Part shown: positions 1 through 64,000 of the stretch, piece after piece
Position numbering within the stretch: the first letter of the stretch is position 1
Layout: the number at the start of each line of letters is the position of its first letter
Assembly (NCBI RefSeq): GCF_002896875.1
Contig: NZ_CP023278.1
Location: forward strand, 3,162,001-3,226,000
Reading direction: 5' to 3'
Length of the DNA stretch: 64,000 bases
From: Nostoc sp. CENA543
Lineage (GTDB): Bacteria > Cyanobacteriota > Cyanobacteriia > Cyanobacteriales > Nostocaceae
Translations under genes and position numbers: made by a program
Notes under the pieces: model-generated
Told to the model about the DNA's origin: nothing
Databases searched by the model: none
The model's input: only the letters and a program-made list of their open reading frames with translations

Positions 1-959
1 AAAATAAAAATCATCATAGGCATATTCCCGTAAACCATAATCCCACCAGCACCTTTTCATAGAAATCAGGAACTTAAATAAAAGCAGCAGGAACAGCACC
101 AAACAAATAACATTTTGGTGTCCGTATTACGTGACGCTAAACTCTACCGATAGAGTAATTAATTCTCTCCGGCTGAGATATGTGATATTTAATTGATTGC
201 AGACCATACATCCGACAGCAAATACCACGCCACTTGAATGTGACGCAATACCGCACTCCTCAGCAGCTTACCTAGTCTGCTTGATTTTTGCTGATATCTT
301 GACAACTGGAAGAAAGCTTACGCTCAAAGCAAACTAGAAGCGTATAACAACGCTTCTCAAAAACTTCACTTATCTCCCTAGCCAAGAAACTTTCGCAACA
401 AACACACATCAAGAGGAAATGCCCTTGATTAATGTTGAAGGAAATTATATCCGTAACTCACAACACTGAAGAAGTAATTTCACTGAAAAGTGAATTACTG
501 TTGTGGCGTGAATACCTGAAAAATTTAAAATCCCTAGATTATAGGGTAACATAACAAAGCCAACTTTGAGGCGAAATTTCAAATTTTTTAGCTACTTACA
601 GAGATACAAGAAGTCATTAATTTATACATAAAGATAACTAATATTTAATTGGTATCACTTAATTTAGATAAATATACATTTAAGTATGTTTGATCAGCCA
701 CATGAAATTCATAAATTACAAAATATAATCTTTCTCAGCAAGAGTTTCAAGAAATCATACTGAGTCTTTAATAAAACCAGGTAAAAGCAGATAGTAACAA
801 TACTTAAATCAAATTTGTTCTAAACCATAGGTAATGATACATATTCAATATTTATCATTCTCAATTATCGGAGTAAAACTTTGCGCTGGCACAGGCTTAT
901 CTTAGAATAAACATTAGGATATGTAAACTTTCGTAACTAAAGTCAGAGTCCGCCCACCC
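1..959. other. AT-rich intergenic region, no gene recognised
   Basis: No convincing open reading frame, RNA gene or repeat array is visible on either strand. The stretch is AT-rich and presumably ends with the promoter of the polyprenyl synthase gene at 960. A TTGACA hexamer occurs near 299-304, but no clear partner element was found. The upstream neighbour lies outside the window. Confidence 0.5.
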
Positions 960-1931
960 ATGACCCCAGCCACCTCCCTGTTTGCCCCTGTGGAAGCAGA
1001 CCTGCGAATACTAGCAGATAACCTCAAACAGCTAGTTGGAAATCGCCACCCCATTCTGTTTATTGCCGCCGAACATCTCTTCGGGGCTGGGGGAAAGCGT
1101 ATCAGACCAGCGATCGTGCTATTAATATCGCGGGCTACCATGTTAGACCAAGACATCACAGCACGCCACCGTCGGCTAGCAGAAATCACCGAAATGATTC
1201 ATACAGCCAGCTTGGTACATGATGATGTGGTAGATGAGTCAGAAGTCCGGCGGGGTGTTCCTACCGTTCATAGCTTGTTTGGTAATCGCATCGCCATCCT
1301 CGCCGGTGATTTTCTCTTTGCTCAATCATCTTGGTATCTCGCCAACCTAGACAACTTAGAAGTGGTCAAATTACTTTCTGAAGTGATTATGGATTTGGCC
1401 ACCGGGGAGATTCAGCAAGGATCAAATCGCTTTGACACCAGCATCTCCATAGAAACTTATATCCAAAAAAGCTATTACAAAACAGCCTCCTTGGTTGCCA
1501 ACAGTGCTAAAGCGGCGGGAATACTTAGTGAAGTTTCCAAGGATGTTGCAGAACATTTGTATGCCTATGGTCGTCATCTAGGTATAGCTTTTCAGATTGT
1601 GGATGACATTCTAGATTTCACTAGTACCGCCGAAACTTTAGGTAAACCTGTAGGTTCGGATCTCAAAAGTGGTAATCTGACCGCACCCGTGTTATTTGCC
1701 CTAGCAGAAAAACCTTATTTGGAAGTTTTAATAGAGCGAAAATTTGCCCAAACTGGTGATTTAGAACAAGCACTAGATTTAGTTCAGGCTAGCCAGGGGA
1801 TACAGAAAGCCAGAGATTTAGCGGCTCACCACACTAAGTTGGCGATTGACCATTTAGCCGTTCTGCCACCGTCAGAATCTCACCAGACATTAATCAATAT
1901 TGCGGAATATGGATTGAGCAGATTGTATTAA
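960..1931 (+). CDS. sds: Polyprenyl (solanesyl-type) diphosphate synthase
   Basis: This 323-residue protein is a trans-isoprenyl diphosphate synthase. These enzymes extend an allylic diphosphate with isopentenyl diphosphate; in cyanobacteria this subtype is expected to make the side chain of plastoquinone. The sequence shows the GGKRIRP substrate-binding motif at residues 44-50, the first aspartate-rich motif DDVVD at 88-92 and the second, DDILD, at 215-219, all in the usual order. Length fits the family. The start is the ATG at 960. The gene stands alone, followed by a repeat-filled gap. Chain length cannot be read reliably from sequence alone, so solanesyl (C45) rather than another long prenyl product is an inference. 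Confidence 0.9.
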   Translation: MTPATSLFAPVEADLRILADNLKQLVGNRHPILFIAAEHLFGAGGKRIRPAIVLLISRATMLDQDITARHRRLAEITEMIHTASLVHDDVVDESEVRRGVPTVHSLFGNRIAILAGDFLFAQSSWYLANLDNLEVVKLLSEVIMDLATGEIQQGSNRFDTSISIETYIQKSYYKTASLVANSAKAAGILSEVSKDVAEHLYAYGRHLGIAFQIVDDILDFTSTAETLGKPVGSDLKSGNLTAPVLFALAEKPYLEVLIERKFAQTGDLEQALDLVQASQGIQKARDLAAHHTKLAIDHLAVLPPSESHQTLINIAEYGLSRLY

Positions 1932-2433
1932 TCTGTTGACATTCAAATTTTGGATTGTAAATTTTGGATTTTCGATTGTTTCTGGTGTAAGCCCCGCAAG
2001 AGAGTGAGCCGAACAAATCTCAAATACTCTCTGCGCTCACTTGCTACCTTCACTACGTTCGCTGGCCTGTCCCGTCAAGAGGATAGTCAATCTAAAATCC
2101 CCAAGCTGCATCGCGTGATGGGTGCAGTCAATCCAAAATCCAAAATCTAAAATCGGTGAAGGGACTTCCAGAAAAGAAATTCTTCAATTTCCGAGGGAGA
2201 ATATTTTGATTTTTCCCCCTGCACCCTGCCCCCTGCCCCCCTGCTCACCACAGCGATTGTATATTTTTTTAGTTGGAAGTCCCTAACTGCTTGGCTAAAA
2301 AGTAGAGACTAAAGATCCGATTTCCCTAAAGGGAAAAAAATTTTTTGATTTTTAGCAAAAATTTTTGAGATTTTTTTGAGCAAAATTTGGGTATGTTGGC
2401 ATGTATTGAAAACAGCCAGCATCCCCATTTTTT
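1932..2433. repeat. Repeat-filled gap with a 125-bp TIR element
   Basis: This gap between convergent genes holds short repeats common between genes of Nostocales. AATCCAAAATC/AATCTAAAATC units lie at about 1948-1978 and 2090-2155, and CCCTGCC heptamers near 2215-2245. Positions 2160-2284 are bounded by a perfect 11-bp inverted repeat, AGGGACTTCCA at the left and TGGAAGTCCCT at the right, which suggests a small non-autonomous element. A matching right end occurs again at 33427-33437. A T-rich tract follows at 2335-2380. The ORF across 1950-2150 is made of repeat sequence and is not called. Confidence 0.6.
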
Positions 2434-2907
2434 TTAGGCAATATCAGGAGGTACGTTTGTACTCTTGGGTTGTTGTCGTAACTGTTTCTGTATGAGTTTC
2501 TGGAATTGAGGACGCTTGACTTCATACGAATGGGTGGTTTTACCCGGCGTTTCCAAAAAAACGATACTATCTACGGGTTCTAATGCCACCAGTTGGAACA
2601 AAATGTGCGTTGCGGGAACAATTTTAGGGGTCAGGTGAGGGTCAAGCCCAGCAGGTGAAATTAGGGAAACATCCTGTATGGTAGGAAAAGCGTAAACCAC
2701 ACGCTTTTCGATTCCTGGGTTGCTACGCTTGCTCAACGTAGTCAAGACCCAGCTACCCTCCCCATCTTGGAGAATATGGTACTGGGAATGACGTAATTTT
2801 TGAGCGATCGCCACAAGTACAGGAGCAATTGCTGCAACAAGATGAGGTGTAACACCATCACTGGGTGCATTGTTAATCAGCAATTGAATTTGTGTTTCTA
2901 AATCCAT
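2434..2907 (-). CDS. Conserved cyanobacterial protein of unknown function
   Basis: The 157-residue product has no motif that I recognise. It starts with a short helical segment (MDLETQIQLLINNAPSDG), has a mixed alpha/beta core and ends in a basic, glutamine-rich tail (QKLIQKQLRQQPK). No signal peptide or membrane segment is evident. It is transcribed divergently from hetZ. The hetZ promoter region, including a candidate HetR site at 2639-2649, lies inside this reading frame on the opposite strand, so the two transcripts should overlap. The start is the ATG at 2907. It is probably a real gene given its position and composition, but its function is unknown. Confidence 0.65.
   Translation of the reverse strand: MDLETQIQLLINNAPSDGVTPHLVAAIAPVLVAIAQKLRHSQYHILQDGEGSWVLTTLSKRSNPGIEKRVVYAFPTIQDVSLISPAGLDPHLTPKIVPATHILFQLVALEPVDSIVFLETPGKTTHSYEVKRPQFQKLIQKQLRQQPKSTNVPPDIA
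2639..2649 (+). promoter_or_regulatory. Candidate HetR-binding inverted repeat upstream of hetZ
   Basis: The sequence GGGTCAAGCCC (GGG-N5-CCC) resembles the HetR recognition palindrome known from the hetP and patS promoters (core GGGTCTAACCC, recalled). It is centred about 473 bases before the hetZ ATG at 3117. That agrees with my recollection that the developmental hetZ promoter in Anabaena sp. PCC 7120 lies roughly 460-570 bases upstream. The site is inside the opposite-strand gene at 2434-2907. The match is seen in the sequence; function is inferred. Confidence 0.5.
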
Positions 2908-3116
2908 AATGACTTGTTAACGTCTGTTGGGTAAAGGCAATAAAATTTATCGCCATGTGATTGATCCCATTACAGTTGGGAATAATAAAATCAGCCACAT
3001 CCTTGAGTCTAAGGATGGGGTAGCGTTTAGCTGATACGCAAAACCATAAAGCCAACACCCACTCCGTCACAAGTTCTATTTAAGTTTATGTATAGGGTCT
3101 TTTGAAAACCGAGACT

Positions 3117-4322
3117 ATGAATTCAGCCGCAACAGCAACTATTCCAACCGCCAATGCTCTGGGAGAAAATACTATCGGTGTAGAAGTGATTTTCCCACTT
3201 GTCTACAAAGAGCTACAGCAATTCACCAAGGCCTCAGATCAGAACTGTCGCGATGTAGCCAATCGCATTACTACCGAAGTATACAGGATTTGTAGCGAAA
3301 GTAAACGTATTCAAGCCTCTGGTGCTGTAGAAAATTCTGCCATGACCTTGGCTAAACACAGACTACAGCAATGTTTGAGATATTATCAACTAGGCTCTAA
3401 CCGGGGCAGAGTTGAATTACATAGTACATTAAGTGCCATTATTTATCGTTACATTAATCCTCCCCAACGCCAATTGAGCTATCAAGGGCGGCTGACAATC
3501 ATAGAAGATTTCCTACAAAGTTTTTATTTAGAAGCCTTAAACGCCTTCCGTCGAGAAAATCAACTCGGCCCTACCTACAGCCCTAAAACGCTTTTAGAAC
3601 TAGCAGAGTACATGGCATTTACCGAACGTTACGGTAAACGGCGGATTCCCTTGCCAGGTCGCCAGCAGCAGTTGATTATTCTCCGCGCTCAAACTTTTTC
3701 CCAACAACAACCTCCAGAAACTAACGTTGATATCGAACAAGCCGCAGAAGGTAGCAGCAATGAAGGTGATGGTTCTTGGGAAGAACCGGCCGTTCAGCAA
3801 TTACGGGCGGCAATGGCTACCCAACCAGAACCAGAACCAGAAGAAGATACACTGCGTTCCGTTGTGATTTCGGAATTAATGAGTTATTTAGAACAACGTG
3901 ATCAATCTGACTGTGCTGATTACTTTTCCCTGCGTCTTCAGGATATGTCAGCCCAAGAAATTGAAAACGTTTTAGGCTTAACTCCACGTCAGCGAGATTA
4001 CTTACAACAACGCTTCAAGTATCATCTTATTAGGTTCGCTTTGCTACATCGTTGGGAATTGGTACACGAATGGTTAGAGGCTTCTTTGCACACCAATTTG
4101 GGTCTAACACCTCATCAGTGGCAAGCCTACACTTCTGAGCTAGACGAGAAACAAAGAGCTTTACTGAATTTAAAACAACAAGGATTAGCCGATGACAAAA
4201 TAGCGAAAACTCTAGGGTTATCAATGGCACAACTACAAAAACGGTGGTTCAAAATTTTGGAACAAGCTTGGGAAATTCGTAATTCCTTAGTATCCGGATC
4301 TAGTGCATCCACTCATGAATAG
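3117..4322 (+). CDS. hetZ: HetZ, early heterocyst differentiation regulator
   Basis: This 401-residue protein is recognised as HetZ, a DNA-binding regulator needed at an early stage of heterocyst differentiation and a direct target of HetR. The C-terminal half carries two sigma-region-4-like helix-turn-helix stretches, one around SAQEIENVLGLTPRQR and one around LADDKIAKTLGLSMAQLQK. The middle contains an acidic, low-complexity linker (EPEPEEDT). The ATG at 3117 is chosen; a TTG at 3102 would add five residues. The stop overlaps the patU5 start by eight bases (ATGAATAG), so the genes are probably translationally coupled. The order hetZ-patU5-patU3 matches the heterocyst cluster of Anabaena sp. 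PCC 7120 (alr0099-alr0101, recalled). Confidence 0.92.
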   Translation: MNSAATATIPTANALGENTIGVEVIFPLVYKELQQFTKASDQNCRDVANRITTEVYRICSESKRIQASGAVENSAMTLAKHRLQQCLRYYQLGSNRGRVELHSTLSAIIYRYINPPQRQLSYQGRLTIIEDFLQSFYLEALNAFRRENQLGPTYSPKTLLELAEYMAFTERYGKRRIPLPGRQQQLIILRAQTFSQQQPPETNVDIEQAAEGSSNEGDGSWEEPAVQQLRAAMATQPEPEPEEDTLRSVVISELMSYLEQRDQSDCADYFSLRLQDMSAQEIENVLGLTPRQRDYLQQRFKYHLIRFALLHRWELVHEWLEASLHTNLGLTPHQWQAYTSELDEKQRALLNLKQQGLADDKIAKTLGLSMAQLQKRWFKILEQAWEIRNSLVSGSSASTHE

Positions 4323-4542
4323 TGACTCAGAATCCCTACAAAATTACCTACGCGGTTTTCTGGATAGTAGTATCAACCCCCCAGAAAACCATCAGGGAAA
4401 TTGTCAGGATATCGGGGAGATTTGCTCTCCCAGCCAAACTACCAGTACAAATCATGGTGAGTTAGAGTTGGGAAGTGTCACCCACACATTTTTATCTAGG
4501 AGAAATTCCTACTGTGCAAGAACGTTTTCAAGCCGTCATTAA
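4315..4542 (+). CDS. patU5: PatU5, N-terminal half of split PatU
   Basis: A 75-residue polar protein overlaps the end of hetZ by eight bases and matches the position of patU5 in Anabaena. In other Nostocales, such as Nostoc punctiforme, PatU is described as one continuous protein; here the reading frame breaks, and PatU3 continues in the +1 frame. The first part (NSDSESLQNYLRGFLDSS) looks like a genuine domain. The last 20 or so residues, after about 4475, are Ser/Arg-rich and probably reflect frame drift past the break. The start is the ATG at 4315; a GTG at 4303 is possible. No catalytic motif is expected. Its function is tied to heterocyst patterning, but its separate role is poorly known. 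Confidence 0.8.
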   Translation: MNSDSESLQNYLRGFLDSSINPPENHQGNCQDIGEICSPSQTTSTNHGELELGSVTHTFLSRRNSYCARTFSSRH

Positions 4543-5284
4543 ACGTCGGTTACAAATTCACATCGAAAACCACCCACCCTTGTTTCCCTGGGAAACACAA
4601 ATAGTAGACTATCCAGATACTCTGGATGAGCCATCACTAGTATTTGCCCCGAACTGGGGATGGATGGCGCAGCAATCTAAGTTGAATCTTCCCATTCCTC
4701 TACCAGAGAAAGTATTTCAAGAACTATTTGCCAAATGTCAACAACTGGTGACATCTTCGCTACCAATCGGGGCAAAATTAGTGCAGGCGGTGGAAGATTT
4801 GTTCCCCAACGAACCTTACACCATCAATAATCTTGCTGGCTTGGTCTTACGTACCAGCCACAGATCGCCATTAGAGTCTATACCTAATATCGAGAATGAT
4901 TACTCAGATTTAGGGTCTCATCAACAAATGGCAATTTCCCTCATGGCGGCTAAACAACTGTTAGAGAATCTGACTCTACCAGTTTCTCCTAGTCAGCCAG
5001 TTGTAGAAAGATTCTGGTTAACTAGTGTCGGTGTTCTCAATCTGCGGGTCGAATATCACTCCCAAGGTGACACCAAGCTGTTGCGTGTTCATGGCGATTT
5101 ACCCACTCAAGGAATTTTGACACTACGGGGTGAAAACTCCATTGCTATGGCACAGTCATCAATTCCTGGATGCTTGAGTGTAGAAATTGCGGGTCAGCAA
5201 CTCCACCCAACTTACTTTTTAGAGGTTGAGTGTCCAGAACTGGATCAATTACCATTGGTCTTTGTGATTAATCCCACCATCTAA
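4514..5284 (+). CDS. patU3: PatU3, heterocyst patterning protein
   Basis: This product of about 256 residues corresponds to the C-terminal part of PatU. In Anabaena sp. PCC 7120, loss of patU3 is reported to give multiple contiguous heterocysts, and the protein acts together with HetZ. No enzymatic motif is visible. The N-terminal region includes an FPWE motif after ENHPPL, and the C-terminal half looks beta-rich. A GTG at 4514 preceded by AGGAGA (4499-4504) is taken as the start. An upstream GTG at 4475 in the same frame is the outer limit (269 residues). The frame overlaps the end of patU5, consistent with a single ancestral gene split by a frameshift. Confidence 0.85.
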   Translation: MQERFQAVIKRRLQIHIENHPPLFPWETQIVDYPDTLDEPSLVFAPNWGWMAQQSKLNLPIPLPEKVFQELFAKCQQLVTSSLPIGAKLVQAVEDLFPNEPYTINNLAGLVLRTSHRSPLESIPNIENDYSDLGSHQQMAISLMAAKQLLENLTLPVSPSQPVVERFWLTSVGVLNLRVEYHSQGDTKLLRVHGDLPTQGILTLRGENSIAMAQSSIPGCLSVEIAGQQLHPTYFLEVECPELDQLPLVFVINPTI

Positions 5285-5541
5285 GTGAGATTACCAACGC
5301 TAGCACACCAACAGTTGATCAACACCCACAGATAAGTTAATTATCGTGGCTTTGGCATCTTTATATTTTTCTCAACCGGGGGTCATTAGGGCTTCTACAA
5401 TCACCCGCAACGAGAATGAAAATTTACAAGACATCTATAATTCCCAAAGGCTGCTTTCGGGGAGTTCTGATTTTTTGACAGGAACTTCCCGAAAATCTGT
5501 CTCTATAAAGCATCTACTCTATCGCTTTAGCGAAATTGGAA

Positions 5542-7860
5542 ATGTTTAATTTAACCAGGTTGAATCGATTTTGGCATCTGCGTGTCAGTTACGGGCGAGA
5601 GGATCATCAGGAATCGCCATCGGTGGAAGTGGAAGACTCCATTTCCTTGCGGGTACTAGTGCTAGCGTTGGTAATCACAGGGATTGCGGCTGTAGATATT
5701 GCGGCTAATACGACCTTTAGTCTGTGGGCAATACCTCTAAGTTTTGTTGGTGCAGGTTGGAGTTATTACCGCCGTCGTCAAGCTAATATCACCGTCAAGT
5801 TTTGTATTGCCATTGGGATGTTAATGGCTTTGGGAGCTTTTTTTGGCAATATCTTTGGTGAATTGAATGATACGCGCTTGGCTTTGGCGGAGTTATTAAT
5901 TCAACTGCAAATACTACATGGTTTTGATGTGCCTCGGCGTAAAAACCTGGGCTATTCTATTGTGATTGGGTTAATTTTGTTGGGTGTGGCGGCAACCCTA
6001 AGTCAGACTTTAGCTTTTGCACCCATTTTATTATTATTTTTAGCGATCGCCTTGCCGACTTTAGTGGTGAATTACCGCTCACAGTTAGGTTTGGTTAAGG
6101 CAAAAGGCAAAAGGCAAAAGGCAAAGCCATTTAAATTAACTAAACAGTTACCTACATATTTTTTACTATTTACCGTAGTGGTGGGCTTGGGGTTGGTGGT
6201 CTTTGCATTTTTACCCCGTTTCCCTGGCTATCAACTGCGGACTTTTCCTGTGAGTTCGCCTATTGAGGTGAAAAATAGCTTTACTGGTCGGAGCATTATC
6301 AACCCTGGCTATGTCCGTCAAGGTAATGCGGATAATCAAGGCAATGGTACGGCATCTGATAGCAATGGACAACCAGGAAAGCTAGACAGTGGCTTTTATT
6401 ATGGTTTTAATAGCAAGATTAACCAAAACTTGCGGGGAGAGATGAAGCCCAAGGTAGTGATGCGGGTGCGATCGCAAGTTGAAGGCTTTTGGCGGGTGTT
6501 GGCTTTTGACCGTTATACGGGTAAGGGTTGGGAAGTTTCCCGTAATGATGATGTGGCGACGATTAAAAGATCGCCTTGGTCTTACCAAATTTATTTATCT
6601 CCACCACCTGTTTCTGGCAAAACGAAGGAAGTCATACAAACCTATACGATAGTCTCAGAATTGCCGAATCTGATTCCGGCGATGTCTTATCCCAGAGAGA
6701 TTTACTTTCCTACACCTGTGATCGCGGTGGATAAAGAGGGGGGATTGCGATCGCCTGTGGGATTAGGAGAAGATTTGACATATACGGTGATTTCTGACGT
6801 TCCGTACCGCGATCGAACTTTACTAGGAACAGCTAATACCAATTATCCGCCTGATATTGAAAAATACTACCTCCAGATACCCCCAGAAATTTCCACCAAA
6901 GTTAGGCAACGGACGGAAGAAATTTTAGCTAACTACAACCGTGAACGGGTCGGTAAATCTCAGAAAACCCTAGATTCCACCTATGAAAAAGTTCTGTATC
7001 TAGCTCAATATATCAAACAAAACTATTCGATTCCGGAAAATCCTTTAGATTTACCTTTTTTTGATGACAAAGAAGACTTGGTAGAAGCGTTTTTATTTAA
7101 ACATAAAGGCGGTTATCCAGACCATTTTTCCACAGTTTTGACGGTGATGCTGCGCTCCATTGGGATTCCGGCGCGACTAGTAGCAGGGTTTGGTGCTGGG
7201 GAGTTTAATCCTTTTACGGGAATGTATGTAGTCAAAAATACAGATGCTTACGCCATGACGGAAGTTTATTTCCCGAAATATGGCTGGTTTACCTTTGACC
7301 CCATTCCTAATCATCCCCTGATTCCGCCATCGATTGAAGAGACGCAAACTTTTAGTGTGTTGCGTCAGTTTTGGCAGTGGGTAGCTGGGTGGCTACCGTC
7401 ACCGGTCACAGGATTTTTTAATCATGTCTTTGGGGCAATTTTTAGCTGGCTAGGAAAAGCGATCGCTTGGTTTATTGCCCTATTTACTCAAGGTTGGTTA
7501 GGCATCCTCACAGGGCTGATATTAACCACTACGGCAGCTTTTTTAGCCTGGTTAGGCTGGGTGCAGTGGCGAGATTGGGTAAACCGTCGGGGTCTAAGTA
7601 AATTACCACCGATGGAGCGTCTTTATCAACAAATGCTGCTATGGGCTAACCAAAAAGGTTTAGGTAAACATCCTGCACAGACACCTTTAGAGTATGCAAA
7701 AGTAGCTGCTGAGTATCACACAACAAATGATGCTCAAGTCATCAATGATATTTGTCAAGCTTATGTTAGTTGGCGTTATGGAGGTAATACTCCTAACTTA
7801 CATAAATTGCGACAAAAATGGCAAGAATTGAAAAATTCTTCTCGCCATAAACAGAAATAA
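5542..7860 (+). CDS. TgpA-like membrane transglutaminase-fold protein, catalytically degenerate
   Basis: The 772-residue protein has the TgpA layout: an N-terminal block of several membrane helices (about residues 35-230), a large extracytoplasmic part with a transglutaminase-like domain (about 430-600), a further membrane segment (about 650-675) and a cytoplasmic DUF4129-like tail. The core reads KGGYPDHFSTVLTVML, with Pro526 where the nucleophilic Cys is expected, and TDAYAMTEVYF, with Tyr570 in place of the catalytic His; Asp586 in the WFTFDP motif remains. It therefore looks like a pseudoenzyme. A lysine-rich stretch at about residues 185-196 is encoded by a copy of the AAAAGGC intergenic repeat (6097-6128). 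The ATG at 5542 is chosen over a TTG at 5536. Confidence 0.85.
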   Translation: MFNLTRLNRFWHLRVSYGREDHQESPSVEVEDSISLRVLVLALVITGIAAVDIAANTTFSLWAIPLSFVGAGWSYYRRRQANITVKFCIAIGMLMALGAFFGNIFGELNDTRLALAELLIQLQILHGFDVPRRKNLGYSIVIGLILLGVAATLSQTLAFAPILLLFLAIALPTLVVNYRSQLGLVKAKGKRQKAKPFKLTKQLPTYFLLFTVVVGLGLVVFAFLPRFPGYQLRTFPVSSPIEVKNSFTGRSIINPGYVRQGNADNQGNGTASDSNGQPGKLDSGFYYGFNSKINQNLRGEMKPKVVMRVRSQVEGFWRVLAFDRYTGKGWEVSRNDDVATIKRSPWSYQIYLSPPPVSGKTKEVIQTYTIVSELPNLIPAMSYPREIYFPTPVIAVDKEGGLRSPVGLGEDLTYTVISDVPYRDRTLLGTANTNYPPDIEKYYLQIPPEISTKVRQRTEEILANYNRERVGKSQKTLDSTYEKVLYLAQYIKQNYSIPENPLDLPFFDDKEDLVEAFLFKHKGGYPDHFSTVLTVMLRSIGIPARLVAGFGAGEFNPFTGMYVVKNTDAYAMTEVYFPKYGWFTFDPIPNHPLIPPSIEETQTFSVLRQFWQWVAGWLPSPVTGFFNHVFGAIFSWLGKAIAWFIALFTQGWLGILTGLILTTTAAFLAWLGWVQWRDWVNRRGLSKLPPMERLYQQMLLWANQKGLGKHPAQTPLEYAKVAAEYHTTNDAQVINDICQAYVSWRYGGNTPNLHKLRQKWQELKNSSRHKQK

Positions 7861-8165
7861 TTTACGCAAAATTTCTGGATAATTGTCTCCATAATATTGA
7901 TATTTTGGAGGCTATAGCCATGCTAACAAATCACTTTTAGATACTGCTAATAACTGGCTCCAGCACTACCTCTTAAGGGTATGCTTTACTTATCTCTAAG
8001 GGCAGATTTTTCAGCAATTTAACTGAGACACTATCGAAAAAAGCAGGTGTTAAGAAAAAACTCAAGCTGTGTAGAATGAATTCGTTGTAACTCCCTTTTT
8101 TTAGGGATAACATGGGAATAAATTCACTACTAGCTTTGTACACCACATTCGGTGTCTGTTTTTTT

Positions 8166-8432
8166 ATGGATATACAGTTAATTAACATTGGTTTTGGTAA
8201 CATTGTTTCGGCTAACCGAGTTGTTGCCATTGTCAGTCCTGAATCTGCCCCGATTAAGCGGATTATTACCGATGCGAGGGACAGAGGTCAGCTAATTGAT
8301 GCTACTTACGGCCGCCGCACTAGGGCTGTCATCATCACTGATTCTAGTCACGTAATTTTGTCAGCCATTCAGCCAGAAACGGTAGCGAATCGCTTCGTGA
8401 TTTCTAGGGAACACCATGCTGTAGAAAATTGA
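8166..8432 (+). CDS. DUF370 family protein (RemA-like regulator)
   Basis: The 88-residue protein begins [20 protein letters not shown], typical of the DUF370/RemA family. In Bacillus, RemA is a DNA-binding activator of matrix and osmoprotection genes; the cyanobacterial role is not established. It lies 151 bases before guanylate kinase, the same neighbourhood found in many bacteria (remA-gmk). The start at 8166 is chosen because homologues begin just before LINIGFGN. An in-frame ATG at 8112 with an AGGGA before it would add an 18-residue hydrophobic extension and cannot be excluded. Confidence 0.85.
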
Positions 8433-8583
8433 TGGGGGTTGTCTCCATAGACATCAAAACAGCAGTACGATGTGAATTAGATGAGGTTTTCTGTCACTAG
8501 TGCTACAAATTCGTTAGTTAAGGATTGCTCTAGAGGCACATACCAGATTAAATTACTAATCTACTAACGAATGATGTCTCTTG

Positions 8584-9207
8584 ATGAATTCACAGGTTAA
8601 ACGGATGATGCAAGTTCTACCCATCCAGAGTTGTGCTACTACCCAAGATAGTGCTGTGTCAGGCAAGTTAATTGTGTTAACCGGGCCAAGTGGGGTCGGG
8701 AAGGGTACGCTGATGCGATCGCTCCTACAGCGTCATCCGGAACTGTATTATTCCGTCTCGGCGACGACTCGCCGCCCCCGTCCAGGAGAGATTGAGGGCA
8801 AAAATTATTATTTTATTAGCCGTAGTAAGTTTGAGCAGTTAGCGTCTCAAGGAGAATTCCTAGAATCAGCAGAATTTGCTGGAAACTACTATGGCACTCC
8901 TCGTGAAGCTGTGCTGCGTCAAGTGCAGTCTGGCCATTTAGTAGTTTTGGAAATTGAACTCAAGGGAGCAAGACAAATTCGGGCTTCCTTCCCTGAAGCT
9001 TTGAGTATCTTTATTTTGCCGCCTTCCTTCGCTGAACTAGAAAGACGCATTCGAGGACGGGGACAAGATTCTGAAGAGGCGATCGCCCGTCGTCTGCAAC
9101 GCGCCCATGAGGAAATTGAAGCGGCTAATGAGTTTGATATCCAAATCGTCAATGATGATTTTGAAGTTGCTCTCAATGCCATTGAAGCGGCTGTGTTTGG
9201 CAAATAA
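8584..9207 (+). CDS. gmk: Guanylate kinase
   Basis: This 207-residue enzyme phosphorylates GMP to GDP with ATP in purine nucleotide metabolism. It has the P-loop GPSGVGKGT at about residues 34-42, followed by the GMP-binding segment [19 protein letters not shown] and the lid-type RGRGQDSEE region, all standard for the family. The ATG at 8584 is used; a TTG three bases earlier and ATGs at 8605/8608 are alternatives, since about 25 residues precede the conserved core. The gene follows a RemA-like gene in the same direction, as in many bacteria. Confidence 0.93.
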
Positions 9208-9507
9208 AGCTTTTTTGGATCAAGAAAGTGCTGAGTGGTGTTAGCGGTAGCGCGGCGTTTAGCCGGTGCTGAGTGTTGAGTGCTGTTAGCGGAAGCGGGG
9301 CGTTTAGCCGGTGCTGACTAATGAGTAATGAGTGAAGTTTTTCTCCCCCTGCTCCCCCTACTTTCCCAGTCCCCAGTACCCAATCCCCAGTCCCTCTTTC
9401 TTATTTGACTGTGAGATTTTCTCGTGAATAACAAATTAGTAACTGGGCATGGGTAATCGTCAAAAATCACTGACAATCACCAATGCCCAATTACCAAAAA
9501 TTTAAAA
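9208..9507. repeat. Composite repeat block between gmk and psaL
   Basis: This 300-bp gap between convergent genes is largely repeat. It holds two units of a GC-rich sequence (GTTAGCGG-AGCG-GGCGTTTAGCC, about 9239-9262 and 9286-9312) interleaved with GTGCTGAGT-type heptamers, then CCCCAGT/CCCAATC runs near 9365-9400. The same composite block recurs after prfC at 29180-29260. No gene or clear terminator is visible. Confidence 0.6.
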
Positions 9508-10020
9508 TTAGCCTATTAGACCTTGGATGATAGCCAAATTACTGGTCAAGAAATAAGCTACTACTGCACCACCAATACCACCAATTAAGAAAGCACTGGC
9601 GAAGTTATTCCAGCCTTCTTTGGAATTAAAAGCGTCTGGGGGATTGGGTACAGTCACGCTAGCTAAGGCTTTGGGTGGGTTGCTGTTGGAATACAAAGAT
9701 AGACAAGCTGTGAGGATCACAACTAAACCTATAGAAGCCAACAATCCTGCCAAGTTAGCATTGTCTGCATTACGCAGTGGGCCTAGTTTAGCGAAGGGGC
9801 CAAACAATAAGTAACCGTGAGCCATACCCACTTCTAAACCGCGTCTAAAAGGGGTTAAGCCTGGGCGATAAGCAGGTAAGTTATTGATGAACCACTTAAC
9901 TGCGGGAGAGGAATTGACTGGGGTTTCCAGATTACCGATTTGTGGATCACCAGCAGGGAAAACAACTTCCCGATTTCTAGGATCGCCAGGAGAATTTTTG
10001 GATGCGTCTACTGCTTGCAT
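9508..10020 (-). CDS. psaL: Photosystem I reaction centre subunit XI (PsaL)
   Basis: The 170-residue protein is PsaL, the membrane subunit at the centre of photosystem I trimers or tetramers. Recognisable blocks are NREVVFPAGDPQIGNLETPV near the N terminus, WFINNLPAYRPGLTPFRRGLEVGMAHGY in the middle (quoted segments run from about residue 43) and a C-terminal membrane helix ending AYFLTSNLAIIQGLIG. Three hydrophobic helices are apparent, as in the family. The start is the ATG at 10020. It is downstream of psaF and psaJ on the same strand, separated from psaJ by about 150 bases containing AAAAGGC repeats. Confidence 0.97.
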   Translation of the reverse strand: MQAVDASKNSPGDPRNREVVFPAGDPQIGNLETPVNSSPAVKWFINNLPAYRPGLTPFRRGLEVGMAHGYLLFGPFAKLGPLRNADNANLAGLLASIGLVVILTACLSLYSNSNPPKALASVTVPNPPDAFNSKEGWNNFASAFLIGGIGGAVVAYFLTSNLAIIQGLIG

Positions 10021-10172
10021 ATTCTACGTTTGCCTCTAAATTTAGAAGGGTCGCACTTTGACCACGAAAACCCAGGGAGAAATATAAGTCAAAAGCTAAA
10101 AGGCAAAAGAAGAGAATCTTTTGACTTTTGACTTTTTACTTTTGCCTTACTTCTAACTCCTGACTTCTGAAT

Positions 10173-10319
10173 TTATGGTAGGGGGTGGAAAAGAAGGTCT
10201 GGGAAAAAGCGATTAAATTCAATTAAAATCCCAGCTGTGATTGTCAACCAGATAGTTGCTGCCACGGGTGCTGTAGAAATGAACTTAATCAAATAGCTTT
10301 GATCACCTTTGTCGGCCAT
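10173..10319 (-). CDS. psaJ: Photosystem I reaction centre subunit IX (PsaJ)
   Basis: A 48-residue ORF on the minus strand reads [19 protein letters not shown] and onward with one membrane helix ([13 protein letters not shown]) and the C-terminal [13 protein letters not shown] typical of PsaJ. PsaJ is a small membrane subunit that stabilises PsaF in photosystem I. It lies 38 bases after psaF in the same direction, the usual psaF-psaJ arrangement, so the two are probably co-transcribed. The start is the ATG at 10317-10319 (complement). Confidence 0.95.
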
Positions 10320-10357
10320 GATTTAATCTCCAAAACAAGTGAGTGAACTAACTGGGA

Positions 10358-10852
10358 TTAGCGAGGAGAAACAGTGATTTCTGAATCTTTCGCGGTTAAT
10401 TCGCCAGCTAAGAATTCTTTTAAGGCAGCTGCTGGCCATGCAAAGCCTGTAGCAATGATGGAGAGTGCTAGACCCAAATCGATTTGGATTTCTTTGAGTT
10501 CGGTGTCAGAGTCTTTCTTGATGGCTTGTAAGTAAGCACGACCTACCCAACCAATCCAACCAGCAATATACAAGAACAGGATGCTAGGAATTAGGAAATC
10601 GCCAGCGCGATCAAGACGACCATCTACGATCAGGTGGGGATAGCCTTCTGGGCCGCAGAGGGCTTGAGAATAACGTTCAAAACGTTTTTTACCAGATTCG
10701 GGATCGGCTGTAGTATTACGGGCGTTTTTTGCTAGTGCTTGAAATGCAGGATTGTCTTTGCAGGGGGTCAGGTTTGCACCCAAAGCTTGTGCTGGGGGGG
10801 CAAAACTGAATGCTAGACAAATCACTAAAATCAAAGCAAACAATCTTCTCAT
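10358..10852 (-). CDS. psaF: Photosystem I reaction centre subunit III (PsaF)
   Basis: The 164-residue precursor begins with a signal peptide ([20 protein letters not shown]) ending at AQA, followed by the mature lumenal domain ([11 protein letters not shown]) with two cysteines (CKDN and LCGPEG). A C-terminal membrane helix starts near [20 protein letters not shown]. PsaF is the lumenal-side photosystem I subunit that docks plastocyanin or cytochrome c6 in some lineages. The ATG at 10852 fits the signal peptide. psaJ and psaL follow on the same strand. Confidence 0.97.
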
Positions 10853-11029
10853 GGATTTGTTTCCTTTTATTGCAAAAGAAAAAGTTTTATGTACAAAACG
10901 AAGCGGCTTGTACAGTCTTTATTTGCTTAACTAGCAAGTCATCATACTCTTGGGCGGGAATCGAGTAAAGTTGAAGTAAATAAAAGTTAAAGCTTCTCAA
11001 ACAAGTCGCAATTGTGGTACACACCTGGA

Positions 11030-12076
11030 ATGGTAACTGTTTTAGCAATAGAAACTAGCTGTGATGAAACTGCCGTGGCAATTGTTAAAAATCGTCAAGT
11101 TTGCAGCAGTATTATTACGTCCCAAATCGCGGTGCATCGGCAGTATGGTGGAGTGGTGCCGGAAGTCGCATCGCGCCAGCATTTGGAAATCATTAATTTA
11201 GCGATCGCCCAAGCCTTGGAGCAAGCCCAACTAGATTGGGGGCAAATCGACGGTATCGCAGCCACTTGCGCCCCTGGATTGGTGGGAGCGTTGTTAGTGG
11301 GTTTGACTGCGGCCAAAACTTTAGCGATTTTGTACAATAAACCATTTTTGGGAGTCCATCACCTCGAAGGTCACATCTACGCCACTTATTTGAGTGAGCC
11401 AACTTTAGATCCCCCTTTTCTTAGCTTACTGGTTTCCGGCGGACATACAAGCTTAATCTATGTTAAGGAATGTGGAGTTTACGAAACTTTAGGTGAAACC
11501 CGTGATGATGCCGCCGGAGAAGCCTTCGATAAGGTGGCTAGATTGTTAAATCTAGGTTATCCAGGCGGGCCAGTGATTGATCAACTCGCCCAAATTGGAA
11601 ATCCCCAAGCGTTTGCATTGCCAGAAGGCAAAGTATCTTTACCTGGTGGGGGTTTTCATCGCTATGATGGCAGTTTTAGCGGGTTAAAGACAGCAGTATT
11701 AAGATTAGTGCAGCAGCTAGAAAAAGATGAGCAAACATTGCCAGTAGCCGACTTAGCCGCCAGTTTTCAACAGACAGTAGCCAGGGCATTAACCAAAAGA
11801 GCGATCGCCTGTGCCATTGACTATAGCCTAAGTACAATTGCTGTAGGTGGTGGAGTAGCGGCTAACAGTGGCTTAAGAAAAAATTTACAAGTTGCTGCTG
11901 CTGAACATAACATTCGTGTTCTTTTCCCACCCTTAAAATTTTGTACTGATAACGCCGCCATGATTGCCTGCGCCGCCGCCGATCATTTATCCCGTGGTCA
12001 TACTTCACCCTTAACATTGGGCGTAGAGTCTAGACTGCCGTTAACGGAGGTGATGAAGTTATATCAATCCAGTTAA
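11030..12076 (+). CDS. tsaD: tRNA N6-adenosine threonylcarbamoyltransferase TsaD
   Basis: This 348-residue protein transfers the threonylcarbamoyl group to A37 of ANN-reading tRNAs (t6A synthesis). It shows the N-terminal [14 protein letters not shown] motif, the metal-binding HHLEGH segment, LVSGGHTSL and the C-terminal [10 protein letters not shown] with TDNAAMIA, in the standard order. The ATG at 11030 is chosen; an upstream TTG at 11012 would add six residues without family support. The partner enzyme TsaC lies at 18186, about 6 kb away. The stop is followed by a GGGTGTAA tandem repeat. Confidence 0.95.
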
Positions 12077-12188
12077 GGGTGTAAGGGTGTAAGGGTGTAA
12101 GGGTGTAGGGGTGCAGGGAAGATTAAACCCCAGTCCCCAGTCCCCAGTCCCCAGTCCCCAGTCCCCAATGCCCAATGCCCAATGCCCA
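12074..12188. repeat. Tandem short repeats (GGGTGTAA, CCCCAGT, AATGCCC)
   Basis: Directly after tsaD lie about four GGGTGTAA units (12077-12112), then about five CCCCAGT heptamers (12127-12165) and three AATGCCC heptamers (12167-12188). These are short tandemly repeated repetitive sequences characteristic of heterocystous cyanobacteria. They continue into the 3' end of the next gene, whose last residues IVNS are encoded by TATTGAC-type repeat units. Confidence 0.8.
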
Positions 12189-13118
12189 TTAACTATTGAC
12201 TATTGATCCCTGCTTTGTCAGTATTGCGCGAATATGATCAGCCACAGCATCTGGCTGTTCCAACATGGCCAGATGTCCACAATCAGGAATTTCAATCACA
12301 TTATCGCCACAATATTGGAAAAGCCTATGGAAGCTAGCTAAATGACGCACGTACTTGGGTTCCATAACTTTATCCTCAGCACCAGCTATAAAATATACTG
12401 GCTGTTTCAACTGTGACACCAACTTGGGTAAAAGATTGATTTCCTCTTCAGTTGTGGACTCTAGTAATGATCCTAGTGCAGCTTCAGGATCTGCTACGAC
12501 AAAATCAATCACGCGCTGACGCGCCCAATAGCGATCTAATGGACGAGATACATTGTTTCTGGTAAATAAAAAATCAATTAGAGGTACTTGAGATAACCAA
12601 CGGGGACGAACTTGTAAAAATTTTTGTCCGGCGGAGCGAAATTGCTCAAAAGCTTCTTTGAGATAGATCCCACCACCTGCATTGATACAGACTACACCCT
12701 TAATTACTTCCGGCATTTGCGCTGCTGCCCAGAGTGCGATCGTACCCCCTAAAGAGTGACCAATTAGCCAAGCATTGGCAATATTTAACTGTTGCAAGAG
12801 GGTGACTAAATCATGAGCGTAAGCAGCTGGTGTATGGAGAGACTCAAAAGCATAATTTAGGTTGCTAATGGATTTAGAGGCAGAACTGATGGAACTTTCT
12901 TCCTCTGGGAACTCAGTATCTAACTGAGACTGAGATTCACCAAAGCCCCTTAAATCATAAGACAAACACTGAAAATCCTCTGACAACCGCGAGATCACAG
13001 GTTGCCAGTATCCACGACTGTTTAGCCAACCGTGAACAAACACCAAAGCATGGGGACTGGACGTGGGAGCAGTTAGCTCGTATGCGTGTGGGAAACCCAA
13101 GATTTCAATAGTTGCCAT
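12189..13118 (-). CDS. Alpha/beta hydrolase
   Basis: The 309-residue protein has the alpha/beta hydrolase order: oxyanion-region HGWLNSRGYW at about residues 29-38, SYDLRGFGES, the nucleophile elbow GHSLGGT (Ser), the acid region GAEDKVMEP (Asp) and the catalytic His in DCGHLAMLEQPD near the C terminus. The complete triad suggests an active esterase or related hydrolase, but the substrate cannot be assigned. A serine-rich insert (EEESSISSASKSIS) lies between the DLRGFGES segment and the nucleophile. The last four residues are encoded by intergenic repeat. No signal peptide is evident. Confidence 0.85.
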   Translation of the reverse strand: MATIEILGFPHAYELTAPTSSPHALVFVHGWLNSRGYWQPVISRLSEDFQCLSYDLRGFGESQSQLDTEFPEEESSISSASKSISNLNYAFESLHTPAAYAHDLVTLLQQLNIANAWLIGHSLGGTIALWAAAQMPEVIKGVVCINAGGGIYLKEAFEQFRSAGQKFLQVRPRWLSQVPLIDFLFTRNNVSRPLDRYWARQRVIDFVVADPEAALGSLLESTTEEEINLLPKLVSQLKQPVYFIAGAEDKVMEPKYVRHLASFHRLFQYCGDNVIEIPDCGHLAMLEQPDAVADHIRAILTKQGSIVNS

Positions 13119-13273
13119 ATCTATATCGTACCGTTAAGAGTGGGTGCGACTGGATATAAAGCAAGACAAACTATCGAAAATTCAAAATTCTCTATGGTCA
13201 GAAACTACAAAATTTTAAGAAAGCATTGGGTATTAGGCATTGATTGGCTTTTAGGAGTCCATTGCCTATTCCC

Positions 13274-13993
13274 TTACTTACCTAGTAATCTTTGACGCAC
13301 TCCCTCCGCAATTTTATGTCCTAGATACTCAGGAATTAAACTTTCATTTGGCCCTAATAGGTAGAGAATCAATCTTGTACGTCCCCGCCAAACTAATAAA
13401 TTGGCATTAACAACTAAAAGGTCTTCTTGCCAGATGGCGTACATGACCTTATAAAATAACCCTGGTTGATTATCTGCCTCAATGACTAAAGCCGGCAGAT
13501 GAAATACCGGATCAACGTAAAATTCCGTCTGTACCTGTTCTAAACCCACATCTAAGTTAAATTCTACTGCTAGCATCTCTTCCACCTCGAATCTGCCGCC
13601 CAAGGCTTCACGAATGGCGCGACAAACATTGTCGGCGGTTTTCTCTGTCAAGGCTTTACTACCACGAGATACCAAAAGTTTGATAAAAACGAGCATGGGA
13701 GGACGAATCTGTCCATATAGACTCAAACTGTGGATAGTTAGTCCATAAGCTGCTAGCACACCAAAAATATCACTTAACAGAAATGACTGATTGCGATAGG
13801 CAAAATGTAATGCACTTTTACTACCTTCTGGTTTTAGTTCAATGACAGCCCGTTTGGTTTTATAAAGCCGATAGGCTAACCGGAGATTTTGCAGTTGAAT
13901 TTCACTGCTGACAAATTGCTCATAAAATTGGGGAAACGCTCGGTTGAAGCGTTTTAGGAGTTCCAGTGTTGAAGATTTTAAGCCAGAAGCCAT
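13274..13993 (-). CDS. Protein with two ACT-like domains
   Basis: The 239-residue protein contains two ACT-type ligand-binding segments. The first is around LLSDIFGVLAAYGLTIHSLSLYG (quoted in part; residues about 73-95) and the second around ALVIEADNQPGLFYKVMYAI, with VVNANLLVWRGRTRLILYLL after it. This resembles the tandem ACT region at the C terminus of GlnD-like proteins, but no nucleotidyltransferase or HD domain is present. It is probably a small regulatory or amino-acid-sensing protein; its partner is unknown. The start is the ATG at 13993. It is followed by the hydrolase gene in the same direction after about 155 bases. Confidence 0.7.
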   Translation of the reverse strand: MASGLKSSTLELLKRFNRAFPQFYEQFVSSEIQLQNLRLAYRLYKTKRAVIELKPEGSKSALHFAYRNQSFLLSDIFGVLAAYGLTIHSLSLYGQIRPPMLVFIKLLVSRGSKALTEKTADNVCRAIREALGGRFEVEEMLAVEFNLDVGLEQVQTEFYVDPVFHLPALVIEADNQPGLFYKVMYAIWQEDLLVVNANLLVWRGRTRLILYLLGPNESLIPEYLGHKIAEGVRQRLLGK

Positions 13994-14508
13994 CTTTGGG
14001 GTTAAAACTCGCTTGCTTACGTCGCCTGGGAAGTGGGAATGGGGTAAAGAGAGAATTGGGAATGGGGAATTGGGACTGGGTGTGAAAGTTTCAAGGTGTA
14101 AGGATTTTTTCTGTTACGAACAAGGTCAAGGTTTACAGTCTAACCCCTTGTTAATGATCTAGGTTTCCCAATTCCCCATTCTCGACTCCCTATTCCCTGT
14201 CTTTAGTCTTCCCCATCTTGCCCTTGACTCATCTTCAGTAATTAATACCTAGTCCTTAAGTATTTATATACAAATCGATCCTAGTATTTTCTCCTTTTCA
14301 GGAATTTCTCCTAGCCTTTACAACAAAGTGCTAAAGTTGAAGATGATTGGTGTGAAACACGCAATATCTGCCTGTGGCTATGAAAAACCTCAATGATTTC
14401 TCACAAACTTGAGAATTCAGGTTAAAAATAGTACAGGTTTCAGAAAACGTGAATCAACACTTTTAAGAGTGGAAACCAATTCAGTTATACTACCCGAACC
14501 ACGTTGGC
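13994..14508. other. Intergenic region upstream of the Ycf52-like acetyltransferase
   Basis: This 515-bp gap between divergent genes contains GGGAATTGGGA-type short repeats (about 14030-14080 and 14160-14200). The rest is AT-rich sequence that presumably holds promoters for both neighbours. I see no gene, RNA or clear regulatory palindrome. Confidence 0.4.
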
Positions 14509-15063
14509 ATGGGTTTTTGGAAAACTTGGTTTAGTACATCAGAATCTGCGACAACAAGTAAAACAACCTCTTTTGAAGAGCATACAGTAGATGCTACAGG
14601 CAACTCTTACTCCAATAGTGATGCCTCCGCAGCTACGCGGAGTGCGGAACGTATTGTTTTCAGTACGGAGCGAGATATTGATCTGTATGAATTAGAAGAA
14701 CTGTGTGATGCTGTCGGTTGGTCGCGTCGTCCCTTAAGAAAAGTTAAAAAGGCTATTGAGCATAGTTTTCTCGTAGCCTCCATGTGGCAAGTCAGAGGCA
14801 ATCAAAGACGACTGATTGGTTTTGCTCGTGCTACCTCAGATCACGCCTTTAACGCCACGATTTGGGATGTGGTGGTTCACCCTGACTTTCAAGGTAGAGG
14901 GTTGGGTAAGGCCTTGATGAAATATGTCCTCAAAAAACTCAGAAGTGAAGAGATTAGCAATGTCACACTGTTTGCTGATCCTCATGTTGTAGATTTCTAC
15001 AGAACTATGGGTTTTATGCCAGATCCAGAGGGGATCAAAGGTATGTTTTGGTATCCTCATTAA
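14509..15063 (+). CDS. GNAT acetyltransferase, Ycf52/NSI-like
   Basis: The 184-residue protein has an N-terminal low-complexity Ser/Thr-rich stretch (about 1-45) followed by a GNAT domain. The acetyl-CoA-binding motif A reads [19 protein letters not shown]. The preceding segment [19 protein letters not shown] resembles the plastid Ycf52/NSI acetyltransferases of algae and plants, so a lysine or N-terminal protein acetyltransferase role is plausible but inferred. A second GNAT gene at 19728-20198 shares the diagnostic strings GFARATSD and ATIWDVV, so the two are paralogues. The start is the ATG at 14509. Confidence 0.85.
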
Positions 15064-15241
15064 CTTTACTAATCTGGGGCGAATGTTGAAATTTCGACTC
15101 GGCTCGGCTTCTTCTTCGGGCGCAGTCGAGGTTTCAACGGCTAGCCGTCGATTGATTGGAGGGCAGATAAAAAAATCGGTATGGAAAAATTAAATGTTGT
15201 GGTAAGTTGTTAACAATAGTGATATAATGAAAAAGTTGTTA

Positions 15242-15315
15242 CGGGATGTAGCGCAGCTTGGTAGCGCGCCTGCTTTGGGAGCAGGATGCCGCAGGTTCAA
15301 ATCCTGTCATCCCGA
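15242..15315 (+). tRNA. tRNA-Pro (anticodon UGG)
   Basis: A complete cloverleaf can be folded. The acceptor stem CGGGATG pairs with CATCCCG, the D arm contains GCGCAGCTTGGTAGCGC, the anticodon stem CCTGC/GCAGG encloses the loop TTTGGGA (anticodon TGG), and the T arm contains GGTTCAAATCC. The discriminator base is A and no CCA is encoded. No intron is present. Confidence 0.96.
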
Positions 15316-16102
15316 TTTAAGATAATCAAGCTGTAACGTTAAGTCAAGACTAGAGTCGTTTTGCTTGAAAACGGAAAAGCTAAATTACGTTAAGTAATGT
15401 GAAAAAACTAGGATTAAGTTTGTAGTAAGGACTTTAGTCCTTATCTGTTCGCAGAGCGTCTCACAGAGAGGACTAAAGTCCTCACTACCAACCTCTAATC
15501 ATTTACTATGCTCTACCTAGTTGAGTAGCCTTAGTTTTAACTTAATGCCAATCCATAGGAAATTCCCTAAAAAATAGAAAATTTAACTTGAATAGATAAA
15601 TGTTAAGCTGTTGACCATTGAATTTATTCAGGTCAATCAATTCATGCTGACAAACTTATAAAGGTTGATTGGAACTATATAGGATTGATTGCCTAAAACG
15701 CTGCTAAATGGAACAATTAACTATTTGATGGTGTCCCTCATGTATGAGGAATTCCAGAGAATGGCCTTGAATCCAGGAAAAGAGAGAATGTTTTTTTGCT
15801 CTATAAGTGCTACAACAGCTAAATACTAATAGGCATCTACAGTATTACTTAGTGCATAGCAAGGTAAATTTGAAAGAAAACACAACTTGACCACATTCCA
15901 ATAGTGATGAATATCACGATCGCAGTTCCCAGAAACTTGAAGACATAACGTTTTGAGAGATGCTTGCTAGTATTAATCAACTGCGATCAGTTTTTCACAT
16001 CTCCAAGGGATTGCTATATAACTAAGACTAGTTGGTGCTATGCCAATCACACAATTTGTCTCACTTCATAACTAAGTTGAACTATTGATACGAGGAACTG
16101 TC
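15316..16102. other. Intergenic region with a palindromic repeat element
   Basis: This gap of about 790 bp has no credible gene. Its main feature is a 67-bp element at 15422-15488 (listed separately). The rest is AT-rich and presumably contains the tic22 promoter close to 16080. Confidence 0.5.
15422..15488. repeat. Palindromic MITE-like element (GTAGTAAGGACTTTAGTCC family)
   Basis: The element is bounded by near-perfect inverted ends, GTAGTAAGGACTTTAGTCCT and AGGACTAAAGTCCTCACTAC. Each arm itself contains a palindrome (AGGACTTTAGTCCT and AGGACTAAAGTCCT). The centre holds the GCAGAGCGTCTC sequence seen in other repeats of the window. A shorter, decayed copy with the same ends lies at 25905-25951. 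Confidence 0.75.
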
Positions 16103-16906
16103 ATGAAAACATTGGTTCGTTGGGGCTTAATATTGGGTCTTACGGGCAGTATAATACCTGCTGAATTGCCAGGGTTAGGTAGTCAACAGGCACTAGCACT
16201 ACCACAAGATCAGGTAGTTAGTAAACTACAACAAGTACCTGTATTTACACTCACTAATGCTAAAGGTGAATTTATTGTTGTTTCTAGAGAAAACCAAGGG
16301 AAAAAGCTCTCACAGGTAGGATTTTTTCTGAGCAAACAGGATGCACAAAAGTTTTTAGATAATCGTCTGAAGAAAGAAAACCCCCAATTGGCTAGTACGC
16401 TACAAGTCAGGCCTTTGTCTTTAGCCGATTACTATAAGATTGTCCTAGAAGGTAAAAAGAAATCAGATTCGATTATTTATACCTTGATGCCGATGCAACA
16501 ACAGGTTGAATCGGCAGTTAGTTTGTTAAATCAGAGTGGTCAAAAGGGAAATCAATTCAACGGTATCCCCTTATTTGTACCTAAATTTAAGAAAGAAAAT
16601 AGCTATTTGACAATCCCTTTGGCACAGGGAAATGAACGTTATATTCCGTTCTTTTTTGAGAAAGAGCAAGCTGTAGCTTTGTTAGATGAATTCAAGAAAG
16701 CTGTACCCCAAGAAGGTGCTAATACTGAGATTCAGGTGGTAGACCTTTACGGTGTAATGGAAGCTCTCAATAGCAGTAATGATCCGATGATGAATAAAAT
16801 TGTCTTATATCCATCACGGGAATCTATCAATTTTATTCGTTCTTTAGCTCCCCAATCTCCTGCGTCAAATCAACGTCCAGCCGCTACACCACCGAAGAAA
16901 AAATAA
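16103..16906 (+). CDS. tic22: Tic22-like periplasmic/thylakoid chaperone-type protein
   Basis: The 267-residue protein begins with a signal peptide (MKTLVRWGLILGLTGSIIP...) that probably ends near ALALP. It then follows the Tic22 family pattern: QVPVFTLTNAKGEFIVV, VGFFLSKQDAQKFLD and a second similar half (YIPFFFEKEQAVALLDEF). In Anabaena sp. PCC 7120 the homologue (alr0114, recalled) is an essential protein linked to thylakoids and outer membrane biogenesis. The ATG at 16103 with CGAGGAA upstream is the start. The C terminus is Pro/Lys-rich. It is followed by prmC in the same direction after about 130 bases. Confidence 0.9.
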   Translation: MKTLVRWGLILGLTGSIIPAELPGLGSQQALALPQDQVVSKLQQVPVFTLTNAKGEFIVVSRENQGKKLSQVGFFLSKQDAQKFLDNRLKKENPQLASTLQVRPLSLADYYKIVLEGKKKSDSIIYTLMPMQQQVESAVSLLNQSGQKGNQFNGIPLFVPKFKKENSYLTIPLAQGNERYIPFFFEKEQAVALLDEFKKAVPQEGANTEIQVVDLYGVMEALNSSNDPMMNKIVLYPSRESINFIRSLAPQSPASNQRPAATPPKKK

Positions 16907-17039
16907 TGACCCGAAGACTTACGCACTGTGTATTCAGGGAATTAAGTCGGTTGAGCATTTTGACGGCTAATATTTAATAAACAGCGATCGCTGGCGCATA
17001 TTAAGAAAATCAACAGTTTACACCTGATAATTCTGCTCA

Positions 17040-17954
17040 ATGCGTAAGTACAATGTGGTTTCTGGTTTACAACTTTGGCAATGGCGCAACAAAGCAATCA
17101 AAGCAGCGATCGCTGATCATATTCCAGTCGCGGAAATAGATTGGTTACTGCAAGAGTTAGCGGGTTTAGACAGGTTAGCACTGCGTCTAGAGTCTTTTAA
17201 AGACAAAGTTGAGATGAGTATGGCTTTGTCTTTAGAAGAACTAGACCAACTTTGGCAAAGACGCTTAGAGGAGCGTTTGCCTGTACAGTATATTGCTGGG
17301 AGTACACCTTGGCGAAAATTTCGCCTGAAAGTTTCCCATGCAGTTTTAATTCCCAGACCAGAAACTGAATGCTTGATAGATTTAGCTGTGGCTGCTACTG
17401 CTAACAGTGCGATCGCATCACAACTACAGCAAGGAAATTGGGTAGATTTGGGAACTGGTAGTGGCGCGATCGCTTTGGGATTGGCTGATGCTTTACCACA
17501 AGCGACAATTCACGCTGTAGATTTTAGTCGAGAAGCTTTAGCGATCGCTCAGGAAAATGCTGATACTCTAGGTCTAGCTGACCGCATCCGGTTTTATCAT
17601 GGGTCGTGGTGGCAACCGTTAACAGACCTCAAAGGTCAAGTTAGTGGGATGGTGTCTAACCCACCCTATATTCCTAGCCATGTTGTACCGACATTGCAAC
17701 CAGAAGTAGTCAACCATGAACCACATTTAGCCTTAGATGGTGGTGCTGATGGTTTGGATGATATTCGCCAATTGATCGAAGTTTCCCCTAGTTATATAAG
17801 GCCTGGTGGCATTTGGCTAATTGAAATGATGGCTGGACAAGCTGAAGCAGTAAAAACCCTTTTACAGCAGCAAGGTAGCTATGAAAACATTCAAATTCAC
17901 AAGGATTTAGAAGGTATTGAACGCTTTGCTTTAGCTTATGTGAGTGCTGAGTAA
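17040..17954 (+). CDS. prmC: Release factor glutamine methyltransferase PrmC
   Basis: This 304-residue S-adenosylmethionine-dependent enzyme methylates the GGQ glutamine of peptide chain release factors 1 and 2. The SAM-binding motif VDLGTGSGAIALGLA and the catalytic NPPY motif (VSNPPYIPS) are present. The N-terminal helical domain precedes the conserved GSTPWRKFRLKV and LIPRPETE segments. Length and order fit PrmC/HemK. The stop lies within the first unit of a tandem TAATGAG repeat array, so the last residues (VSAE) derive partly from repeat sequence. Confidence 0.93.
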   Translation: MRKYNVVSGLQLWQWRNKAIKAAIADHIPVAEIDWLLQELAGLDRLALRLESFKDKVEMSMALSLEELDQLWQRRLEERLPVQYIAGSTPWRKFRLKVSHAVLIPRPETECLIDLAVAATANSAIASQLQQGNWVDLGTGSGAIALGLADALPQATIHAVDFSREALAIAQENADTLGLADRIRFYHGSWWQPLTDLKGQVSGMVSNPPYIPSHVVPTLQPEVVNHEPHLALDGGADGLDDIRQLIEVSPSYIRPGGIWLIEMMAGQAEAVKTLLQQQGSYENIQIHKDLEGIERFALAYVSAE

Positions 17955-18140
17955 TGAGTAATGAGTAATGAGTAATGAGTAATGAGTAATGAGTAATGAG
18001 TAATGAGTAATGAGTAATGACCATTGACTAATGGCTAATGACTAATGACTAATGACTAATGACTATTGACTAATGACTATTGACTATTGAGTGCTGAGTC
18101 TTAATTTTGAATTTTGAATTTTGAATTTTGAATTTTAAGT
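17945..18140. repeat. Tandem heptamer array TAATGAG/TGACTAA and TTTTGAA units
   Basis: About ten copies of TAATGAG (17951-18017) are followed by about eight TGACTAA/TGACTAT heptamers (18022-18090) and then repeated TTTTGAATT units (18108-18135). This is a long example of the short tandem repeats seen throughout the window. It starts at the prmC stop codon. Confidence 0.88.
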
Positions 18141-18185
18141 TGGTATGAGTAGTAGTGTTCCACACAACTCATAACTCAGGAATTT

Positions 18186-18782
18186 ATGACTAAAGTGGCT
18201 TTAGAAAAATTAATTGCTGGTGTGCGTGCTGGTGTTGTTGTCAGTTTTCCTACGGATACTGTTCCTGCACTGGCGACTTTACCGAAAAAAGCAGGGTTGA
18301 TTTTTGCGACTAAACAGCGCAGTCAGGATAAGCCTTTAATTTTAATGGGAGCTAGTGCGGAAGATTTATGGCCTTATGTTCAGGGTAGCCAAGAAGAATA
18401 TCAGATTTGGCAGCAAGTGGTGAATCAGTATTGGCCTGGTGCATTGACACTGGTATTACCGGCTAGCGATCGCATCCCCCAAGCGATGAATCCCCATGAT
18501 CCTACAACTATTGGGATTCGAGTTCCGAACAGTGCGATCGCTCAAGCTATTTTGTCACGCACAGGCCCTTTAGCTACCACAAGTGCCAACTTATCAGGTC
18601 AGCCAGCTCTACAAACTATGGCAGAAATTGATGATCAATTTCCTGATGTACTGACATTAGAGTTTACGCCTGAAGAATTTTTCAGTGAAAATACTATACT
18701 GCGTCAGCCTTCTACTGTTGCTAAATGGACAGGGAACAACTGGAAAATTTTACGTCAAGGTGCTATTAATTTAAGCATTTAG
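18186..18782 (+). CDS. tsaC: L-threonylcarbamoyladenylate synthase (TsaC/Sua5-YrdC)
   Basis: The 198-residue protein has the YrdC-domain pattern: PTDTVPALA near the N terminus, KQRSQDKPLILMG, WPGALTLVLPA, GIRVPNS and the TSANLSGQPA motif. It makes threonylcarbamoyl-AMP from threonine, bicarbonate and ATP, the substrate for TsaD (11030-12076). It lacks the extra Sua5 C-terminal domain. The start is the ATG at 18186. The histidine kinase gene follows 74 bases later in the same direction. Confidence 0.92.
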   Translation: MTKVALEKLIAGVRAGVVVSFPTDTVPALATLPKKAGLIFATKQRSQDKPLILMGASAEDLWPYVQGSQEEYQIWQQVVNQYWPGALTLVLPASDRIPQAMNPHDPTTIGIRVPNSAIAQAILSRTGPLATTSANLSGQPALQTMAEIDDQFPDVLTLEFTPEEFFSENTILRQPSTVAKWTGNNWKILRQGAINLSI

Positions 18783-18856
18783 CGTTTAAATGGGTTGAAG
18801 TGGGAAACAGTTGTTTCCTGGTTGTGATCAAAGAAAAAGTTAATATCTGTCAAAAT

Positions 18857-19768
18857 ATGAATTGGAGTAACTGGGTATATCTCGGAGTAGGATTATTTAT
18901 CGGGTTAGGTTCTAGCCGGTTATTGACAAAACGCGCTGTCAAACCGATTGCAAGAGAATCACCTATGACACCCACAAATCAACAAGAAGAAATATTACTC
19001 CAAGAAACGATCAGAAACACTCAATTAGCCTATGAAATGGCTAAGGAAATGAGTGAGTTTAAAGGGGGATTTTTAGCGCGGACTACCCACGAATTGCGAT
19101 CGCCTCTAAATGGTCTAATTGGATTACATCAGTTGATTTTGTCGGATTTATGTGAAGATCCAGCAGAAGAACGCGAATTTATTGCTCAAGCTCATGAACG
19201 GGCTTTAAAATTGCTGCATCTTATGGATGAAATTCTCAATGTTGTCAGAACAGAACATGGTACGAATAAATTAGATATTCAACCCCGTCCTGTAGCTGAG
19301 ATTTTACAAGAAGTCTATAACTTAACTTATATGTTGGCAGTAGACCGCAATTTTAAATTGCGAGTCATACCCCCAGAGCCAGAGATTTGCGCTTTAGCTG
19401 ACCAAAGATGGTTGAGACAGATATTACTAAGCTTCGTAGATACAGCTATTTCTCAAATGAAAGAAGGTAATATTTGTCTTTCTTGTGGTCTTAGTGATGA
19501 CTATGTACAAATTTGGTTAGATTTACCGCAACACGCTTTGTTGAGCTATGAGTCCATAGATTTACTCACATCTGAAACCAGTGATGTAGAACCAGAAAAA
19601 ACTGCTCTTTCCCCTGGGATGAAACTATTGCTCAATCAAAAGTTACTGACAACGATGGGGGGTAATTTGGAAATATTAGCAGATCCCGTGGCTGGGGAGA
19701 CAGAGCAGTTAGCAAGGATACAAATATCTATGCCCCTAGAGATTCTGAAAGTTGAACTTCCGCAGTAG
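18857..19768 (+). CDS. Membrane sensor histidine kinase, ATP-binding domain degenerate
   Basis: The 303-residue protein has one N-terminal membrane helix (about residues 5-22) and an H box TTHELRSPLNGLIGL with the phospho-accepting His. The region where the N box should be reads LRQILLSFVDTAIS, with Asp in place of the usual Asn, and no DxGxG or GxGLGL motif follows. The ATP-binding domain is therefore strongly diverged. Position (after tic22, prmC and tsaC) and sequence suggest it corresponds to alr0117 of Anabaena sp. PCC 7120, reported to be involved in heterocyst development (recalled). The ATG at 18857 gives the membrane helix at the N terminus. Its 3' end overlaps the convergent GNAT gene by 41 bases. 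Confidence 0.75.
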   Translation: MNWSNWVYLGVGLFIGLGSSRLLTKRAVKPIARESPMTPTNQQEEILLQETIRNTQLAYEMAKEMSEFKGGFLARTTHELRSPLNGLIGLHQLILSDLCEDPAEEREFIAQAHERALKLLHLMDEILNVVRTEHGTNKLDIQPRPVAEILQEVYNLTYMLAVDRNFKLRVIPPEPEICALADQRWLRQILLSFVDTAISQMKEGNICLSCGLSDDYVQIWLDLPQHALLSYESIDLLTSETSDVEPEKTALSPGMKLLLNQKLLTTMGGNLEILADPVAGETEQLARIQISMPLEILKVELPQ

Positions 19769-20198
19769 TCATGTTGCTCAGATTGGCTTGATTATACAAA
19801 ACCATAGTGGTAGTGTTATTAGTCTGAAAACCAATTTTTTCATAGAACTTCTGTTGATAAGTAGTCATCAAATAAACACGCTCAACTTGCATTTGTGGAT
19901 GACTCAATACAGTTTCCACTAATTTACTACCTAACCCAGTCCCTTGATAATCTGGGTGAATAACCACATCCCAGATTGTCGCTCTATAAATTCCATCGGA
20001 AGTAGCTCTAGCAAAACCAATCAGTTTTGTGTCATCCCAAACAGAAATTACTGGTTTGCTATTAGCAATAGCTATACTCAAATCTTTAATAGTACGTCCT
20101 TTCGCCCAAAAAGCTGCAATCTCAAATAAATTTTGGAGTTGATCAAGGTCTATTTCAGCATGGTGATGCTCACGAAACTGAATTTGTGGGTGATTCAT
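19728..20198 (-). CDS. GNAT acetyltransferase
   Basis: The 156-residue protein is a single GNAT domain with motif A IWDVVIHPDYQGTGLGSKLV, preceded by GFARATSDG. It shares these strings with the Ycf52-like acetyltransferase at 14509-15063 but lacks that protein's N-terminal extension. The substrate is unknown. Adjacent ATG codons at 20201 and 20198 are the likely starts; the upstream TTG-initiated extension has no support. The 3' end overlaps the convergent histidine kinase gene by 41 bases. Confidence 0.82.
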   Translation of the reverse strand: MNHPQIQFREHHHAEIDLDQLQNLFEIAAFWAKGRTIKDLSIAIANSKPVISVWDDTKLIGFARATSDGIYRATIWDVVIHPDYQGTGLGSKLVETVLSHPQMQVERVYLMTTYQQKFYEKIGFQTNNTTTMVLYNQANLSNMTTAEVQLSESLGA

Positions 20199-20337
20199 CA
20201 TGTAGGCACTCCGATGTGGCAGTCTTTTCACTGTCTTTCAATCATATTGTGCAAGAAATCACCGAATTCTGGTATTCGTGTCCTGGGAATTAGGCAGGGG
20301 GCAGGGGGAAGAAAAACTAATGACTAATGACTATTGA

Positions 20338-20757
20338 CTATTGACTATTGACTATCGACTCTTGACATACCCATTTCCATAGGGGATGAGTGGGGCCTTG
20401 TTGGCGAATTTGAAATACTTGTTTTTCTAGACGATGCTTTTCTTGTTGTGGTAATCCCAACAAGATATTTCGGCTTTGCCAAACTAAAACAGAAGTTGTC
20501 ATCCCAATACAAAATCCTAAACCTATAGCAGAGAATGGATGGTAAACAACTCCATAGCGCAGTGCTACCCAAGTAAAGTATTGTTTCCACAAGACGATTT
20601 CGGAACGGAGATTCCACAAACACAAGGGAGCAATTGTCAGCCATAAACAGCCGACGAATATCCATCTACCATACACAGTCAACTGGTGTAGTCTTTGGAC
20701 TTGTTGCGCTAGAGATTGTTCATTACCAGAAATTTCTGGTTCTTCTGGTTTAGTCAT
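20338..20757 (-). CDS. Small membrane protein of unknown function
   Basis: The 139-residue protein has a short acidic N terminus (MTKPEEPEISGNEQS), two predicted membrane helices (about WIFVGCLWLTIAPLCLW and FSAIGLGFCIGMTTSVLVW) and a basic C-terminal helix (LPQQEKHRLEKQVFQIRQQ). I recognise no family with a known function. The ATG at 20757 is chosen; longer readings run into translated AAAAGGC repeat. The final residues SIVNSQ are encoded by TATTGAC-type heptamers, so the repeat supplies the stop codon. It lies upstream of the GNAT gene on the same strand. Confidence 0.65.
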   Translation of the reverse strand: MTKPEEPEISGNEQSLAQQVQRLHQLTVYGRWIFVGCLWLTIAPLCLWNLRSEIVLWKQYFTWVALRYGVVYHPFSAIGLGFCIGMTTSVLVWQSRNILLGLPQQEKHRLEKQVFQIRQQGPTHPLWKWVCQESIVNSQ

Positions 20758-20947
20758 GGGGATTGGGGATAAAGGCAAAAGGCAAAGGGCAAAGGGCAAA
20801 AGGCAAAAGGCAAAAGGTAAAAGGTAAAAGGCAAAAGTAAAAAGAAAGGAAAAGATTCTTTTGCCTTTTTACTTTTTCTGGGGCTGGAAATTGGAGATTA
20901 GGGATTAATCAATTTAAGATTCTGTTCCCTGTTCCCTAATTGACTAC
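20758..20947. repeat. AAAAGGC repeat array
   Basis: A run of AAAGGCA/AAAGGTA units occupies about 20770-20880, followed by TTCCCTGTTCCC units. The same AAAAGGC family occurs at 10090-10145 and 31712-31750, and inside the TgpA-like coding region at 6097-6128. Confidence 0.75.
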
Positions 20948-21931
20948 TTACTCTACAGATGTATCAGTGACTCCAGTAGCTTCTCCTACTGTATATTTAC
21001 CTGTGCGTTCTCGCCATAGTGTTAGTAAGGTACTGGCGATGAAAATACTGGAGTAAGCTCCGGCGGTGAAGCCGATAATGAGTGCTAGAGCAAAGTTTTT
21101 CAGGGTTTCGCCACCAAATAAGAAGATGGCGAACAATGGGAGCATAGTTGTGAAAGTGGTATTGATGGATCTGCCTAAAGTTTGGTTGACGGCATCATCA
21201 ACAATCTCAGTAATCTTTTGGTTAGAGTTGGTTTTTAATGTTTCTCGGATGCGATCGTAAATAACTACTGTATCGTTTACAGAGAAACCTGTAATTGTCA
21301 AGAGAGACACAATAAATAAACTGTCTACTTCTGTGCCAAATGCTAGACCGAAAATCGAAAACATTCCCATTGTGACTAGTACATCGTGAAGTAAAGCCAC
21401 GATCGCAAATATGGCGTAGTCTAATTGAAACCGAAATGTTAAGTAAACAATAATGCCAATAAAAGAGACTACTAAGGCGATGATGCCGGAGTTAAACAAC
21501 TCTCGCCCCAAGGTCGGCCCTACAGTATCAATCTGATTTTTCTGCTCGTCAAAAGCACCTACTTTTTCGCTTAAGGCGGTTTGTAGTTTGATACGTTGTT
21601 CTCGATCTAAATTTTTGGTACGGATGAGGATGCCGTTTTCTTTACGTGTATCTTTGTCGGCGACGATTTGAATACTACTATCACCAAGTCCTTGTGCTTT
21701 GGCGACTTCCCGCACAACATTAATATCTATGGGTTTGTCGCAATTTCCTGGTTTATTACAATCTCGCTCGAATTGTAGTCTGGTACCACCGACAAAATCT
21801 AAGCTGGGACGTAAAGGGGCGCGGATATTGGGATTTTGCCAAGAAATCACCATTGAGATGATACCAGCTAAGATGATGGCACAAGAGATTGCCCACCAAA
21901 GCGATCGCGATTTGTTAATACTGAGTTTCAT
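20948..21931 (-). CDS. secF: Protein translocase subunit SecF
   Basis: The 327-residue inner/thylakoid membrane protein works with SecD to drive late steps of Sec-dependent export with the proton motive force. It has an N-terminal membrane helix, a periplasmic domain beginning near [14 protein letters not shown], and five further helices including the conserved [16 protein letters not shown] segment and the NTTFTTML motif. The ATG at 21931 overlaps the secD stop by four bases (ATGA), so the two are translationally coupled. Confidence 0.95.
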
Positions 21932-23352
21932 TTAGCCACCTCTGCCTGGTTTGATGCTCCTGAATTTGGCAGGTTAGGACAGAAAAGTTCTGGTTTTCGC
22001 AGTGCAGGAATAGAAATTGCGACGAACATTAAACTGCGACTACAAGTAATAGCACTAAACATACTCACAGCCACACCTAGAGCCAAAGTTAAAGCAAAGC
22101 CTTTGACTAAGCCCGCCCCCAGATAAAATAAAGCAGCACAAGCAATAACTGTGGTGATGTTGCCATCTAAAATGCTGGAGAAAGCCCGATAAAAGCCAGA
22201 CTCAACAGATCGATACAGTGATTTCCCGGCTCTTAACTCTTCCCTTGTGCGTTCAAAAATCAGCACGTTTGCGTCTACTGCCATACCGATGCTGAGAATA
22301 AAACCTGCAATTCCTGGTAAGGTGAGGGTGACATTTAATAGACAAAAGCTAGCCCAAGTCAAGATGGCGTAGACAATGAGGGCAATATCCGCAATTAATC
22401 CTGGTAGTCTATAGTACACCACCATAAAGATTAAGACTAAAATCAGACCGCCAATCCCAGCATAGATGCTGGTTTTGATGCTATCTTGTCCCAGGGTTGC
22501 GCCAACTGTCCGAATTTCCGCAATTTCTACGGGTACAGGTAAAGCACCGCCACGCAGTTGCACGCCTAAATCATTAGCTTGTTGGGCAGTAAATCTACCC
22601 GTAATGATCGCAGAGCCACCAGTAATCCCAGCACTGGCAAATTCTACCCCAACAACAGGCGCGCTGATTAGTTCATTATCGAGAAAAATCCCGATACTAC
22701 GTCCTGTACCTGCAAGATTTTTGGTGAGTTCGGCAAAAAGTTCGCCACCTTTTTGGTTAAAGCGAATGGCTACATTCCAGTTGTTACCTTGTCGGGTGGG
22801 TTCGCCGTAGGCATCTGTAAGATATTTACCATCAAGCGGGGGTTTGGTGCTTTCAAATAAATCAGCGATCGCTTGATTATTGTTCTTTAAATCTTCTAAA
22901 TTTTTATTAATTGCCGCTTGGTCTTGACTTTTTCTTAATTCTTCTTGCTTGGCTTTCAATTGGGCCCGTGATGCTTGAAATGCCAATAATTGAGTTTCTG
23001 TACTGGGTTTTTGCAGACGAAATTCTAGTTGTGCTGTACCGCCTAGAACTCGTTCTGCTTGTTCTGGGTCGTTCACCCCTGGTAACTGTACCAGGACTTT
23101 ATTTGTACCCACGGTTTGAATAATGGGTTCAGAAACACCCAGGCTATTAATCCGCCCTTCCACAACCTTTTTCACCCCATCTAATTCCCGTTCGGTGATT
23201 TGAGGAATTTCGGCTGTAGGTTTCACTTCGATGGTAAGTTGTGAACCACCGCGTAAATCTAAGCCCAAGGGTGCGGGAAATCTCCAGCTAAAGGCCAAGG
23301 CGGCTATGACTAAAATTAAGATTAACGCTAAAAGCGATCGCTGTCTCTCCAT
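21928..23352 (-). CDS. secD: Protein translocase subunit SecD
   Basis: The 474-residue protein shows the SecD signature [14 protein letters not shown] after the first membrane helix, a large periplasmic region with a coiled-coil-like stretch ([19 protein letters not shown]), and the C-terminal membrane block with [19 protein letters not shown]. It partners SecF, encoded immediately downstream with a four-base overlap. The ATG at 23352 ([14 protein letters not shown]) is chosen over a TTG at 23373. A repeat region separates it from pdhB upstream on the same strand. Confidence 0.94.
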
Positions 23353-23527
23353 ACCGTAACTCGCAACTGACAAACGCTATAATAACGCTCTTTGCATCAG
23401 TTATGAGTAGGTGGGTATGGGGAATAGGGCATTGGGAATGGGGCATGGGGCATGGGGCATTGGGTAAAAACTACCTTGTCTACCTTGTCTACCTTCTCCC
23501 CAGTCACCAATACCCAGTCCCCAATCC

Positions 23528-24511
23528 CTAAACGCGCATCGCGACCATTTTCTGCACGGCTTCGACAATTTGCTCTGGCTGGACGATGGTCAGGCGTTCT
23601 AGTGTGCCGTTGTAAGGTGTGGGAATATCTTGGGATGATAGTCTTAATACTGGGGCATCTAGTTCGTCAAATAGGCGATCATTAATGGATGCCACTAATT
23701 CTGCACCAATACCGCCGGTTCGCATACATTCTTCTACAACAATGACGCGATGGGTTTTCCGCACTGATGCGCCGATAGTATCAAAATCTAGTGGTTTGAG
23801 AGATATTAAATCAATTACTTCTGGGTCGTAACCTTGTTTTTCTAAAGGTTTTACAGCTTGCATCACATGATGACGCATCCGTGAGTAAGTCAAGATTGTG
23901 ACATCTTTACCTTTGCGGACAACTTCAGCTTTATCTAAGGGAAGTACGTATTCTTCCTCTGGGAGATTTTCTTTTAAGTTGTAAAGTAAAACGTGTTCAA
24001 AGAACAACACGGGGTTATCATCGCGAATGGCAGCTTTTAGTAGTCCTTTGGCGTTGTATGGGGTAGAACAGGCGACAATTTTTAATCCTGGGACGGCTTG
24101 GAAGTAAGCTTCTAGACGTTGGGAGTGTTCTGCACCTAGTTGTCTACCAACACCACCAGGGCCGCGAATTACCATTGGGATTTTAAAGTTACCACCGGAA
24201 GTGTAACGCAACATCCCAGCGTTGTTGGAGATTTGGTTGAAGGCGAGGAGCAGAAAACCCATGTTCATACCTTCAATGATGGGTCGCAATCCTGTCATGG
24301 CTGCGCCGACTGCTATCCCAGTGAAGCTGTTTTCTGCGATGGGTGTATCTAAAACTCTCAAGTCGCCGTACTTTTTGTATAAGTCTTTAGTGACTTTGTA
24401 AGAACCTCCATAGTGTCCTACGTCTTCACCTAAAACGAAGACACTGGAATCACGCGCCATTTCTTCATCAATGGCTTCCCGCAAAGCGTTGAAGAATAGT
24501 GTTTCTGCCAT
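23528..24511 (-). CDS. pdhB: Pyruvate dehydrogenase E1 component, beta subunit
   Basis: The 327-residue protein is a transketolase-fold E1 beta subunit: [51 protein letters not shown] and the C-terminal [12 protein letters not shown] segment are family features. With the alpha subunit, encoded elsewhere, it binds thiamine diphosphate and oxidatively decarboxylates pyruvate. The enzyme uses lipoylated E2, which links it functionally to lipA at 35806. The start is the ATG at 24511. It is followed by CTACCTTGT-type repeats before secD. Confidence 0.94.
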
Positions 24512-24745
24512 TTAGACCTTTTTTACAACTATTGTTTTAGAATCTTATCGCGCTACCGCGACTAATACCGTGAGCGATCGCACTAGTGAGAAAGTTAGCA
24601 AGGCTCAAAATTACCCTGAAATTATCTCTTAGCTTGTGGCAGATTTACACCTGAAACTGCATTAAACAGTGGTTATACAGCAATTAACTACTCAGACAGT
24701 TAGCTAAAGCCATCTCTAAATATGAGACTTTGAATTAGCAGGCTA

Positions 24746-25036
24746 TCAGTTGCAAACCGGCGAATCAGTCACCTGTGTTACCTGATTTTCTGGAAAGCGT
24801 CTGGGCCTTCCTGGTTTACGCTTGTGTCGTTGATTAATTGACTTTTCACTGGCGATCGCTAATTCTTCAGGGGTACATTTAAATATCCGCAAAGCTTCCA
24901 AATATTTTTTTGGGGTCATGGTTGGCTCAGTCCGCCCAGCTTCCCAGTTACGAACGCTGGTTTCACTGATTGCAAGCCTGAAGGCCACTTCGGCGCGACT
25001 GACACCAGCACGCTCTCTCAGGACTTGCATATCCAT
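24746..25036 (-). CDS. XRE-family HTH regulator with AT-hook-like tail
   Basis: The 96-residue protein is one Cro/CI-type helix-turn-helix domain (LRERAGVSRAEVAFRLAISE and TSVRNWEAGRTEPTM, residues about 5-40) followed by a short helical region and a basic tail KRKPGRPRRF. The GRP core flanked by Arg/Lys is an AT-hook-like minor-groove motif, not a usual part of this family in my experience. Upstream lies a perfect palindrome (25081-25098) that could be its own operator. The start is the ATG at 25036. Target genes are unknown. Confidence 0.82.
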   Translation of the reverse strand: MDMQVLRERAGVSRAEVAFRLAISETSVRNWEAGRTEPTMTPKKYLEALRIFKCTPEELAIASEKSINQRHKRKPGRPRRFPENQVTQVTDSPVCN

Positions 25037-25080
25037 AGTTCATGCTCCCATTACAAAATTTAAACTTTTTTGTTAAATCA

Positions 25081-25098
25081 ATTGACATTTTTGTCAAT
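25081..25098. promoter_or_regulatory. Inverted repeat ATTGACA-N4-TGTCAAT upstream of the XRE gene
   Basis: A perfect 7-bp inverted repeat separated by TTTT lies 45-62 bases before the start codon of the XRE gene. One arm includes TTGACA, which could serve as a -35 element on the minus strand, so a bound repressor would cover the promoter. The symmetry and position suggest autoregulation; this is inferred. Confidence 0.45.
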
Positions 25099-25315
25099 TA
25101 TGAAATTCAAAAGACTAAATTTATTATCTATGTTTATTTTATAGGCGATCGCTACACTCTTTGACAAAATCAGCCACTAATTTCTGTAACATCTCATACT
25201 AAATTTCCTGTGTCCGCATTAATAAAGCAAAAATAGCTGATTTGAGCCATAAAATAGAGCAAATCAGCTTTCTAATGTTGAATAGAAAAATATGCTATGT
25301 GAAGTCTGAATCAAA

Positions 25316-25771
25316 TTACTCACCCAAAGACAGCTGCACAGGTGACAACTGACGTAGACCAGAAACTACGCTGAGTCCACCCATTCCAATCGCTAGCCAA
25401 GATACGAATGATTCCAGGGGTTCGACTTCTTTCGCTGTAGTTGCTGGTTGCTTGGGGTCATAACGCACAGCTACTATTTTGCCTTCGCTGGCGCGGGAGG
25501 AATCATAGTCACCTGTAAAGCGGACAGGATCACCCTTGACGAGAAACTCGATTACTGGCGCGTAGGTGTCTTTTTGTTGATCATTGCGATCGCGTTCACG
25601 ACGGTGAACCGTATCTACTACCCTACCTTGTGTTTCTGTTAGTGTGGCACGCTCATAAGCAATTTGTTGGTTTGACCAAAAACCAGCCCCAATAAACATT
25701 AGCCCAATCACTAAGCCAATAATTCCACTCAATTTATCTTCAAAAGTAACTTGACGAAATTGCACATTCAT
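25316..25771 (-). CDS. DUF3592-like membrane protein
   Basis: The 151-residue protein has an N-terminal membrane helix (GIIGLVIGLMFIGAGFW), an extracytoplasmic beta-rich domain (TLTETQGRVVDTVHRRERDR ... YAPVIEFLVKGDPVRF ... ASEGKIVAVRYDPKQP) and a second helix near the C terminus (WLAIGMGGLSVVSGL). This layout fits DUF3592, a family of unknown function. The ATG at 25771 is used in preference to one at 25792. No obvious partner lies next to it. Confidence 0.8.
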   Translation of the reverse strand: MNVQFRQVTFEDKLSGIIGLVIGLMFIGAGFWSNQQIAYERATLTETQGRVVDTVHRRERDRNDQQKDTYAPVIEFLVKGDPVRFTGDYDSSRASEGKIVAVRYDPKQPATTAKEVEPLESFVSWLAIGMGGLSVVSGLRQLSPVQLSLGE

Positions 25772-25904
25772 AGAATTTAAAATAATTAACAAGAAGTTTA
25801 TCGACTGTCGCCTAATTAAATAACAGCGAAGTAGCTAAAAATTACGTATGTAAAAATTAGTAATTTGTGATATTAAGTCATTTAAAAATACCACAATTGA
25901 GTTC

Positions 25905-25951
25905 GTAGTAAGGACTTTAGTCCTTTTCCTGAGAACTAAATTTCTCACTAC
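25905..25951. repeat. Decayed copy of the GTAGTAAGGACTTTAGTCC element
   Basis: GTAGTAAGGACTTTAGTCCT at the left end and a diverged GAGAACTAAATTTCTCACTAC at the right end match the ends of the element at 15422-15488, with a shorter centre. It lies between hemB and the DUF3592 gene. Confidence 0.6.
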
Positions 25952-26019
25952 AAACTTTCAAATTAAAAGACGTAGCATTGCTACGCCTAAAAAAACACTC
26001 ATTTCTTGATTTCTCAACA

Positions 26020-27009
26020 TTACACAGATGATCGCAACCATCTAGCCGCATCTTTGGCATGATAGGTGAGTATCAAGTCTGCACCAGCACGTTTGAAACT
26101 GGTTAAGGTTTCCATAACTACGCGCTGTTCATCTATCCAACCATTTAAGGCCGCAGCTTTGACCATTGAGTATTCACCAGAAACGTTGTAAGCAGCCACA
26201 GGTAAATTGCTTGCTTCCTTCACACGCCAAATGATATCCATGTATGCTAAAGCTGGCTTGACCATGAGCATATCTGCACCTTCAGCAATGTCTAGCTCAA
26301 TTTCTTTAATCGCTTCCCGTGCGTTACCAGGGTCCATTTGATAGGTTCTTCTGTCGCCAAATTGGGGTGTAGATTCGGCTGCATCTCTAAATGGGCCATA
26401 GTAAGCCGAAGCATACTTAGCAGCATAAGACAAAATAGGTGTGTCTTGGAATCCTGCTTCATCTAAAGCAGAGCGAATTGCTTGTACAAAGCCATCCATC
26501 ATTCCCGAAGGCGCGATAATGTCAGCACCGGCTTGAGCTTGGGAAACTGCGGTTTTTTTCAATAGTTCTAGGGTGGGGTCGTTGAGAACTCGTCCTGTCA
26601 AATCACCCACTTGCAAATAACCGCAGTGTCCATGACTGGTGTATTCACATAAACAAGTATCAGCAATCACAATCAAATCTGGTACGGCTGATTTTACTGC
26701 TGTGGCTGCTTTCTGCACAATACCGCAATCATGCCAAGCACCGGTAGCATCGGTGTCTTTGTCGGCTGGAATACCAAATAAAATGATGGCGGGAATGCCT
26801 AAGTCGTAAACTTCTTTGGCTTCTTCGACAATTTTATCTATCGAAAGTTGGTACACTCCAGGCATGGATTTGACTTCATTGGCAATGCCCTCACCTGGTA
26901 CAGCAAACAAGGGATAGATTAAATCATTTGTCGTTACTATGGTTTCTCGTACCATCCGGCGCAATTGGGGATGGGTACGCAGACGGCGGGGGCGATGGGT
27001 GGGAAACAT
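26020..27009 (-). CDS. hemB: Delta-aminolevulinic acid dehydratase (porphobilinogen synthase)
   Basis: The 329-residue enzyme condenses two 5-aminolevulinates to porphobilinogen on the route to haem and chlorophyll. The metal-binding region [16 protein letters not shown] retains three cysteines. The two Schiff-base lysine segments are [15 protein letters not shown] and [12 protein letters not shown]. The ATG at 27009 ([11 protein letters not shown]) is preferred; a longer reading to 27051 has no family support. The gene is convergent with none and stands apart from other haem genes. Confidence 0.95.
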
Positions 27010-27539
27010 AAATTTCTGTGAAAAAATACGAATGTGATGGACACAAAACAAAGCGTCACAAAAGCCGGACGAAATTCCGCTATTGTCAGCCAGACTACAG
27101 ACAGTGCTTAACTGTCCTTTGCCCTACTCCTGCTCAAGCTGTGGGGCAATTTTGTATTTTACAAGAGGCAGGAGACGGAAGAATTTTAGATTTTGAATTT
27201 TGGATTGGTTATCTCAAAATCTAAAATATTTGGCGGTCTGTTTTTAGCATGATGTTAGACAAATATTGGAAATTGTCATTGAGATCTGAACTAACTTTCA
27301 ATTATCTACTTCTAAATTCTCAATTTTTTGGAAGGTTTTATGATAATTTTTATTAAAAGTTTATGATGGGTGAGTAAGTTGGAGTTTTAACGCGGAGGTA
27401 CGCGGAGTTTTTTGGGTGTGGTTTAATTGATGCTTTTTAATTTTGAGTTACTTTTGGTGAGGTGCGTTGTTTTAAGATGAAGAGACTCGCTAAAGTAGAA
27501 AAGCATTAAGTTACGTAACAAGGAAGTAAATATAATTTT
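27010..27539. other. Intergenic region between hemB and prfC
   Basis: This 530-bp gap between divergent genes contains AATTTTGGATTGG/AATCTAAAAT units near 27180-27230 and otherwise AT-rich sequence. It presumably holds both promoters. The ORF across 27018-27224 has no coding character. No RNA gene or strong palindrome is visible. Confidence 0.4.
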
Positions 27540-29168
27540 ATGTCAACTGAACTTCAGGCAGAATTGGGTCAAGCAGTTGAGATGCGGCGCAATTTTGCGA
27601 TTATCTCTCACCCTGATGCTGGGAAAACTACGCTGACGGAAAAGTTGTTGCTCTACGGGGGGGCAATTCATGAGGCTGGTGCAGTGAAGGCGCGCCGGGC
27701 GCAGCGTAAGGCGACTTCTGACTGGATGGCGATGGAACAGCAACGGGGTATTTCTATCACATCTACAGTATTACAGTTTGAATATCAAAATTGTCAAATT
27801 AATTTACTGGATACTCCTGGACACCAAGATTTTAGTGAAGATACCTATCGGACTCTGGCGGCGGCTGATAATGCAGTGATGCTGATTGATGCGGCTAAGG
27901 GTCTAGAACCTCAGACTCGCAAATTATTTGAAGTTTGTAAATTACGTGGTTTACCAATCTTTACCTTTGTAAATAAATTAGATCGTCCTGGTAGAGAACC
28001 ACTGGAATTATTAGACGAAATTGAGCAAGAGTTGGGTTTGCAAACCTATGCGGTGAATTGGCCGATAGGTATGGGCGATCGCTTTAAAGGTGTGTTTGAT
28101 CGCAAACAGCAGCAAATTCACTTGTTTGAACGCACTTCCCACGGTAGTAAGGAAGCCCGTGATACAGTTGTCAACTTGGGTGATCCGCGCATTGAAGAAT
28201 TACTGGAACAAGACTTGTATCACCAACTCAAAAATGATCTAGAACTATTAGAAGGAGTCGGCCCAGAATTAGATTTAGATTTGGTACATCAAGGCAAAAT
28301 GACTCCAGTTTTCTTTGGTAGTGCCATGACTAACTTTGGGGTAGAGTTATTTTTGAAATCCTTCCTCGACAATGCCTTAAAACCAGGTGTCCATGTCAGT
28401 AGCGTCGGTGAAGTACCCCCCACTTATCCAGAGTTTTCCGGTTTCGTTTTCAAATTGCAAGCCAATATGGACCCTAAACATCGCGATCGCGTCGCTTTTA
28501 TCCGGGTCTGCACTGGTAAGTTTGAAAAAGATATGACAGTGAATCATGCTCGAACTGGCAAAGTTGTGCGGTTATCTAGACCCCAAAAACTGTTTGCTCA
28601 AGAGAGAGAATCTATTGATGTAGCGTATCCAGGTGATGTCATCGGTTTAAATAATCCAGGTGTTTTTGCGATCGGCGATACAATTTACACGGGGCAGAAG
28701 CTGGAATATGAAGGGATTCCGTATTTTTCACCAGAACTATTTGCGACTCTTCGCAATCCCAACCCCTCCAAGTTTAAGCAATTCCAAAAAGGCATCTCCG
28801 AATTGCGGGAAGAGGGTGCAGTGCAAATTATGTATTCCGTTGATGAAGCCAAACGCGACCCCATTATGGCAGCCGTGGGGCAGTTACAGTTTGAAGTGGT
28901 GCAGTTTCGCTTACAAAACGAGTATGGTGTAGAGACCCTGCTAGAACTATTACCCTACAGCGTTGCTCGTTGGGTAGAAGGTGGCTGGGAAGCTTTGGAC
29001 AAGGTGGGACGTATTTTTAACACCACCACAGTCAAAGACAATATGGGTCGCCCAGTTTTACTGTTCCGCAACGAATGGAACTGTCAACAATTACAGGGAG
29101 ATCATCCAGAGTTAAAACTCAGCGCGATCGCCCCAGTGTTTTCTAGTCAAAAGGCAGTTGAAGAGTGA
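27540..29168 (+). CDS. prfC: Peptide chain release factor 3
   Basis: The 542-residue GTPase recycles release factors 1 and 2 from the ribosome after termination. G motifs are present: [16 protein letters not shown] (P-loop, from about residue 22), [11 protein letters not shown] (switch I), [14 protein letters not shown] (G3) and [10 protein letters not shown] (G4). RF3 is distinguished from EF-G by its shorter length and its C-terminal region. The start is the ATG at 27540. The composite GTTAGCGG repeat block follows directly. Confidence 0.94.
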
Positions 29169-29513
29169 GTTAGTGCTGAGTGCTGTTAGCGGAAGCGGGG
29201 CGTTTAGCCCGTGCTGTTAGCGGTAGCGCGGCGTTTAGCCGGTGCTGAGTGCTGAGTAGTGAGTGCGGAGTTATTCTGCCCCCTGCCCCCTGCCCCCTGC
29301 CCCCCTGCCTCCTCCTAGAAACCACTGGCCTTGATGTACACGGCATCTGATGATTCGCGCTTGGTCATAGCAGTTATCAGTTGGATGAGAACATACAGTG
29401 ATCAGAAAACTTTAGATTTACAATGGCTTTCTTCACTGTTTCCTGTTCCCTGTTCCCTGTTCCCTGTTATATAACCGTGGATCAAATCACACAGATGGAG
29501 TGTCAAGATTTCT
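29169..29513. repeat. Composite repeat block after prfC
   Basis: Positions 29177-29260 repeat the GC-rich GTTAGCGG-AGCG-GGCGTTTAGCC unit twice with GTGCTGAGT heptamers, as in the gmk-psaL gap. CCCCTGC heptamers follow at 29278-29306 and TTCCCTG heptamers at 29443-29468. The remainder may contain the promoter of the next gene. Confidence 0.65.
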
Positions 29514-31706
29514 ATGCCTTCACACGCTAAATCGTCTTTGGAGGCTGGTTTAGTTGCCCTCAAACAAGGAAATTATCGAGAAGCGATCGCTCACCTGGAA
29601 CCTTTAGCTAGTCATCAGGGCAATGAGACTGCTGGTTTACAGGCCAGGGTAGGTTTAGTCATGGCTTATGCGCGCAGTGGCGAAGTTCGTAAGGCGATCG
29701 CCCTGTGTCAAACTCTCACTGATAGTCAAAACCCCAAGGTACAAGAATGGGCAAAAACCGCCCTTGTACATTTGACCAAAAAGAAGCGTAAAAAAACAGA
29801 TAATACTCAAGTTAAACAGGCATCACAACAAACACAAGCTCAATCTCAACCTAACTACGCTTCAACTTTGCCCTCTGTAGGGTTACAAAATGTCTATCAG
29901 GGACAGAGTTTAGCTGGCAATCCCTTGATTAATCAAGCCAGTTACAACAAAACTCAGGAATTTGGTGTTTATTGGCGACAGGCAAAACGCGCGAAGGTTT
30001 GGCAGCCTTTACAAAAAACAGGTTTAATCCCCTTGCGATTATTGGCAGCAGGCACGTTTATGGCACTGTTTTGGGTGCTGCGAGAACTGCTCAATTTCAC
30101 AATCGACTCGATTAACTTGGCTTTAGTAAAACTGCCGTATTTAGAGCCTGTGCAGTTTCTCTATCGTGATCCTACCCCAGCGTTATTTGCTATTTTGTTC
30201 ATTGCGATCGCCATCTCACCTTGGTTATTGGATTGGCTATTAGCAAACTTTTACGGTCAACGTGAGTTGTCTAAAGATGTTTTAAACAATCATAGTCGGG
30301 AAACATCCCGTGTATTGCATCGCTACTGCCAACAACGTCACTGGCCATCGCCCCAATTGCGAATTTTACCCACGGCTGCACCTATAGCTTTCACCTATGG
30401 CAATTTACCCAGAAATGCCCGAATTGTCGTCAGTCAAGGTCTGTTAGATCAACTGGCAGATGATGAGATTGCTACCATCTATGCGGCACAGTTAGGACAA
30501 ATCACTTACAAAGATTTTGTCCTCATGTCTTTAATCTTGCTGGTGACGCTACCAATTTATCGACTCTATCAGCAAGTCTCAGATTGGGGCAACACGACGG
30601 CTAAGGGCATATGGCATTGGCCGTTTACCATTGTCTCTAGTCTCACCTATGGGTTATGGTGTGTGCTGACTGGCACGGCTTTGTTATATTCGCGGTTGCG
30701 TCCTTATTATAGCGATCGCCTTGCCGCCGAAATCACAGGTAATCCCAATGGCTTAATTCGTGCCTTACTCAAAATTACCATTGGCATTGCTGCTGATATC
30801 CAAAAGTCAGAATTTACCAGTTGGCAATTAGAAAGCTTGAATCTATTACTGCCAGTTAGTTATCAACAAAGTGTTACCCTTGGCAGCATTGCTGGTCATC
30901 TCAATTTTGAGTCAATGTTGATGTGGGATAGTATCAACCCCTATCGCCGTTGGTTGATATGGAACAATACACATCCACTGATTGGCGATCGCATTGAACG
31001 CCTGTGTAAAATAGCACGCCATTGGCACATTGACCCAGAACTACATCTGGCTAGTCAACAGTCCCTCAGCCAGCAAGCACTGACAGTTACCCGTCAATCT
31101 TTCCTACTGCAAATTGCCCCATTTTTGGGCATTCCTCTCGGCTTCGTGTTTGCAGGTTTCATTTGGTTAGCTTGGCAAACCGCCTTTGCTGTTAGAATTA
31201 TCAACCTGAAGTGGATTTACGAAGATTGGTCTTTTGTGACAGGTTGTCTTTTGATCTGCTTTAGCATTGGTTTGGTAATCAGGATGAATTCCTTTTTTCC
31301 AGACATTAAAGCGAGTAACGTCCATACCGAAGAACAGTTACCTTACTTATTAGCCAACCCCTCTAGCATCCCCATCGATAGCATTAAGGTGCGTTTTGTT
31401 GGTAAGTTACTAGGTCGTCCTGGAATTAGTAACGCTCTAGCACAAGACTTAGTTTTACAATCCACCACAGGTTTAGTGAAACTACACCATATTTCTTGGT
31501 TAGGACAGCCAATTTACCATCAAGAATTAATCGGTCGTCAAGTCACCGTTACTGGCTGGTTGCGTCGAGGTGCAACACCCTGGATAGATATCCACACCCT
31601 GCAAACTCAAGGCGGTAAAACTCTCAATAGTCCCCATCCCATTTGGTCTACCGTCATAGCCGTTATAGCCCAAGCTTGGGGTGCTTATATTTTTCTCACA
31701 GGCTAG
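29514..31706 (+). CDS. Large membrane protein with TPR-like N terminus and degenerate M48 peptidase domain
   Basis: The 730-residue protein starts with a TPR-like region (about residues 1-85), then a lysine/glutamine-rich linker, several membrane helices (about 180-245, 340-400, 540-600) and an M48-type domain. Where HExxH should stand the sequence reads DEIATIYAAQLGQI, so the metal-binding residues are A325, Q326 and Q329; the later segment YYSDRLAAEITGNP keeps the family shape but lacks the usual Glu ligand. It is probably not an active metallopeptidase. The C-terminal part (SIKVRFVGKLLGRPG, TVTGWLRRGATPWIDI) looks like a beta-barrel domain. The start is the ATG at 29514. Confidence 0.8.
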   Translation: MPSHAKSSLEAGLVALKQGNYREAIAHLEPLASHQGNETAGLQARVGLVMAYARSGEVRKAIALCQTLTDSQNPKVQEWAKTALVHLTKKKRKKTDNTQVKQASQQTQAQSQPNYASTLPSVGLQNVYQGQSLAGNPLINQASYNKTQEFGVYWRQAKRAKVWQPLQKTGLIPLRLLAAGTFMALFWVLRELLNFTIDSINLALVKLPYLEPVQFLYRDPTPALFAILFIAIAISPWLLDWLLANFYGQRELSKDVLNNHSRETSRVLHRYCQQRHWPSPQLRILPTAAPIAFTYGNLPRNARIVVSQGLLDQLADDEIATIYAAQLGQITYKDFVLMSLILLVTLPIYRLYQQVSDWGNTTAKGIWHWPFTIVSSLTYGLWCVLTGTALLYSRLRPYYSDRLAAEITGNPNGLIRALLKITIGIAADIQKSEFTSWQLESLNLLLPVSYQQSVTLGSIAGHLNFESMLMWDSINPYRRWLIWNNTHPLIGDRIERLCKIARHWHIDPELHLASQQSLSQQALTVTRQSFLLQIAPFLGIPLGFVFAGFIWLAWQTAFAVRIINLKWIYEDWSFVTGCLLICFSIGLVIRMNSFFPDIKASNVHTEEQLPYLLANPSSIPIDSIKVRFVGKLLGRPGISNALAQDLVLQSTTGLVKLHHISWLGQPIYHQELIGRQVTVTGWLRRGATPWIDIHTLQTQGGKTLNSPHPIWSTVIAVIAQAWGAYIFLTG

Positions 31707-32420
31707 TCCCAAAGGTAAAAGGCAAAAGGCAAAAGTAAAAAGAAAGGTAAAAGAGATTGATTTTTGAAACTTTGCGCTGATTGCAACTGGGTAGTTAAGT
31801 TTGAATGCCATAACTATTCCCAATGTCCAACATTCAGATGTAAATAAATATTGCAAAAATCGTCGATCAATGTTACATTTGTTTACAAATATATTGGTAA
31901 CTGAAATTACACAGCGTCTCAGCTTGGTAACTGCCATTGCCTGTACACGCCTATCTATTCATGTTTATCCTCCTAAACACAGCAGCGAATTGACCAGCCA
32001 TTGGCTGGTTTTTGTTTCCATCTTCAATATTCCTTCTTGAGAAAATATGTGTTTTATGCTACGATGCCCCAATAGAATTGCAAAAAAAGTGTCTGCTGAA
32101 CTAGCTACGTAGAAAATACCGTGGTAATGTAAGGGATGGTGTTTAATTCTGCGGGCGAAAGCATTGAAAAAAATGCTGACGGCAAGAAACAATTAAAAAC
32201 AAATTTACAACTTCTAGAATTAAGGTGGTACTAGCATAGCGTTATATGCGCTTTTGGATTCAGTTAAGTTTGATCCCAACAAAAAACTGTATTGTAAAGA
32301 TTGACAGTTTGGAGTAAAAAAATTGGTTTATGGCAGACTTGGTCAATAGCATTTAACAGCCAACACCAAGCAGTTGTTTTCTTGCCTTGCCATGTTCATT
32401 CAACTCTGGAGGTATAGTTC
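31707..32420. other. Long intergenic region upstream of the RRM gene
   Basis: This gap of about 710 bp begins with AAAAGGC repeats (31712-31750). It then has AT-rich sequence ending in a terminator-like hairpin at 31994-32014, followed by another 400 bases before the RRM gene. The region before the hairpin could encode an untranslated RNA or be part of a long leader; neither is shown by the sequence. The small ORFs in it overlap and lack coding character. Confidence 0.4.
31994..32014 (+). terminator. Rho-independent terminator-like hairpin
   Basis: The stem CCAGCC/GGCTGG with loop ATT is followed directly by TTTTTG. It lies about 290 bases after the M48-like gene and about 405 bases before the RRM gene. 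It could end the upstream transcript, a small RNA, or an attenuated leader of the RRM gene. Confidence 0.6.
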
Positions 32421-32912
32421 ATGTCCGTTCGCCTATATATAGGCAATTTGCCAAAAGAAGAAATAGATCGTCAAGAACTGCAAGCGGTGTTCGCCGCCGA
32501 AGGTGATGCGGTGACTACTAAGTTAATCAAAGACCGCAAAACTGGCAAATGCCGTGGTTTTGGTTTTCTGACAGTCAACAACGATGAGCAAGCTGATCAA
32601 ATCATCGAAAAATATAATGGTCAGTTGTTCAAAGAAACACCCATCAAGCTAGAAAAAGCATTACCTCGTACTAAAGGTGAGGAAGGAGACGAACAAGCAG
32701 CTCCAACACCTGCTGCTAGCGGTAATCCTAGCCCGAAAACCAACAAAGAAGGTTCTCGACGTGAGAAAGGTTCTAAGAAGTCTCGTCGTGGTGGTGGTGG
32801 ACGCGAAACCAGCACAAGCACCTCTGACTCAGACGCAATTCGTCCCGATCCGCGTTGGGCTTCGGAGCTAGAAAAGCTCAAGCAAATGCTAGCTGCTCAG
32901 ACTACCAACTAG
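32421..32912 (+). CDS. RRM-type RNA-binding protein
   Basis: The 163-residue protein has one RNA recognition motif at residues 1-80, with RNP2 (LYIGNL) and RNP1 (KCRGFGFLTV) intact. A disordered Ser/Gly/Arg/Lys-rich middle follows (KKSRRGGGGRETSTSTS), then a short C-terminal helix (DPRWASELEKLKQMLAAQ). Cyanobacterial Rbp proteins bind RNA and several respond to cold; some help target mRNAs to thylakoids. This one has a longer C-terminal extension than the short glycine-rich Rbp proteins. The start is the ATG at 32421 with GGAGG upstream. Confidence 0.9.
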   Translation: MSVRLYIGNLPKEEIDRQELQAVFAAEGDAVTTKLIKDRKTGKCRGFGFLTVNNDEQADQIIEKYNGQLFKETPIKLEKALPRTKGEEGDEQAAPTPAASGNPSPKTNKEGSRREKGSKKSRRGGGGRETSTSTSDSDAIRPDPRWASELEKLKQMLAAQTTN

Positions 32913-33301
32913 GTGCAAGAAGTGAAAGATTAAAAATTAAAAGTCAGAGTTTTTTGATTTTTAATTTTTAATTGTTTAAGTTTCCGTCATGGCTCAACTG
33001 AGGGTTAATGATAGCTACGATTTTGGGTGCGATCGCTCTTTTATTGCGAAATGTACCGCTAATTTCGATAAAAGTTGCGATCGTACTTAGTTTCAGTTAA
33101 CTCATCAATTTTTTTTGAATCTTCCAGAGTCATTATCACCAGAGTGAGGGCAAGAAAAACTCCTCGACTGGAATCTGATTTCATTGCGGTAAAATGCTCG
33201 AAACTTCTGTCTTCAACAGGAGTAGTCAGATTTTCTTATAGATGAATAACCTCTTTAGTCTGATTAGGTGTTGAATTAGGGCTAAAGGGGTTTTAATTTT
33301 T

Positions 33302-33437
33302 AGGGAACACCAAAAAATAAATTATCCCAAATAAACAGCTTAGTAGGGTGCGTCAGTATGAATAACCTCTTGGTATAGTTAGGTTTTCTCACACTGACGC
33401 ACCCTACAGCTTAGATATTTTTTATCTGGAAGTCCCT
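33302..33437. mobile_element. TIR element with a nested 65-bp MITE
   Basis: The outer boundaries AGGGAACACCA and TGGAAGTCCCT form an imperfect inverted repeat, and the right end equals that of the element at 2160-2284. Inside, 33343-33407 is a 65-bp unit with perfect 15-bp inverted ends (GTAGGGTGCGTCAGT / ACTGACGCACCCTAC), flanked on both sides by AGCTTA (33337-33342 and 33408-33413), as expected for a target-site duplication. Neither element encodes a protein. Confidence 0.7.
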
Positions 33438-33819
33438 CAACAGCGAATAGGGAAAAGGTTAGTCGGTGCAGTCTTCTCCCAGAGATGTTCCGCGAACGTG
33501 AACGCGGAGTGTGTCGCAGACAAGGGGGTTTCCCTCATGTTGCCGTCAGCCTTATCTTCTCTACAAGAGGCTGCGCCAACGAGACGCTACACGTAGCTTG
33601 CTTCTCCGTAGGAGTACCCGTAAGGATGCGAACGACGATCTTGCCGCGTTCGCGACGCAGGAGCGTCACCCGAAGGGAAACATAGGGGTGAGATTGTTCC
33701 CTGTTTCCTACACCCGCCACAGAACTTTTCAGCAACCTCTAATTGTGGTTAATTAATTTTTTGTATTCCCTAAATATTAGTATTCTACTGGATTGATTTT
33801 CACAGATTGTGGGGTTCAG

Positions 33820-33848
33820 ATCCTCGACTTTTTAAAGAAGTCGGGGAT
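33820..33848. repeat. Hairpin repeat (CGACTT-TTAAAG-AAGTCG family)
   Basis: ATCCTCGACTT pairs with AAGTCGGGGAT (one G-T pair) around a TTTTAAAG loop. A perfect and longer relative lies at 59519-59549, so this is a dispersed palindrome and may also act as a terminator. Confidence 0.65.
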
Positions 33849-34442
33849 TATAACCTATCATAATTTGTTTGGCAGACTACTAGATTTTTAGATAATTTTG
33901 TATTTTAAGCTACAAAAAATATGGTTATTTATTAGTAATATTTGGCGTTTTTTTTAGAAAAAACAGACTGATTTAACTCGTAAATCTTTACTACGTATTA
34001 ACACTGAAGATTTAGTCCATATGAACTCTTATTTCATGAATCCATGAAGATTGGGACGAAATAATCAAGTACAAATACGGTAGTTTAATCATACTTTTTA
34101 TTACTAATAATAGTATATCTATGGAGATAGAAGCAGTATTTTCCAGTAAGGAAACGGATTAATTGCTATTGGGAATAAGAGTATATCTGCGTTTTAATCT
34201 TTAGTTAAATAGAACTTCATCTATCACAAGGATTAGGTTTGATTATGTCTACTTGTGTATAAACAAATCAAATATAAATACCAAGAAAGAAAGTATCATC
34301 CTAGCAATAGATAGATAAAAATATTTGACATATTAAATTAAAATAAAGGTTACTCCAAAGTTCCTACATAATCCAAGTAATTGCACTGTAAGTAATCTGG
34401 GAACTGCTCACAACTTTATTCACATCAGCAACACACAAACGT

Positions 34443-35714
34443 ATGAACGCTAACACTGAAAAACGTATAGCTTTGATTTCCGTCCACGGAGATCCAGCTA
34501 TTGAAATTGGTAAAGAGGAAGCTGGGGGACAAAATGTGTACGTGCGTGAAGTAGGTAAAGCCTTAGCGGATTTGGGCTGGCAAGTTGATATGTTTAGCCG
34601 CAGAGTTAGTCCTGAGCAAGAGACAATTGTGCAGCATAGTCCATCTTGTCGAACAATTCGCTTAACAGCTGGGCCAGTAGAATTTGTCCCTAGAGATCAG
34701 GGCTTCAAACATTTAACAGAATTTGTGCAGCAGTTACTGCAATTCCAACGAGAGAACCACATTATTAAATATCCAGTTGTACATACAAACTATTGGCTTT
34801 CTAGTTGGGTAGGAATGCAATTGAAGGCTCTTCAAGGTAGCAAACAAGTTCATACATATCACTCTTTAGGTGCAGTTAAATACAAAAGTGTAGATACAAT
34901 TCCTTTGATTGCCACGAAACGGTTAGCTGTAGAAAAACAGGTTTTAGAAACAGCAGACAGAATTGTTGCGACTAGTCCGCAAGAACAGCAACATATGCGA
35001 TCGCTAGTTTCCACAAAAGGTTATATTGATGTGATTCCTTGTGGTACAGATATCCAACAATTTGGCTCAATAGATAGAGAAACAGCGAGAGCCGAATTAG
35101 GGATTGCATCTGATGCCAAAGTCATATTGTATGTAGGACGTTTTGATCCGCGCAAAGGCATAGAAACTTTAGTACGTGCGGTGAATCAGTCGCAATTACG
35201 TAATTCTGGTAAACTCAAACTCATTATTGGTGGTGGTAGCACTCCTGGGGCTAGCGATGGTAGAGAACGCGATCGCATTGCAGGGATTGTACAAGAATTG
35301 GGCATGAGCGAATTGACAATTTTTCCTGGTCGTCTGGGACAAGAGATTTTGCCGACTTACTACGCGGCGGCGGATGTGTGTGTAGTTCCCAGCCATTACG
35401 AACCCTTCGGACTAGTAGCAATTGAAGCAATGTCCTGTGGTACACCAGTAGTAGCTAGTGATGTGGGTGGTTTGCAGTTTACAGTCGTCACCGAAAAAAC
35501 TGGTTTATTAGTTCCACCCAAAGACGCTGATGCGTTTTCTGTTGCCATTGACAGAATTCTTCTCAATTCAGCGTGGCGAGATGAATTAGGTGAGGCTGCG
35601 AGAAAACATATTGCCTCTAAGTTCAGTTGGGGTGGCGTAGCAGATAAATTAAGCCAACTATACACCCAAATTCTCAATACATCGATTCTAGAACCGATGT
35701 TAGTTGGTAAATAA
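34443..35714 (+). CDS. GT4-family glycosyltransferase
   Basis: The 423-residue protein has a GT-B fold. The N-terminal acceptor domain starts ALISVHGDPAIEIGKEEAGG and contains GGQNVYVREVGKALADLGW, similar to sucrose-phosphate synthase and MshA-type enzymes. The C-terminal nucleotide-sugar domain has VGRFDPRKGIETLVRA, the EX7E region (HYEPFGLVAIEAMSCG) and GTPVVASDVGGL. Donor and acceptor cannot be assigned, so no gene symbol is given. No signal peptide or membrane helix is present. It follows a long AT-rich upstream region and is convergent with lipA. Confidence 0.87.
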   Translation: MNANTEKRIALISVHGDPAIEIGKEEAGGQNVYVREVGKALADLGWQVDMFSRRVSPEQETIVQHSPSCRTIRLTAGPVEFVPRDQGFKHLTEFVQQLLQFQRENHIIKYPVVHTNYWLSSWVGMQLKALQGSKQVHTYHSLGAVKYKSVDTIPLIATKRLAVEKQVLETADRIVATSPQEQQHMRSLVSTKGYIDVIPCGTDIQQFGSIDRETARAELGIASDAKVILYVGRFDPRKGIETLVRAVNQSQLRNSGKLKLIIGGGSTPGASDGRERDRIAGIVQELGMSELTIFPGRLGQEILPTYYAAADVCVVPSHYEPFGLVAIEAMSCGTPVVASDVGGLQFTVVTEKTGLLVPPKDADAFSVAIDRILLNSAWRDELGEAARKHIASKFSWGGVADKLSQLYTQILNTSILEPMLVGK

Positions 35715-35805
35715 AAGAGGAATTGGTGCAGGGTGCAGGGGGCAAGGGGGAAAAAATTTCTCCGTTTCTCCCTGCCCCCTGCCCCCTGCCTTCTCTCCCC
35801 AGTCC

Positions 35806-36705
35806 CTACTCTTCCGCATGATAGGAACTACGAACCAGAGGCGCGGAACGGACATGAGTAAATCCCATTTCCCAGGCGATTTTGCCAAGGTGGTCAAATT
35901 CTTCGGGTGTCCAGTATTTTTGCACTGGGAGATGATCTAGAGAAGGGCGCATATATTGACCGATGGTGATGCGATCGCATCCTACTGCCCTTAAGTCTTT
36001 CATGGTTGTGATCACTTCCTCTACTGTTTCGCCATGTCCCAGCATTAATCCTGATTTGGTGGGAATGGTGGCATCGAGTTCTTTGACTATAGCTAGTACC
36101 CGCAAAGAGCGATCGTATTTAGCACCCCGACGCACTGGCCCTGTTAAGCGTCGTACCGTTTCTATATTATGGTTAAAGCAAGCCGGCTGGGCTTGTACAA
36201 TCATTGCCAGACGTTGACTTTGCGTAGTTTCACTTGCACCCACACCGCCCCAGAAATCCGGTGTCAAAACTTCAATTTGTGTGTCTGGGTTAAGTTGACG
36301 AATAGTCGTCATTGTCTTGACAAAGTGGCTAGCTCCTTGATCTGGCAAATCATCACGAGCTACGGAAGTTAACACCACATAACGTAATCCTAAAAGCTGT
36401 ACAGCTTCCGCTACCTTTTGAGCTTCTTCTGGGTCAAGCGGCATGGGTGCATGACCCTTATCAACTTGACAAAAAGCACAAGCACGAGTGCAGGTTGGCC
36501 CCATCAATAAAAAGGTGGCGGTTTTTTGGGCGTAGCATTCACCCCGATTAGGACAACGACCTTCTTCGCAGATTGTATGAATTTGGCGTTGTTTAATTAT
36601 GCGTTGTACTGTGGAAATTTCGCTGGCTTTGCCGATAGAACGGCGTAACCAACTGGGCATAGCCATAATTTCCGCTTTGATTTCGGCTGGTTGAGAAGAA
36701 GTCAT
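35806..36705 (-). CDS. lipA: Lipoyl synthase
   Basis: The 299-residue radical SAM enzyme inserts two sulphur atoms into octanoyl groups on E2 and H proteins. The auxiliary-cluster cysteines are in [14 protein letters not shown] and the radical SAM cluster in CTRACAFC. The C-terminal RSSY motif ([10 protein letters not shown]) is present, as are the family segments [11 protein letters not shown] and VLTPDFWG. The start is the ATG at 36705. The product serves the pyruvate dehydrogenase complex whose E1 beta gene is also in the window. Confidence 0.95.
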
Positions 36706-37096
36706 ACCAATTTTGGATTTTGGATTTTGGATGAAAAGCCTAGATTCTTAGACTGTTCCAGAATATCGCAACAATACTACCTATCTCGATTTGGTGTCAT
36801 AGTCGATTCAAAACTGGTCACTAGGTATTAGAAAATTTAATTCTTTTCCAAGATTACTGGAAATAGCTGATTAACTAAGGCTGAGAACTCAAAATTTATA
36901 TAGGCTTTAAATTTTACCATGACACAAAATCTACTCTCCGCATCCGTAAGTTTATTAAAACACTAGCCATAACGAGATTTATACCGAAATATACTATCCC
37001 CCAATTAATCACAATGTTGAGTATAGTGGGAGCATTCTCACAGTCAACCGCAGTGACCGTTATTGAAACTTAAATATTCTTTTAGAGCAATCAGTC
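36706..37096. other. Intergenic region between lipA and the receiver-domain gene
   Basis: This gap between divergent genes has a TTTTGGATTTTGGAT repeat next to lipA (36709-36732) and then AT-rich sequence. It must contain the promoters of both neighbours. No palindrome or RNA gene stands out. Confidence 0.35.
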
Positions 37097-37726
37097 GTGG
37101 CAAGTAACAAAATTCTAGTTATCGATGACACTACCGTTGTCAGGGTAAAAGTTAGGGAAATGCTACCTCCTGGCAATTTTGAGGTATTGGAAGCAAAAGA
37201 CGGTTTAGAAGGACTAAATTTTATCCGTCAAGAAAAACTCAGCTTAATTATGTTGGATTTTCTGTTACCCAAAATGAGTGGGTGGGAGGTTTTTCAGCAA
37301 GTCCAGGCTCATCCTGATTTAAGAAAGATTCCTTTAGTGATTATGTCTGGTCGCAAGGAAGAAGTAACTGAGAAAATTAGTGAACCTTTCGAGTATTTTG
37401 AATTTCTCGGTAAGCCTTTTGACCAAAAACAGTTAATTGGTGCGATTAAGTCAGCAATGACTAAAGCTAAATTACCGCGTACAGAACCTGTGGCAGTAGC
37501 AGCTGCTACTGTAAGAAATGTTGCTGCACCTACAGCTACAGTGACACATAGTCCAGTAGCAACTGCTAGTACAACTGCGGTAGTTGCTAATACGGAAGTG
37601 AACACTGCTTCTGCGGCGGAAATTCAGGCATTGAATGAGAAAATTGAGAAAATGCAGGCTGAGATTGAGAGCTTGAAGAAACAGTTAACTCAAGTAGTGA
37701 CGTTTATTAAGCAAAAAATCAAGTAG
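37097..37726 (+). CDS. Response regulator with C-terminal coiled coil
   Basis: The 209-residue protein has a receiver domain (residues about 4-120) with the acidic pair IDD, the phospho-acceptor Asp in MLDFLLPKMSGW and the conserved Lys in FLGKPFD. An alanine/threonine/valine-rich linker follows (VAVAAATVRNVAAPTATV), and the C terminus is a coiled coil (IQALNEKIEKMQAEIESLKK). No DNA-binding or enzymatic output is present, so signalling is probably through protein contacts. The GTG at 37097 is the start. A hairpin terminator lies at 37870. Confidence 0.88.
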   Translation: MASNKILVIDDTTVVRVKVREMLPPGNFEVLEAKDGLEGLNFIRQEKLSLIMLDFLLPKMSGWEVFQQVQAHPDLRKIPLVIMSGRKEEVTEKISEPFEYFEFLGKPFDQKQLIGAIKSAMTKAKLPRTEPVAVAAATVRNVAAPTATVTHSPVATASTTAVVANTEVNTASAAEIQALNEKIEKMQAEIESLKKQLTQVVTFIKQKIK

Positions 37727-37869
37727 CTGAAATCTTTAGCGATGTGCGGAAATCTCCTCATGATACCAATCTGTCTATATGATCAGTAAGATTTGGGCAA
37801 ACGGTATGAGATAGAGAAATTTATCAAAGCGATCGCCATCATGAAAATGCTCGAAATATACCTTCATAC

Positions 37870-37895
37870 AAGTCCGCTTAGGCGGACTTATTTTA
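37870..37895 (+). terminator. Rho-independent terminator-like hairpin
   Basis: AAGTCCGC and GCGGACTT form an 8-bp stem with the loop TTAG, followed by ATTTTA. It lies about 145 bases after the receiver-domain gene and would separate it from the kinase gene at 38122. Confidence 0.65.
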
Positions 37896-38121
37896 TCTTC
37901 AACTATCGTTGACTAGTAATCAACTCAGTTTGAAGACATTATCAATTTGATATCATGTTAACAATTAACTATAAATTCTCAATATATTTAATATAACTAC
38001 TAAATATATTGTCTTGGAGCTAGGGTATTAATACACTTTGTGGTATTGATACTGGAAGAATGGGAAAAATAATCACACTTATTGATAGCTAGCTTTCCCA
38101 CCTATCCAGAATTAACAAATA

Positions 38122-40473
38122 ATGACGCGTACTACTATTCAAATTTTTAGAAAATGGCCTCTCCGTTTCATCTTAATATTTCCTTTTGTCATGCAGATTT
38201 TTACCACAGTATCAATTGTGGGATACATTTCTTTTAGGAATGGGCAAAAAGCTGTCAATGAACTGGCTCATCAACTAATAAATCGAGTCAATGAATTAGT
38301 TGAACAACACTTAGATACTTACTTAACTACACCCCATCAAATTAATCAAATTAACCTGGATGCTGTAGAAATGGGGATTCTCAATTTGGCAGATTTCCAG
38401 TTAACAGGTCATTATTTTGCCAAACAAATGCGAGTATATAACATTGGTTATATTAACTTTGCTAACCGCCAAGGTGAATATATTGGTGTTGAACGTTTAG
38501 ATAATGGACAGTTATTAATTAACGAAGTCTCTCAGGCTAAAGGGTTAGGTAAACTTCATATTTATACAACAGATGAGCAACTACGTCGCCGAAAATTAAT
38601 AGAAGTTAAAGATTATGATCCTCGCTTAGAAGCTTGGTATAAAGATGCAGTACAGGCAAATAAACCTATATGGAGTCAAATATATCAATGGGAAGATAAA
38701 CCGGAAATACTATCTATATCTTCTAGTTATCCTCTTAATAAAGGAAAATACAAGTTTTCTGGTGTTATAGGCGTAGATTTGATATTGTCACAGATTAGTA
38801 GTTATCTAGGGAAACTCGAAGTAGGTAAAACCGGAAAAGTATTTATTCTAGAGCGTTCTGGGATGATAGTAGCTACTTCTAGCAATGAAGTACCATACAA
38901 TGTTGTCAATGGTAAATCGCAAAGACTATCAGCTGTAAATAGTAAGAATTATATTATAAAAAGTACAACAAAACATTTAATCCAAAAATTTGGTTCTCTA
39001 CAAAATATTAAGTCTACACAACAAAGTATTTTAAATTTACAAGATGAAAGAAATTTTGTACAAGTAACACCTTGGCGAGATTCACTAGGGTTAGATTGGC
39101 TAGTTGTGGTAGTTGTTCCTGAAAACGAATTTATGGCAGAAATTAATGCCAGCAATCGTACAACTATTTTGTCATGTTTGGTTGCGCTAGTTTTGGCTAC
39201 AGCTATAGGTGTGTATACTTCCCGTTGGATAGCATCTCCCATCGTTCAATTAACTCAAGCTAGTAGCATAATTGCATCTGGTAATTTAGAGCAAACAGTA
39301 GTCAATTCTGATGTCGAAGAAATCAACATACTGGCTCAATCATTTAATCGAATGGCAGGGCAACTAAAGGAATATTTTACATTTTTAGAAACTACCAATC
39401 AAGAACTAGAGAAACGTGTAGCTGAAAGAACCGCAGAAATTACTGCTGCCAAAGAAGCTGCTGATGCAGCCAATCGGGCAAAAAGTGAATTTTTAGCGAA
39501 TATCAGTCATGAATTACGTACACCATTAAATGGCATTATTGGTTACGCACAACTTTTGCAACTCAATCCCTATACTAGTGCTGAACAACTGCAAGGTATT
39601 AATGTGATTCACGATTGTGGCTCTCATTTATTAACGCTAATAAATGATATTTTAGATATCGCCAAAAATGAAGCTAAAAAATTAGAACTATACCCTGACA
39701 TATGTGATTTTAAAAAACTACTATTGGGAGTTGCTGATATTTGTCGTATTAAGGCTGAACAAAAATCTCTGGATTTTAGCTGTCGCATAGATGAGGATTT
39801 ACCGATAACTATTCAAACCGATGAAAAACGCCTCCGACAAGTTTTAATTAATCTTTTGGGCAATGCTATTAAATTTACTCAACAAGGTGCAGTAAGTTTT
39901 ATCGTAGAAGTCATAGCGCGTGATATAAACACACAGCCCCCCTTAAAAAGAATTAGTTTCCAAATTATCGATACAGGCATTGGTATGCTACCTGAACAAT
40001 TGGAAAAGATATTTTTGCCCTTTGAACAATTAGGAAATACTTTACAAAAATCCGCAGGTACAGGTTTAGGGCTAACAATTAGTCAGCAGATTATAGAAAT
40101 GATGGGTAGTCAAATCAACGTTGAAAGTACATATGAAGCAGGAAGCAGGTTTTGGTTTGAATTAGATTTACCAGTCGTGAGTACAGATGGAAATTCAGAT
40201 ATATCATATATTCCCAACACCTTACTTAATTTTGAGCATAAATCCCATTCAGAACTAGAGGAAATAATTTTCCCGCCGGCTAGTGAGTTGTTAAATTTAT
40301 ATCAAGCTGCTAAAGCCGGTTACGTTGTGGATATCAAAGCAGAAATACAGCGTATTCATGATTTAGATGTCAGATATGAAACATTTACTCAGAAAGTTTT
40401 GCAATTAGTAGAAGACTTTGAAGATGAAGCTATTGTAGAAATGATTCAACCTTATGTAGATAACAGTCAGTGA
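38122..40473 (+). CDS. Cache-HAMP membrane sensor histidine kinase
   Basis: The 783-residue kinase has two membrane helices (about residues 12-35 and 340-362) enclosing a Cache-type extracytoplasmic sensor. A HAMP domain follows (SSIIASGNLEQTVVNSDVEE), then a coiled coil, the H box FLANISHELRTPLNGIIGY, the N box LRQVLINLLGNAIKFT, the G1 motif DTGIGM and the G2 motif GTGLGLTI. All catalytic motifs are intact. A C-terminal helical extension of about 100 residues (ELLNLYQAAKAGYVVDIKAE) has no obvious His for a phosphotransfer role. The receiver-kinase that follows 63 bases later in the same direction is a likely partner. Confidence 0.92.
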   Translation: MTRTTIQIFRKWPLRFILIFPFVMQIFTTVSIVGYISFRNGQKAVNELAHQLINRVNELVEQHLDTYLTTPHQINQINLDAVEMGILNLADFQLTGHYFAKQMRVYNIGYINFANRQGEYIGVERLDNGQLLINEVSQAKGLGKLHIYTTDEQLRRRKLIEVKDYDPRLEAWYKDAVQANKPIWSQIYQWEDKPEILSISSSYPLNKGKYKFSGVIGVDLILSQISSYLGKLEVGKTGKVFILERSGMIVATSSNEVPYNVVNGKSQRLSAVNSKNYIIKSTTKHLIQKFGSLQNIKSTQQSILNLQDERNFVQVTPWRDSLGLDWLVVVVVPENEFMAEINASNRTTILSCLVALVLATAIGVYTSRWIASPIVQLTQASSIIASGNLEQTVVNSDVEEINILAQSFNRMAGQLKEYFTFLETTNQELEKRVAERTAEITAAKEAADAANRAKSEFLANISHELRTPLNGIIGYAQLLQLNPYTSAEQLQGINVIHDCGSHLLTLINDILDIAKNEAKKLELYPDICDFKKLLLGVADICRIKAEQKSLDFSCRIDEDLPITIQTDEKRLRQVLINLLGNAIKFTQQGAVSFIVEVIARDINTQPPLKRISFQIIDTGIGMLPEQLEKIFLPFEQLGNTLQKSAGTGLGLTISQQIIEMMGSQINVESTYEAGSRFWFELDLPVVSTDGNSDISYIPNTLLNFEHKSHSELEEIIFPPASELLNLYQAAKAGYVVDIKAEIQRIHDLDVRYETFTQKVLQLVEDFEDEAIVEMIQPYVDNSQ

Positions 40474-40536
40474 CAGATGGGCTAGTAGAAATTGATAAAT
40501 TCAAAAATAAAATGGTATATTTAGCAGGATTTGGGG

Positions 40537-41766
40537 ATGAAGACTTATACAAACGAATCTATTTTAATCGTAGATGATATTCCTACCAATATCAAAGTTT
40601 TATTTGAAATTCTTAATCAAGCAGGTTTTAAGGTTGCTGTAGCTAAAAGTGGTAAAAGTGCCTTAAAAAAAGCAGAAGAGACATTGCCTAATTTAATTTT
40701 ATTGGATGTAATGATGCCAGAGATGGATGGGTTTGAAACTTGTCGTCTGCTTAAGGAAAATCCTCAAACTAGAAATATCCCAGTAATTTTTATGACGGCT
40801 CGCTCTGATTTAATAGACAAAGTACAAGGATTAACCATTGGAGCCGTAGACTATATTACTAAACCTATTGAATATGAAGAAGTTTTAGCAAGGATTAATG
40901 TTCACCTAGAATTAAGACGGACTCAATTACAACTGGTGCAGGAAGAAAAAATGTCTGCACTGGGACAATTAATATCAGGAGTAGCACATGAAATTAATAA
41001 TCCGATTAATTTTATCGTCGGTAATATAATTTATGCTCAAAGTTATGTTGATAATTTATTGGCATTATTACATCTGTATGAGAAGCATCAACAACAGAAA
41101 TTGCCAGAGATTCAAGCTTATGCTGATCAGATTGAGTTGGATTTTCTGAAATCAGACTTACCTCAACTATTATCATCAATGAAAACAGGGGCAGAACGCG
41201 TTGAAAAAATTGTGCGATCGCTCCGTTCATTTTCGCGCTTAGATGATACAGAATACCAATTATTTAATATTCATGAAGGTATTGATAGCACGTTGGTTCT
41301 TTTAAGTAATCGCATTAAAACTGTTTCCAAGAAAGTTGAAATTAATATAGTAAAAAATTATGGGGAATTACCTGCTGTAGAGTGCTATGCAGGCCCAATT
41401 AATCAAGTGCTGATGAATCTAATAGCAAATGCCATTGACGCTATAGAAGAATCCTTATTAAGTAGTAAATTTTCGGAAAAACCGACAATTGAAATTATTA
41501 CAGATGTCACAGAAGATCAACAATCTGTGGTAATTACAATTGCTGATAATGGTGTAGGTATTCCTGAAGAAATTCAACAGAGAATTTTTGAGCAGTTTTT
41601 TACTACTAAACCTCTAGGGAAAGGAACAGGTTTTGGATTAGCGATCGCTCATGAAATCATCGTAGACAAGCACAAAGGAAAACTAGAAGTCCAATCTGCT
41701 TCCGGGGAAGGCGCGCGATTTCTTATTACTATTCCTATCGAACAAACCATGAGCAACGTACAATAA
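40537..41766 (+). CDS. Receiver-histidine kinase hybrid (REC-HK)
   Basis: The 409-residue protein has an N-terminal receiver (IVDDIPTN, Asp in LLDVMMPEMDGFETC, Lys in YITKPIEY) followed by a kinase: H box ISGVAHEINNPINFIVGN, N box NQVLMNLIANAIDAI, G1 DNGVGI and G2 GKGTGFGLAI. It can accept a phosphoryl group and has a complete kinase core, as in a relay. It is closely related to the kinases at 42069 and 44625. The ATG at 40537 is preferred to a TTG at 40531. Confidence 0.9.
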   Translation: MKTYTNESILIVDDIPTNIKVLFEILNQAGFKVAVAKSGKSALKKAEETLPNLILLDVMMPEMDGFETCRLLKENPQTRNIPVIFMTARSDLIDKVQGLTIGAVDYITKPIEYEEVLARINVHLELRRTQLQLVQEEKMSALGQLISGVAHEINNPINFIVGNIIYAQSYVDNLLALLHLYEKHQQQKLPEIQAYADQIELDFLKSDLPQLLSSMKTGAERVEKIVRSLRSFSRLDDTEYQLFNIHEGIDSTLVLLSNRIKTVSKKVEINIVKNYGELPAVECYAGPINQVLMNLIANAIDAIEESLLSSKFSEKPTIEIITDVTEDQQSVVITIADNGVGIPEEIQQRIFEQFFTTKPLGKGTGFGLAIAHEIIVDKHKGKLEVQSASGEGARFLITIPIEQTMSNVQ

Positions 41767-42068
41767 AAGATTTTCGCTTTTGTTATACCCTAGGTGTTGT
41801 TACATTTGATTTTATGGGAACTATAGGCTTGTAGCTTACTCGTATTGGTAAATTGCTCAAGACTGTGATAAATAGTGGTGGTTTGCTCTCGTAGTCAACA
41901 ACACAACAATTTAAGTATTTACTCAGTGCTAAAAGTATAATTTAATCAAAAGCACTGGGAGATGTTGACCACATAATCAAGGTGTAAAGATATTGCTGAA
42001 TTTCTCCTCTAGCCATTTACCTTTCAGCCAAAGCAGAAGAATACCCATAAACTTGCAAGTCCCATAAA
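41767..42068. other. 302-bp gap between the two receiver-kinase genes
   Basis: The stretch is AT-rich with no open reading frame, repeat or hairpin that I can support. It may carry a separate promoter for the second half of the signalling cluster. Confidence 0.35.
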
Positions 42069-43358
42069 ATGCTTCATACATCACCAGAAAATAACTTGAT
42101 TTTAGTTGTAGATGATACACTAACAAACTTAGAAATTATCTCAGTTGCACTGATTGACAGTGGTTTTAATGTCATTACAGCTATTAATGGAGAACAAGCA
42201 ATCCAGCAGATAGAATCTCGATTACCAGATTTAATTTTATTAGATGTGATGATGCCAAGAATGGATGGCTTTGAAACCTGTCAAAAAATCAAAGCCAATC
42301 CCCTGACACAAGATATTCCAGTGATTTTTATGACTGGGATTACAGATACAGATAGTAAAGTCAAAGCTTTGAATTTAGGTGCTGTTGATTATATTACTAA
42401 ACCTTTTCAAAAAGAAGAAGTTTTAGCACGCATTCAGACACATTTACAATTGAGAAATCTGAATAAGAATTTAGAAAAAATCGTGGCGGAACGCACAGCT
42501 AAACTTGATAGAACTTTACGAGAATTACAGGAATTTCAAGTTCAGCTCGTCAAACAAGAAAAGATGTCAGTTCTGGGTCAATTAGTAACAGGAATTGCCC
42601 ATGAAATTAATAATCCTGTAAGTTGTATTTATGGTAATTTAGGTCATGCTTTGACCTATTTCCAAAATCTGATTAATCTGATTGAACTTTATCAAAAAAA
42701 TTACCCAGAACCCGTAGATCAAATTCAAGATGCAATCACAGCAATGGATTTAGAGTATGTCTGTGATGATTTGCCTAACTTGATTTTTGCTATGAAAGAA
42801 GGGATTCAACGGATTCGAGATATTAGTAATGGATTGCGAATTTTTTCTAGAGCCGACACAGAAAACAAAGTTGAGTGCAATATTCACGAAGGTATCGATA
42901 GTACACTTTTGATTCTCAAACATCGCCTTAAAGGGTCGGAAATCAGTTTACCCATTGAAGTTATTAAAGATTACGGTGATTTACCTTTAATAGAATGCTT
43001 TCCTGGTCAGTTAAATCAGGCATTTATGAATATTTTAGCTAATGCAGTTGATGCCTTAGAAGAATCCAACGATAAATATAGTTTAGAACAGCCTAAACAA
43101 ATATCTATCTGCACAATGCTCAGTGAAGATGAAGATCAGGTTTTAATTAAAATTAAAGATAATGGTACAGGGATGTCATCAGAAATTCAACAGAGAATTT
43201 TTGAGTATTTATTCACTACTAAGCCTGTAGGTAAAGGCACTGGTTTAGGGTTGGCGATCGCGCATCAAATCATTGTACAAAAACATCAGGGTAATTTAGA
43301 GGTAAATTCTCAGATCGGTATGGGTTCTGAGTTTATCATTACTATTCCTAATTCTTAG
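42069..43358 (+). CDS. Receiver-histidine kinase hybrid (REC-HK)
   Basis: The 429-residue protein has the same layout as the preceding hybrid: a receiver (VVDDTLTN, Asp in LLDVMMPRMDGFETC, Lys in YITKPFQK), a coiled coil (LEKIVAERTAKLDRTLREL) and a kinase core with GIAHEINNPVSCIYGN, QLNQAFMNILANAVDAL, DNGTGM and GKGTGLGLAI. The kinase part is closest to the one at 44625, pointing to local duplication. No membrane segment is present. The FIST gene follows 99 bases later. Confidence 0.9.
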   Translation: MLHTSPENNLILVVDDTLTNLEIISVALIDSGFNVITAINGEQAIQQIESRLPDLILLDVMMPRMDGFETCQKIKANPLTQDIPVIFMTGITDTDSKVKALNLGAVDYITKPFQKEEVLARIQTHLQLRNLNKNLEKIVAERTAKLDRTLRELQEFQVQLVKQEKMSVLGQLVTGIAHEINNPVSCIYGNLGHALTYFQNLINLIELYQKNYPEPVDQIQDAITAMDLEYVCDDLPNLIFAMKEGIQRIRDISNGLRIFSRADTENKVECNIHEGIDSTLLILKHRLKGSEISLPIEVIKDYGDLPLIECFPGQLNQAFMNILANAVDALEESNDKYSLEQPKQISICTMLSEDEDQVLIKIKDNGTGMSSEIQQRIFEYLFTTKPVGKGTGLGLAIAHQIIVQKHQGNLEVNSQIGMGSEFIITIPNS

Positions 43359-43457
43359 CTAATTAAGTAACTATAAAATCTATTCAAATCCTCTATTTAG
43401 CAACGAAGTTTGGGAACTATATATTTGTAGAGGTTGATTTACTAGACATTGAAATCG

Positions 43458-44609
43458 ATGTTTAAGATAGTGGTTGGTCATAGTAATGACCCTGACTCTT
43501 TTGCAGCCGTTGAGGAAGTCATTCAGCAATGTACTACTTCCCTAAATGGACATATTCCCCAGGCGGGAATTTTGTTTACCGCCATTGACTTTGACCACAT
43601 TTTGATTCTGCAAGAAATTCATCAGGTGTTTCCTGGAATTGAGTTAATTGGTGGAACTACTGATGGGGAAATTTCTTCAGTTTTAGAATTTCAGCAAGAT
43701 TCGGTTACTTTGATGTTGTTTTACTCAGACGAAATAGAAATTTTTGCAGGAGTGGGAGTGCAAGTTTCTGCCGATCCTGTGAAAGCAACACAGCAAGCAG
43801 TAGAACAAGCAAAAGCTAAAACTACAAAACTACCGCAATTATGCCTAACTCATCCTGAAAGCTTGACTACTAGCGGTGTCGCAATTTTAAAGGGTTTAAA
43901 ACTGGCATTAGGAGAAAAATTTCCCATATTTGGTGGTTTAGCTGCTGATCAATCAAAATATCAGCAAACCTATCAATTTTTTCAAACACAAGTCCTCAGC
44001 GACTCTGTACCAATTTTATTGTTTTCTGGAAATATTCTGTTTTCTCATGGTGTTGCTAGTGGTTGGTTTCCCATTGGTAAAACTAGTAAAGTTACCAAAG
44101 TGGAAAAAAATATAGTTTACGAAATTGATCATCAACCAGCTTTAGAATTTTATCGCCGTTATTTAGGTACACTGTCACCTTCCATAGAGTACCCCATCGC
44201 CGTATTTGCAGACGATGAGGTAAATTTCTATCTGAGAGCGCCCATTGCTCATGATGAAACAACAGGTAGCGTTACGTTTTTTGCTGATGTTCCTGAGCAA
44301 GCGACTATTCAAATAGCTGAAGCTGGACATGAGGACATTTTGACAGCTGCTCACGCATCATTTATGAATGCCGTGAATAATTATCCAGGCAAAAAACCAG
44401 CAGGTGTACTATTTTTTTCCTGCGTGGCTAGGCGACAAATATTGGGTATGCAAACACAACAGGAATATCAAACAACAAAAAATTATGTAAATCAGTTTTT
44501 ACCAGCTTGTGGGTTCTACTCCAATGGTGAAATTGCTCCTATCAATTCCACTGGACAAACACATTTTCATAATGAAACCTTTGTGACTTTAATTTTGGGA
44601 ACTAGTTAA
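43458..44609 (+). CDS. FIST-domain sensor protein
   Basis: The 383-residue protein has the FIST N and C domains: IVVGHSNDPDSFAAVEEV at the N terminus, PGIELIGGTTDGEISS, FPIFGGLAADQ, and the C-terminal FFSCVARRQILG with GFYSNGEIAPI. FIST domains are thought to bind small ligands such as amino acids and often feed kinases or diguanylate cyclases. Here the next gene, 15 bases downstream, is a histidine kinase without its own sensor, so the pair probably forms a two-part receptor. The ATG at 43458 is preferred to a TTG at 43449. Confidence 0.88.
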   Translation: MFKIVVGHSNDPDSFAAVEEVIQQCTTSLNGHIPQAGILFTAIDFDHILILQEIHQVFPGIELIGGTTDGEISSVLEFQQDSVTLMLFYSDEIEIFAGVGVQVSADPVKATQQAVEQAKAKTTKLPQLCLTHPESLTTSGVAILKGLKLALGEKFPIFGGLAADQSKYQQTYQFFQTQVLSDSVPILLFSGNILFSHGVASGWFPIGKTSKVTKVEKNIVYEIDHQPALEFYRRYLGTLSPSIEYPIAVFADDEVNFYLRAPIAHDETTGSVTFFADVPEQATIQIAEAGHEDILTAAHASFMNAVNNYPGKKPAGVLFFSCVARRQILGMQTQQEYQTTKNYVNQFLPACGFYSNGEIAPINSTGQTHFHNETFVTLILGTS

Positions 44610-44624
44610 ATAATTACAGAAATT

Positions 44625-45659
44625 ATGAATTGCCCAGAGGAAATTCAAAAGCTCCAGAAAGAAAACAGAATATTACAAAAAAAGTTAGAGCGTTCAGACA
44701 TAGACCGCATTAAGCTAGAGGAAACTAATAGAAAAAAGGAGTCACTACTCAAAAAAGTCATTGATGAATTACAAACATCACAGACTCAACTAGAACAAAG
44801 AACATCAGAACTAGAAAGAACATTAATTATCCTGCAAGTTATGCAGGATAAAATGACTGTTTTAGGTGGATTAGTTGCAGATGTAGCACATGAAATTAAT
44901 AATCCTGTGGGTTTTATTATGGGAAACATTACCCCAGCTATTGAATACATTCATGATTTGCTATATCTGATTGACCTTTATCAGCAATTTTATCCTCAGC
45001 CTTCGCCCGCCATCCAAAAACAAATTACACATATGGATTTGGATTATGTACGTGAAGACCTACCCAAACTCATTACTTCTATGAAAGAAGGAACTACACG
45101 TATTAGCCAACTCAGTTACAGCTTGCGGACTTTTGCACGGGCTGATACGGAATCTAAAGTTCCGTTTAATCTGCATGAAGGGATTGACAGCACCCTTTTT
45201 ATTTTGAAACATCGCTTAAAAGCCAATCAGTATCGTCCAGAGATTCAAGTAATTCAAGAATATGGAGATATTCCCATAGTAGAGTGTTTCCCTGGACAAT
45301 TGAATCAGGTATTTATGAATATTTTAGCTAATGCAATTGATGCTTTAGAAGAATCTAATCAGGGCTTGAATTTTGTTGATATTGAAAAGAAAGTTAATAA
45401 AATTATTATTCAAACAAATCTGGATGAGCAGAGTAATTTAGTTGTAATTCGTATTAAAGATAATGCTTTGGGTATGTCAGAAGCAATTAAAAGTAAAATT
45501 TTTGAACATTCATTTACAACTAAACCTGTAGGCAAAGGTACTGGTTTAGGATTAGCCATTGCCCATCAAATCATTGTCCAAAAACACCAGGGAACTTTAG
45601 AGGTAAATTCTTTAGTCGGTGAAGGCTCTGAGTTCATAATTACTATTCCTCAATTTTAG
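44625..45659 (+). CDS. Soluble histidine kinase with N-terminal coiled coil
   Basis: The 344-residue kinase has an N-terminal coiled coil (EIQKLQKENRILQKKLERSD), no receiver and no membrane helix. The H box is VADVAHEINNPVGFIMGN, the N box QLNQVFMNILANAIDAL and the G2 motif GKGTGLGLAI. The G1 motif reads DNALGM, with Ala where Gly is usual, a mild change. It is a paralogue of the kinase parts at 40537 and 42069. It probably takes its input from the FIST protein encoded 15 bases upstream. Confidence 0.9.
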   Translation: MNCPEEIQKLQKENRILQKKLERSDIDRIKLEETNRKKESLLKKVIDELQTSQTQLEQRTSELERTLIILQVMQDKMTVLGGLVADVAHEINNPVGFIMGNITPAIEYIHDLLYLIDLYQQFYPQPSPAIQKQITHMDLDYVREDLPKLITSMKEGTTRISQLSYSLRTFARADTESKVPFNLHEGIDSTLFILKHRLKANQYRPEIQVIQEYGDIPIVECFPGQLNQVFMNILANAIDALEESNQGLNFVDIEKKVNKIIIQTNLDEQSNLVVIRIKDNALGMSEAIKSKIFEHSFTTKPVGKGTGLGLAIAHQIIVQKHQGTLEVNSLVGEGSEFIITIPQF

Positions 45660-46383
45660 TTACTTCACTGAATGAACATCTTTTTTGATGGTTCAGTTTT
45701 AATTTTTTTAATTGTAATTTTTTTAAAAATTAGTTAGAGCTTGCTGAATAATGGCGAAAGATAGAGGCAACAGGAGTTTCAGGTTCAGACAAAAGAAATA
45801 AAGTGGAAGGAAAAGGGGTAATACCAATTCTCCAAAATTAAGCAACAGATGCAAAGCTTGAAACCCAGGTGGTATCTGACTTCCTTAATTGCGTTAGCGT
45901 ACCACTTTGCGGAAGCAAGCTACGCGGTAGCGTCTCGTAGAGAAGTGGGACGTTAGTCCATTGCGAATTGGTGTTACTCCCCGCTCCCTCCCCTCTTCCC
46001 CAGATTACCCGTAGATTCTCTGCCACAAGGAGGTAATTTACTGCTCAAGACGGCAAACACCACTTTAGCATTACGGTTCACCCTAATTACTCAAGGTATT
46101 AATTCTCATAAATTAGACAGAGTGAAAGCAGTTTAATCAATGAACCAACTAGAAACATACTTTAAAATTAACCGACCTATCCATTGTTCGGGAAACCACC
46201 CTTCATGGACTGGCTACATAAGCTCAGTATATATATCAGCGTAACTTGGGTTTGCAACGCCAAGACAACCAAAACAAAGGTTATCAATGCTGAACTAGCT
46301 GCTTTTTTACCTAGTTGGTTCAAAGATAAAGTCTCTTATATTCCCATTCATTCATTTGTAGTTATACGGAGCCAGCACCTAAA
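45660..46383. other. Intergenic region upstream of dnaK
   Basis: This 720-bp gap contains a TACGCGGTAGCGTCTCGTAGAG-type repeat near 45905-45950 (shared with 48404-48440 and 33480-33700) and AT-rich sequence. No CIRCE-type operator was found. A long leader or distal promoter for dnaK is likely. The ORF 46184-46396 overlaps the dnaK start and is not supported. Confidence 0.4.
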
Positions 46384-48279
46384 ATGGCAAAAGTAGTTGG
46401 AATTGACTTAGGTACAACTAACTCCTGCGTCGCAGTAATGGAAGGTGGTACACCCACGGTTATTGCTAACGCTGAAGGGTTTCGCACCACTCCCTCAGTA
46501 GTAGCGTTTGCGAAAAATGGCGACACATTGGTAGGACAAATCGCCAAGCGTCAAGCAGTGATGAACCCAGAAAACACTTTCTACTCTGTAAAGCGTTTTA
46601 TTGGTCGTCGCTTTGATGAAGTTACCAACGAAGCTACAGAGGTTTCTTACAAAGTCCTCAGCAGTGGTGGTAATGTCAAGCTAGATTCCTCCGGTAAACA
46701 GTTTGCACCAGAAGAAATTTCTGCGAAAGTTCTCCGCAAGTTAGTAGAAGACGCAAGCAAATATCTCGGTGAAACCGTTACCCAAGCTGTCATCACCGTT
46801 CCCGCCTACTTCAACGACTCCCAACGCCAAGCCACCAAAGATGCTGGTAAAATCGCTGGTATTGAAGTCATGCGGATTATCAACGAGCCTACCGCCGCAT
46901 CCCTAGCTTATGGCTTTGACAGAAAGAGCAATGAAACTATCCTAGTATTTGACTTGGGTGGTGGTACATTCGACGTATCTGTCCTAGAAGTAGGCGACGG
47001 CGTGTTTGAAGTATTGTCTACCTCTGGTGATACCCACCTGGGTGGTGACGACTTCGATAAGAAAATCGTTGATTACTTAGCTGAACAGTTCAGAAAAGAC
47101 GAAGGTATCGACCTCCGCAAAGACAAACAAGCTCTGCAACGTTTAACAGAAGCCGCAGAGAAAGCAAAGATTGAGCTTTCTAGCGTTACCCAAGCGGAAA
47201 TTAACCTTCCCTTCATTACCGCTACCCAGGACGGCCCTAAACACCTGGATATGACCCTGACCCGCGCCAAGTTTGAAGAACTCTGCTCAGACTTGATTGA
47301 CCGTTGTCGCGTTCCTGTAGAACAAGCATTGCGCGATGCGAAGTTAGGCAAAAATGACATTGATGAAGTTGTGCTAGTAGGTGGTTCCACTCGTATCCCC
47401 GCAGTACAACAACTGGTGAAGAATTTATTGGGTAAAGATCCCAACCAAAGCGTTAACCCTGATGAAGTAGTAGCCGTTGGTGCTGCAATTCAAGCTGGGG
47501 TATTGGCTGGTGATGTTACTGGTATCTTGTTGTTAGACGTAACACCATTGTCTTTGGGTGTAGAAACCTTGGGTGGTGTGATGACCAAGATTATTCCTCG
47601 CAACACCACAATTCCTACCAAGAAGTCAGAGGTATTCTCTACAGCCGTGGATGGTCAAACTAACGTAGAAATTCACGTCCTCCAGGGTGAAAGAGAATTT
47701 GCTAACGATAACAAGAGCCTGGGAACTTTCCGCCTCGATGGTATTCCTCCCGCACCCCGTGGCGTACCTCAAATCGAAGTAACTTTCGATATTGACGCTA
47801 ACGGTATCCTCAACGTTACCGCTAAGGATAAAGGTACTGGTAAGGAACAATCCATCAGTATCACTGGTGCTTCCACCTTAGATAAATCTGACGTTGACCG
47901 TATGGTGAGAGAAGCTGAACAAAACGCTTCTGCTGACAAAGAACGTCGTGAGAAGATTGAACGCAAGAACCAAGCCGATTCTTTAGCATACCAAGCTGAA
48001 AAACAACTGCAAGAACTAGGTGATAAAGTTCCTGAAGCCGACAAGACCAAAGTTGAAGGTTTGGTGAAAGAACTGCGTGAAGCTGTGGCTAAGGAAGACG
48101 ACGAGCAAATCAAGAAACTGACACCAGAATTGCAACAGGCGTTGTTTGCAGTTGGTAGCAATATCTATCAACAAGCTGGTGGTGCTGCTCCTGGTGCTGC
48201 TCCTGGTGATGGTGGTGCTACTCCTCCTAGTGATGGCGGTGATGATGTCATCGATGCTGATTTCACTGAAAGCAAGTAA
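46384..48279 (+). CDS. dnaK: Molecular chaperone DnaK (Hsp70)
   Basis: The 631-residue protein is a full-length Hsp70: N-terminal nucleotide-binding domain with [17 protein letters not shown], the [15 protein letters not shown] and [15 protein letters not shown] segments, phosphate-2 motif [13 protein letters not shown], the linker [14 protein letters not shown], a substrate-binding domain and a C-terminal Gly/Ala/Pro-rich tail. The tail ends [11 protein letters not shown] rather than the EEVD of eukaryotes. Cyanobacteria carry several dnaK genes; this looks like a canonical housekeeping type. The start is the ATG at 46384. A clear terminator follows at 48324. Confidence 0.96.
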
Positions 48280-48323
48280 GTGCAGAATAGAAAGTCAGGA
48301 TTAGTTTAGTATCAATATGAAAG

Positions 48324-48353
48324 ACCCAGTTTAGATAATAGACTGGGTTTTTT
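48324..48353 (+). terminator. Rho-independent terminator of dnaK
   Basis: ACCCAGT pairs with ACTGGGT around an AT-rich loop and is followed by TTTTT. It lies 45 bases after the dnaK stop and separates it from the convergent radical SAM gene. Confidence 0.8.
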
Positions 48354-48403
48354 CAATTGAAGGCGAACACTGTAGAAATATTTTTTTGTTTCGCGCAGAG
48401 GCG

Positions 48404-48440
48404 CATTCGCGTAGCGTCTCGTAGAGAAGACGCAAAGAAG
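48404..48440. repeat. GTAGCGTCTCGTAGAGAAG-type repeat
   Basis: This copy of a GC-rich dispersed repeat (GCGTAGCGTCTCGTAGAGAA) lies between dnaK and the convergent cassette. Related copies lie at 45905-45950 and within 33480-33700. Confidence 0.6.
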
Positions 48441-48452
48441 GACGCGCTATGA

Positions 48453-49325
48453 TTATGACTTTTGCAAGAGGTGAACCCAATTATCGGGAATCCTTTCTAA
48501 AAGTCCAGAACCAAAAACTTGATTCATATTTAAGTAATCAAGATGGACATAACCAATGTGACAATGACAAGTTTGGTTAGGACATGGTTGGTCGGATAAG
48601 GCTGTTTCCCAATCAGAATCATAAATATTACCAATTGGAGATTTAATAAAATGACAACGGCGTATTGTCCCATCGCCATCAACAGAAACTACTGATTTTC
48701 CAGCCCGACAAGAATGCCCAAAGCTAGGATAATGTTTGGTATTTAATTCATATAATGGGTCGATAGATTGGAAAAATTCTCTATCTGCTGGTGATAAATT
48801 GGGAAGTTCAGCTTTGACAGCATTAATCCACAAATAAACATGGTTTGGTAATTCTTGACGTAAGGCGGCTATTTCTGATTTAAACTTGGGAAAACCGACA
48901 ACTCCGACGCTAAATTTAACATTTTGGTGGTTTAATTGAAGACATTTAGATAAAAAGCGATCGCGTGATACCCATTCTGAGTGAAAAGTAGCCCAAATTG
49001 CCAATTTATCTTTGTTACATTCCTCTAACCAATCTAGCTGACAAGAGAGATTAGTTTGAATTGCGGCTTTATTAACGTTGGGTAAATGGGTTAGTTTTAT
49101 CAAGGCTTGCTGATACCAAGAATGTATTAAAGCTTCTCCCCAAGGAGTGAATAGAATTGAAAATTGATGTTGGGGATGTTGAGAAATCCAATTGACAAAC
49201 TTTTCTAAAGATTGTTTATCTATAGCTAATTCTGCGGCTGTTTGTTGGCGTTTAGCAAAGGGACAATATTCACAACCGTAGTTGCAACTAATTAAAGAAC
49301 CGCGATAAAGTATGGTGAAGTACAT
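48453..49325 (-). CDS. STM4011-type radical SAM protein
   Basis: The 290-residue protein has a radical SAM cluster motif near its start (CNYGCEYCPFAKR, CxxxCxxC), the FTPWGEALIHSW segment after it, and further cysteines near the C terminus (HSCRAGKSVVSVDGDGTIRRC, then CPNQTCHCHIG) that could bind an auxiliary iron-sulphur cluster. I recognise it as the STM4011 family, named after a Salmonella gene and found next to STM4012-STM4015 homologues; all five types are here. The reaction is unknown. It is the last gene of the minus-strand cassette, 53 bases after the STM4015 copy. The start is the ATG at 49325. Confidence 0.87.
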   Translation of the reverse strand: MYFTILYRGSLISCNYGCEYCPFAKRQQTAAELAIDKQSLEKFVNWISQHPQHQFSILFTPWGEALIHSWYQQALIKLTHLPNVNKAAIQTNLSCQLDWLEECNKDKLAIWATFHSEWVSRDRFLSKCLQLNHQNVKFSVGVVGFPKFKSEIAALRQELPNHVYLWINAVKAELPNLSPADREFFQSIDPLYELNTKHYPSFGHSCRAGKSVVSVDGDGTIRRCHFIKSPIGNIYDSDWETALSDQPCPNQTCHCHIGYVHLDYLNMNQVFGSGLLERIPDNWVHLLQKS

Positions 49326-49378
49326 ATTTAGCTTAGGTAGATTTCTCAGCTACTAATTTTTAATAATTATTTTTTGAA

Positions 49379-50647
49379 TTATTCGGCTACTGTGCAGTAG
49401 CGATCGCCTTCATATTCATAAAAGCGACTACCTTCTGCAATAACACGAACATCCATTTGCCAAAGCAATTCAAGCATTTCATCAGTTACATAAGTTTCTG
49501 ATATATTGAGCATGTCCAATTGATTGATTATAGGAGAATTGAGTAAGATTTCTGCTCCTTCATCGTTTAAATTTCCGAGAGAAATGTCTAACACTTGAAT
49601 TTTTTGTAAGACTGGTGTTTGAACTATTTCATGAACTATCGCATTAGTATATTCACTATTGCGTAGCCCTAAATATATAAGATTAGGGAATAAATCCCCA
49701 TAAAGAAGAGGAATTAAATCTTCAACAGAACAAGTGCATCCATAGTTAAGGCTACCCAACCATATTTCCAGATGTTCTAATGCTGGTAATTGAAGAGAGT
49801 ACAATTGTAATAGAGATTCTTGCCGTAGTCCTCCTGTTTCTATAATCAGAGCTTTTAATTTCTCATGTCGTATTGGATTGAACATCCTATGAGTATTACC
49901 ACCACGAATCTTTAATATTTCTAAATTAGGGTAAGCTTCTAATACTGGACTGATATAGTTATGGCTCATTTGAGAAATCATCGACTCATTATCTGTGACA
50001 TCGCCTATGAATACAGCCTTGAGATTAGTTAACTGATCCTGAGAGTTCACAAGAAAATTCACAATATTTTGTGATGAATCACTTTCAAAAACATCTGAAT
50101 GCCACATTCCAAAAACTAAAGCTTCTACCTTGCAAACCTGTGGATCTTCTAAAAGTAATGCAAGCTTATCTGCAATAAAATCGTCTCCATCTCGATCAGT
50201 TCGGAAAGCGTATGCAGTTCCTATAGGGTCAGTTATACCAACCTGTGGATCGTACTCCTCTACTTTACGATTTGCAAATTTTTTAGAGTGCCATCTTATG
50301 ATAGTCGATCCTATACGTTTCTCTAGCTCCCAGCGTTCTTTTAAAAACCAAGGTTTATAACTTTGTAAAGCTGCTATAGCTTGAGGTTCGTTTCTTTCAC
50401 TTAGTAAAACACAAGCATATCTTCGTAGCCTTCCTGATTTATCTTGTAAAGCTTGAATTATCAAATCTAGACCTGATTCACCATATTGAAGTGCATCCTG
50501 AAGTGCGTCTTCTCTATCTTCTATAAATTGGCTCGATAAACGTCTTTTAATCCCTTCGATACCACCTAATACAGCGTTATAAATAGGTGGTGTTTGTCCG
50601 CCAAGTACTGCATCAAATTCTCTCGGTTCATTTTGATTGTTTGTCAT
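49379..50647 (-). CDS. STM4015-type leucine-rich-repeat protein, copy 2
   Basis: The 422-residue protein has an N-terminal module (about 1-120) with two VLGG motifs (FDAVLGGQTPP and YNAVLGGIEGIKRRLS) and HEAT-like helices (ALQDALQYGESGLDLIIQAL). A leucine-rich part follows (ALVFGMW, NLKAVFIGDV, YPNLEILKIRGG, ALEHLEIWLG, IQVLDISLGNLNDEGAE) and the tail is RYCTVAE. It is a paralogue of the protein at 54696-55952 and aligns from its first residue (MTNNQN), which sets the start at 50647 rather than 50671. The segment SQMSHNYISPVLEAYP has drifted from the paralogue. Function is unknown. Confidence 0.87.
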   Translation of the reverse strand: MTNNQNEPREFDAVLGGQTPPIYNAVLGGIEGIKRRLSSQFIEDREDALQDALQYGESGLDLIIQALQDKSGRLRRYACVLLSERNEPQAIAALQSYKPWFLKERWELEKRIGSTIIRWHSKKFANRKVEEYDPQVGITDPIGTAYAFRTDRDGDDFIADKLALLLEDPQVCKVEALVFGMWHSDVFESDSSQNIVNFLVNSQDQLTNLKAVFIGDVTDNESMISQMSHNYISPVLEAYPNLEILKIRGGNTHRMFNPIRHEKLKALIIETGGLRQESLLQLYSLQLPALEHLEIWLGSLNYGCTCSVEDLIPLLYGDLFPNLIYLGLRNSEYTNAIVHEIVQTPVLQKIQVLDISLGNLNDEGAEILLNSPIINQLDMLNISETYVTDEMLELLWQMDVRVIAEGSRFYEYEGDRYCTVAE

Positions 50648-50728
50648 ATTTTCTCCCACGGTAGATGTCATGTAAATTTTTGTAGTAAAGTGATTTATCG
50701 CTTCTCTACCAATCAGGTTTAAACTCTA

Positions 50729-52159
50729 CTATTTCAACTCATAATCCTGCATTAATTCCTGAACTTGCTCAGAAAATAACCACGCGCCAATAGTATCAGA
50801 ACGTTCAATGCCAAATTCAGTTAAGTGTAAACTTTCTTCATCTTTTATCGCCAAATTTAAAGTTAGCAATTCTGAAATTTCTGGAAAATCAGCGTCAACT
50901 TCACTACTAAATCGCTGGCGATAATTAACGAAATTTAATCCTTCATCAGAAAGTAAAGATAATAAAATATATCGCCTACGTTGTTCTTCTGCATTTAGTT
51001 GAAAGCCGTAATGCGTGTATTCAAATAACTCATCGGCTGTTTGAATATATGCTTGCAAAATATCACGAATTCCCTTTGCTCCCACCGCATATTCGTTAGA
51101 GTAGTGCAGAGTATTGGTGTAGGAACGTGCGCCGCAACCTAAACCAACCATACCGTCGGCTTGACAGCAGTAGACGGGGGAGGGGGAGGGGAAAGTGTGG
51201 GGAGTGTGGGGAGACGAGGGAGGAGGGGGAGACAGGGTAGAAAAATTGCTACCTTGTCCACCTTGTCCCCCTTGTCCACCTTGTCGAAACATCCGCATCG
51301 ATACTTGAGTATAACCTTGAGATAATAGGAGCGATCGCCCTTCGCGGTAACAAGCTAAACGAATATCGTCCCATTCTTTATCTGTGCGTCCCAAACCTGT
51401 TAACGGCCGTACATATAAGGGATATAGATAAATTTCTTCTGGTTGAAAGCGCAAGGCAGTTTGTATTGATTGCAACCAAGTATCGACGGTTTGACTGGGT
51501 AAACCGTAAATCAAATCAATATTCAAAGTGGGAAATCCAGCTTCTTTTATCCTTGTCAATGCTGCTTCTACTTGAGTATTAGATTGACGACGCTGGGTTG
51601 CTAAGACTTCCGACTCGATGAAACTTTGGACACCAATACTAACACGGTCAACGGAGTGCGATCGCAAAACTTTTAACTTTTCTTCAGTTGCGGTTTCTGG
51701 TGAGACTTCCACAGAAATGGGAATTTCCCGTAACTTTGCACCCATTGTATTTTCCGCAATATCGAGAACAGTTGCGAGATGCTGAATGGGTAACTGAGTC
51801 GGAGTTCCCCCACCAATAGCGAACCTTGCAAATGACGCATCACCCAACACCGCTTTCATCCGTTGCGCCTGTCGTTGTAATGTGCGGACATATTGACTGA
51901 TAAAATCTTCATTGTGGCTGACTGTGGTAAACAAATTGCAGAAACCACAACGCATTTCACAAAACGGTATATGTATATAAAGAAATAACGCTTGTCTATC
52001 TTGCTGCGTCCAAAGTTCGGGGAGATATATCGGTGGGTTGAAAGGACGATAAGCTGTTTTGTGGGGATAAGAATAAACGTATGCTTGATAGGGAGACTGG
52101 GCAATTTTTGATTTTAGATTTTGGATTTTAGATTGAGGATTTTGGGTTTTAATCATCAT
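50729..52159 (-). CDS. STM4012-type radical SAM protein (HemN-like)
   Basis: The 476-residue protein has a HemN-like radical SAM core: YIHIPFCEMRCGFCNLFTTV with the CxxxCxxC motif, then GGGTPTQLP, SVEVSPETATEEKL and IYGLPSQTVDTWL. The cassette-specific start SPYQAYVYSYPHKTAYRPF precedes it. It is not coproporphyrinogen oxidase by context; the STM4012 family is of unknown function. The first 18 residues are encoded by AATCTAAAATC intergenic repeat. Residues about 291-330 (FRQGGQGGQGGQGSNFSTL, then Pro/Ser/His-rich) come from an in-frame insertion of GACAAGG and GGGGAG repeats (51175-51290). Confidence 0.87.
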   Translation of the reverse strand: MMIKTQNPQSKIQNLKSKIAQSPYQAYVYSYPHKTAYRPFNPPIYLPELWTQQDRQALFLYIHIPFCEMRCGFCNLFTTVSHNEDFISQYVRTLQRQAQRMKAVLGDASFARFAIGGGTPTQLPIQHLATVLDIAENTMGAKLREIPISVEVSPETATEEKLKVLRSHSVDRVSIGVQSFIESEVLATQRRQSNTQVEAALTRIKEAGFPTLNIDLIYGLPSQTVDTWLQSIQTALRFQPEEIYLYPLYVRPLTGLGRTDKEWDDIRLACYREGRSLLLSQGYTQVSMRMFRQGGQGGQGGQGSNFSTLSPPPPSSPHTPHTFPSPSPVYCCQADGMVGLGCGARSYTNTLHYSNEYAVGAKGIRDILQAYIQTADELFEYTHYGFQLNAEEQRRRYILLSLLSDEGLNFVNYRQRFSSEVDADFPEISELLTLNLAIKDEESLHLTEFGIERSDTIGAWLFSEQVQELMQDYELK

Positions 52160-52174
52160 AAATTTTCCAGGTTT

Positions 52175-52975
52175 TTATAAAATAAACTCTGTATATGGAA
52201 CAGTCCAAATAACAGGATGGCTGAGTCGATGTCCAGTGTAACCATCTTCACCATAAGTTGTCCCGTGGTCGGAACAGAGAATGCAAAATGTAGAATGTCT
52301 TTGGCGTATAATATTCCAGAGTTTAGCTAATTGACTATCTACATATTCCAAAGCTGCGGCGTGAGATTCAATGGTGTCGGTTTTATCCTTAGTATTGGGA
52401 AGATAAAAATAATTTGGCTGATGCAAAGCGGAAATATTTATAAATAAAAATAGGCGTTGATAATTTGGCGTTTTTTCTAAAATCTCTTGCGCCAGATTTA
52501 CCTGATTTTCTGTAGATTTGGGGTGAGTAACACCTAACTCTGGACTCCAGTAACTTTCAGCAAACATCCCAGGAATGACATTACCTAAAGGATTGCGTTT
52601 GTTAAAAAAACCTACGCCACCAATGCAAACGGTATGATATCCCTTAGCAGCTAATCCACTAACAATATTTGAGCCATCTAATACACAAGTTTTATCAGTT
52701 GTGGTGGTACTTCCTTCAAATCCTAATGCAAAAATTCGGGGATGAATTCCTGGCGTTATTGGAGTAGGTAAAAAGCCAGCGAAAAAAGCATGATGCGCCG
52801 CGTAAGTGAAATTTCCTGGTGAATGTCGTTCTTCCCAACCTGTTTTGGGTAGAACTTTTGCTAAATTAGGAGTCCGTTTTTCAAGCAGTAATTTTTTAGC
52901 TACATCGTAACGCAGTGTATCTAGAGTAATAAATAAAATATCTTGATTTCCTACGATTTGATTCATGTTGAACAT
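52175..52975 (-). CDS. STM4013-type alkaline-phosphatase-superfamily hydrolase
   Basis: The 266-residue protein has the metal site of the alkaline phosphatase/sulfatase superfamily: ILFITLDTLRYDV at the N terminus, with Asp and the nucleophile Thr, HSPGNFTYAAHHAFFAG, and CSDHGTTYGEDGYTGHRLSHP near the C terminus with the Asp/His ligands. It fits the STM4013/SEN3800 family found with STM4012. The substrate is unknown. The start at 52975 (MFNMNQIVGNQD) or 52966 is chosen; an extension to 53227 would run into the GACAAGG repeat and the opposite-strand pseudogene. It lies 15 bases before the STM4012-type gene. Confidence 0.85.
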   Translation of the reverse strand: MFNMNQIVGNQDILFITLDTLRYDVAKKLLLEKRTPNLAKVLPKTGWEERHSPGNFTYAAHHAFFAGFLPTPITPGIHPRIFALGFEGSTTTTDKTCVLDGSNIVSGLAAKGYHTVCIGGVGFFNKRNPLGNVIPGMFAESYWSPELGVTHPKSTENQVNLAQEILEKTPNYQRLFLFINISALHQPNYFYLPNTKDKTDTIESHAAALEYVDSQLAKLWNIIRQRHSTFCILCSDHGTTYGEDGYTGHRLSHPVIWTVPYTEFIL

Positions 52976-52987
52976 AGTTAGGGGGTG

Positions 52988-53040
52988 AGGGGATGAGGGG
53001 ACAAGGGGGACAAGGGGGACAAGGTGGAGTAAAATCAATA
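52988..53040 (+). repeat. GACAAGG heptamer array (left flank of inserted pseudogene)
   Basis: Units GGGACAAGG/GGGGGACAAGG repeat about four times on the plus strand. The mirror array on the other side of the pseudogene (53472-53540) reads CCTTGTC on the plus strand, so the two are inverted. Confidence 0.75.
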
Positions 53041-53085
53041 AAAAAATGGGAAATATAAGAGGAGAGAGTAAAGGGTGTTTGATTT

Positions 53086-53472
53086 GTGAATCAAACGTCA
53101 TTCTATAGTCATGAAGATTTGATTGTATTTCAGTTGGCGTTTGAAACAGCAATGACAATTTTTGAAATGTCGCAAAAATTTCCTCAAGAAGAAAAATATT
53201 CTTTAACGGATCAGATTCGTCGTTCATCTCGTTCTGTTTGCGCTAATTTAGCAGAGGCTTGGAGAAAATGAAGATATAAAGCTGCTTTTATTGCTAAACT
53301 TAGTGATTGTGAAGCTGAAGCTGCTGAAACTCAAGTATGGATTAAATTTGCTGTTAAATGTTCCTACATAGATATTCAGCAAGGTAGAGAATTATATAAA
53401 AACTACAATCAAGTCCTTAAAGGCTTAGTCAAAATGATTAACAATCCAAATCAATGGATTATCGGCAAATAA
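53086..53472 (+). pseudogene. Four-helix-bundle protein (23S rRNA IVP family), interrupted by a stop codon
   Basis: The frame starts MNQTSFYSHEDLIVFQLAFE and continues through LTDQIRRSSRSVCANLAEAW, typical of the small four-helix-bundle proteins first found as 23S rRNA intervening-sequence proteins. At 53269-53271 a TGA interrupts the frame just after AEAWRK. The same frame then resumes with RYKAAFIAKLSDCEAEAAET and runs to a TAA at 53470-53472. One C-to-T change in a CGA arginine codon explains the break. It lies antisense inside the STM cassette, bracketed by inverted GACAAGG arrays, and overlaps the 3' end of the ATP-grasp gene. Confidence 0.85.
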
Positions 53473-54664
53473 TCCCCCTTCCTTTCTCTACCTTGTCCCC
53501 CTTGTCTCCCTTGTCTCCCTTGTCTCCCTCGTCCCTTCCCAAAACAGCCTTAACTTCACTCGTGTAAGTATCCATTTCATTCCACAAAATGCCAGGTAAT
53601 AAATCGCCAAAAGCATTAATCTCTAAAATCGCATGAGTTTTCCAATCTGGTAAAATTAGTAAATCAACTCCGCAATATAAACTATCAGGAAATAACGCTG
53701 CTGCTTGTTCACAGGTTCGCTTCATCATCTCCCAATTTTCAACACCAACTTTTGCTAAAAATTCCTCTGTATCTCCCCGTTCATTTCCTAAATGTAAATT
53801 TGTCATCGGACTTTTACCCAGGCGAACAACTATATGTTGTGCTTCGCCATTAATCACTACCACACGCACATCAAAACCACATCCTTTTAAATGTGCTTTG
53901 GGTAGCCATTCTTCAACTTGTACGCCTTCTGCTGTCAAGATGTTGATGATATCGGCGATTTCTTCACGGCGAGTATAGTGACTAATTTTCCGGGAGTTGT
54001 AAAGTAGAGTTTCGCCATTTTCTCGCACTCTTTCCACAGTGGTAATTGCTGATTCAAAACGGGAATTTACACGATAAGCAACGACTCCAGAAGCGGCGGA
54101 ACCGTGGGAAAGTTTGACAAATACTCGTTCTATTCCCTGGGTTTGCATTTGTTCGCGCAAATATTCATAATTGTGAATTTTTCCTAGAGAACGAGGAACG
54201 GGTATATTGTTACGGCTGAATCTTTCGTGACAAGCTGGTTTGTCAAACATCACTGCGATGTCTTGGGGATGGTTCATAAACTCACCCTGGAGGGGAGTAA
54301 GTTGAGATTCCCATTTTTGCAGGAGATATCGCCAGCCTAAATACCACTGTCGCGGGTAGAGGATGCGTCCTTTGTCGAATTCTAATTCCATAGCTTCGCC
54401 AGGACTGATGCGTTGATGTTGTCCGTTATCTGATACATTGAAACCTGCAGCGATGATGGCTTTATCGATATCAAAGTTTTTCTCAGGAGAATCGAAGCGG
54501 ATAATGGTATTGGGTGCGTTGAATTGTGCCAGGCTTTGTTTACCTGAGATTAAATCTGCGTAATCTATTACGGTGGCTGGTGGTAAGTTGAAATGAGTTA
54601 GTGCTTGTTGGAGGAAACCGACACGGCGATTTTCAGGGTTGGCGATGAGGATAAATTTGAGCAT
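53459..54664 (-). CDS. STM4014-type ATP-grasp protein
   Basis: The 401-residue protein has a Rossmann-like N terminus (LKFILIANPENRRVGFLQQA) and an ATP-grasp fold: VFVKLSHGSAASGVVAY, VQVEEWLPK, DVRVVVINGEAQHIVVR and LEINAFGDLLPGIL. The last two carry the Asp/Arg and Glu/Asn residues expected at the metal-ATP site. ATP-grasp enzymes form amide or peptide bonds through acyl-phosphates, so a ligase role is likely but the substrates are unknown. The C terminus EGDKGDKGDKGDKVEKG is encoded by GACAAGG repeat, so the natural end may be shorter. The start is the ATG at 54664. It follows the STM4015 copy 1 gene by 31 bases. Confidence 0.85.
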   Translation of the reverse strand: MLKFILIANPENRRVGFLQQALTHFNLPPATVIDYADLISGKQSLAQFNAPNTIIRFDSPEKNFDIDKAIIAAGFNVSDNGQHQRISPGEAMELEFDKGRILYPRQWYLGWRYLLQKWESQLTPLQGEFMNHPQDIAVMFDKPACHERFSRNNIPVPRSLGKIHNYEYLREQMQTQGIERVFVKLSHGSAASGVVAYRVNSRFESAITTVERVRENGETLLYNSRKISHYTRREEIADIINILTAEGVQVEEWLPKAHLKGCGFDVRVVVINGEAQHIVVRLGKSPMTNLHLGNERGDTEEFLAKVGVENWEMMKRTCEQAAALFPDSLYCGVDLLILPDWKTHAILEINAFGDLLPGILWNEMDTYTSEVKAVLGRDEGDKGDKGDKGDKVEKGRGIICR

Positions 54665-54695
54665 TTTCTGATATGTACAATGCACCCTTAATAAA

Positions 54696-55952
54696 TTACT
54701 CAGCTACAGAACAATAGCGGCTGTGAATATAGCTATCATCCTCTTCTTCTTTCTGGTTATTTGCTATGACACGCACATCCAAACCTGATAATTTCTCAAC
54801 CATTTCCTCAGATAAAAAGTTTTCCGAGACGTTGAGAATATCTAGATAATTAATTGCCTCACAATTAAGTAATTCTTCCGCACCTACATCACTTAAAGTT
54901 CCCAGTGAAAGGTCAAGAACGCTGATAGAATTAAGAATTGGGGAAGTTACAATCACACTAGCTATTTCATCACTAAATTGACTATTACATAATCCTAAAT
55001 AAGTTAAGTTAGGAAACTTGTCTGCAAAAATAATTGGGTGTATATCTTCAACCCAACAGGTTCCGCCATAATCTTCACAGCCAAACCATAATTCTAAATG
55101 TTCTAATGCTGGCAGATTTAAATTACAAATCTGTGCGACGGTATCCCGACTTAATCCCCCAGTTTCTACAATTAAAGCTTTGAGGTGATTATGTTTTATT
55201 GGTGGACTAAATTGTAATCCTTCACCGCCACGAACTTGTAAAATTTCTAGCTGAGGATATGCTTGTAAAATAGGACTAATATCACTTTGTTGAATCCAGG
55301 AAATTTCACATTCTTCACTCAGAATATCGCCCAGAAAAATAGCCTTAAGGTTAGGTAAATATTGCTTGACATTAACTAAAGCTTGGATAATTAAACTTGC
55401 ATTGTTTTCATAAGTTTCTGTCCATAAACCTAATACTAAAGCTTCCAATTTTTCGGCGTTGGGTGCTTGAGCAAGTTTACTAAGTTTATCTGCTAAATCC
55501 TCTTCATAGTCATCATAAGTACATCGTAGGGCATAAGCTTGATTAACAGGTTCAACAATACCTCTATTTGCATTAAATTCCACCACTTGCCGATTAGCAA
55601 ATTGAGCGGTATGACAACCTAAATACCGAGTCAATCTTTCTTCCAATTGCCAAGGTTTATATATTTGCAAAGCTTGTTTAACTTGCGATTCTGTTCTTGG
55701 CTTTAATAGTCGATAAGCAAAACGTTCTACTAATCTTGATTCATCTTGCAAACCTTGAATTAAAACATCCAACCCAGCGTCACCATATTTCAAAGCTTCG
55801 CTCAGTGCTGCTATTCGCACATTCACCACAGGATTTGATAAACAACGCTTAATTCCCTCAATTCCTCCCAGCACAACCCCATCTATAGGCGGTGGTGATT
55901 GTCCTCCCAATACAGCATCATAATCCTGGGGTTGATTTTGATTGTTAGTCAT
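54696..55952 (-). CDS. STM4015-type leucine-rich-repeat protein, copy 1
   Basis: The 418-residue protein is the first gene of the cassette. Its N-terminal module (about 1-125) has YDAVLGGQSPPP, VVLGGIEGIKRCLS and HEAT-like helices (LIQGLQDESRLVERFAYRLL). From about residue 130 it matches the STM4015 family closely: ALVLGLWTETYENNASLII, AIFLGDI, ECEISWIQQSDISPILQAYP, LEHLELWFG. It ends RYCSVAE. The N-terminal module is an addition relative to the STM4015 proteins I recall from other phyla. It may be a scaffold or a substrate for the enzymes encoded next to it; this is inferred. The start is the ATG at 55952. Confidence 0.88.
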   Translation of the reverse strand: MTNNQNQPQDYDAVLGGQSPPPIDGVVLGGIEGIKRCLSNPVVNVRIAALSEALKYGDAGLDVLIQGLQDESRLVERFAYRLLKPRTESQVKQALQIYKPWQLEERLTRYLGCHTAQFANRQVVEFNANRGIVEPVNQAYALRCTYDDYEEDLADKLSKLAQAPNAEKLEALVLGLWTETYENNASLIIQALVNVKQYLPNLKAIFLGDILSEECEISWIQQSDISPILQAYPQLEILQVRGGEGLQFSPPIKHNHLKALIVETGGLSRDTVAQICNLNLPALEHLELWFGCEDYGGTCWVEDIHPIIFADKFPNLTYLGLCNSQFSDEIASVIVTSPILNSISVLDLSLGTLSDVGAEELLNCEAINYLDILNVSENFLSEEMVEKLSGLDVRVIANNQKEEEDDSYIHSRYCSVAE

Positions 55953-56071
55953 GTTGTTTCACCTGTTGAATCTTAGTTAGAATTCCCAAAAACATCTGGC
56001 TAAGGTAGCGATCGCCTATAATCTGTAATAAATAACACACTCATAACCTGTTCTAATTTTTCTGAGGCTTG

Positions 56072-56095
56072 TGTACTTTTATAAAAAATAGTACA
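56072..56095. promoter_or_regulatory. Inverted repeat in the divergent promoter region
   Basis: TGTAC and GTACA face each other across 14 AT-rich bases, midway between the start of the STM cassette and the start of the chaperone cluster. The arms are short, so it is only a candidate operator. Confidence 0.25.
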
Positions 56096-56238
56096 TTTGT
56101 TTTGTTAATTTAGTAAAGCTCCCACAGCTTCATTAGTTTTCTGCATTCCACACAGCAATTGCCGTTTGCTGGTAAAAGTGATACAACAAATTAGCTGCGT
56201 ATTGTCGGTAAACCTTGCAAATATAAATTATTTTAGTT

Positions 56239-56451
56239 ATGGCTGAGTATCAAAAAATTGAGTATCGCATTGATAAAGATGGCAAAATTACGGAAACAGT
56301 AATTGGTGCTACTGGTGCAAGTTGTACGAGTACAACATCGGGAATTGAAGATGCTTTAGGAGAGGTAGAAACTCAAGAACTGCTTCCTGACTATTACGAA
56401 GGAGAAGAAAACGTCACAGGAACAGAACAACAGTCTCTCAAGCAAAAATAG
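56239..56451 (+). CDS. DUF2997 family small protein
   Basis: The 70-residue protein begins KIEYRIDKDGKITETVIG and continues GATGASCTSTTSGIEDALGE, which fits DUF2997. The usual pattern is an IEYRI-DG-V-E start, a conserved Cys and an LG-V motif. Members are commonly encoded near DUF1257 (Ycf35) and Ycf46-type ATPases; both are present here at 59569 and 59997. The function is unknown. The gene starts the plus-strand cluster, and the GrpE-like gene follows after 11 bases. Confidence 0.85.
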   Translation: MAEYQKIEYRIDKDGKITETVIGATGASCTSTTSGIEDALGEVETQELLPDYYEGEENVTGTEQQSLKQK

Positions 56452-56462
56452 GAGAGATATCA

Positions 56463-57107
56463 ATGTTTGCAGACATCCTATCAGATATTCAGGGTGTAGG
56501 AATGTTTTCTTGGGAAAGCTTTGTAGTGATAGGGATTGGTATTTTCGTACTGTTATTGGTGATTCCGAACATTAGCAACGGGACAGGTTTAAAATTCGGT
56601 AAGCGTACCGATAAATCAAAGCAAATTCAATTACTAGAAGACGAGATCCAATTATCTCATCAAAAACACTTAGAATTAGAGCAAAAAATACAGCAACTTA
56701 TCTCAGAAAAAGCTGCACTGCATCAAGAAGGTGTGCGACTCCATAAAGAGTTACAACAGCAACGTCTACAACTAACAGAAGAATTTCGGACTGCCACATT
56801 TGAGCAATTGCAGACATTGCTGACAAACTATCCCAGCATTCACCAGATGGTAACTATCAAGCCAGATTTGCCCATGAAAAATCTGCTTTCCATGTTTACC
56901 CCTCTAGATAACCTCCTTGGTAAATGGGGTTACGAACTCATCGGTAAACCTTGGGAACAAGTACCTTATAACTCCCAACTTCATCAACCAGACAATGCTG
57001 ATATGACGGAAGGTGAATTGGTTTACATCCGATTTGTCGGTTATCAGCATCAAGGGAGAATTCTTTGCCCTGCTAAGGTGAGTCGGACTTTGCCGGGGGG
57101 GAAGTGA
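56463..57107 (+). CDS. Membrane-anchored GrpE-like protein
   Basis: The 214-residue protein has an N-terminal membrane helix (SFVVIGIGIFVLLLVIPNI, about residues 19-37), a long coiled coil (about 50-105; IQLLEDEIQLSHQKHLELE) and a C-terminal beta domain (GELVYIRFVGYQHQGRILCP followed by AKVSRTLP). The coiled coil plus beta head matches GrpE nucleotide exchange factors, but the membrane anchor and sequence differ from canonical GrpE. An Hsp70-like gene follows after 66 bases, supporting a dedicated exchange factor. A GACAAGG repeat lies between the two genes. Confidence 0.78.
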   Translation: MFADILSDIQGVGMFSWESFVVIGIGIFVLLLVIPNISNGTGLKFGKRTDKSKQIQLLEDEIQLSHQKHLELEQKIQQLISEKAALHQEGVRLHKELQQQRLQLTEEFRTATFEQLQTLLTNYPSIHQMVTIKPDLPMKNLLSMFTPLDNLLGKWGYELIGKPWEQVPYNSQLHQPDNADMTEGELVYIRFVGYQHQGRILCPAKVSRTLPGGK

Positions 57108-57173
57108 GGGACGAGAGAGACAAGGGGACAAGGTAGACAAGGTAGATAAATCTGTAACAATGCCTAATAACTA

Positions 57174-58733
57174 ATGACTACAGTAATAATTGATTTTGGT
57201 ACGAGTAATACTGTTGTTTGTACCACAGACTTGATTACGCAAAAGCCTCGGACTTTGCGATTTGAGGGGATGTCGCGGCGGTTTGAGGTGGGAACGGAAC
57301 AGGTAAGTGTTGTACCAAGTTTGGTGTTTGTTGAAGGACAAAATAATATTTTGTTTGGTGAAGCTGTACGCGCTAAACGCTTGGGGTTTGCCCAGCCGGA
57401 ACGCTGTTTTCGGGCTTTTAAACGGGATTTAGCGGCGGATTTTGTACCGCCTCCGCGACTGTTGGATGGGAATAGTTATAGTGCAGAGATTATTTCAGAA
57501 CTGTTTTTGAGGGAAATTTGGCAGCAAGTTGAACAGCAATTGCAACCAAGTCACGTTATCTTTACCGTTCCTGTAGGTGCGTTTGAAAGGTATCTTGACT
57601 GGTTTCGGGATTTGGGCGATAAACTCAATATGCCCACAGTGCAAATTGTGGATGAATCAACAGCCGCCGCCCTTGGTTATGCCGTCAAGCGTCCTGCTAG
57701 TGTGGTTTTGGTGGTGGATTTTGGTGGCGGAACTCTGGATTTAAGTTTAGTGCGGACTGTGAGTGTAGCAGCCGAACAGCAAGCTATACGCGCGGAAGTT
57801 CTCGCCAAGTCCGATGCTTTTATTGGCGGTGTCGATATTGATACTTGGATTGTAGAACATTATTTACACAAAATCGGTTCTTCCCGTGAGGAAGTCGGAG
57901 AAATCGGTTTTATGAATTTATTGGAAGTAGCAGAAAGGGTGAAAATTCAACTTTCGACAACAGATTTAGCCAAGGAAGCTTGGTTTGATGATGAAAATTT
58001 CATGTCTCATGAATTGCAGTTACATCGAGACGAGTTAGGGGAAATTTTAGAAAATCAACAATTATTAGAACAGTTAAGACAAGCCATTGATGAAGTATTA
58101 GCGATCGCACTTACTAAAGGTATCAGTAAATCATCCATAGAACAAGTGTTACTCGTCGGCGGTACTTGTCAAATCCCTGCGATTCAACAATTAGTAATTT
58201 CTTATTTTGGTAGACAAAAAGTCAAGTTAGATAAACCCTTTGAAGCTGTCGCACATGGCGCATTAGCATTAAGCGAAATGACAGCCATTGATGATTATCT
58301 CCGCCACAGTTACGCGATTCGCCTTTGGGAACCCCACAGCAAAACTTATTCTTATTTCACCTTAATTGAAAAAGGAGCAAAATATCCAGGGGCGCGTTCG
58401 GAAGCTTTAACTTTGCAAGTAGCTACTGAAGGACAGCGAGAAATTCGCCTTGACATCGGTGAAGTAGCCGAAGTTTCCCAAGCGGAAGTTGCTTATGATG
58501 AACAAGGCAGAATGACGAGTAGTCACTTAATAAAACAAGATAGCTATCGTTCTTTAGAAACCCATCATCAACAAGTATGTGTCGCTTATCTTGAACCACC
58601 AGGACAAACCGGAATCGACAGAATTCTAGCACAATTTGAAGTTAACGAACAACGGGTATTAGTAGTAACAGTCAAAGATTTATTGACAGGAAAAATGTTA
58701 GTAAATAGAGGTGCGATCGCTAAACTCAAATAA
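57174..58733 (+). CDS. Divergent Hsp70-family protein
   Basis: The 519-residue protein has the Hsp70/actin ATPase signatures: IIDFGTSNTVVCTTD at the N terminus, VQIVDESTAAALGYAVK, VVDFGGGTLDLSLVR and QVLLVGGTCQIPAIQQL. After about residue 370 a beta-rich region (SYAIRLWEPHSKTYSYFTLI and later GQREIRLDIGEVAEV) corresponds to a short substrate-binding part. The helical lid of DnaK is missing. With its GrpE-like neighbour it looks like a specialised chaperone with a narrow client range; no DnaJ partner is seen in the window. The start is the ATG at 57174. Confidence 0.87.
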   Translation: MTTVIIDFGTSNTVVCTTDLITQKPRTLRFEGMSRRFEVGTEQVSVVPSLVFVEGQNNILFGEAVRAKRLGFAQPERCFRAFKRDLAADFVPPPRLLDGNSYSAEIISELFLREIWQQVEQQLQPSHVIFTVPVGAFERYLDWFRDLGDKLNMPTVQIVDESTAAALGYAVKRPASVVLVVDFGGGTLDLSLVRTVSVAAEQQAIRAEVLAKSDAFIGGVDIDTWIVEHYLHKIGSSREEVGEIGFMNLLEVAERVKIQLSTTDLAKEAWFDDENFMSHELQLHRDELGEILENQQLLEQLRQAIDEVLAIALTKGISKSSIEQVLLVGGTCQIPAIQQLVISYFGRQKVKLDKPFEAVAHGALALSEMTAIDDYLRHSYAIRLWEPHSKTYSYFTLIEKGAKYPGARSEALTLQVATEGQREIRLDIGEVAEVSQAEVAYDEQGRMTSSHLIKQDSYRSLETHHQQVCVAYLEPPGQTGIDRILAQFEVNEQRVLVVTVKDLLTGKMLVNRGAIAKLK

Positions 58734-58797
58734 TCATGCGATCGCCTAACCTTAGTTATGGGGAATACTAAGTAGTAGGCTTGATACGAAAAACCTG

Positions 58798-59400
58798 ATG
58801 CAAGAAAATTATAATCGCCCCAGAGTATATGATGTTGTGCTTGGTGGTCAAGAAAAAGCCCCTCCTGGTGCTTTAGTTTTAGGAGGACTAGAAGGTGTTA
58901 AAAGACGCTTGGCACATCCAATAATTGAACAAAGAATTGCAGCACTAGAAGAAGCACTCAAGTATGGCGAAGTCGGTTTAGAACTGGTAATCTGGGCGTT
59001 AGATGATAAATTATGGAAAGTACGCCAAGCAGCTTATTCGCTATTAGCTTCTCGACCAGAACCTATAGTACAAGAAATACTACAAGAATATAGCCATAAA
59101 GTTGATAGATATGATGCTTTTGTGGCGATGGCGCGTACTGGTAGCGTGTCTGATATTGATACACTAATGGATAATTTAGAACATGATCGTAGTAGCGCAA
59201 CCTGTAAGTTAATTGACTTTACACTTGGCTTAGTTGATAGTCATGAGGGTAAAGATAGAATCCGACATTACCTGTTCAACGGTACGCAGATACAGCGTAA
59301 CTATGCAGCACTTTACTTTAAACGGCGGGGTATTACAGATATTTTACGAGAAGCAGTCAGGCAAGGCTGCATTGATAGAGTACAAGCATTTTCTAAATGA
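58798..59400 (+). CDS. HEAT-like protein with the VLGGQ module
   Basis: The 200-residue protein begins with the same module as the two STM4015-type proteins: YDVVLGGQEKAPPGALVLGG and then LEGVKRRLAHPIIEQRIAAL with EALKYGEVGLELVIWALDD. HEAT-like helical pairs continue to the end (VRQAAYSLLASRPEPIVQEI), but no leucine-rich region or RYCxVAE tail is present. It lies 64 bases after the Hsp70-like gene, so it may be a client or adaptor of that chaperone. The start is the ATG at 58798. A short ORF in another frame at its 3' end is not supported. Confidence 0.8.
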   Translation: MQENYNRPRVYDVVLGGQEKAPPGALVLGGLEGVKRRLAHPIIEQRIAALEEALKYGEVGLELVIWALDDKLWKVRQAAYSLLASRPEPIVQEILQEYSHKVDRYDAFVAMARTGSVSDIDTLMDNLEHDRSSATCKLIDFTLGLVDSHEGKDRIRHYLFNGTQIQRNYAALYFKRRGITDILREAVRQGCIDRVQAFSK

Positions 59401-59518
59401 AAATCATACTTCAAGTATGGTTACTAGCTCAGATGTACAGAGTATTCTTAGTGAAGTTAAGAAATTAATTCCAGCATAGCCAGTTATATAGAATACTAAA
59501 TAATAAGATAAGGACTCA

Positions 59519-59549
59519 GATCACCGACTTCTTAAAGAAGTCGGTGATC
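59519..59549. terminator. Perfect 15-bp palindrome, probable bidirectional terminator
   Basis: GATCACCGACTTCTT and AAGAAGTCGGTGATC pair exactly around a single central base. The hairpin lies between the convergent HEAT-like and Ycf35 genes. A related hairpin occurs at 33820-33848, so it is also a dispersed repeat. Confidence 0.75.
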
Positions 59550-59568
59550 TTGATGCTCATGAATATAA

Positions 59569-59943
59569 TTACACCCAACGCCCGACAACTACCCGCACAG
59601 TTCCATCTGCTAATACTTCTTCATCTTCAACATTAAAACCTTGTTCTTGCACTGTTGCCATCAAGGTTTTATAAGCATATTTGTGGCTAATTGAGTTAAC
59701 AAATTGTTGTTGATTAATTTTTGCACCCCAAAAGTCGGCTACTATCTCGTAATTTTCCCCACTGCGGCGAAAGCCCAAATCATAACCGTTTTGTTGGCGA
59801 ATTACATACTCGGCTTGAGTGGTATTTCCTTGATATCCCCGGACATTCGTATTGCACTCAACTTGATAGCCTAATTCTTGCAAAACTTCATGGAGAATTT
59901 CACCGCGTTTGATTTGTACTTTGATGGTTGTGAAATGAGACAT
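59569..59943 (-). CDS. DUF1257 protein (Ycf35-like)
   Basis: The 124-residue protein starts MSHFTTIKVQIKRGEILHEV and includes LGYQVECNTNVRGYQG, YDLGFRRSGENYEIVADFWG and a C-terminal DGTVRVVVGRWV. This is the DUF1257/Ycf35 pattern, kept in red-algal plastids and cyanobacteria, with unknown biochemical role. It precisely fits the DUF2997-DUF1257-Ycf46 gene association. It lies 53 bases after the AAA ATPase gene on the same strand. The start is the ATG at 59943. Confidence 0.88.
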   Translation of the reverse strand: MSHFTTIKVQIKRGEILHEVLQELGYQVECNTNVRGYQGNTTQAEYVIRQQNGYDLGFRRSGENYEIVADFWGAKINQQQFVNSISHKYAYKTLMATVQEQGFNVEDEEVLADGTVRVVVGRWV

Positions 59944-59996
59944 AATTAATTTTATGTTTGAGATTTTGAAGTAAAAAAACCGCAGATTTTTCTATT

Positions 59997-61637
59997 TTAA
60001 TCAACCTCTAATGGGCCTATGCCTTTTTGGTTTGAGTATTGTTTTAATTCCTCCACTAATTGAATATCGTTGGAAGCCGCCCTGGCACCGGCTTCTGCTG
60101 CCCATTGTTTTAAGGCTTCGATTTGGTTACGGGCGATCGCAGCTAAGGGTACAGTCTGCACTATTGCCTGTAAAATATCTTCTGTATTGAAGTCTCGCCG
60201 TTGTCCTTCTATTCTTGTGGAAAATGCTTGGTGCATAGCATCAATAATTACTTGCTCAATTTCTGCCCCACTGAAGTTTTGTGTTTGCTTCGCCAAGGAT
60301 GCTAAATTAAATTCCCGCAGGCGGTTGGGACGTAACCTCTGCAAATGCACTTTAAAAATCTCTTGGCGTTCTGTTTCTGTCGGTAAATTTAAAAAGAAAA
60401 TCTCATCAAATCTGCCTTTACGTAACAACTCGGCTGGTAATATCTGCACATTATTGGCAGTAGCAACAATAAAAACTGGGCTGGTTTTCTCCTGCATCCA
60501 GGTAATTAAACTGCCAAATACCCGCCGCGATGTCCCGGAATCCCCATCAACACCACTGGTAATATTGCCAAAGGCTTTGTCAATTTCATCAATCCACAAC
60601 ACACAAGGTGCCATTGCTTCGGTGATCTGAATCATTTGGCGGACACGGCTTTCACTTTCACCGACAATTCCACCAAATAACCGCCCAGAATCTAACCTTA
60701 GTAGCGGTAAACGCCATTCATGGGCAATAGTTTTCGCGGAAAGAGATTTACCCGTTCCCTGTATCCCCACCAATAACATCCCTTTAGGATTAGGAATACC
60801 GTAGCGTCTAGCTTCTTCTGTAAAAGCATCTTGGCGCATCAATACCCATTGTTTGAGTTGATCTAATCCCCCAACGCGCTTGAGTGATTCTTGGGGTGTG
60901 AAAAACTCTAAAATCCCAGTTTGACGAATTGCTTGTTTTTTCTCTTCTAATACACCATCAATATCAGACTCATTTACCTGCTGTTTGGCGGCTAACGCTT
61001 TTGCCAAAACTCTAGAAATGCGAGTGCGGCTTAAACCTTGACAAGCTTTAATTAATTGTTCTCGCGCCAAGCCAGCAATATTTAATTTATCTGGGACGAC
61101 TAACTGGGTAATTAAATAATCAATTTCGCTGACGCTGGGTAGAGGAAAATCAACCACTGTCACTTCTTGCAATAGTTCATCGGGCAGTTCTAAAGTATGA
61201 CTGGTAGTGATGATAGTTTTACGCGATCGCTTTAACTCTCGTGCTAAGTTGCGTAATTCCCTGACAATCGGTGCATTCTTCTCGGTGGTAGGATTTTTCA
61301 CAAACGGATGCAAATCCCGCAGCACAAACATCGCAGCTGTTTGCGAGTCAGCTTTGGCAATGCGTAATAAAGCCGCCATCACAGAACCTTTATCTGCACC
61401 ATTATCACTCCAACCCCGCACAATATCCCAAAATAACACCTGTCGTTGGGGCGCAGAACGCGCTGCAACTTGCAACAGCACTTCCTCTACAGGTTCTTCT
61501 TCCACAGAAATCACATACAGTAAGGGATACCGCGCCCGAATCATCAAATCAAGTTGTTCTATTAAGGAGACGTATTGCTGATTCTCTCGGCTATGAGTTG
61601 AATCTCCTTTTCCATTAAGGGGTGCGCCAGCCGTCAT
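59997..61637 (-). CDS. Ycf46-type AAA ATPase
   Basis: The 546-residue protein has an N-terminal degenerate P-loop-like region (about 30-230; LIEQLDLMIRARYPLLYVIS) and a C-terminal AAA module with Walker A GIQGTGKSLSAKTIAHEW, Walker B CVLWIDEIDKAFG and the arginine-finger region LRKGRFDEIFFLNLPT. Ycf46 proteins occur in cyanobacteria and some plastids; a Synechocystis homologue has been linked to regulation of photosynthesis and carbon uptake (recalled). The ATG at 61637 gives the usual start region; reading from 61748 adds 37 residues without support. Ycf35 follows on the same strand. Confidence 0.88.
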   Translation of the reverse strand: MTAGAPLNGKGDSTHSRENQQYVSLIEQLDLMIRARYPLLYVISVEEEPVEEVLLQVAARSAPQRQVLFWDIVRGWSDNGADKGSVMAALLRIAKADSQTAAMFVLRDLHPFVKNPTTEKNAPIVRELRNLARELKRSRKTIITTSHTLELPDELLQEVTVVDFPLPSVSEIDYLITQLVVPDKLNIAGLAREQLIKACQGLSRTRISRVLAKALAAKQQVNESDIDGVLEEKKQAIRQTGILEFFTPQESLKRVGGLDQLKQWVLMRQDAFTEEARRYGIPNPKGMLLVGIQGTGKSLSAKTIAHEWRLPLLRLDSGRLFGGIVGESESRVRQMIQITEAMAPCVLWIDEIDKAFGNITSGVDGDSGTSRRVFGSLITWMQEKTSPVFIVATANNVQILPAELLRKGRFDEIFFLNLPTETERQEIFKVHLQRLRPNRLREFNLASLAKQTQNFSGAEIEQVIIDAMHQAFSTRIEGQRRDFNTEDILQAIVQTVPLAAIARNQIEALKQWAAEAGARAASNDIQLVEELKQYSNQKGIGPLEVD

Positions 61638-61869
61638 AAGTAAGCCTTTATCCCTCAGTGATTTAGTTGTCTTATTTAATACTGTAATTCCTTTTTTTCT
61701 AAAGTAGTACAAATTCACTAAAACAATAACTGAAGCAGGCAATCCCAATAAACTCCTAAGAAACGCATTTTTCTTCCCTTATACCCCTACACCCCTATAC
61801 CCCTGTCTTGAGAGTAAACAAGCAGTGAAGGGCATTTGAGTAATTGTTGGAAATTTTATTTGACGAATC

Positions 61870-61912
61870 CGATATATCGCAATATATTAAATTTAATGAT
61901 AACGATATATCG
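61870..61912 (+). promoter_or_regulatory. Paired palindromes, candidate PadR operator
   Basis: Two copies of the palindrome CGATATATCG stand at 61870-61879 and 61903-61912, 33 bases apart, or about three helical turns. A partial copy (AATATATT) lies between them. They sit 32 to 74 bases before the PadR-type gene, where an autoregulatory operator would be expected. PadR proteins bind palindromes as dimers. Confidence 0.6.
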
Positions 61913-61943
61913 TGATAGGTCAAATAAATAAAAGGAGTTGCAT

Positions 61944-62525
61944 ATGTTTAGACAATTTCATGGACGTTTTCCCGTACCAGCCCATGCTGGAGAAGGAATT
62001 GGTCATCCATTCTTTATGAGTGGACGACATGGACACAGAAGAGGTGCGTCTGATGGTGGCTGGGGAGACGAACCCCGCAACCGTCGCGGTGACATCAAAT
62101 TTATGTTGTTGGGGCTATTATCAGAACGTCCCCAGCATGGTTATGAATTGATTAAAGAACTAGAAAACCGTCATGGGGGCTTTCGTCGTCTTAGCCCAGG
62201 TTCCGTCTATCCAACGCTTCAGATGTTGGAAGAAGGCGGTTATTTAACTAGTGAACAAGTCGAAGGTAAGCGTGTCTACACCATTACAGAAAATGGTAGA
62301 CAATTACTGCGCGATCGCAAACAGCAGGCTGATTTCAGAAACCCTCATGACAGGGTTACAGAGGACAAACCTTCAGAATTGATAGAGTTGCGGCGTAGTT
62401 TAACAGATTTAAACGATGCTGTTACACAAATTGCTCGTAGTGGGAATTTAGAACAAGCCTCGCGAGTAAGAGATTTGCTGGTGCAGGTAAAGCGTGAGAT
62501 TTACAAATTGCTTGCTGAACAGTGA
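61944..62525 (+). CDS. PadR-family transcriptional regulator
   Basis: The 193-residue protein has a Gly/His/Arg-rich N-terminal extension (HGRFPVPAHAGEGIGHPFF, then SGRHGHRRGASDGGW) of about 55 residues. A PadR winged helix follows (IKFMLLGLLSERPQHGYELI, GSVYPTLQMLEEGGYL, YTITENGRQLL) and a C-terminal helical part for dimerisation. The His/Gly-rich extension could bind metal or be disordered. Paired palindromes upstream suggest autoregulation. The ATG at 61944 with AAAGGAG upstream (61931-61937) is preferred to the TTG at 61938. The inducing signal and other targets are unknown. Confidence 0.9.
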   Translation: MFRQFHGRFPVPAHAGEGIGHPFFMSGRHGHRRGASDGGWGDEPRNRRGDIKFMLLGLLSERPQHGYELIKELENRHGGFRRLSPGSVYPTLQMLEEGGYLTSEQVEGKRVYTITENGRQLLRDRKQQADFRNPHDRVTEDKPSELIELRRSLTDLNDAVTQIARSGNLEQASRVRDLLVQVKREIYKLLAEQ

Positions 62526-62548
62526 ATTAAAACGATGACATAATCAAT

Positions 62549-62623
62549 ATGTCAAATATTGTGAATTGCCCAACTTGCGGTGCTGTCTGTCGTCTTGTGA
62601 GTCAAGAATTACCCAACTTTTGA
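62549..62623 (+). CDS. Possible 24-residue zinc-ribbon remnant
   Basis: A short frame reads MSNIVNCPTCGAVCRLVSQE and ends ELPNF. The CPTCG motif resembles half of a zinc ribbon, but the second metal-binding pair is absent. It may be the remains of a longer gene or chance. It lies 24 bases after the PadR gene. Confidence 0.2.
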   Translation: MSNIVNCPTCGAVCRLVSQELPNF

Positions 62624-62682
62624 ATAAGTTGGATAATCGAATCAAAATACAGCAGTGATGATTTTGCTGTCAATGAGCAAAC

Positions 62683-63555
62683 TTACAAGTATTTTTGCAA
62701 CAATAAAGCTAACTTTTCTTTTGTAGCCGCAGGTGCTTTAGCTAAGTTGGTCAAAATTGCATACTTCAAAGCAGAATGTGCTTCACTGTGGGGTGGGTTT
62801 TCACTCAAGCGGCGCACGGTTTCTTGAATCACTTTTTGTGCGTTCACTGCGTTGCGTTGTAAATTACCAATCACCATTTCTACTGTGACGCTATCATGGT
62901 CGGGATGCCAACAATCGTAATCTGTAACTAGTGCTAATGTTGCATAGGCGATTTCGGCTTCCCTAGCTAATTTAGCTTCGGGTAAATTAGTCATACCAAT
63001 GATAGTTGCACCCCAACTGCGATAAAGATTAGATTCCGCCTTAGTGGAAAATGCTGGCCCCTCCATACAAACATAAGTACCACCACGATGTAGGGTAACA
63101 TCTGGTAGATTTAAAGAAGCGATCGCTTCTCCTAACACTGCCGCTAAATTTTGGCAAATCGGATCACCGAAAGCTATATGCGCCACAATTCCCTCACCAA
63201 AAAACGTGGAAATGCGGTTTTTAGTCCTATCAATAAACTGATCCGGAACTACCATATCTAGTGGTTTTGCTTGTGCTTGTAAAGAACCCACAGCACTAGC
63301 AGAAATTAGATACTCCACACCTAATTTTTTCATCGCATAGATATTGGCACGGAAAGGTAACTCGGAAGGTAATAAAGTATGATTACGTCCGTGCCGTGCT
63401 AAAAAAGCTACCTTAACACCATCTAAATTTCCCAAGATTAACGCATCAGAAGGCGAACCAAAAGGTGTATCAATGTGCATTTCCTCCACATCTTTCAAGG
63501 CTGCCATTTGATATAAACCGCTACCACCAATAATCCCAATTTTTGCGATCGCCAT
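62683..63555 (-). CDS. mtnP: S-methyl-5'-thioadenosine phosphorylase
   Basis: The 290-residue enzyme splits methylthioadenosine into adenine and methylthioribose-1-phosphate for methionine salvage. Family features are [46 protein letters not shown], the [19 protein letters not shown] segment and [16 protein letters not shown]. The start is the ATG at 63555. A GCGATCGC octamer overlaps the first codons, as is common in this genome. It stands alone between the PadR gene and a small unknown gene. Confidence 0.94.
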
Positions 63556-63742
63556 AAGTTCTAACCTATTGCTTGCTAATATGCCTAGTTATTCTACCGA
63601 AAAGGCGAGTATCACAGGAGGCATAAAAATCATAACTCCTGATTTGTCAGGATTCCGTATCGCCACCAATGTCAAACTTTATATAAAATTGTTATTTTAA
63701 ATTTATTAATAAAAACATAAGTTTAAAACTTTGGTGGATGAT

Positions 63743-63946
63743 ATGCAAATTACTAGTATCTCAACCCCCACATCATTAGAAACAGTGTTAGAGCGCATAT
63801 TTGCCATTGGCAGAATTACACGCTCTGATCAACAGGTACTTATGTCTACACTGCTCTCTAAAGAAGACCTTAACGAAAAAGAACTACAACAAATTAATCA
63901 AATATTTGACCGCATCAAAAGAGGATTACTCAAAGTAGTAGATTAG
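63743..63946 (+). CDS. Small helical protein of unknown function
   Basis: The 67-residue protein has the sequence QITSISTPTSLETVLERIFA at its start and further helices to RIKRGLLKVVD at its end. The pattern ITRSDQQVLMSTLLSKEDLN is familiar from small uncharacterised cyanobacterial proteins, but I cannot name a family with a known role. The ATG at 63743 is chosen; TTG at 63731 and GTG at 63734 are alternatives. The downstream end of the window is repeat. Confidence 0.6.
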   Translation: MQITSISTPTSLETVLERIFAIGRITRSDQQVLMSTLLSKEDLNEKELQQINQIFDRIKRGLLKVVD

Positions 63947-63969
63947 CAAGCCAGGAAAGCGGTAATACC

Positions 63970-64000
63970 AATTCACAATTCGCAATTCGCAATTCGCAAT
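63970..64000. repeat. AATTCGC tandem repeat at the window end
   Basis: About four units of AATTCGC(A) run to the edge of the window. It is another short tandem repeat typical of these genomes and probably continues beyond the window. Confidence 0.7.

Follow-up and report, generated by a model that had tools for sequence, protein, structure and literature searches.

A conserved glutamate-ended tail on STM4015 suggests a site of action for the STM4011-STM4015 cassette of Nostoc sp. CENA543

In one of the described systems closest to the one analyzed here, the carrier protein LysW ends in the motif EDWGE, and the ligases LysX and ArgX attach amino acids to its final Glu (PMC10433800). In the PEARL pathways (TglA, AmmA), an amino acid is put on the C-terminus of a ribosomally made scaffold and altered there, and in the case of TglA it is then released (PMC9016710 for TglA; abstracts for AmmA). 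The STM4011-STM4015 families are already named in NCBIfam; the C-terminal Glu tail of STM4015 described below is a new result. The open-access literature searched yielded no discussion of STM4011-STM4015, SEN3800, 2RA8, Q64V53 or the gene combination; two papers each have one Salmonella gene of the set in a table row.

The window is a stretch of 64,000 nucleotides from Nostoc sp. CENA543 (contig NZ_CP023278.1, positions 3,162,001 to 3,226,000). As listed in Table 1, it contains six minus-strand ORFs, confirmed at the coordinates first given for them, which NCBIfam models identify as STM4011, STM4012, STM4013, STM4014 and two copies of STM4015. These matches agree with the original prediction of a complete six-gene cassette. 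STM4015b alone falls under the curated cut-off (246 versus 275 bits), yet it matches at E = 4e-73 and its tail is intact. The usual order STM4015-4014-4013-4012-4011 is kept, with the diverged second STM4015 between STM4012 and STM4011, a position likewise seen in four other loci (L010, L023, L024, L027). After start corrections, the intergenic gaps are about 31, 483, 15, 57 and 53 bases. The prediction had given gaps of 15-57 bases except at one insertion; the insertion (the gap of 483 bases) stands, and the range would be exceeded only at the gap of 57 bases, which becomes 81 bases if STM4015b starts at 50647.

Two gene starts were revised. The STM4013 ORF is 350 aa long and its NF038075 match begins only at residue 88; the true start is near 52975, not 53227. 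The 84 residues ahead of the corrected start fall inside the insertion and are partly antisense to a plus-strand ORF (53086-53271) for a four-helix bundle (TIGR02436, 51 bits). For STM4014, the ATG at 54664 is a more likely start than the GTG at 54685.

Table 1. Features of the cassette locus (window positions; curated cut-offs in brackets).
Feature	Position	Strand	Evidence or content
STM4011 radical SAM protein, 290 aa	48453..49325	-	NF038073, 414 bits (200)
STM4015b, 422 aa from internal ATG	49379..50647 (ORF open to 50671)	-	NF038076, 246 bits (275)
STM4015b parts			YDAVLGG/HEAT N-terminus, LRR, acidic linker, tail; ends RYCTVAE
STM4015b tail codons	49382..49402	-	R-Y-C-T-V-A-E
STM4012 radical SAM protein, HemN/HemW-like, 476 aa	50729..52159	-	NF006067, 611 bits (380)
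STM4013 alkaline-phosphatase-superfamily hydrolase, start corrected	52175..52975	-	NF038075, 429 bits (250)
Insertion between STM4013 and STM4014	52976..53458	.	four-helix-bundle ORF and short GGGGACAAG-type repeats
STM4014 ATP-grasp ligase, RimK/LysX type, 401 aa	53459..54664	-	NF038074, 438 bits (175)
STM4015a, 418 aa, first gene of the cassette	54696..55952	-	NF038076, 308 bits (275)
STM4015a tail codons	54699..54719	-	R-Y-C-S-V-A-E
STM4015a N-terminal YDAVLGG..VLGG and HEAT extension, residues 1 to about 115	55608..55952	-
HEAT protein sharing the STM4015a/b N-terminal domain	58798..59400	+	domain search of genome

The co-conservation of the five families, proposed as a check on the cassette, is far above chance. 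Of the 94 loci counted in a sample built from the best 80 hits of a longer scan, 72 contain all five families as separate genes; each of the four enzymes is present once, and STM4015 one to four times. Two further loci (L021, L077) contain all five with two enzymes in one ORF. The enzymes lie on one strand in the order STM4014-4013-4012-4011 in 65 of the 72 five-gene loci. In loci L045, L051, L052 and L053, STM4013 is present and the set is incomplete; among these genomes, STM4015 is matched elsewhere in one and nowhere in the other three. Cassette loci cover at least 11 phyla, namely nine groups of the STM4012 tree plus Deinococcota and Bacillota; the sample is biased to Actinomycetota, with 38 of 72 tree rows, 24 of those Streptomyces.

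This survey revises two expectations of the original prediction. The STM4015 duplication had been thought notable; with 1 to 4 copies across the 72 loci, 27 of which hold 2 to 4, it is ordinary. The presence of the cassette in a cyanobacterium had also seemed notable; that it is odd is not supported, as all cyanobacterial rows of the STM4012 tree fall into a single supported group. The distribution within cyanobacteria is patchy, with STM4015 in 4 of 146 sampled genomes including Nostoc sp. CENA543. Recent transfer into this strain is not supported, as its STM4012 lies in the cyanobacterial group beside that of Nostoc linckia z4.

STM4015 usually ends in the tail R-[YF]-x-x-[VIL]-x-E, preceded by an acidic linker. 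Of the 128 STM4015 ORFs that score 150 bits or more, 124 end exactly in Glu, and the entropy of this residue is 0.26 bits, compared with C-terminal values of 3.51 (STM4011), 1.62 (STM4012), 3.27 (STM4013) and 3.36 bits (STM4014). Glu ends occur in the background in 7/342 STM4011-STM4014 ORFs and 182/6334 other ORFs. Four STM4015 hits below 150 bits were excluded: two with the tail, one Glu-ended without it, and one poor ORF. Across the 124 Glu-ended sequences, the Arg is present in 111 and the Val in 102; position -6 is Tyr in 109, Phe in 10, Ser in four and Asn in one; and positions -8 to -14 are variable. Glu is the most strictly conserved residue of the tail. In 61 aligned copies, the 14 residues upstream of the tail are 40% Asp/Glu versus 16% overall. 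All 72 five-gene loci have at least one Glu-ended STM4015, and the four copies without the terminal Glu are extra copies in multi-copy loci.

The tail recurs outside this sample. In 20 loci of a further 12 genomes, all 12 STM4015 proteins above 200 bits end in R-Y-x-x-[VI]-x-E, a test that is not fully independent because the STM4015 search profiles contain the tail; of nine weaker LRR proteins in these loci, none has the motif and four end in Glu without it. At one locus (L030), a pentapeptide-repeat protein adjoining STM4015 carries this tail as well. A Bacteroides stretch has no STM4012 and just a short STM4013 match, and the final Glu of its STM4015 is still present. We rejected overlap with the start of the next gene as an explanation, since both Glu codons, GAG and GAA, serve as the last codon, ahead of all three stop codons. 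A scan of the Nostoc genome for the tail pattern, using CGN Arg codons only, gave three matches: the two STM4015 genes and one with an in-frame stop.

The body of STM4015 has an LRR fold, and PDB 2RA8 (Bacteroides fragilis Q64V53) is a solved member of the family (E = 7e-70 to the profile). Both are consistent with its earlier description as a non-enzymatic repeat protein. The match of 2RA8 to the Bacteroides STM4015 stops at ...YPMITE (residue 354), and the eight residues of the chain past this Glu are probably a tag. 2RA8, deposited as uncharacterised, has a WGR N-terminus, in contrast to HEAT in Nostoc; these N-terminal modules are exchangeable. We infer that the separate HEAT protein of Table 1 is the likely source of the Nostoc extension. 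The predicted model of STM4015a has a mean pLDDT of 87 with low confidence at both ends, tail included, and the tail is probably flexible. The YDAVLGG/HEAT domain has three matches in the Nostoc genome (E <= 0.01), all at the cassette locus; the HEAT protein is the only copy found in the genome besides the STM4015 pair.

The adjoining enzyme STM4014 has RimK and LysX as profile hits and nearest solved sequences, and it has both the ATP-grasp fold and motifs like those of RimK (D-x-R, NLH, G-x-D, E-x-N). Its predicted model (mean pLDDT 92.3) best matches ArgX bound to LysW in the PDB (TM 0.53 over the query, 14% identity), followed by PsnB-precursor and RimK. The match is broad, with 386 structures at E <= 0.001 and DcsG, D-Ala-D-Ala ligases and MdnC within the top 50. 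The distances of STM4015 correlate most strongly with those of STM4014 (0.81 versus 0.64-0.76).

SPASM radical SAM proteins combine CxxxCxxC with CX9-15GX4C and further Cys. STM4011 resembles this pattern in part: 32 sequences share C14, C18 and C21 (CxxxCxxC) and five further invariant Cys (C206, C224, C248, C253, C255), with CX12GX4C present and the last three Cys differently spaced. Its Pfam scores are under cut-off (SPASM 14.5 against 21.5 bits; Radical_SAM 16 against 29.5 bits), and SkfB is its only solved match at E <= 0.01 (E 0.003). STM4012 is nearest to the solved chains of HemN (1olt) and the methyltransferase NocN; models of HemW and HemN also match it, with lower scores. A reading of the cassette as a defence system was set aside: PADLOC models give weak radical SAM matches only, PDC-M51A to STM4012 (E 7e-12) and viperin to STM4011 (E 2e-4). 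A phage-borne cassette is conceivable: a tblastn search of a phage library with STM4012 returned 37 records, and among the best 10 of these, the top two are Salmonella-labelled. The nearest solved chain to STM4013 is a phosphodiesterase-nucleotide pyrophosphatase. Consistent with the alkaline phosphatase superfamily, 11 sequences share D15, T53, D232 and H233, which we take to be metal ligands and the nucleophile position; in an alignment with phosphodiesterase 2gsn, T53 falls in the FTYAAH / LTFPNH stretch.

Together, the conserved Glu tail and an adjoining ligase that resembles those attaching amino acids to a terminal Glu suggest the tail as the place at which the other cassette enzymes work. 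The original prediction of STM4015 as scaffold or substrate is thereby supported and sharpened to a likely site. We give an even chance to STM4015 being more than a scaffold, namely the protein substrate of the cassette, a carrier whose tail is charged by STM4014 with a group that the other enzymes tailor. The LRR body would hold out a flexible acidic arm ending in the nearly invariant Glu. STM4014 would activate a carboxylate of this Glu and couple it to an amine, for which an amino acid or a small amine is the probable candidate. The next changes, to the tail or to the group added to it, may be the work of STM4011 and STM4012; STM4013 may take off or transfer a phosphoryl or sulfuryl group. 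The finished group would preferably stay on STM4015 as a built-in prosthetic group, favored because the scaffolds are multiplied, evolve fast and can be swapped, with the tail remaining fixed; release as a small molecule is less likely and would be left unexplained, with no peptidase among the five families. We infer Glu as the acceptor, along with the substrate, the order of steps and what becomes of the product.

Conserved C-terminal motifs often serve for docking, and a free, conserved C-terminus might just as well do so here. STM4015, an LRR protein, would then be an adaptor that keeps the enzymes or a target together, its exchangeable N-terminal modules (WGR, HEAT) could bind targets, and the true substrate would be another molecule. 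We regard this as rather unlikely: it leaves unexplained why the ligase belongs to a type acting on terminal Glu, and Glu is stricter than every other tail residue. Somewhat less probable still is a RiPP-like pathway, in which R-Y-x-x-V-x-E is the core peptide and the rest of STM4015 an oversized leader; STM4011 would cross-link tail residues, the ATP-grasp enzyme would form a lactam or lactone with Glu, and a peptidase of the host would set a small peptide free. The SPASM-like Cys of STM4011, its match to SkfB, the rank of the graspetide ligase PsnB just under ArgX, and a multiplicity resembling that of precursors point this way. However, protease and exporter are absent among the five families, and the tail has no invariant hydroxyl or amine donor, as the residues at position -6 illustrate. 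To our knowledge, a leader of 250-400 aa would also be exceptional for a RiPP. A haem or tetrapyrrole pathway, with a HemW- or HemN-like role for STM4012 and haem handling by the other proteins, is highly improbable despite the HemW and HemN matches, as HemN relatives include methyltransferases such as NocN and nothing in the other four families points to haem.

On the carrier reading, the tail and the kinship of STM4014 narrow the question of function to a mass change on the terminal Glu. If such a change is present, the cassette would define a new pathway for a cofactor or carrier borne on a protein, with a range that takes in cyanobacteria, Streptomyces and enterobacteria. More tentatively, the cassette may represent an unrecognised, widespread class of protein-borne chemistry across at least 11 bacterial phyla, in which solenoid proteins (LRR and at least one with pentapeptide repeats) with exchangeable N-terminal modules bear a prosthetic group on a C-terminal Glu; its makers would be the ATP-grasp ligase, the two radical SAM enzymes and the phosphatase-type hydrolase.

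Several known systems resemble parts of this cassette. Graspetides have short precursors with conserved pairs of side-chain donors and acceptors, which the cassette does not match, given a tail without an invariant donor and a putative substrate that is a folded LRR protein; the words leucine-rich and LRR are absent from the accessible parts of a graspetide survey (PMC8939145) and a CDC123 ATP-grasp paper (PMC4431377). LysW/LysX and ArgW/ArgX share with it the ligase fold and motifs and, in the accessible text of PMC10433800, a carrier with an invariant final Glu. STM4015 has this Glu (124/128) and is otherwise no LysW-type carrier: it has an LRR fold and roughly 250-450 aa and ends in RYxxVxE, in contrast to a small zinc-binding Cys protein ending in EDWGE, and STM4014 is partnered by radical SAM enzymes and a phosphatase-type hydrolase. 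RimK, which acts on ribosomal protein S6, is a near-relative ATP-grasp ligase that likewise works at a protein C-terminus; the substrate protein, gene context and radical SAM partners differ. The PEARL pathways are alike in building on a scaffold C-terminus, whereas they use aminoacyl-tRNA and their scaffolds are short peptides. Finally, Nostoc has all five NCBIfam families in common with the named STM4011-STM4015 set, and adds to them the diverged STM4015b, the N-terminal extension and the insertion between STM4013 and STM4014.

All six ORFs of the window cassette lie where the original prediction placed them, and NCBIfam searches confirmed their assignment as STM4011, STM4012, STM4013, STM4014 and two STM4015 proteins. 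STM4015a scores above the NCBIfam cut-off; STM4015b, the second, diverged copy, stays below it (246 bits against 275, in an alignment spanning 254 model positions). As called, the STM4013 ORF is too long: the NCBIfam model starts only at ORF residue 88 and the surplus N-terminus falls within an upstream insertion that holds an opposite-strand four-helix-bundle ORF (TIGR02436). The true start is near 52975. Repeats resembling the GGGGACAAG-type ones of this insertion also lengthen the C-terminus of STM4014.

Co-conservation in other genomes, as originally predicted, is borne out. Among 94 loci (the window and relatives L010-L102), 72 carry a separate gene for each of the five families. All four enzymes are single-copy in these 72, in the order 4014-4013-4012-4011 on one strand in 65, while STM4015 has one copy in 45 loci, two copies in 20, three copies in 2 and four copies in 5. 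Two further loci hold all five families with two enzymes in one ORF, and these fusions hint at physical partners. The remaining 20 include truncated contigs, loci with STM4013 but an incomplete set, and Myxococcus loci with STM4015 outside the fetched stretch. Loci L023-L102 are the best 80 of at least 575 STM4013 relatives (among at least 592 stretches from a GTDB contig scan with an STM4013 alignment), and divergent members are therefore under-sampled. STM4013-like hydrolases also occur outside the cassette in L045, L052 and L053, whose genomes gave no STM4015 match.

A search with STM4014 matched 13 plasmid records, nine of which were examined. The five genes are present as annotated on records from Deinococcus (two), Paenibacillus, Methylobacterium, Salmonella and Streptomyces (two); an Embleya record has all five, STM4014 and STM4013 being fused into one ORF, and in a Bacteroides record no STM4012 was seen and STM4013 matched only over a short stretch. 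STM4015 was found in 4 of 146 sampled cyanobacterial genomes, and the cassette is thus patchy in this phylum. In the STM4012 tree, cyanobacteria form one supported group and the window adjoins Nostoc linckia z4; relatives L010, L023, L024 and L025 hold four STM4015 copies each. Given this grouping and these copy counts, the STM4015 duplication and the presence of the cassette in a cyanobacterium, both previously singled out as notable, are ordinary.

STM4015 has a conserved C-terminus. Glu is the very last residue in 124 of the 128 STM4015 ORFs that score 150 bits or more, compared with controls of 7/342 STM4011-4014 ORFs and 182/6334 other ORFs. The tail consensus is R-Y-x-x-V-x-E (Arg in 111 of the 124, Tyr in 109 or Phe in 10, Val in 102), and 103 match R[YF]xx[VIL]xE. 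A variable linker precedes it, the 14 residues before the tail being 40% acidic in 61 aligned copies. The Glu end is kept in Salmonella (MYTE) and Bacteroides (MITE), both lacking most of the motif. The four proteins ending otherwise (L010, L027, L029, L036) are surplus copies, each from a locus where other copies do end in Glu. Four lower-scoring matches were left out: two have the tail, one in L093 has the Glu end without it, and one in L082 has no Glu end. A solitary STM4015 on a Calothrix plasmid, a tenth record, also carries the tail. STM4012 has a weaker, unexplained preference: of its 83 ORFs from the window and L010-L102, 75 have Lys or Arg as the last residue. The terminal Glu codon is GAG in 78 copies and GAA in 46, followed by TGA (64), TAA (32) or TAG (28); these mixed codons and stops rule out a start-stop overlap as its cause.

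Thirteen loci lacked an STM4015 of at least 150 bits, and the genomes of all but one (L057) were searched further, yielding 20 loci. All 12 distinct proteins above 200 bits there, one previously visible as a cut fragment in L032, end in R-Y-x-x-[VI]-x-E, although this test is not fully independent because the search profiles include the tail. None of nine weaker LRR proteins has the motif and four end in Glu; one of the nine, inside the L093 cassette, may be a diverged STM4015.

The scaffold that carries the tail appears variable and exchangeable. STM4015 is the least conserved cassette part, with a mean identity of 0.45 versus 0.47-0.66 for the enzymes, and 79% versus 88-96% between the window and L023 (best-scoring copy per locus). 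N-terminal modules differ among relatives: WGR in seven of eight scanned non-cyanobacterial proteins (Bacteroides, Planctomycetota, Myxococcota), YDAVLGG-HEAT in many cyanobacteria. In the window's genome the latter domain was found in three proteins only, both STM4015 copies and the neighbouring HEAT protein, all at one locus, and STM4015 lacks it in two same-genus genomes; the simplest reading is that the extension was captured from the HEAT gene. In related cyanobacterial cassettes, the YDAVLGG domain is also fused to an SMI1/KNR4 protein and, as read from sequence, to WD40-like proteins. The strict tail appears in 2 of 6681 ORFs not called STM4015: one in L043 looks like a chance match, and one in L030 is a 159-aa pentapeptide-repeat protein that directly adjoins STM4015 and has an acidic linker before the tail.

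A second gene pair adjoins the cassette in 42 of the 94 loci; in the window's genome it occurs twice, both times away from the cassette. Its His-rich protein (~100 aa, GEVTGHxH..HEEH..QREYxP) ends in Asp in 42/42, and its DUF6745 protein ends Y-x-P-x-x-[EQ]-[TA]; among 43 ORFs, of which one is a fragment, 42 have the Tyr and Pro and 40 the Thr. The pair resembles a further scaffold whose C-terminus is fixed. DUF6745 was not named in the open-access literature searched. The divergent block beside the window cassette appears to include an AAA ATPase as well, and DUF2997 also adjoins the first STM4015 in L010, L023, L024 and L025.

Locations of features in the window and in related loci (L numbers)
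Feature	Location	Content or source
STM4015a	54696-55952 (-)	
STM4015b	49379-50671 (-)	
Repeat in STM4012	51251-51285	9-base repeat encoding a Gly/Gln-rich stretch, then a Pro/Ser-rich stretch
Insertion region	52976-53533	four-helix-bundle ORF, stop after 61 codons; GGGGACAAG-type tandem repeats
Divergent neighbour block	56239-61748	DUF2997, weakly GrpE-like protein, Hsp70-like protein, HEAT protein
HEAT protein	58798-59400	
STM4014-STM4013 one-ORF fusion	L021:8983-11118	Embleya
STM4012-STM4011 one-ORF fusion	L077:8126-11023	Actinomadura sp. J1-007
Second gene pair	L013:13131-14452, L019:6127-7749, L020:5366-6830, 39 other loci; also L106 and L107 (window's genome)	His-rich protein and DUF6745 protein
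YDAVLGG fusions	L023:4568-5776, L024:2476-3705, L025:3296-4504, L024:7248-7976	WD40-like or SMI1/KNR4

Expected motifs are retained in STM4011, STM4012 and STM4013. STM4011 has CxxxCxxC and five more invariant Cys (32 sequences) and is SPASM-like; among solved proteins, STM4012 is most closely related to HemN and to the methyltransferase NocN. STM4013 comes closest to phosphodiesterase-nucleotide pyrophosphatases and sulfatases, and a Thr within its nucleophile stretch is invariant. The STM4015 model (mean pLDDT 87) has a confident LRR and a low-confidence end, and in 2RA8, a solved relative, the family part ends in Glu, the chain running eight residues further. Across the 72 loci, STM4015 distances correlate best with those of STM4014 (0.81 versus 0.64-0.76 for the others), which is weakly compatible with contact between them.

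The window cassette is a slightly unusual member of a known gene association of unknown function. Docking-motif and RiPP readings of the STM4015 tail are less probable alternatives to the reading favoured here. We propose that the terminal Glu is a workbench, charged by STM4014 and tailored by the other enzymes, a new and testable idea with about an even chance of being right. RimK and LysX are the nearest solved sequences to the STM4014 profile (E about 1e-4). The STM4014 model (mean pLDDT 92.3) best matches ArgX bound to LysW (TM 0.53 over the query, 14% identity), followed by PsnB with its precursor and then RimK, and D-Ala-D-Ala ligases, DcsG and MdnC are likewise among the top 50. According to PMC10433800, LysX attaches an amino acid through the gamma-carboxyl of the Glu that ends LysW (motif EDWGE), and a haloarchaeal carrier with this Glu replaced by Ala leaves the strain auxotrophic for arginine.
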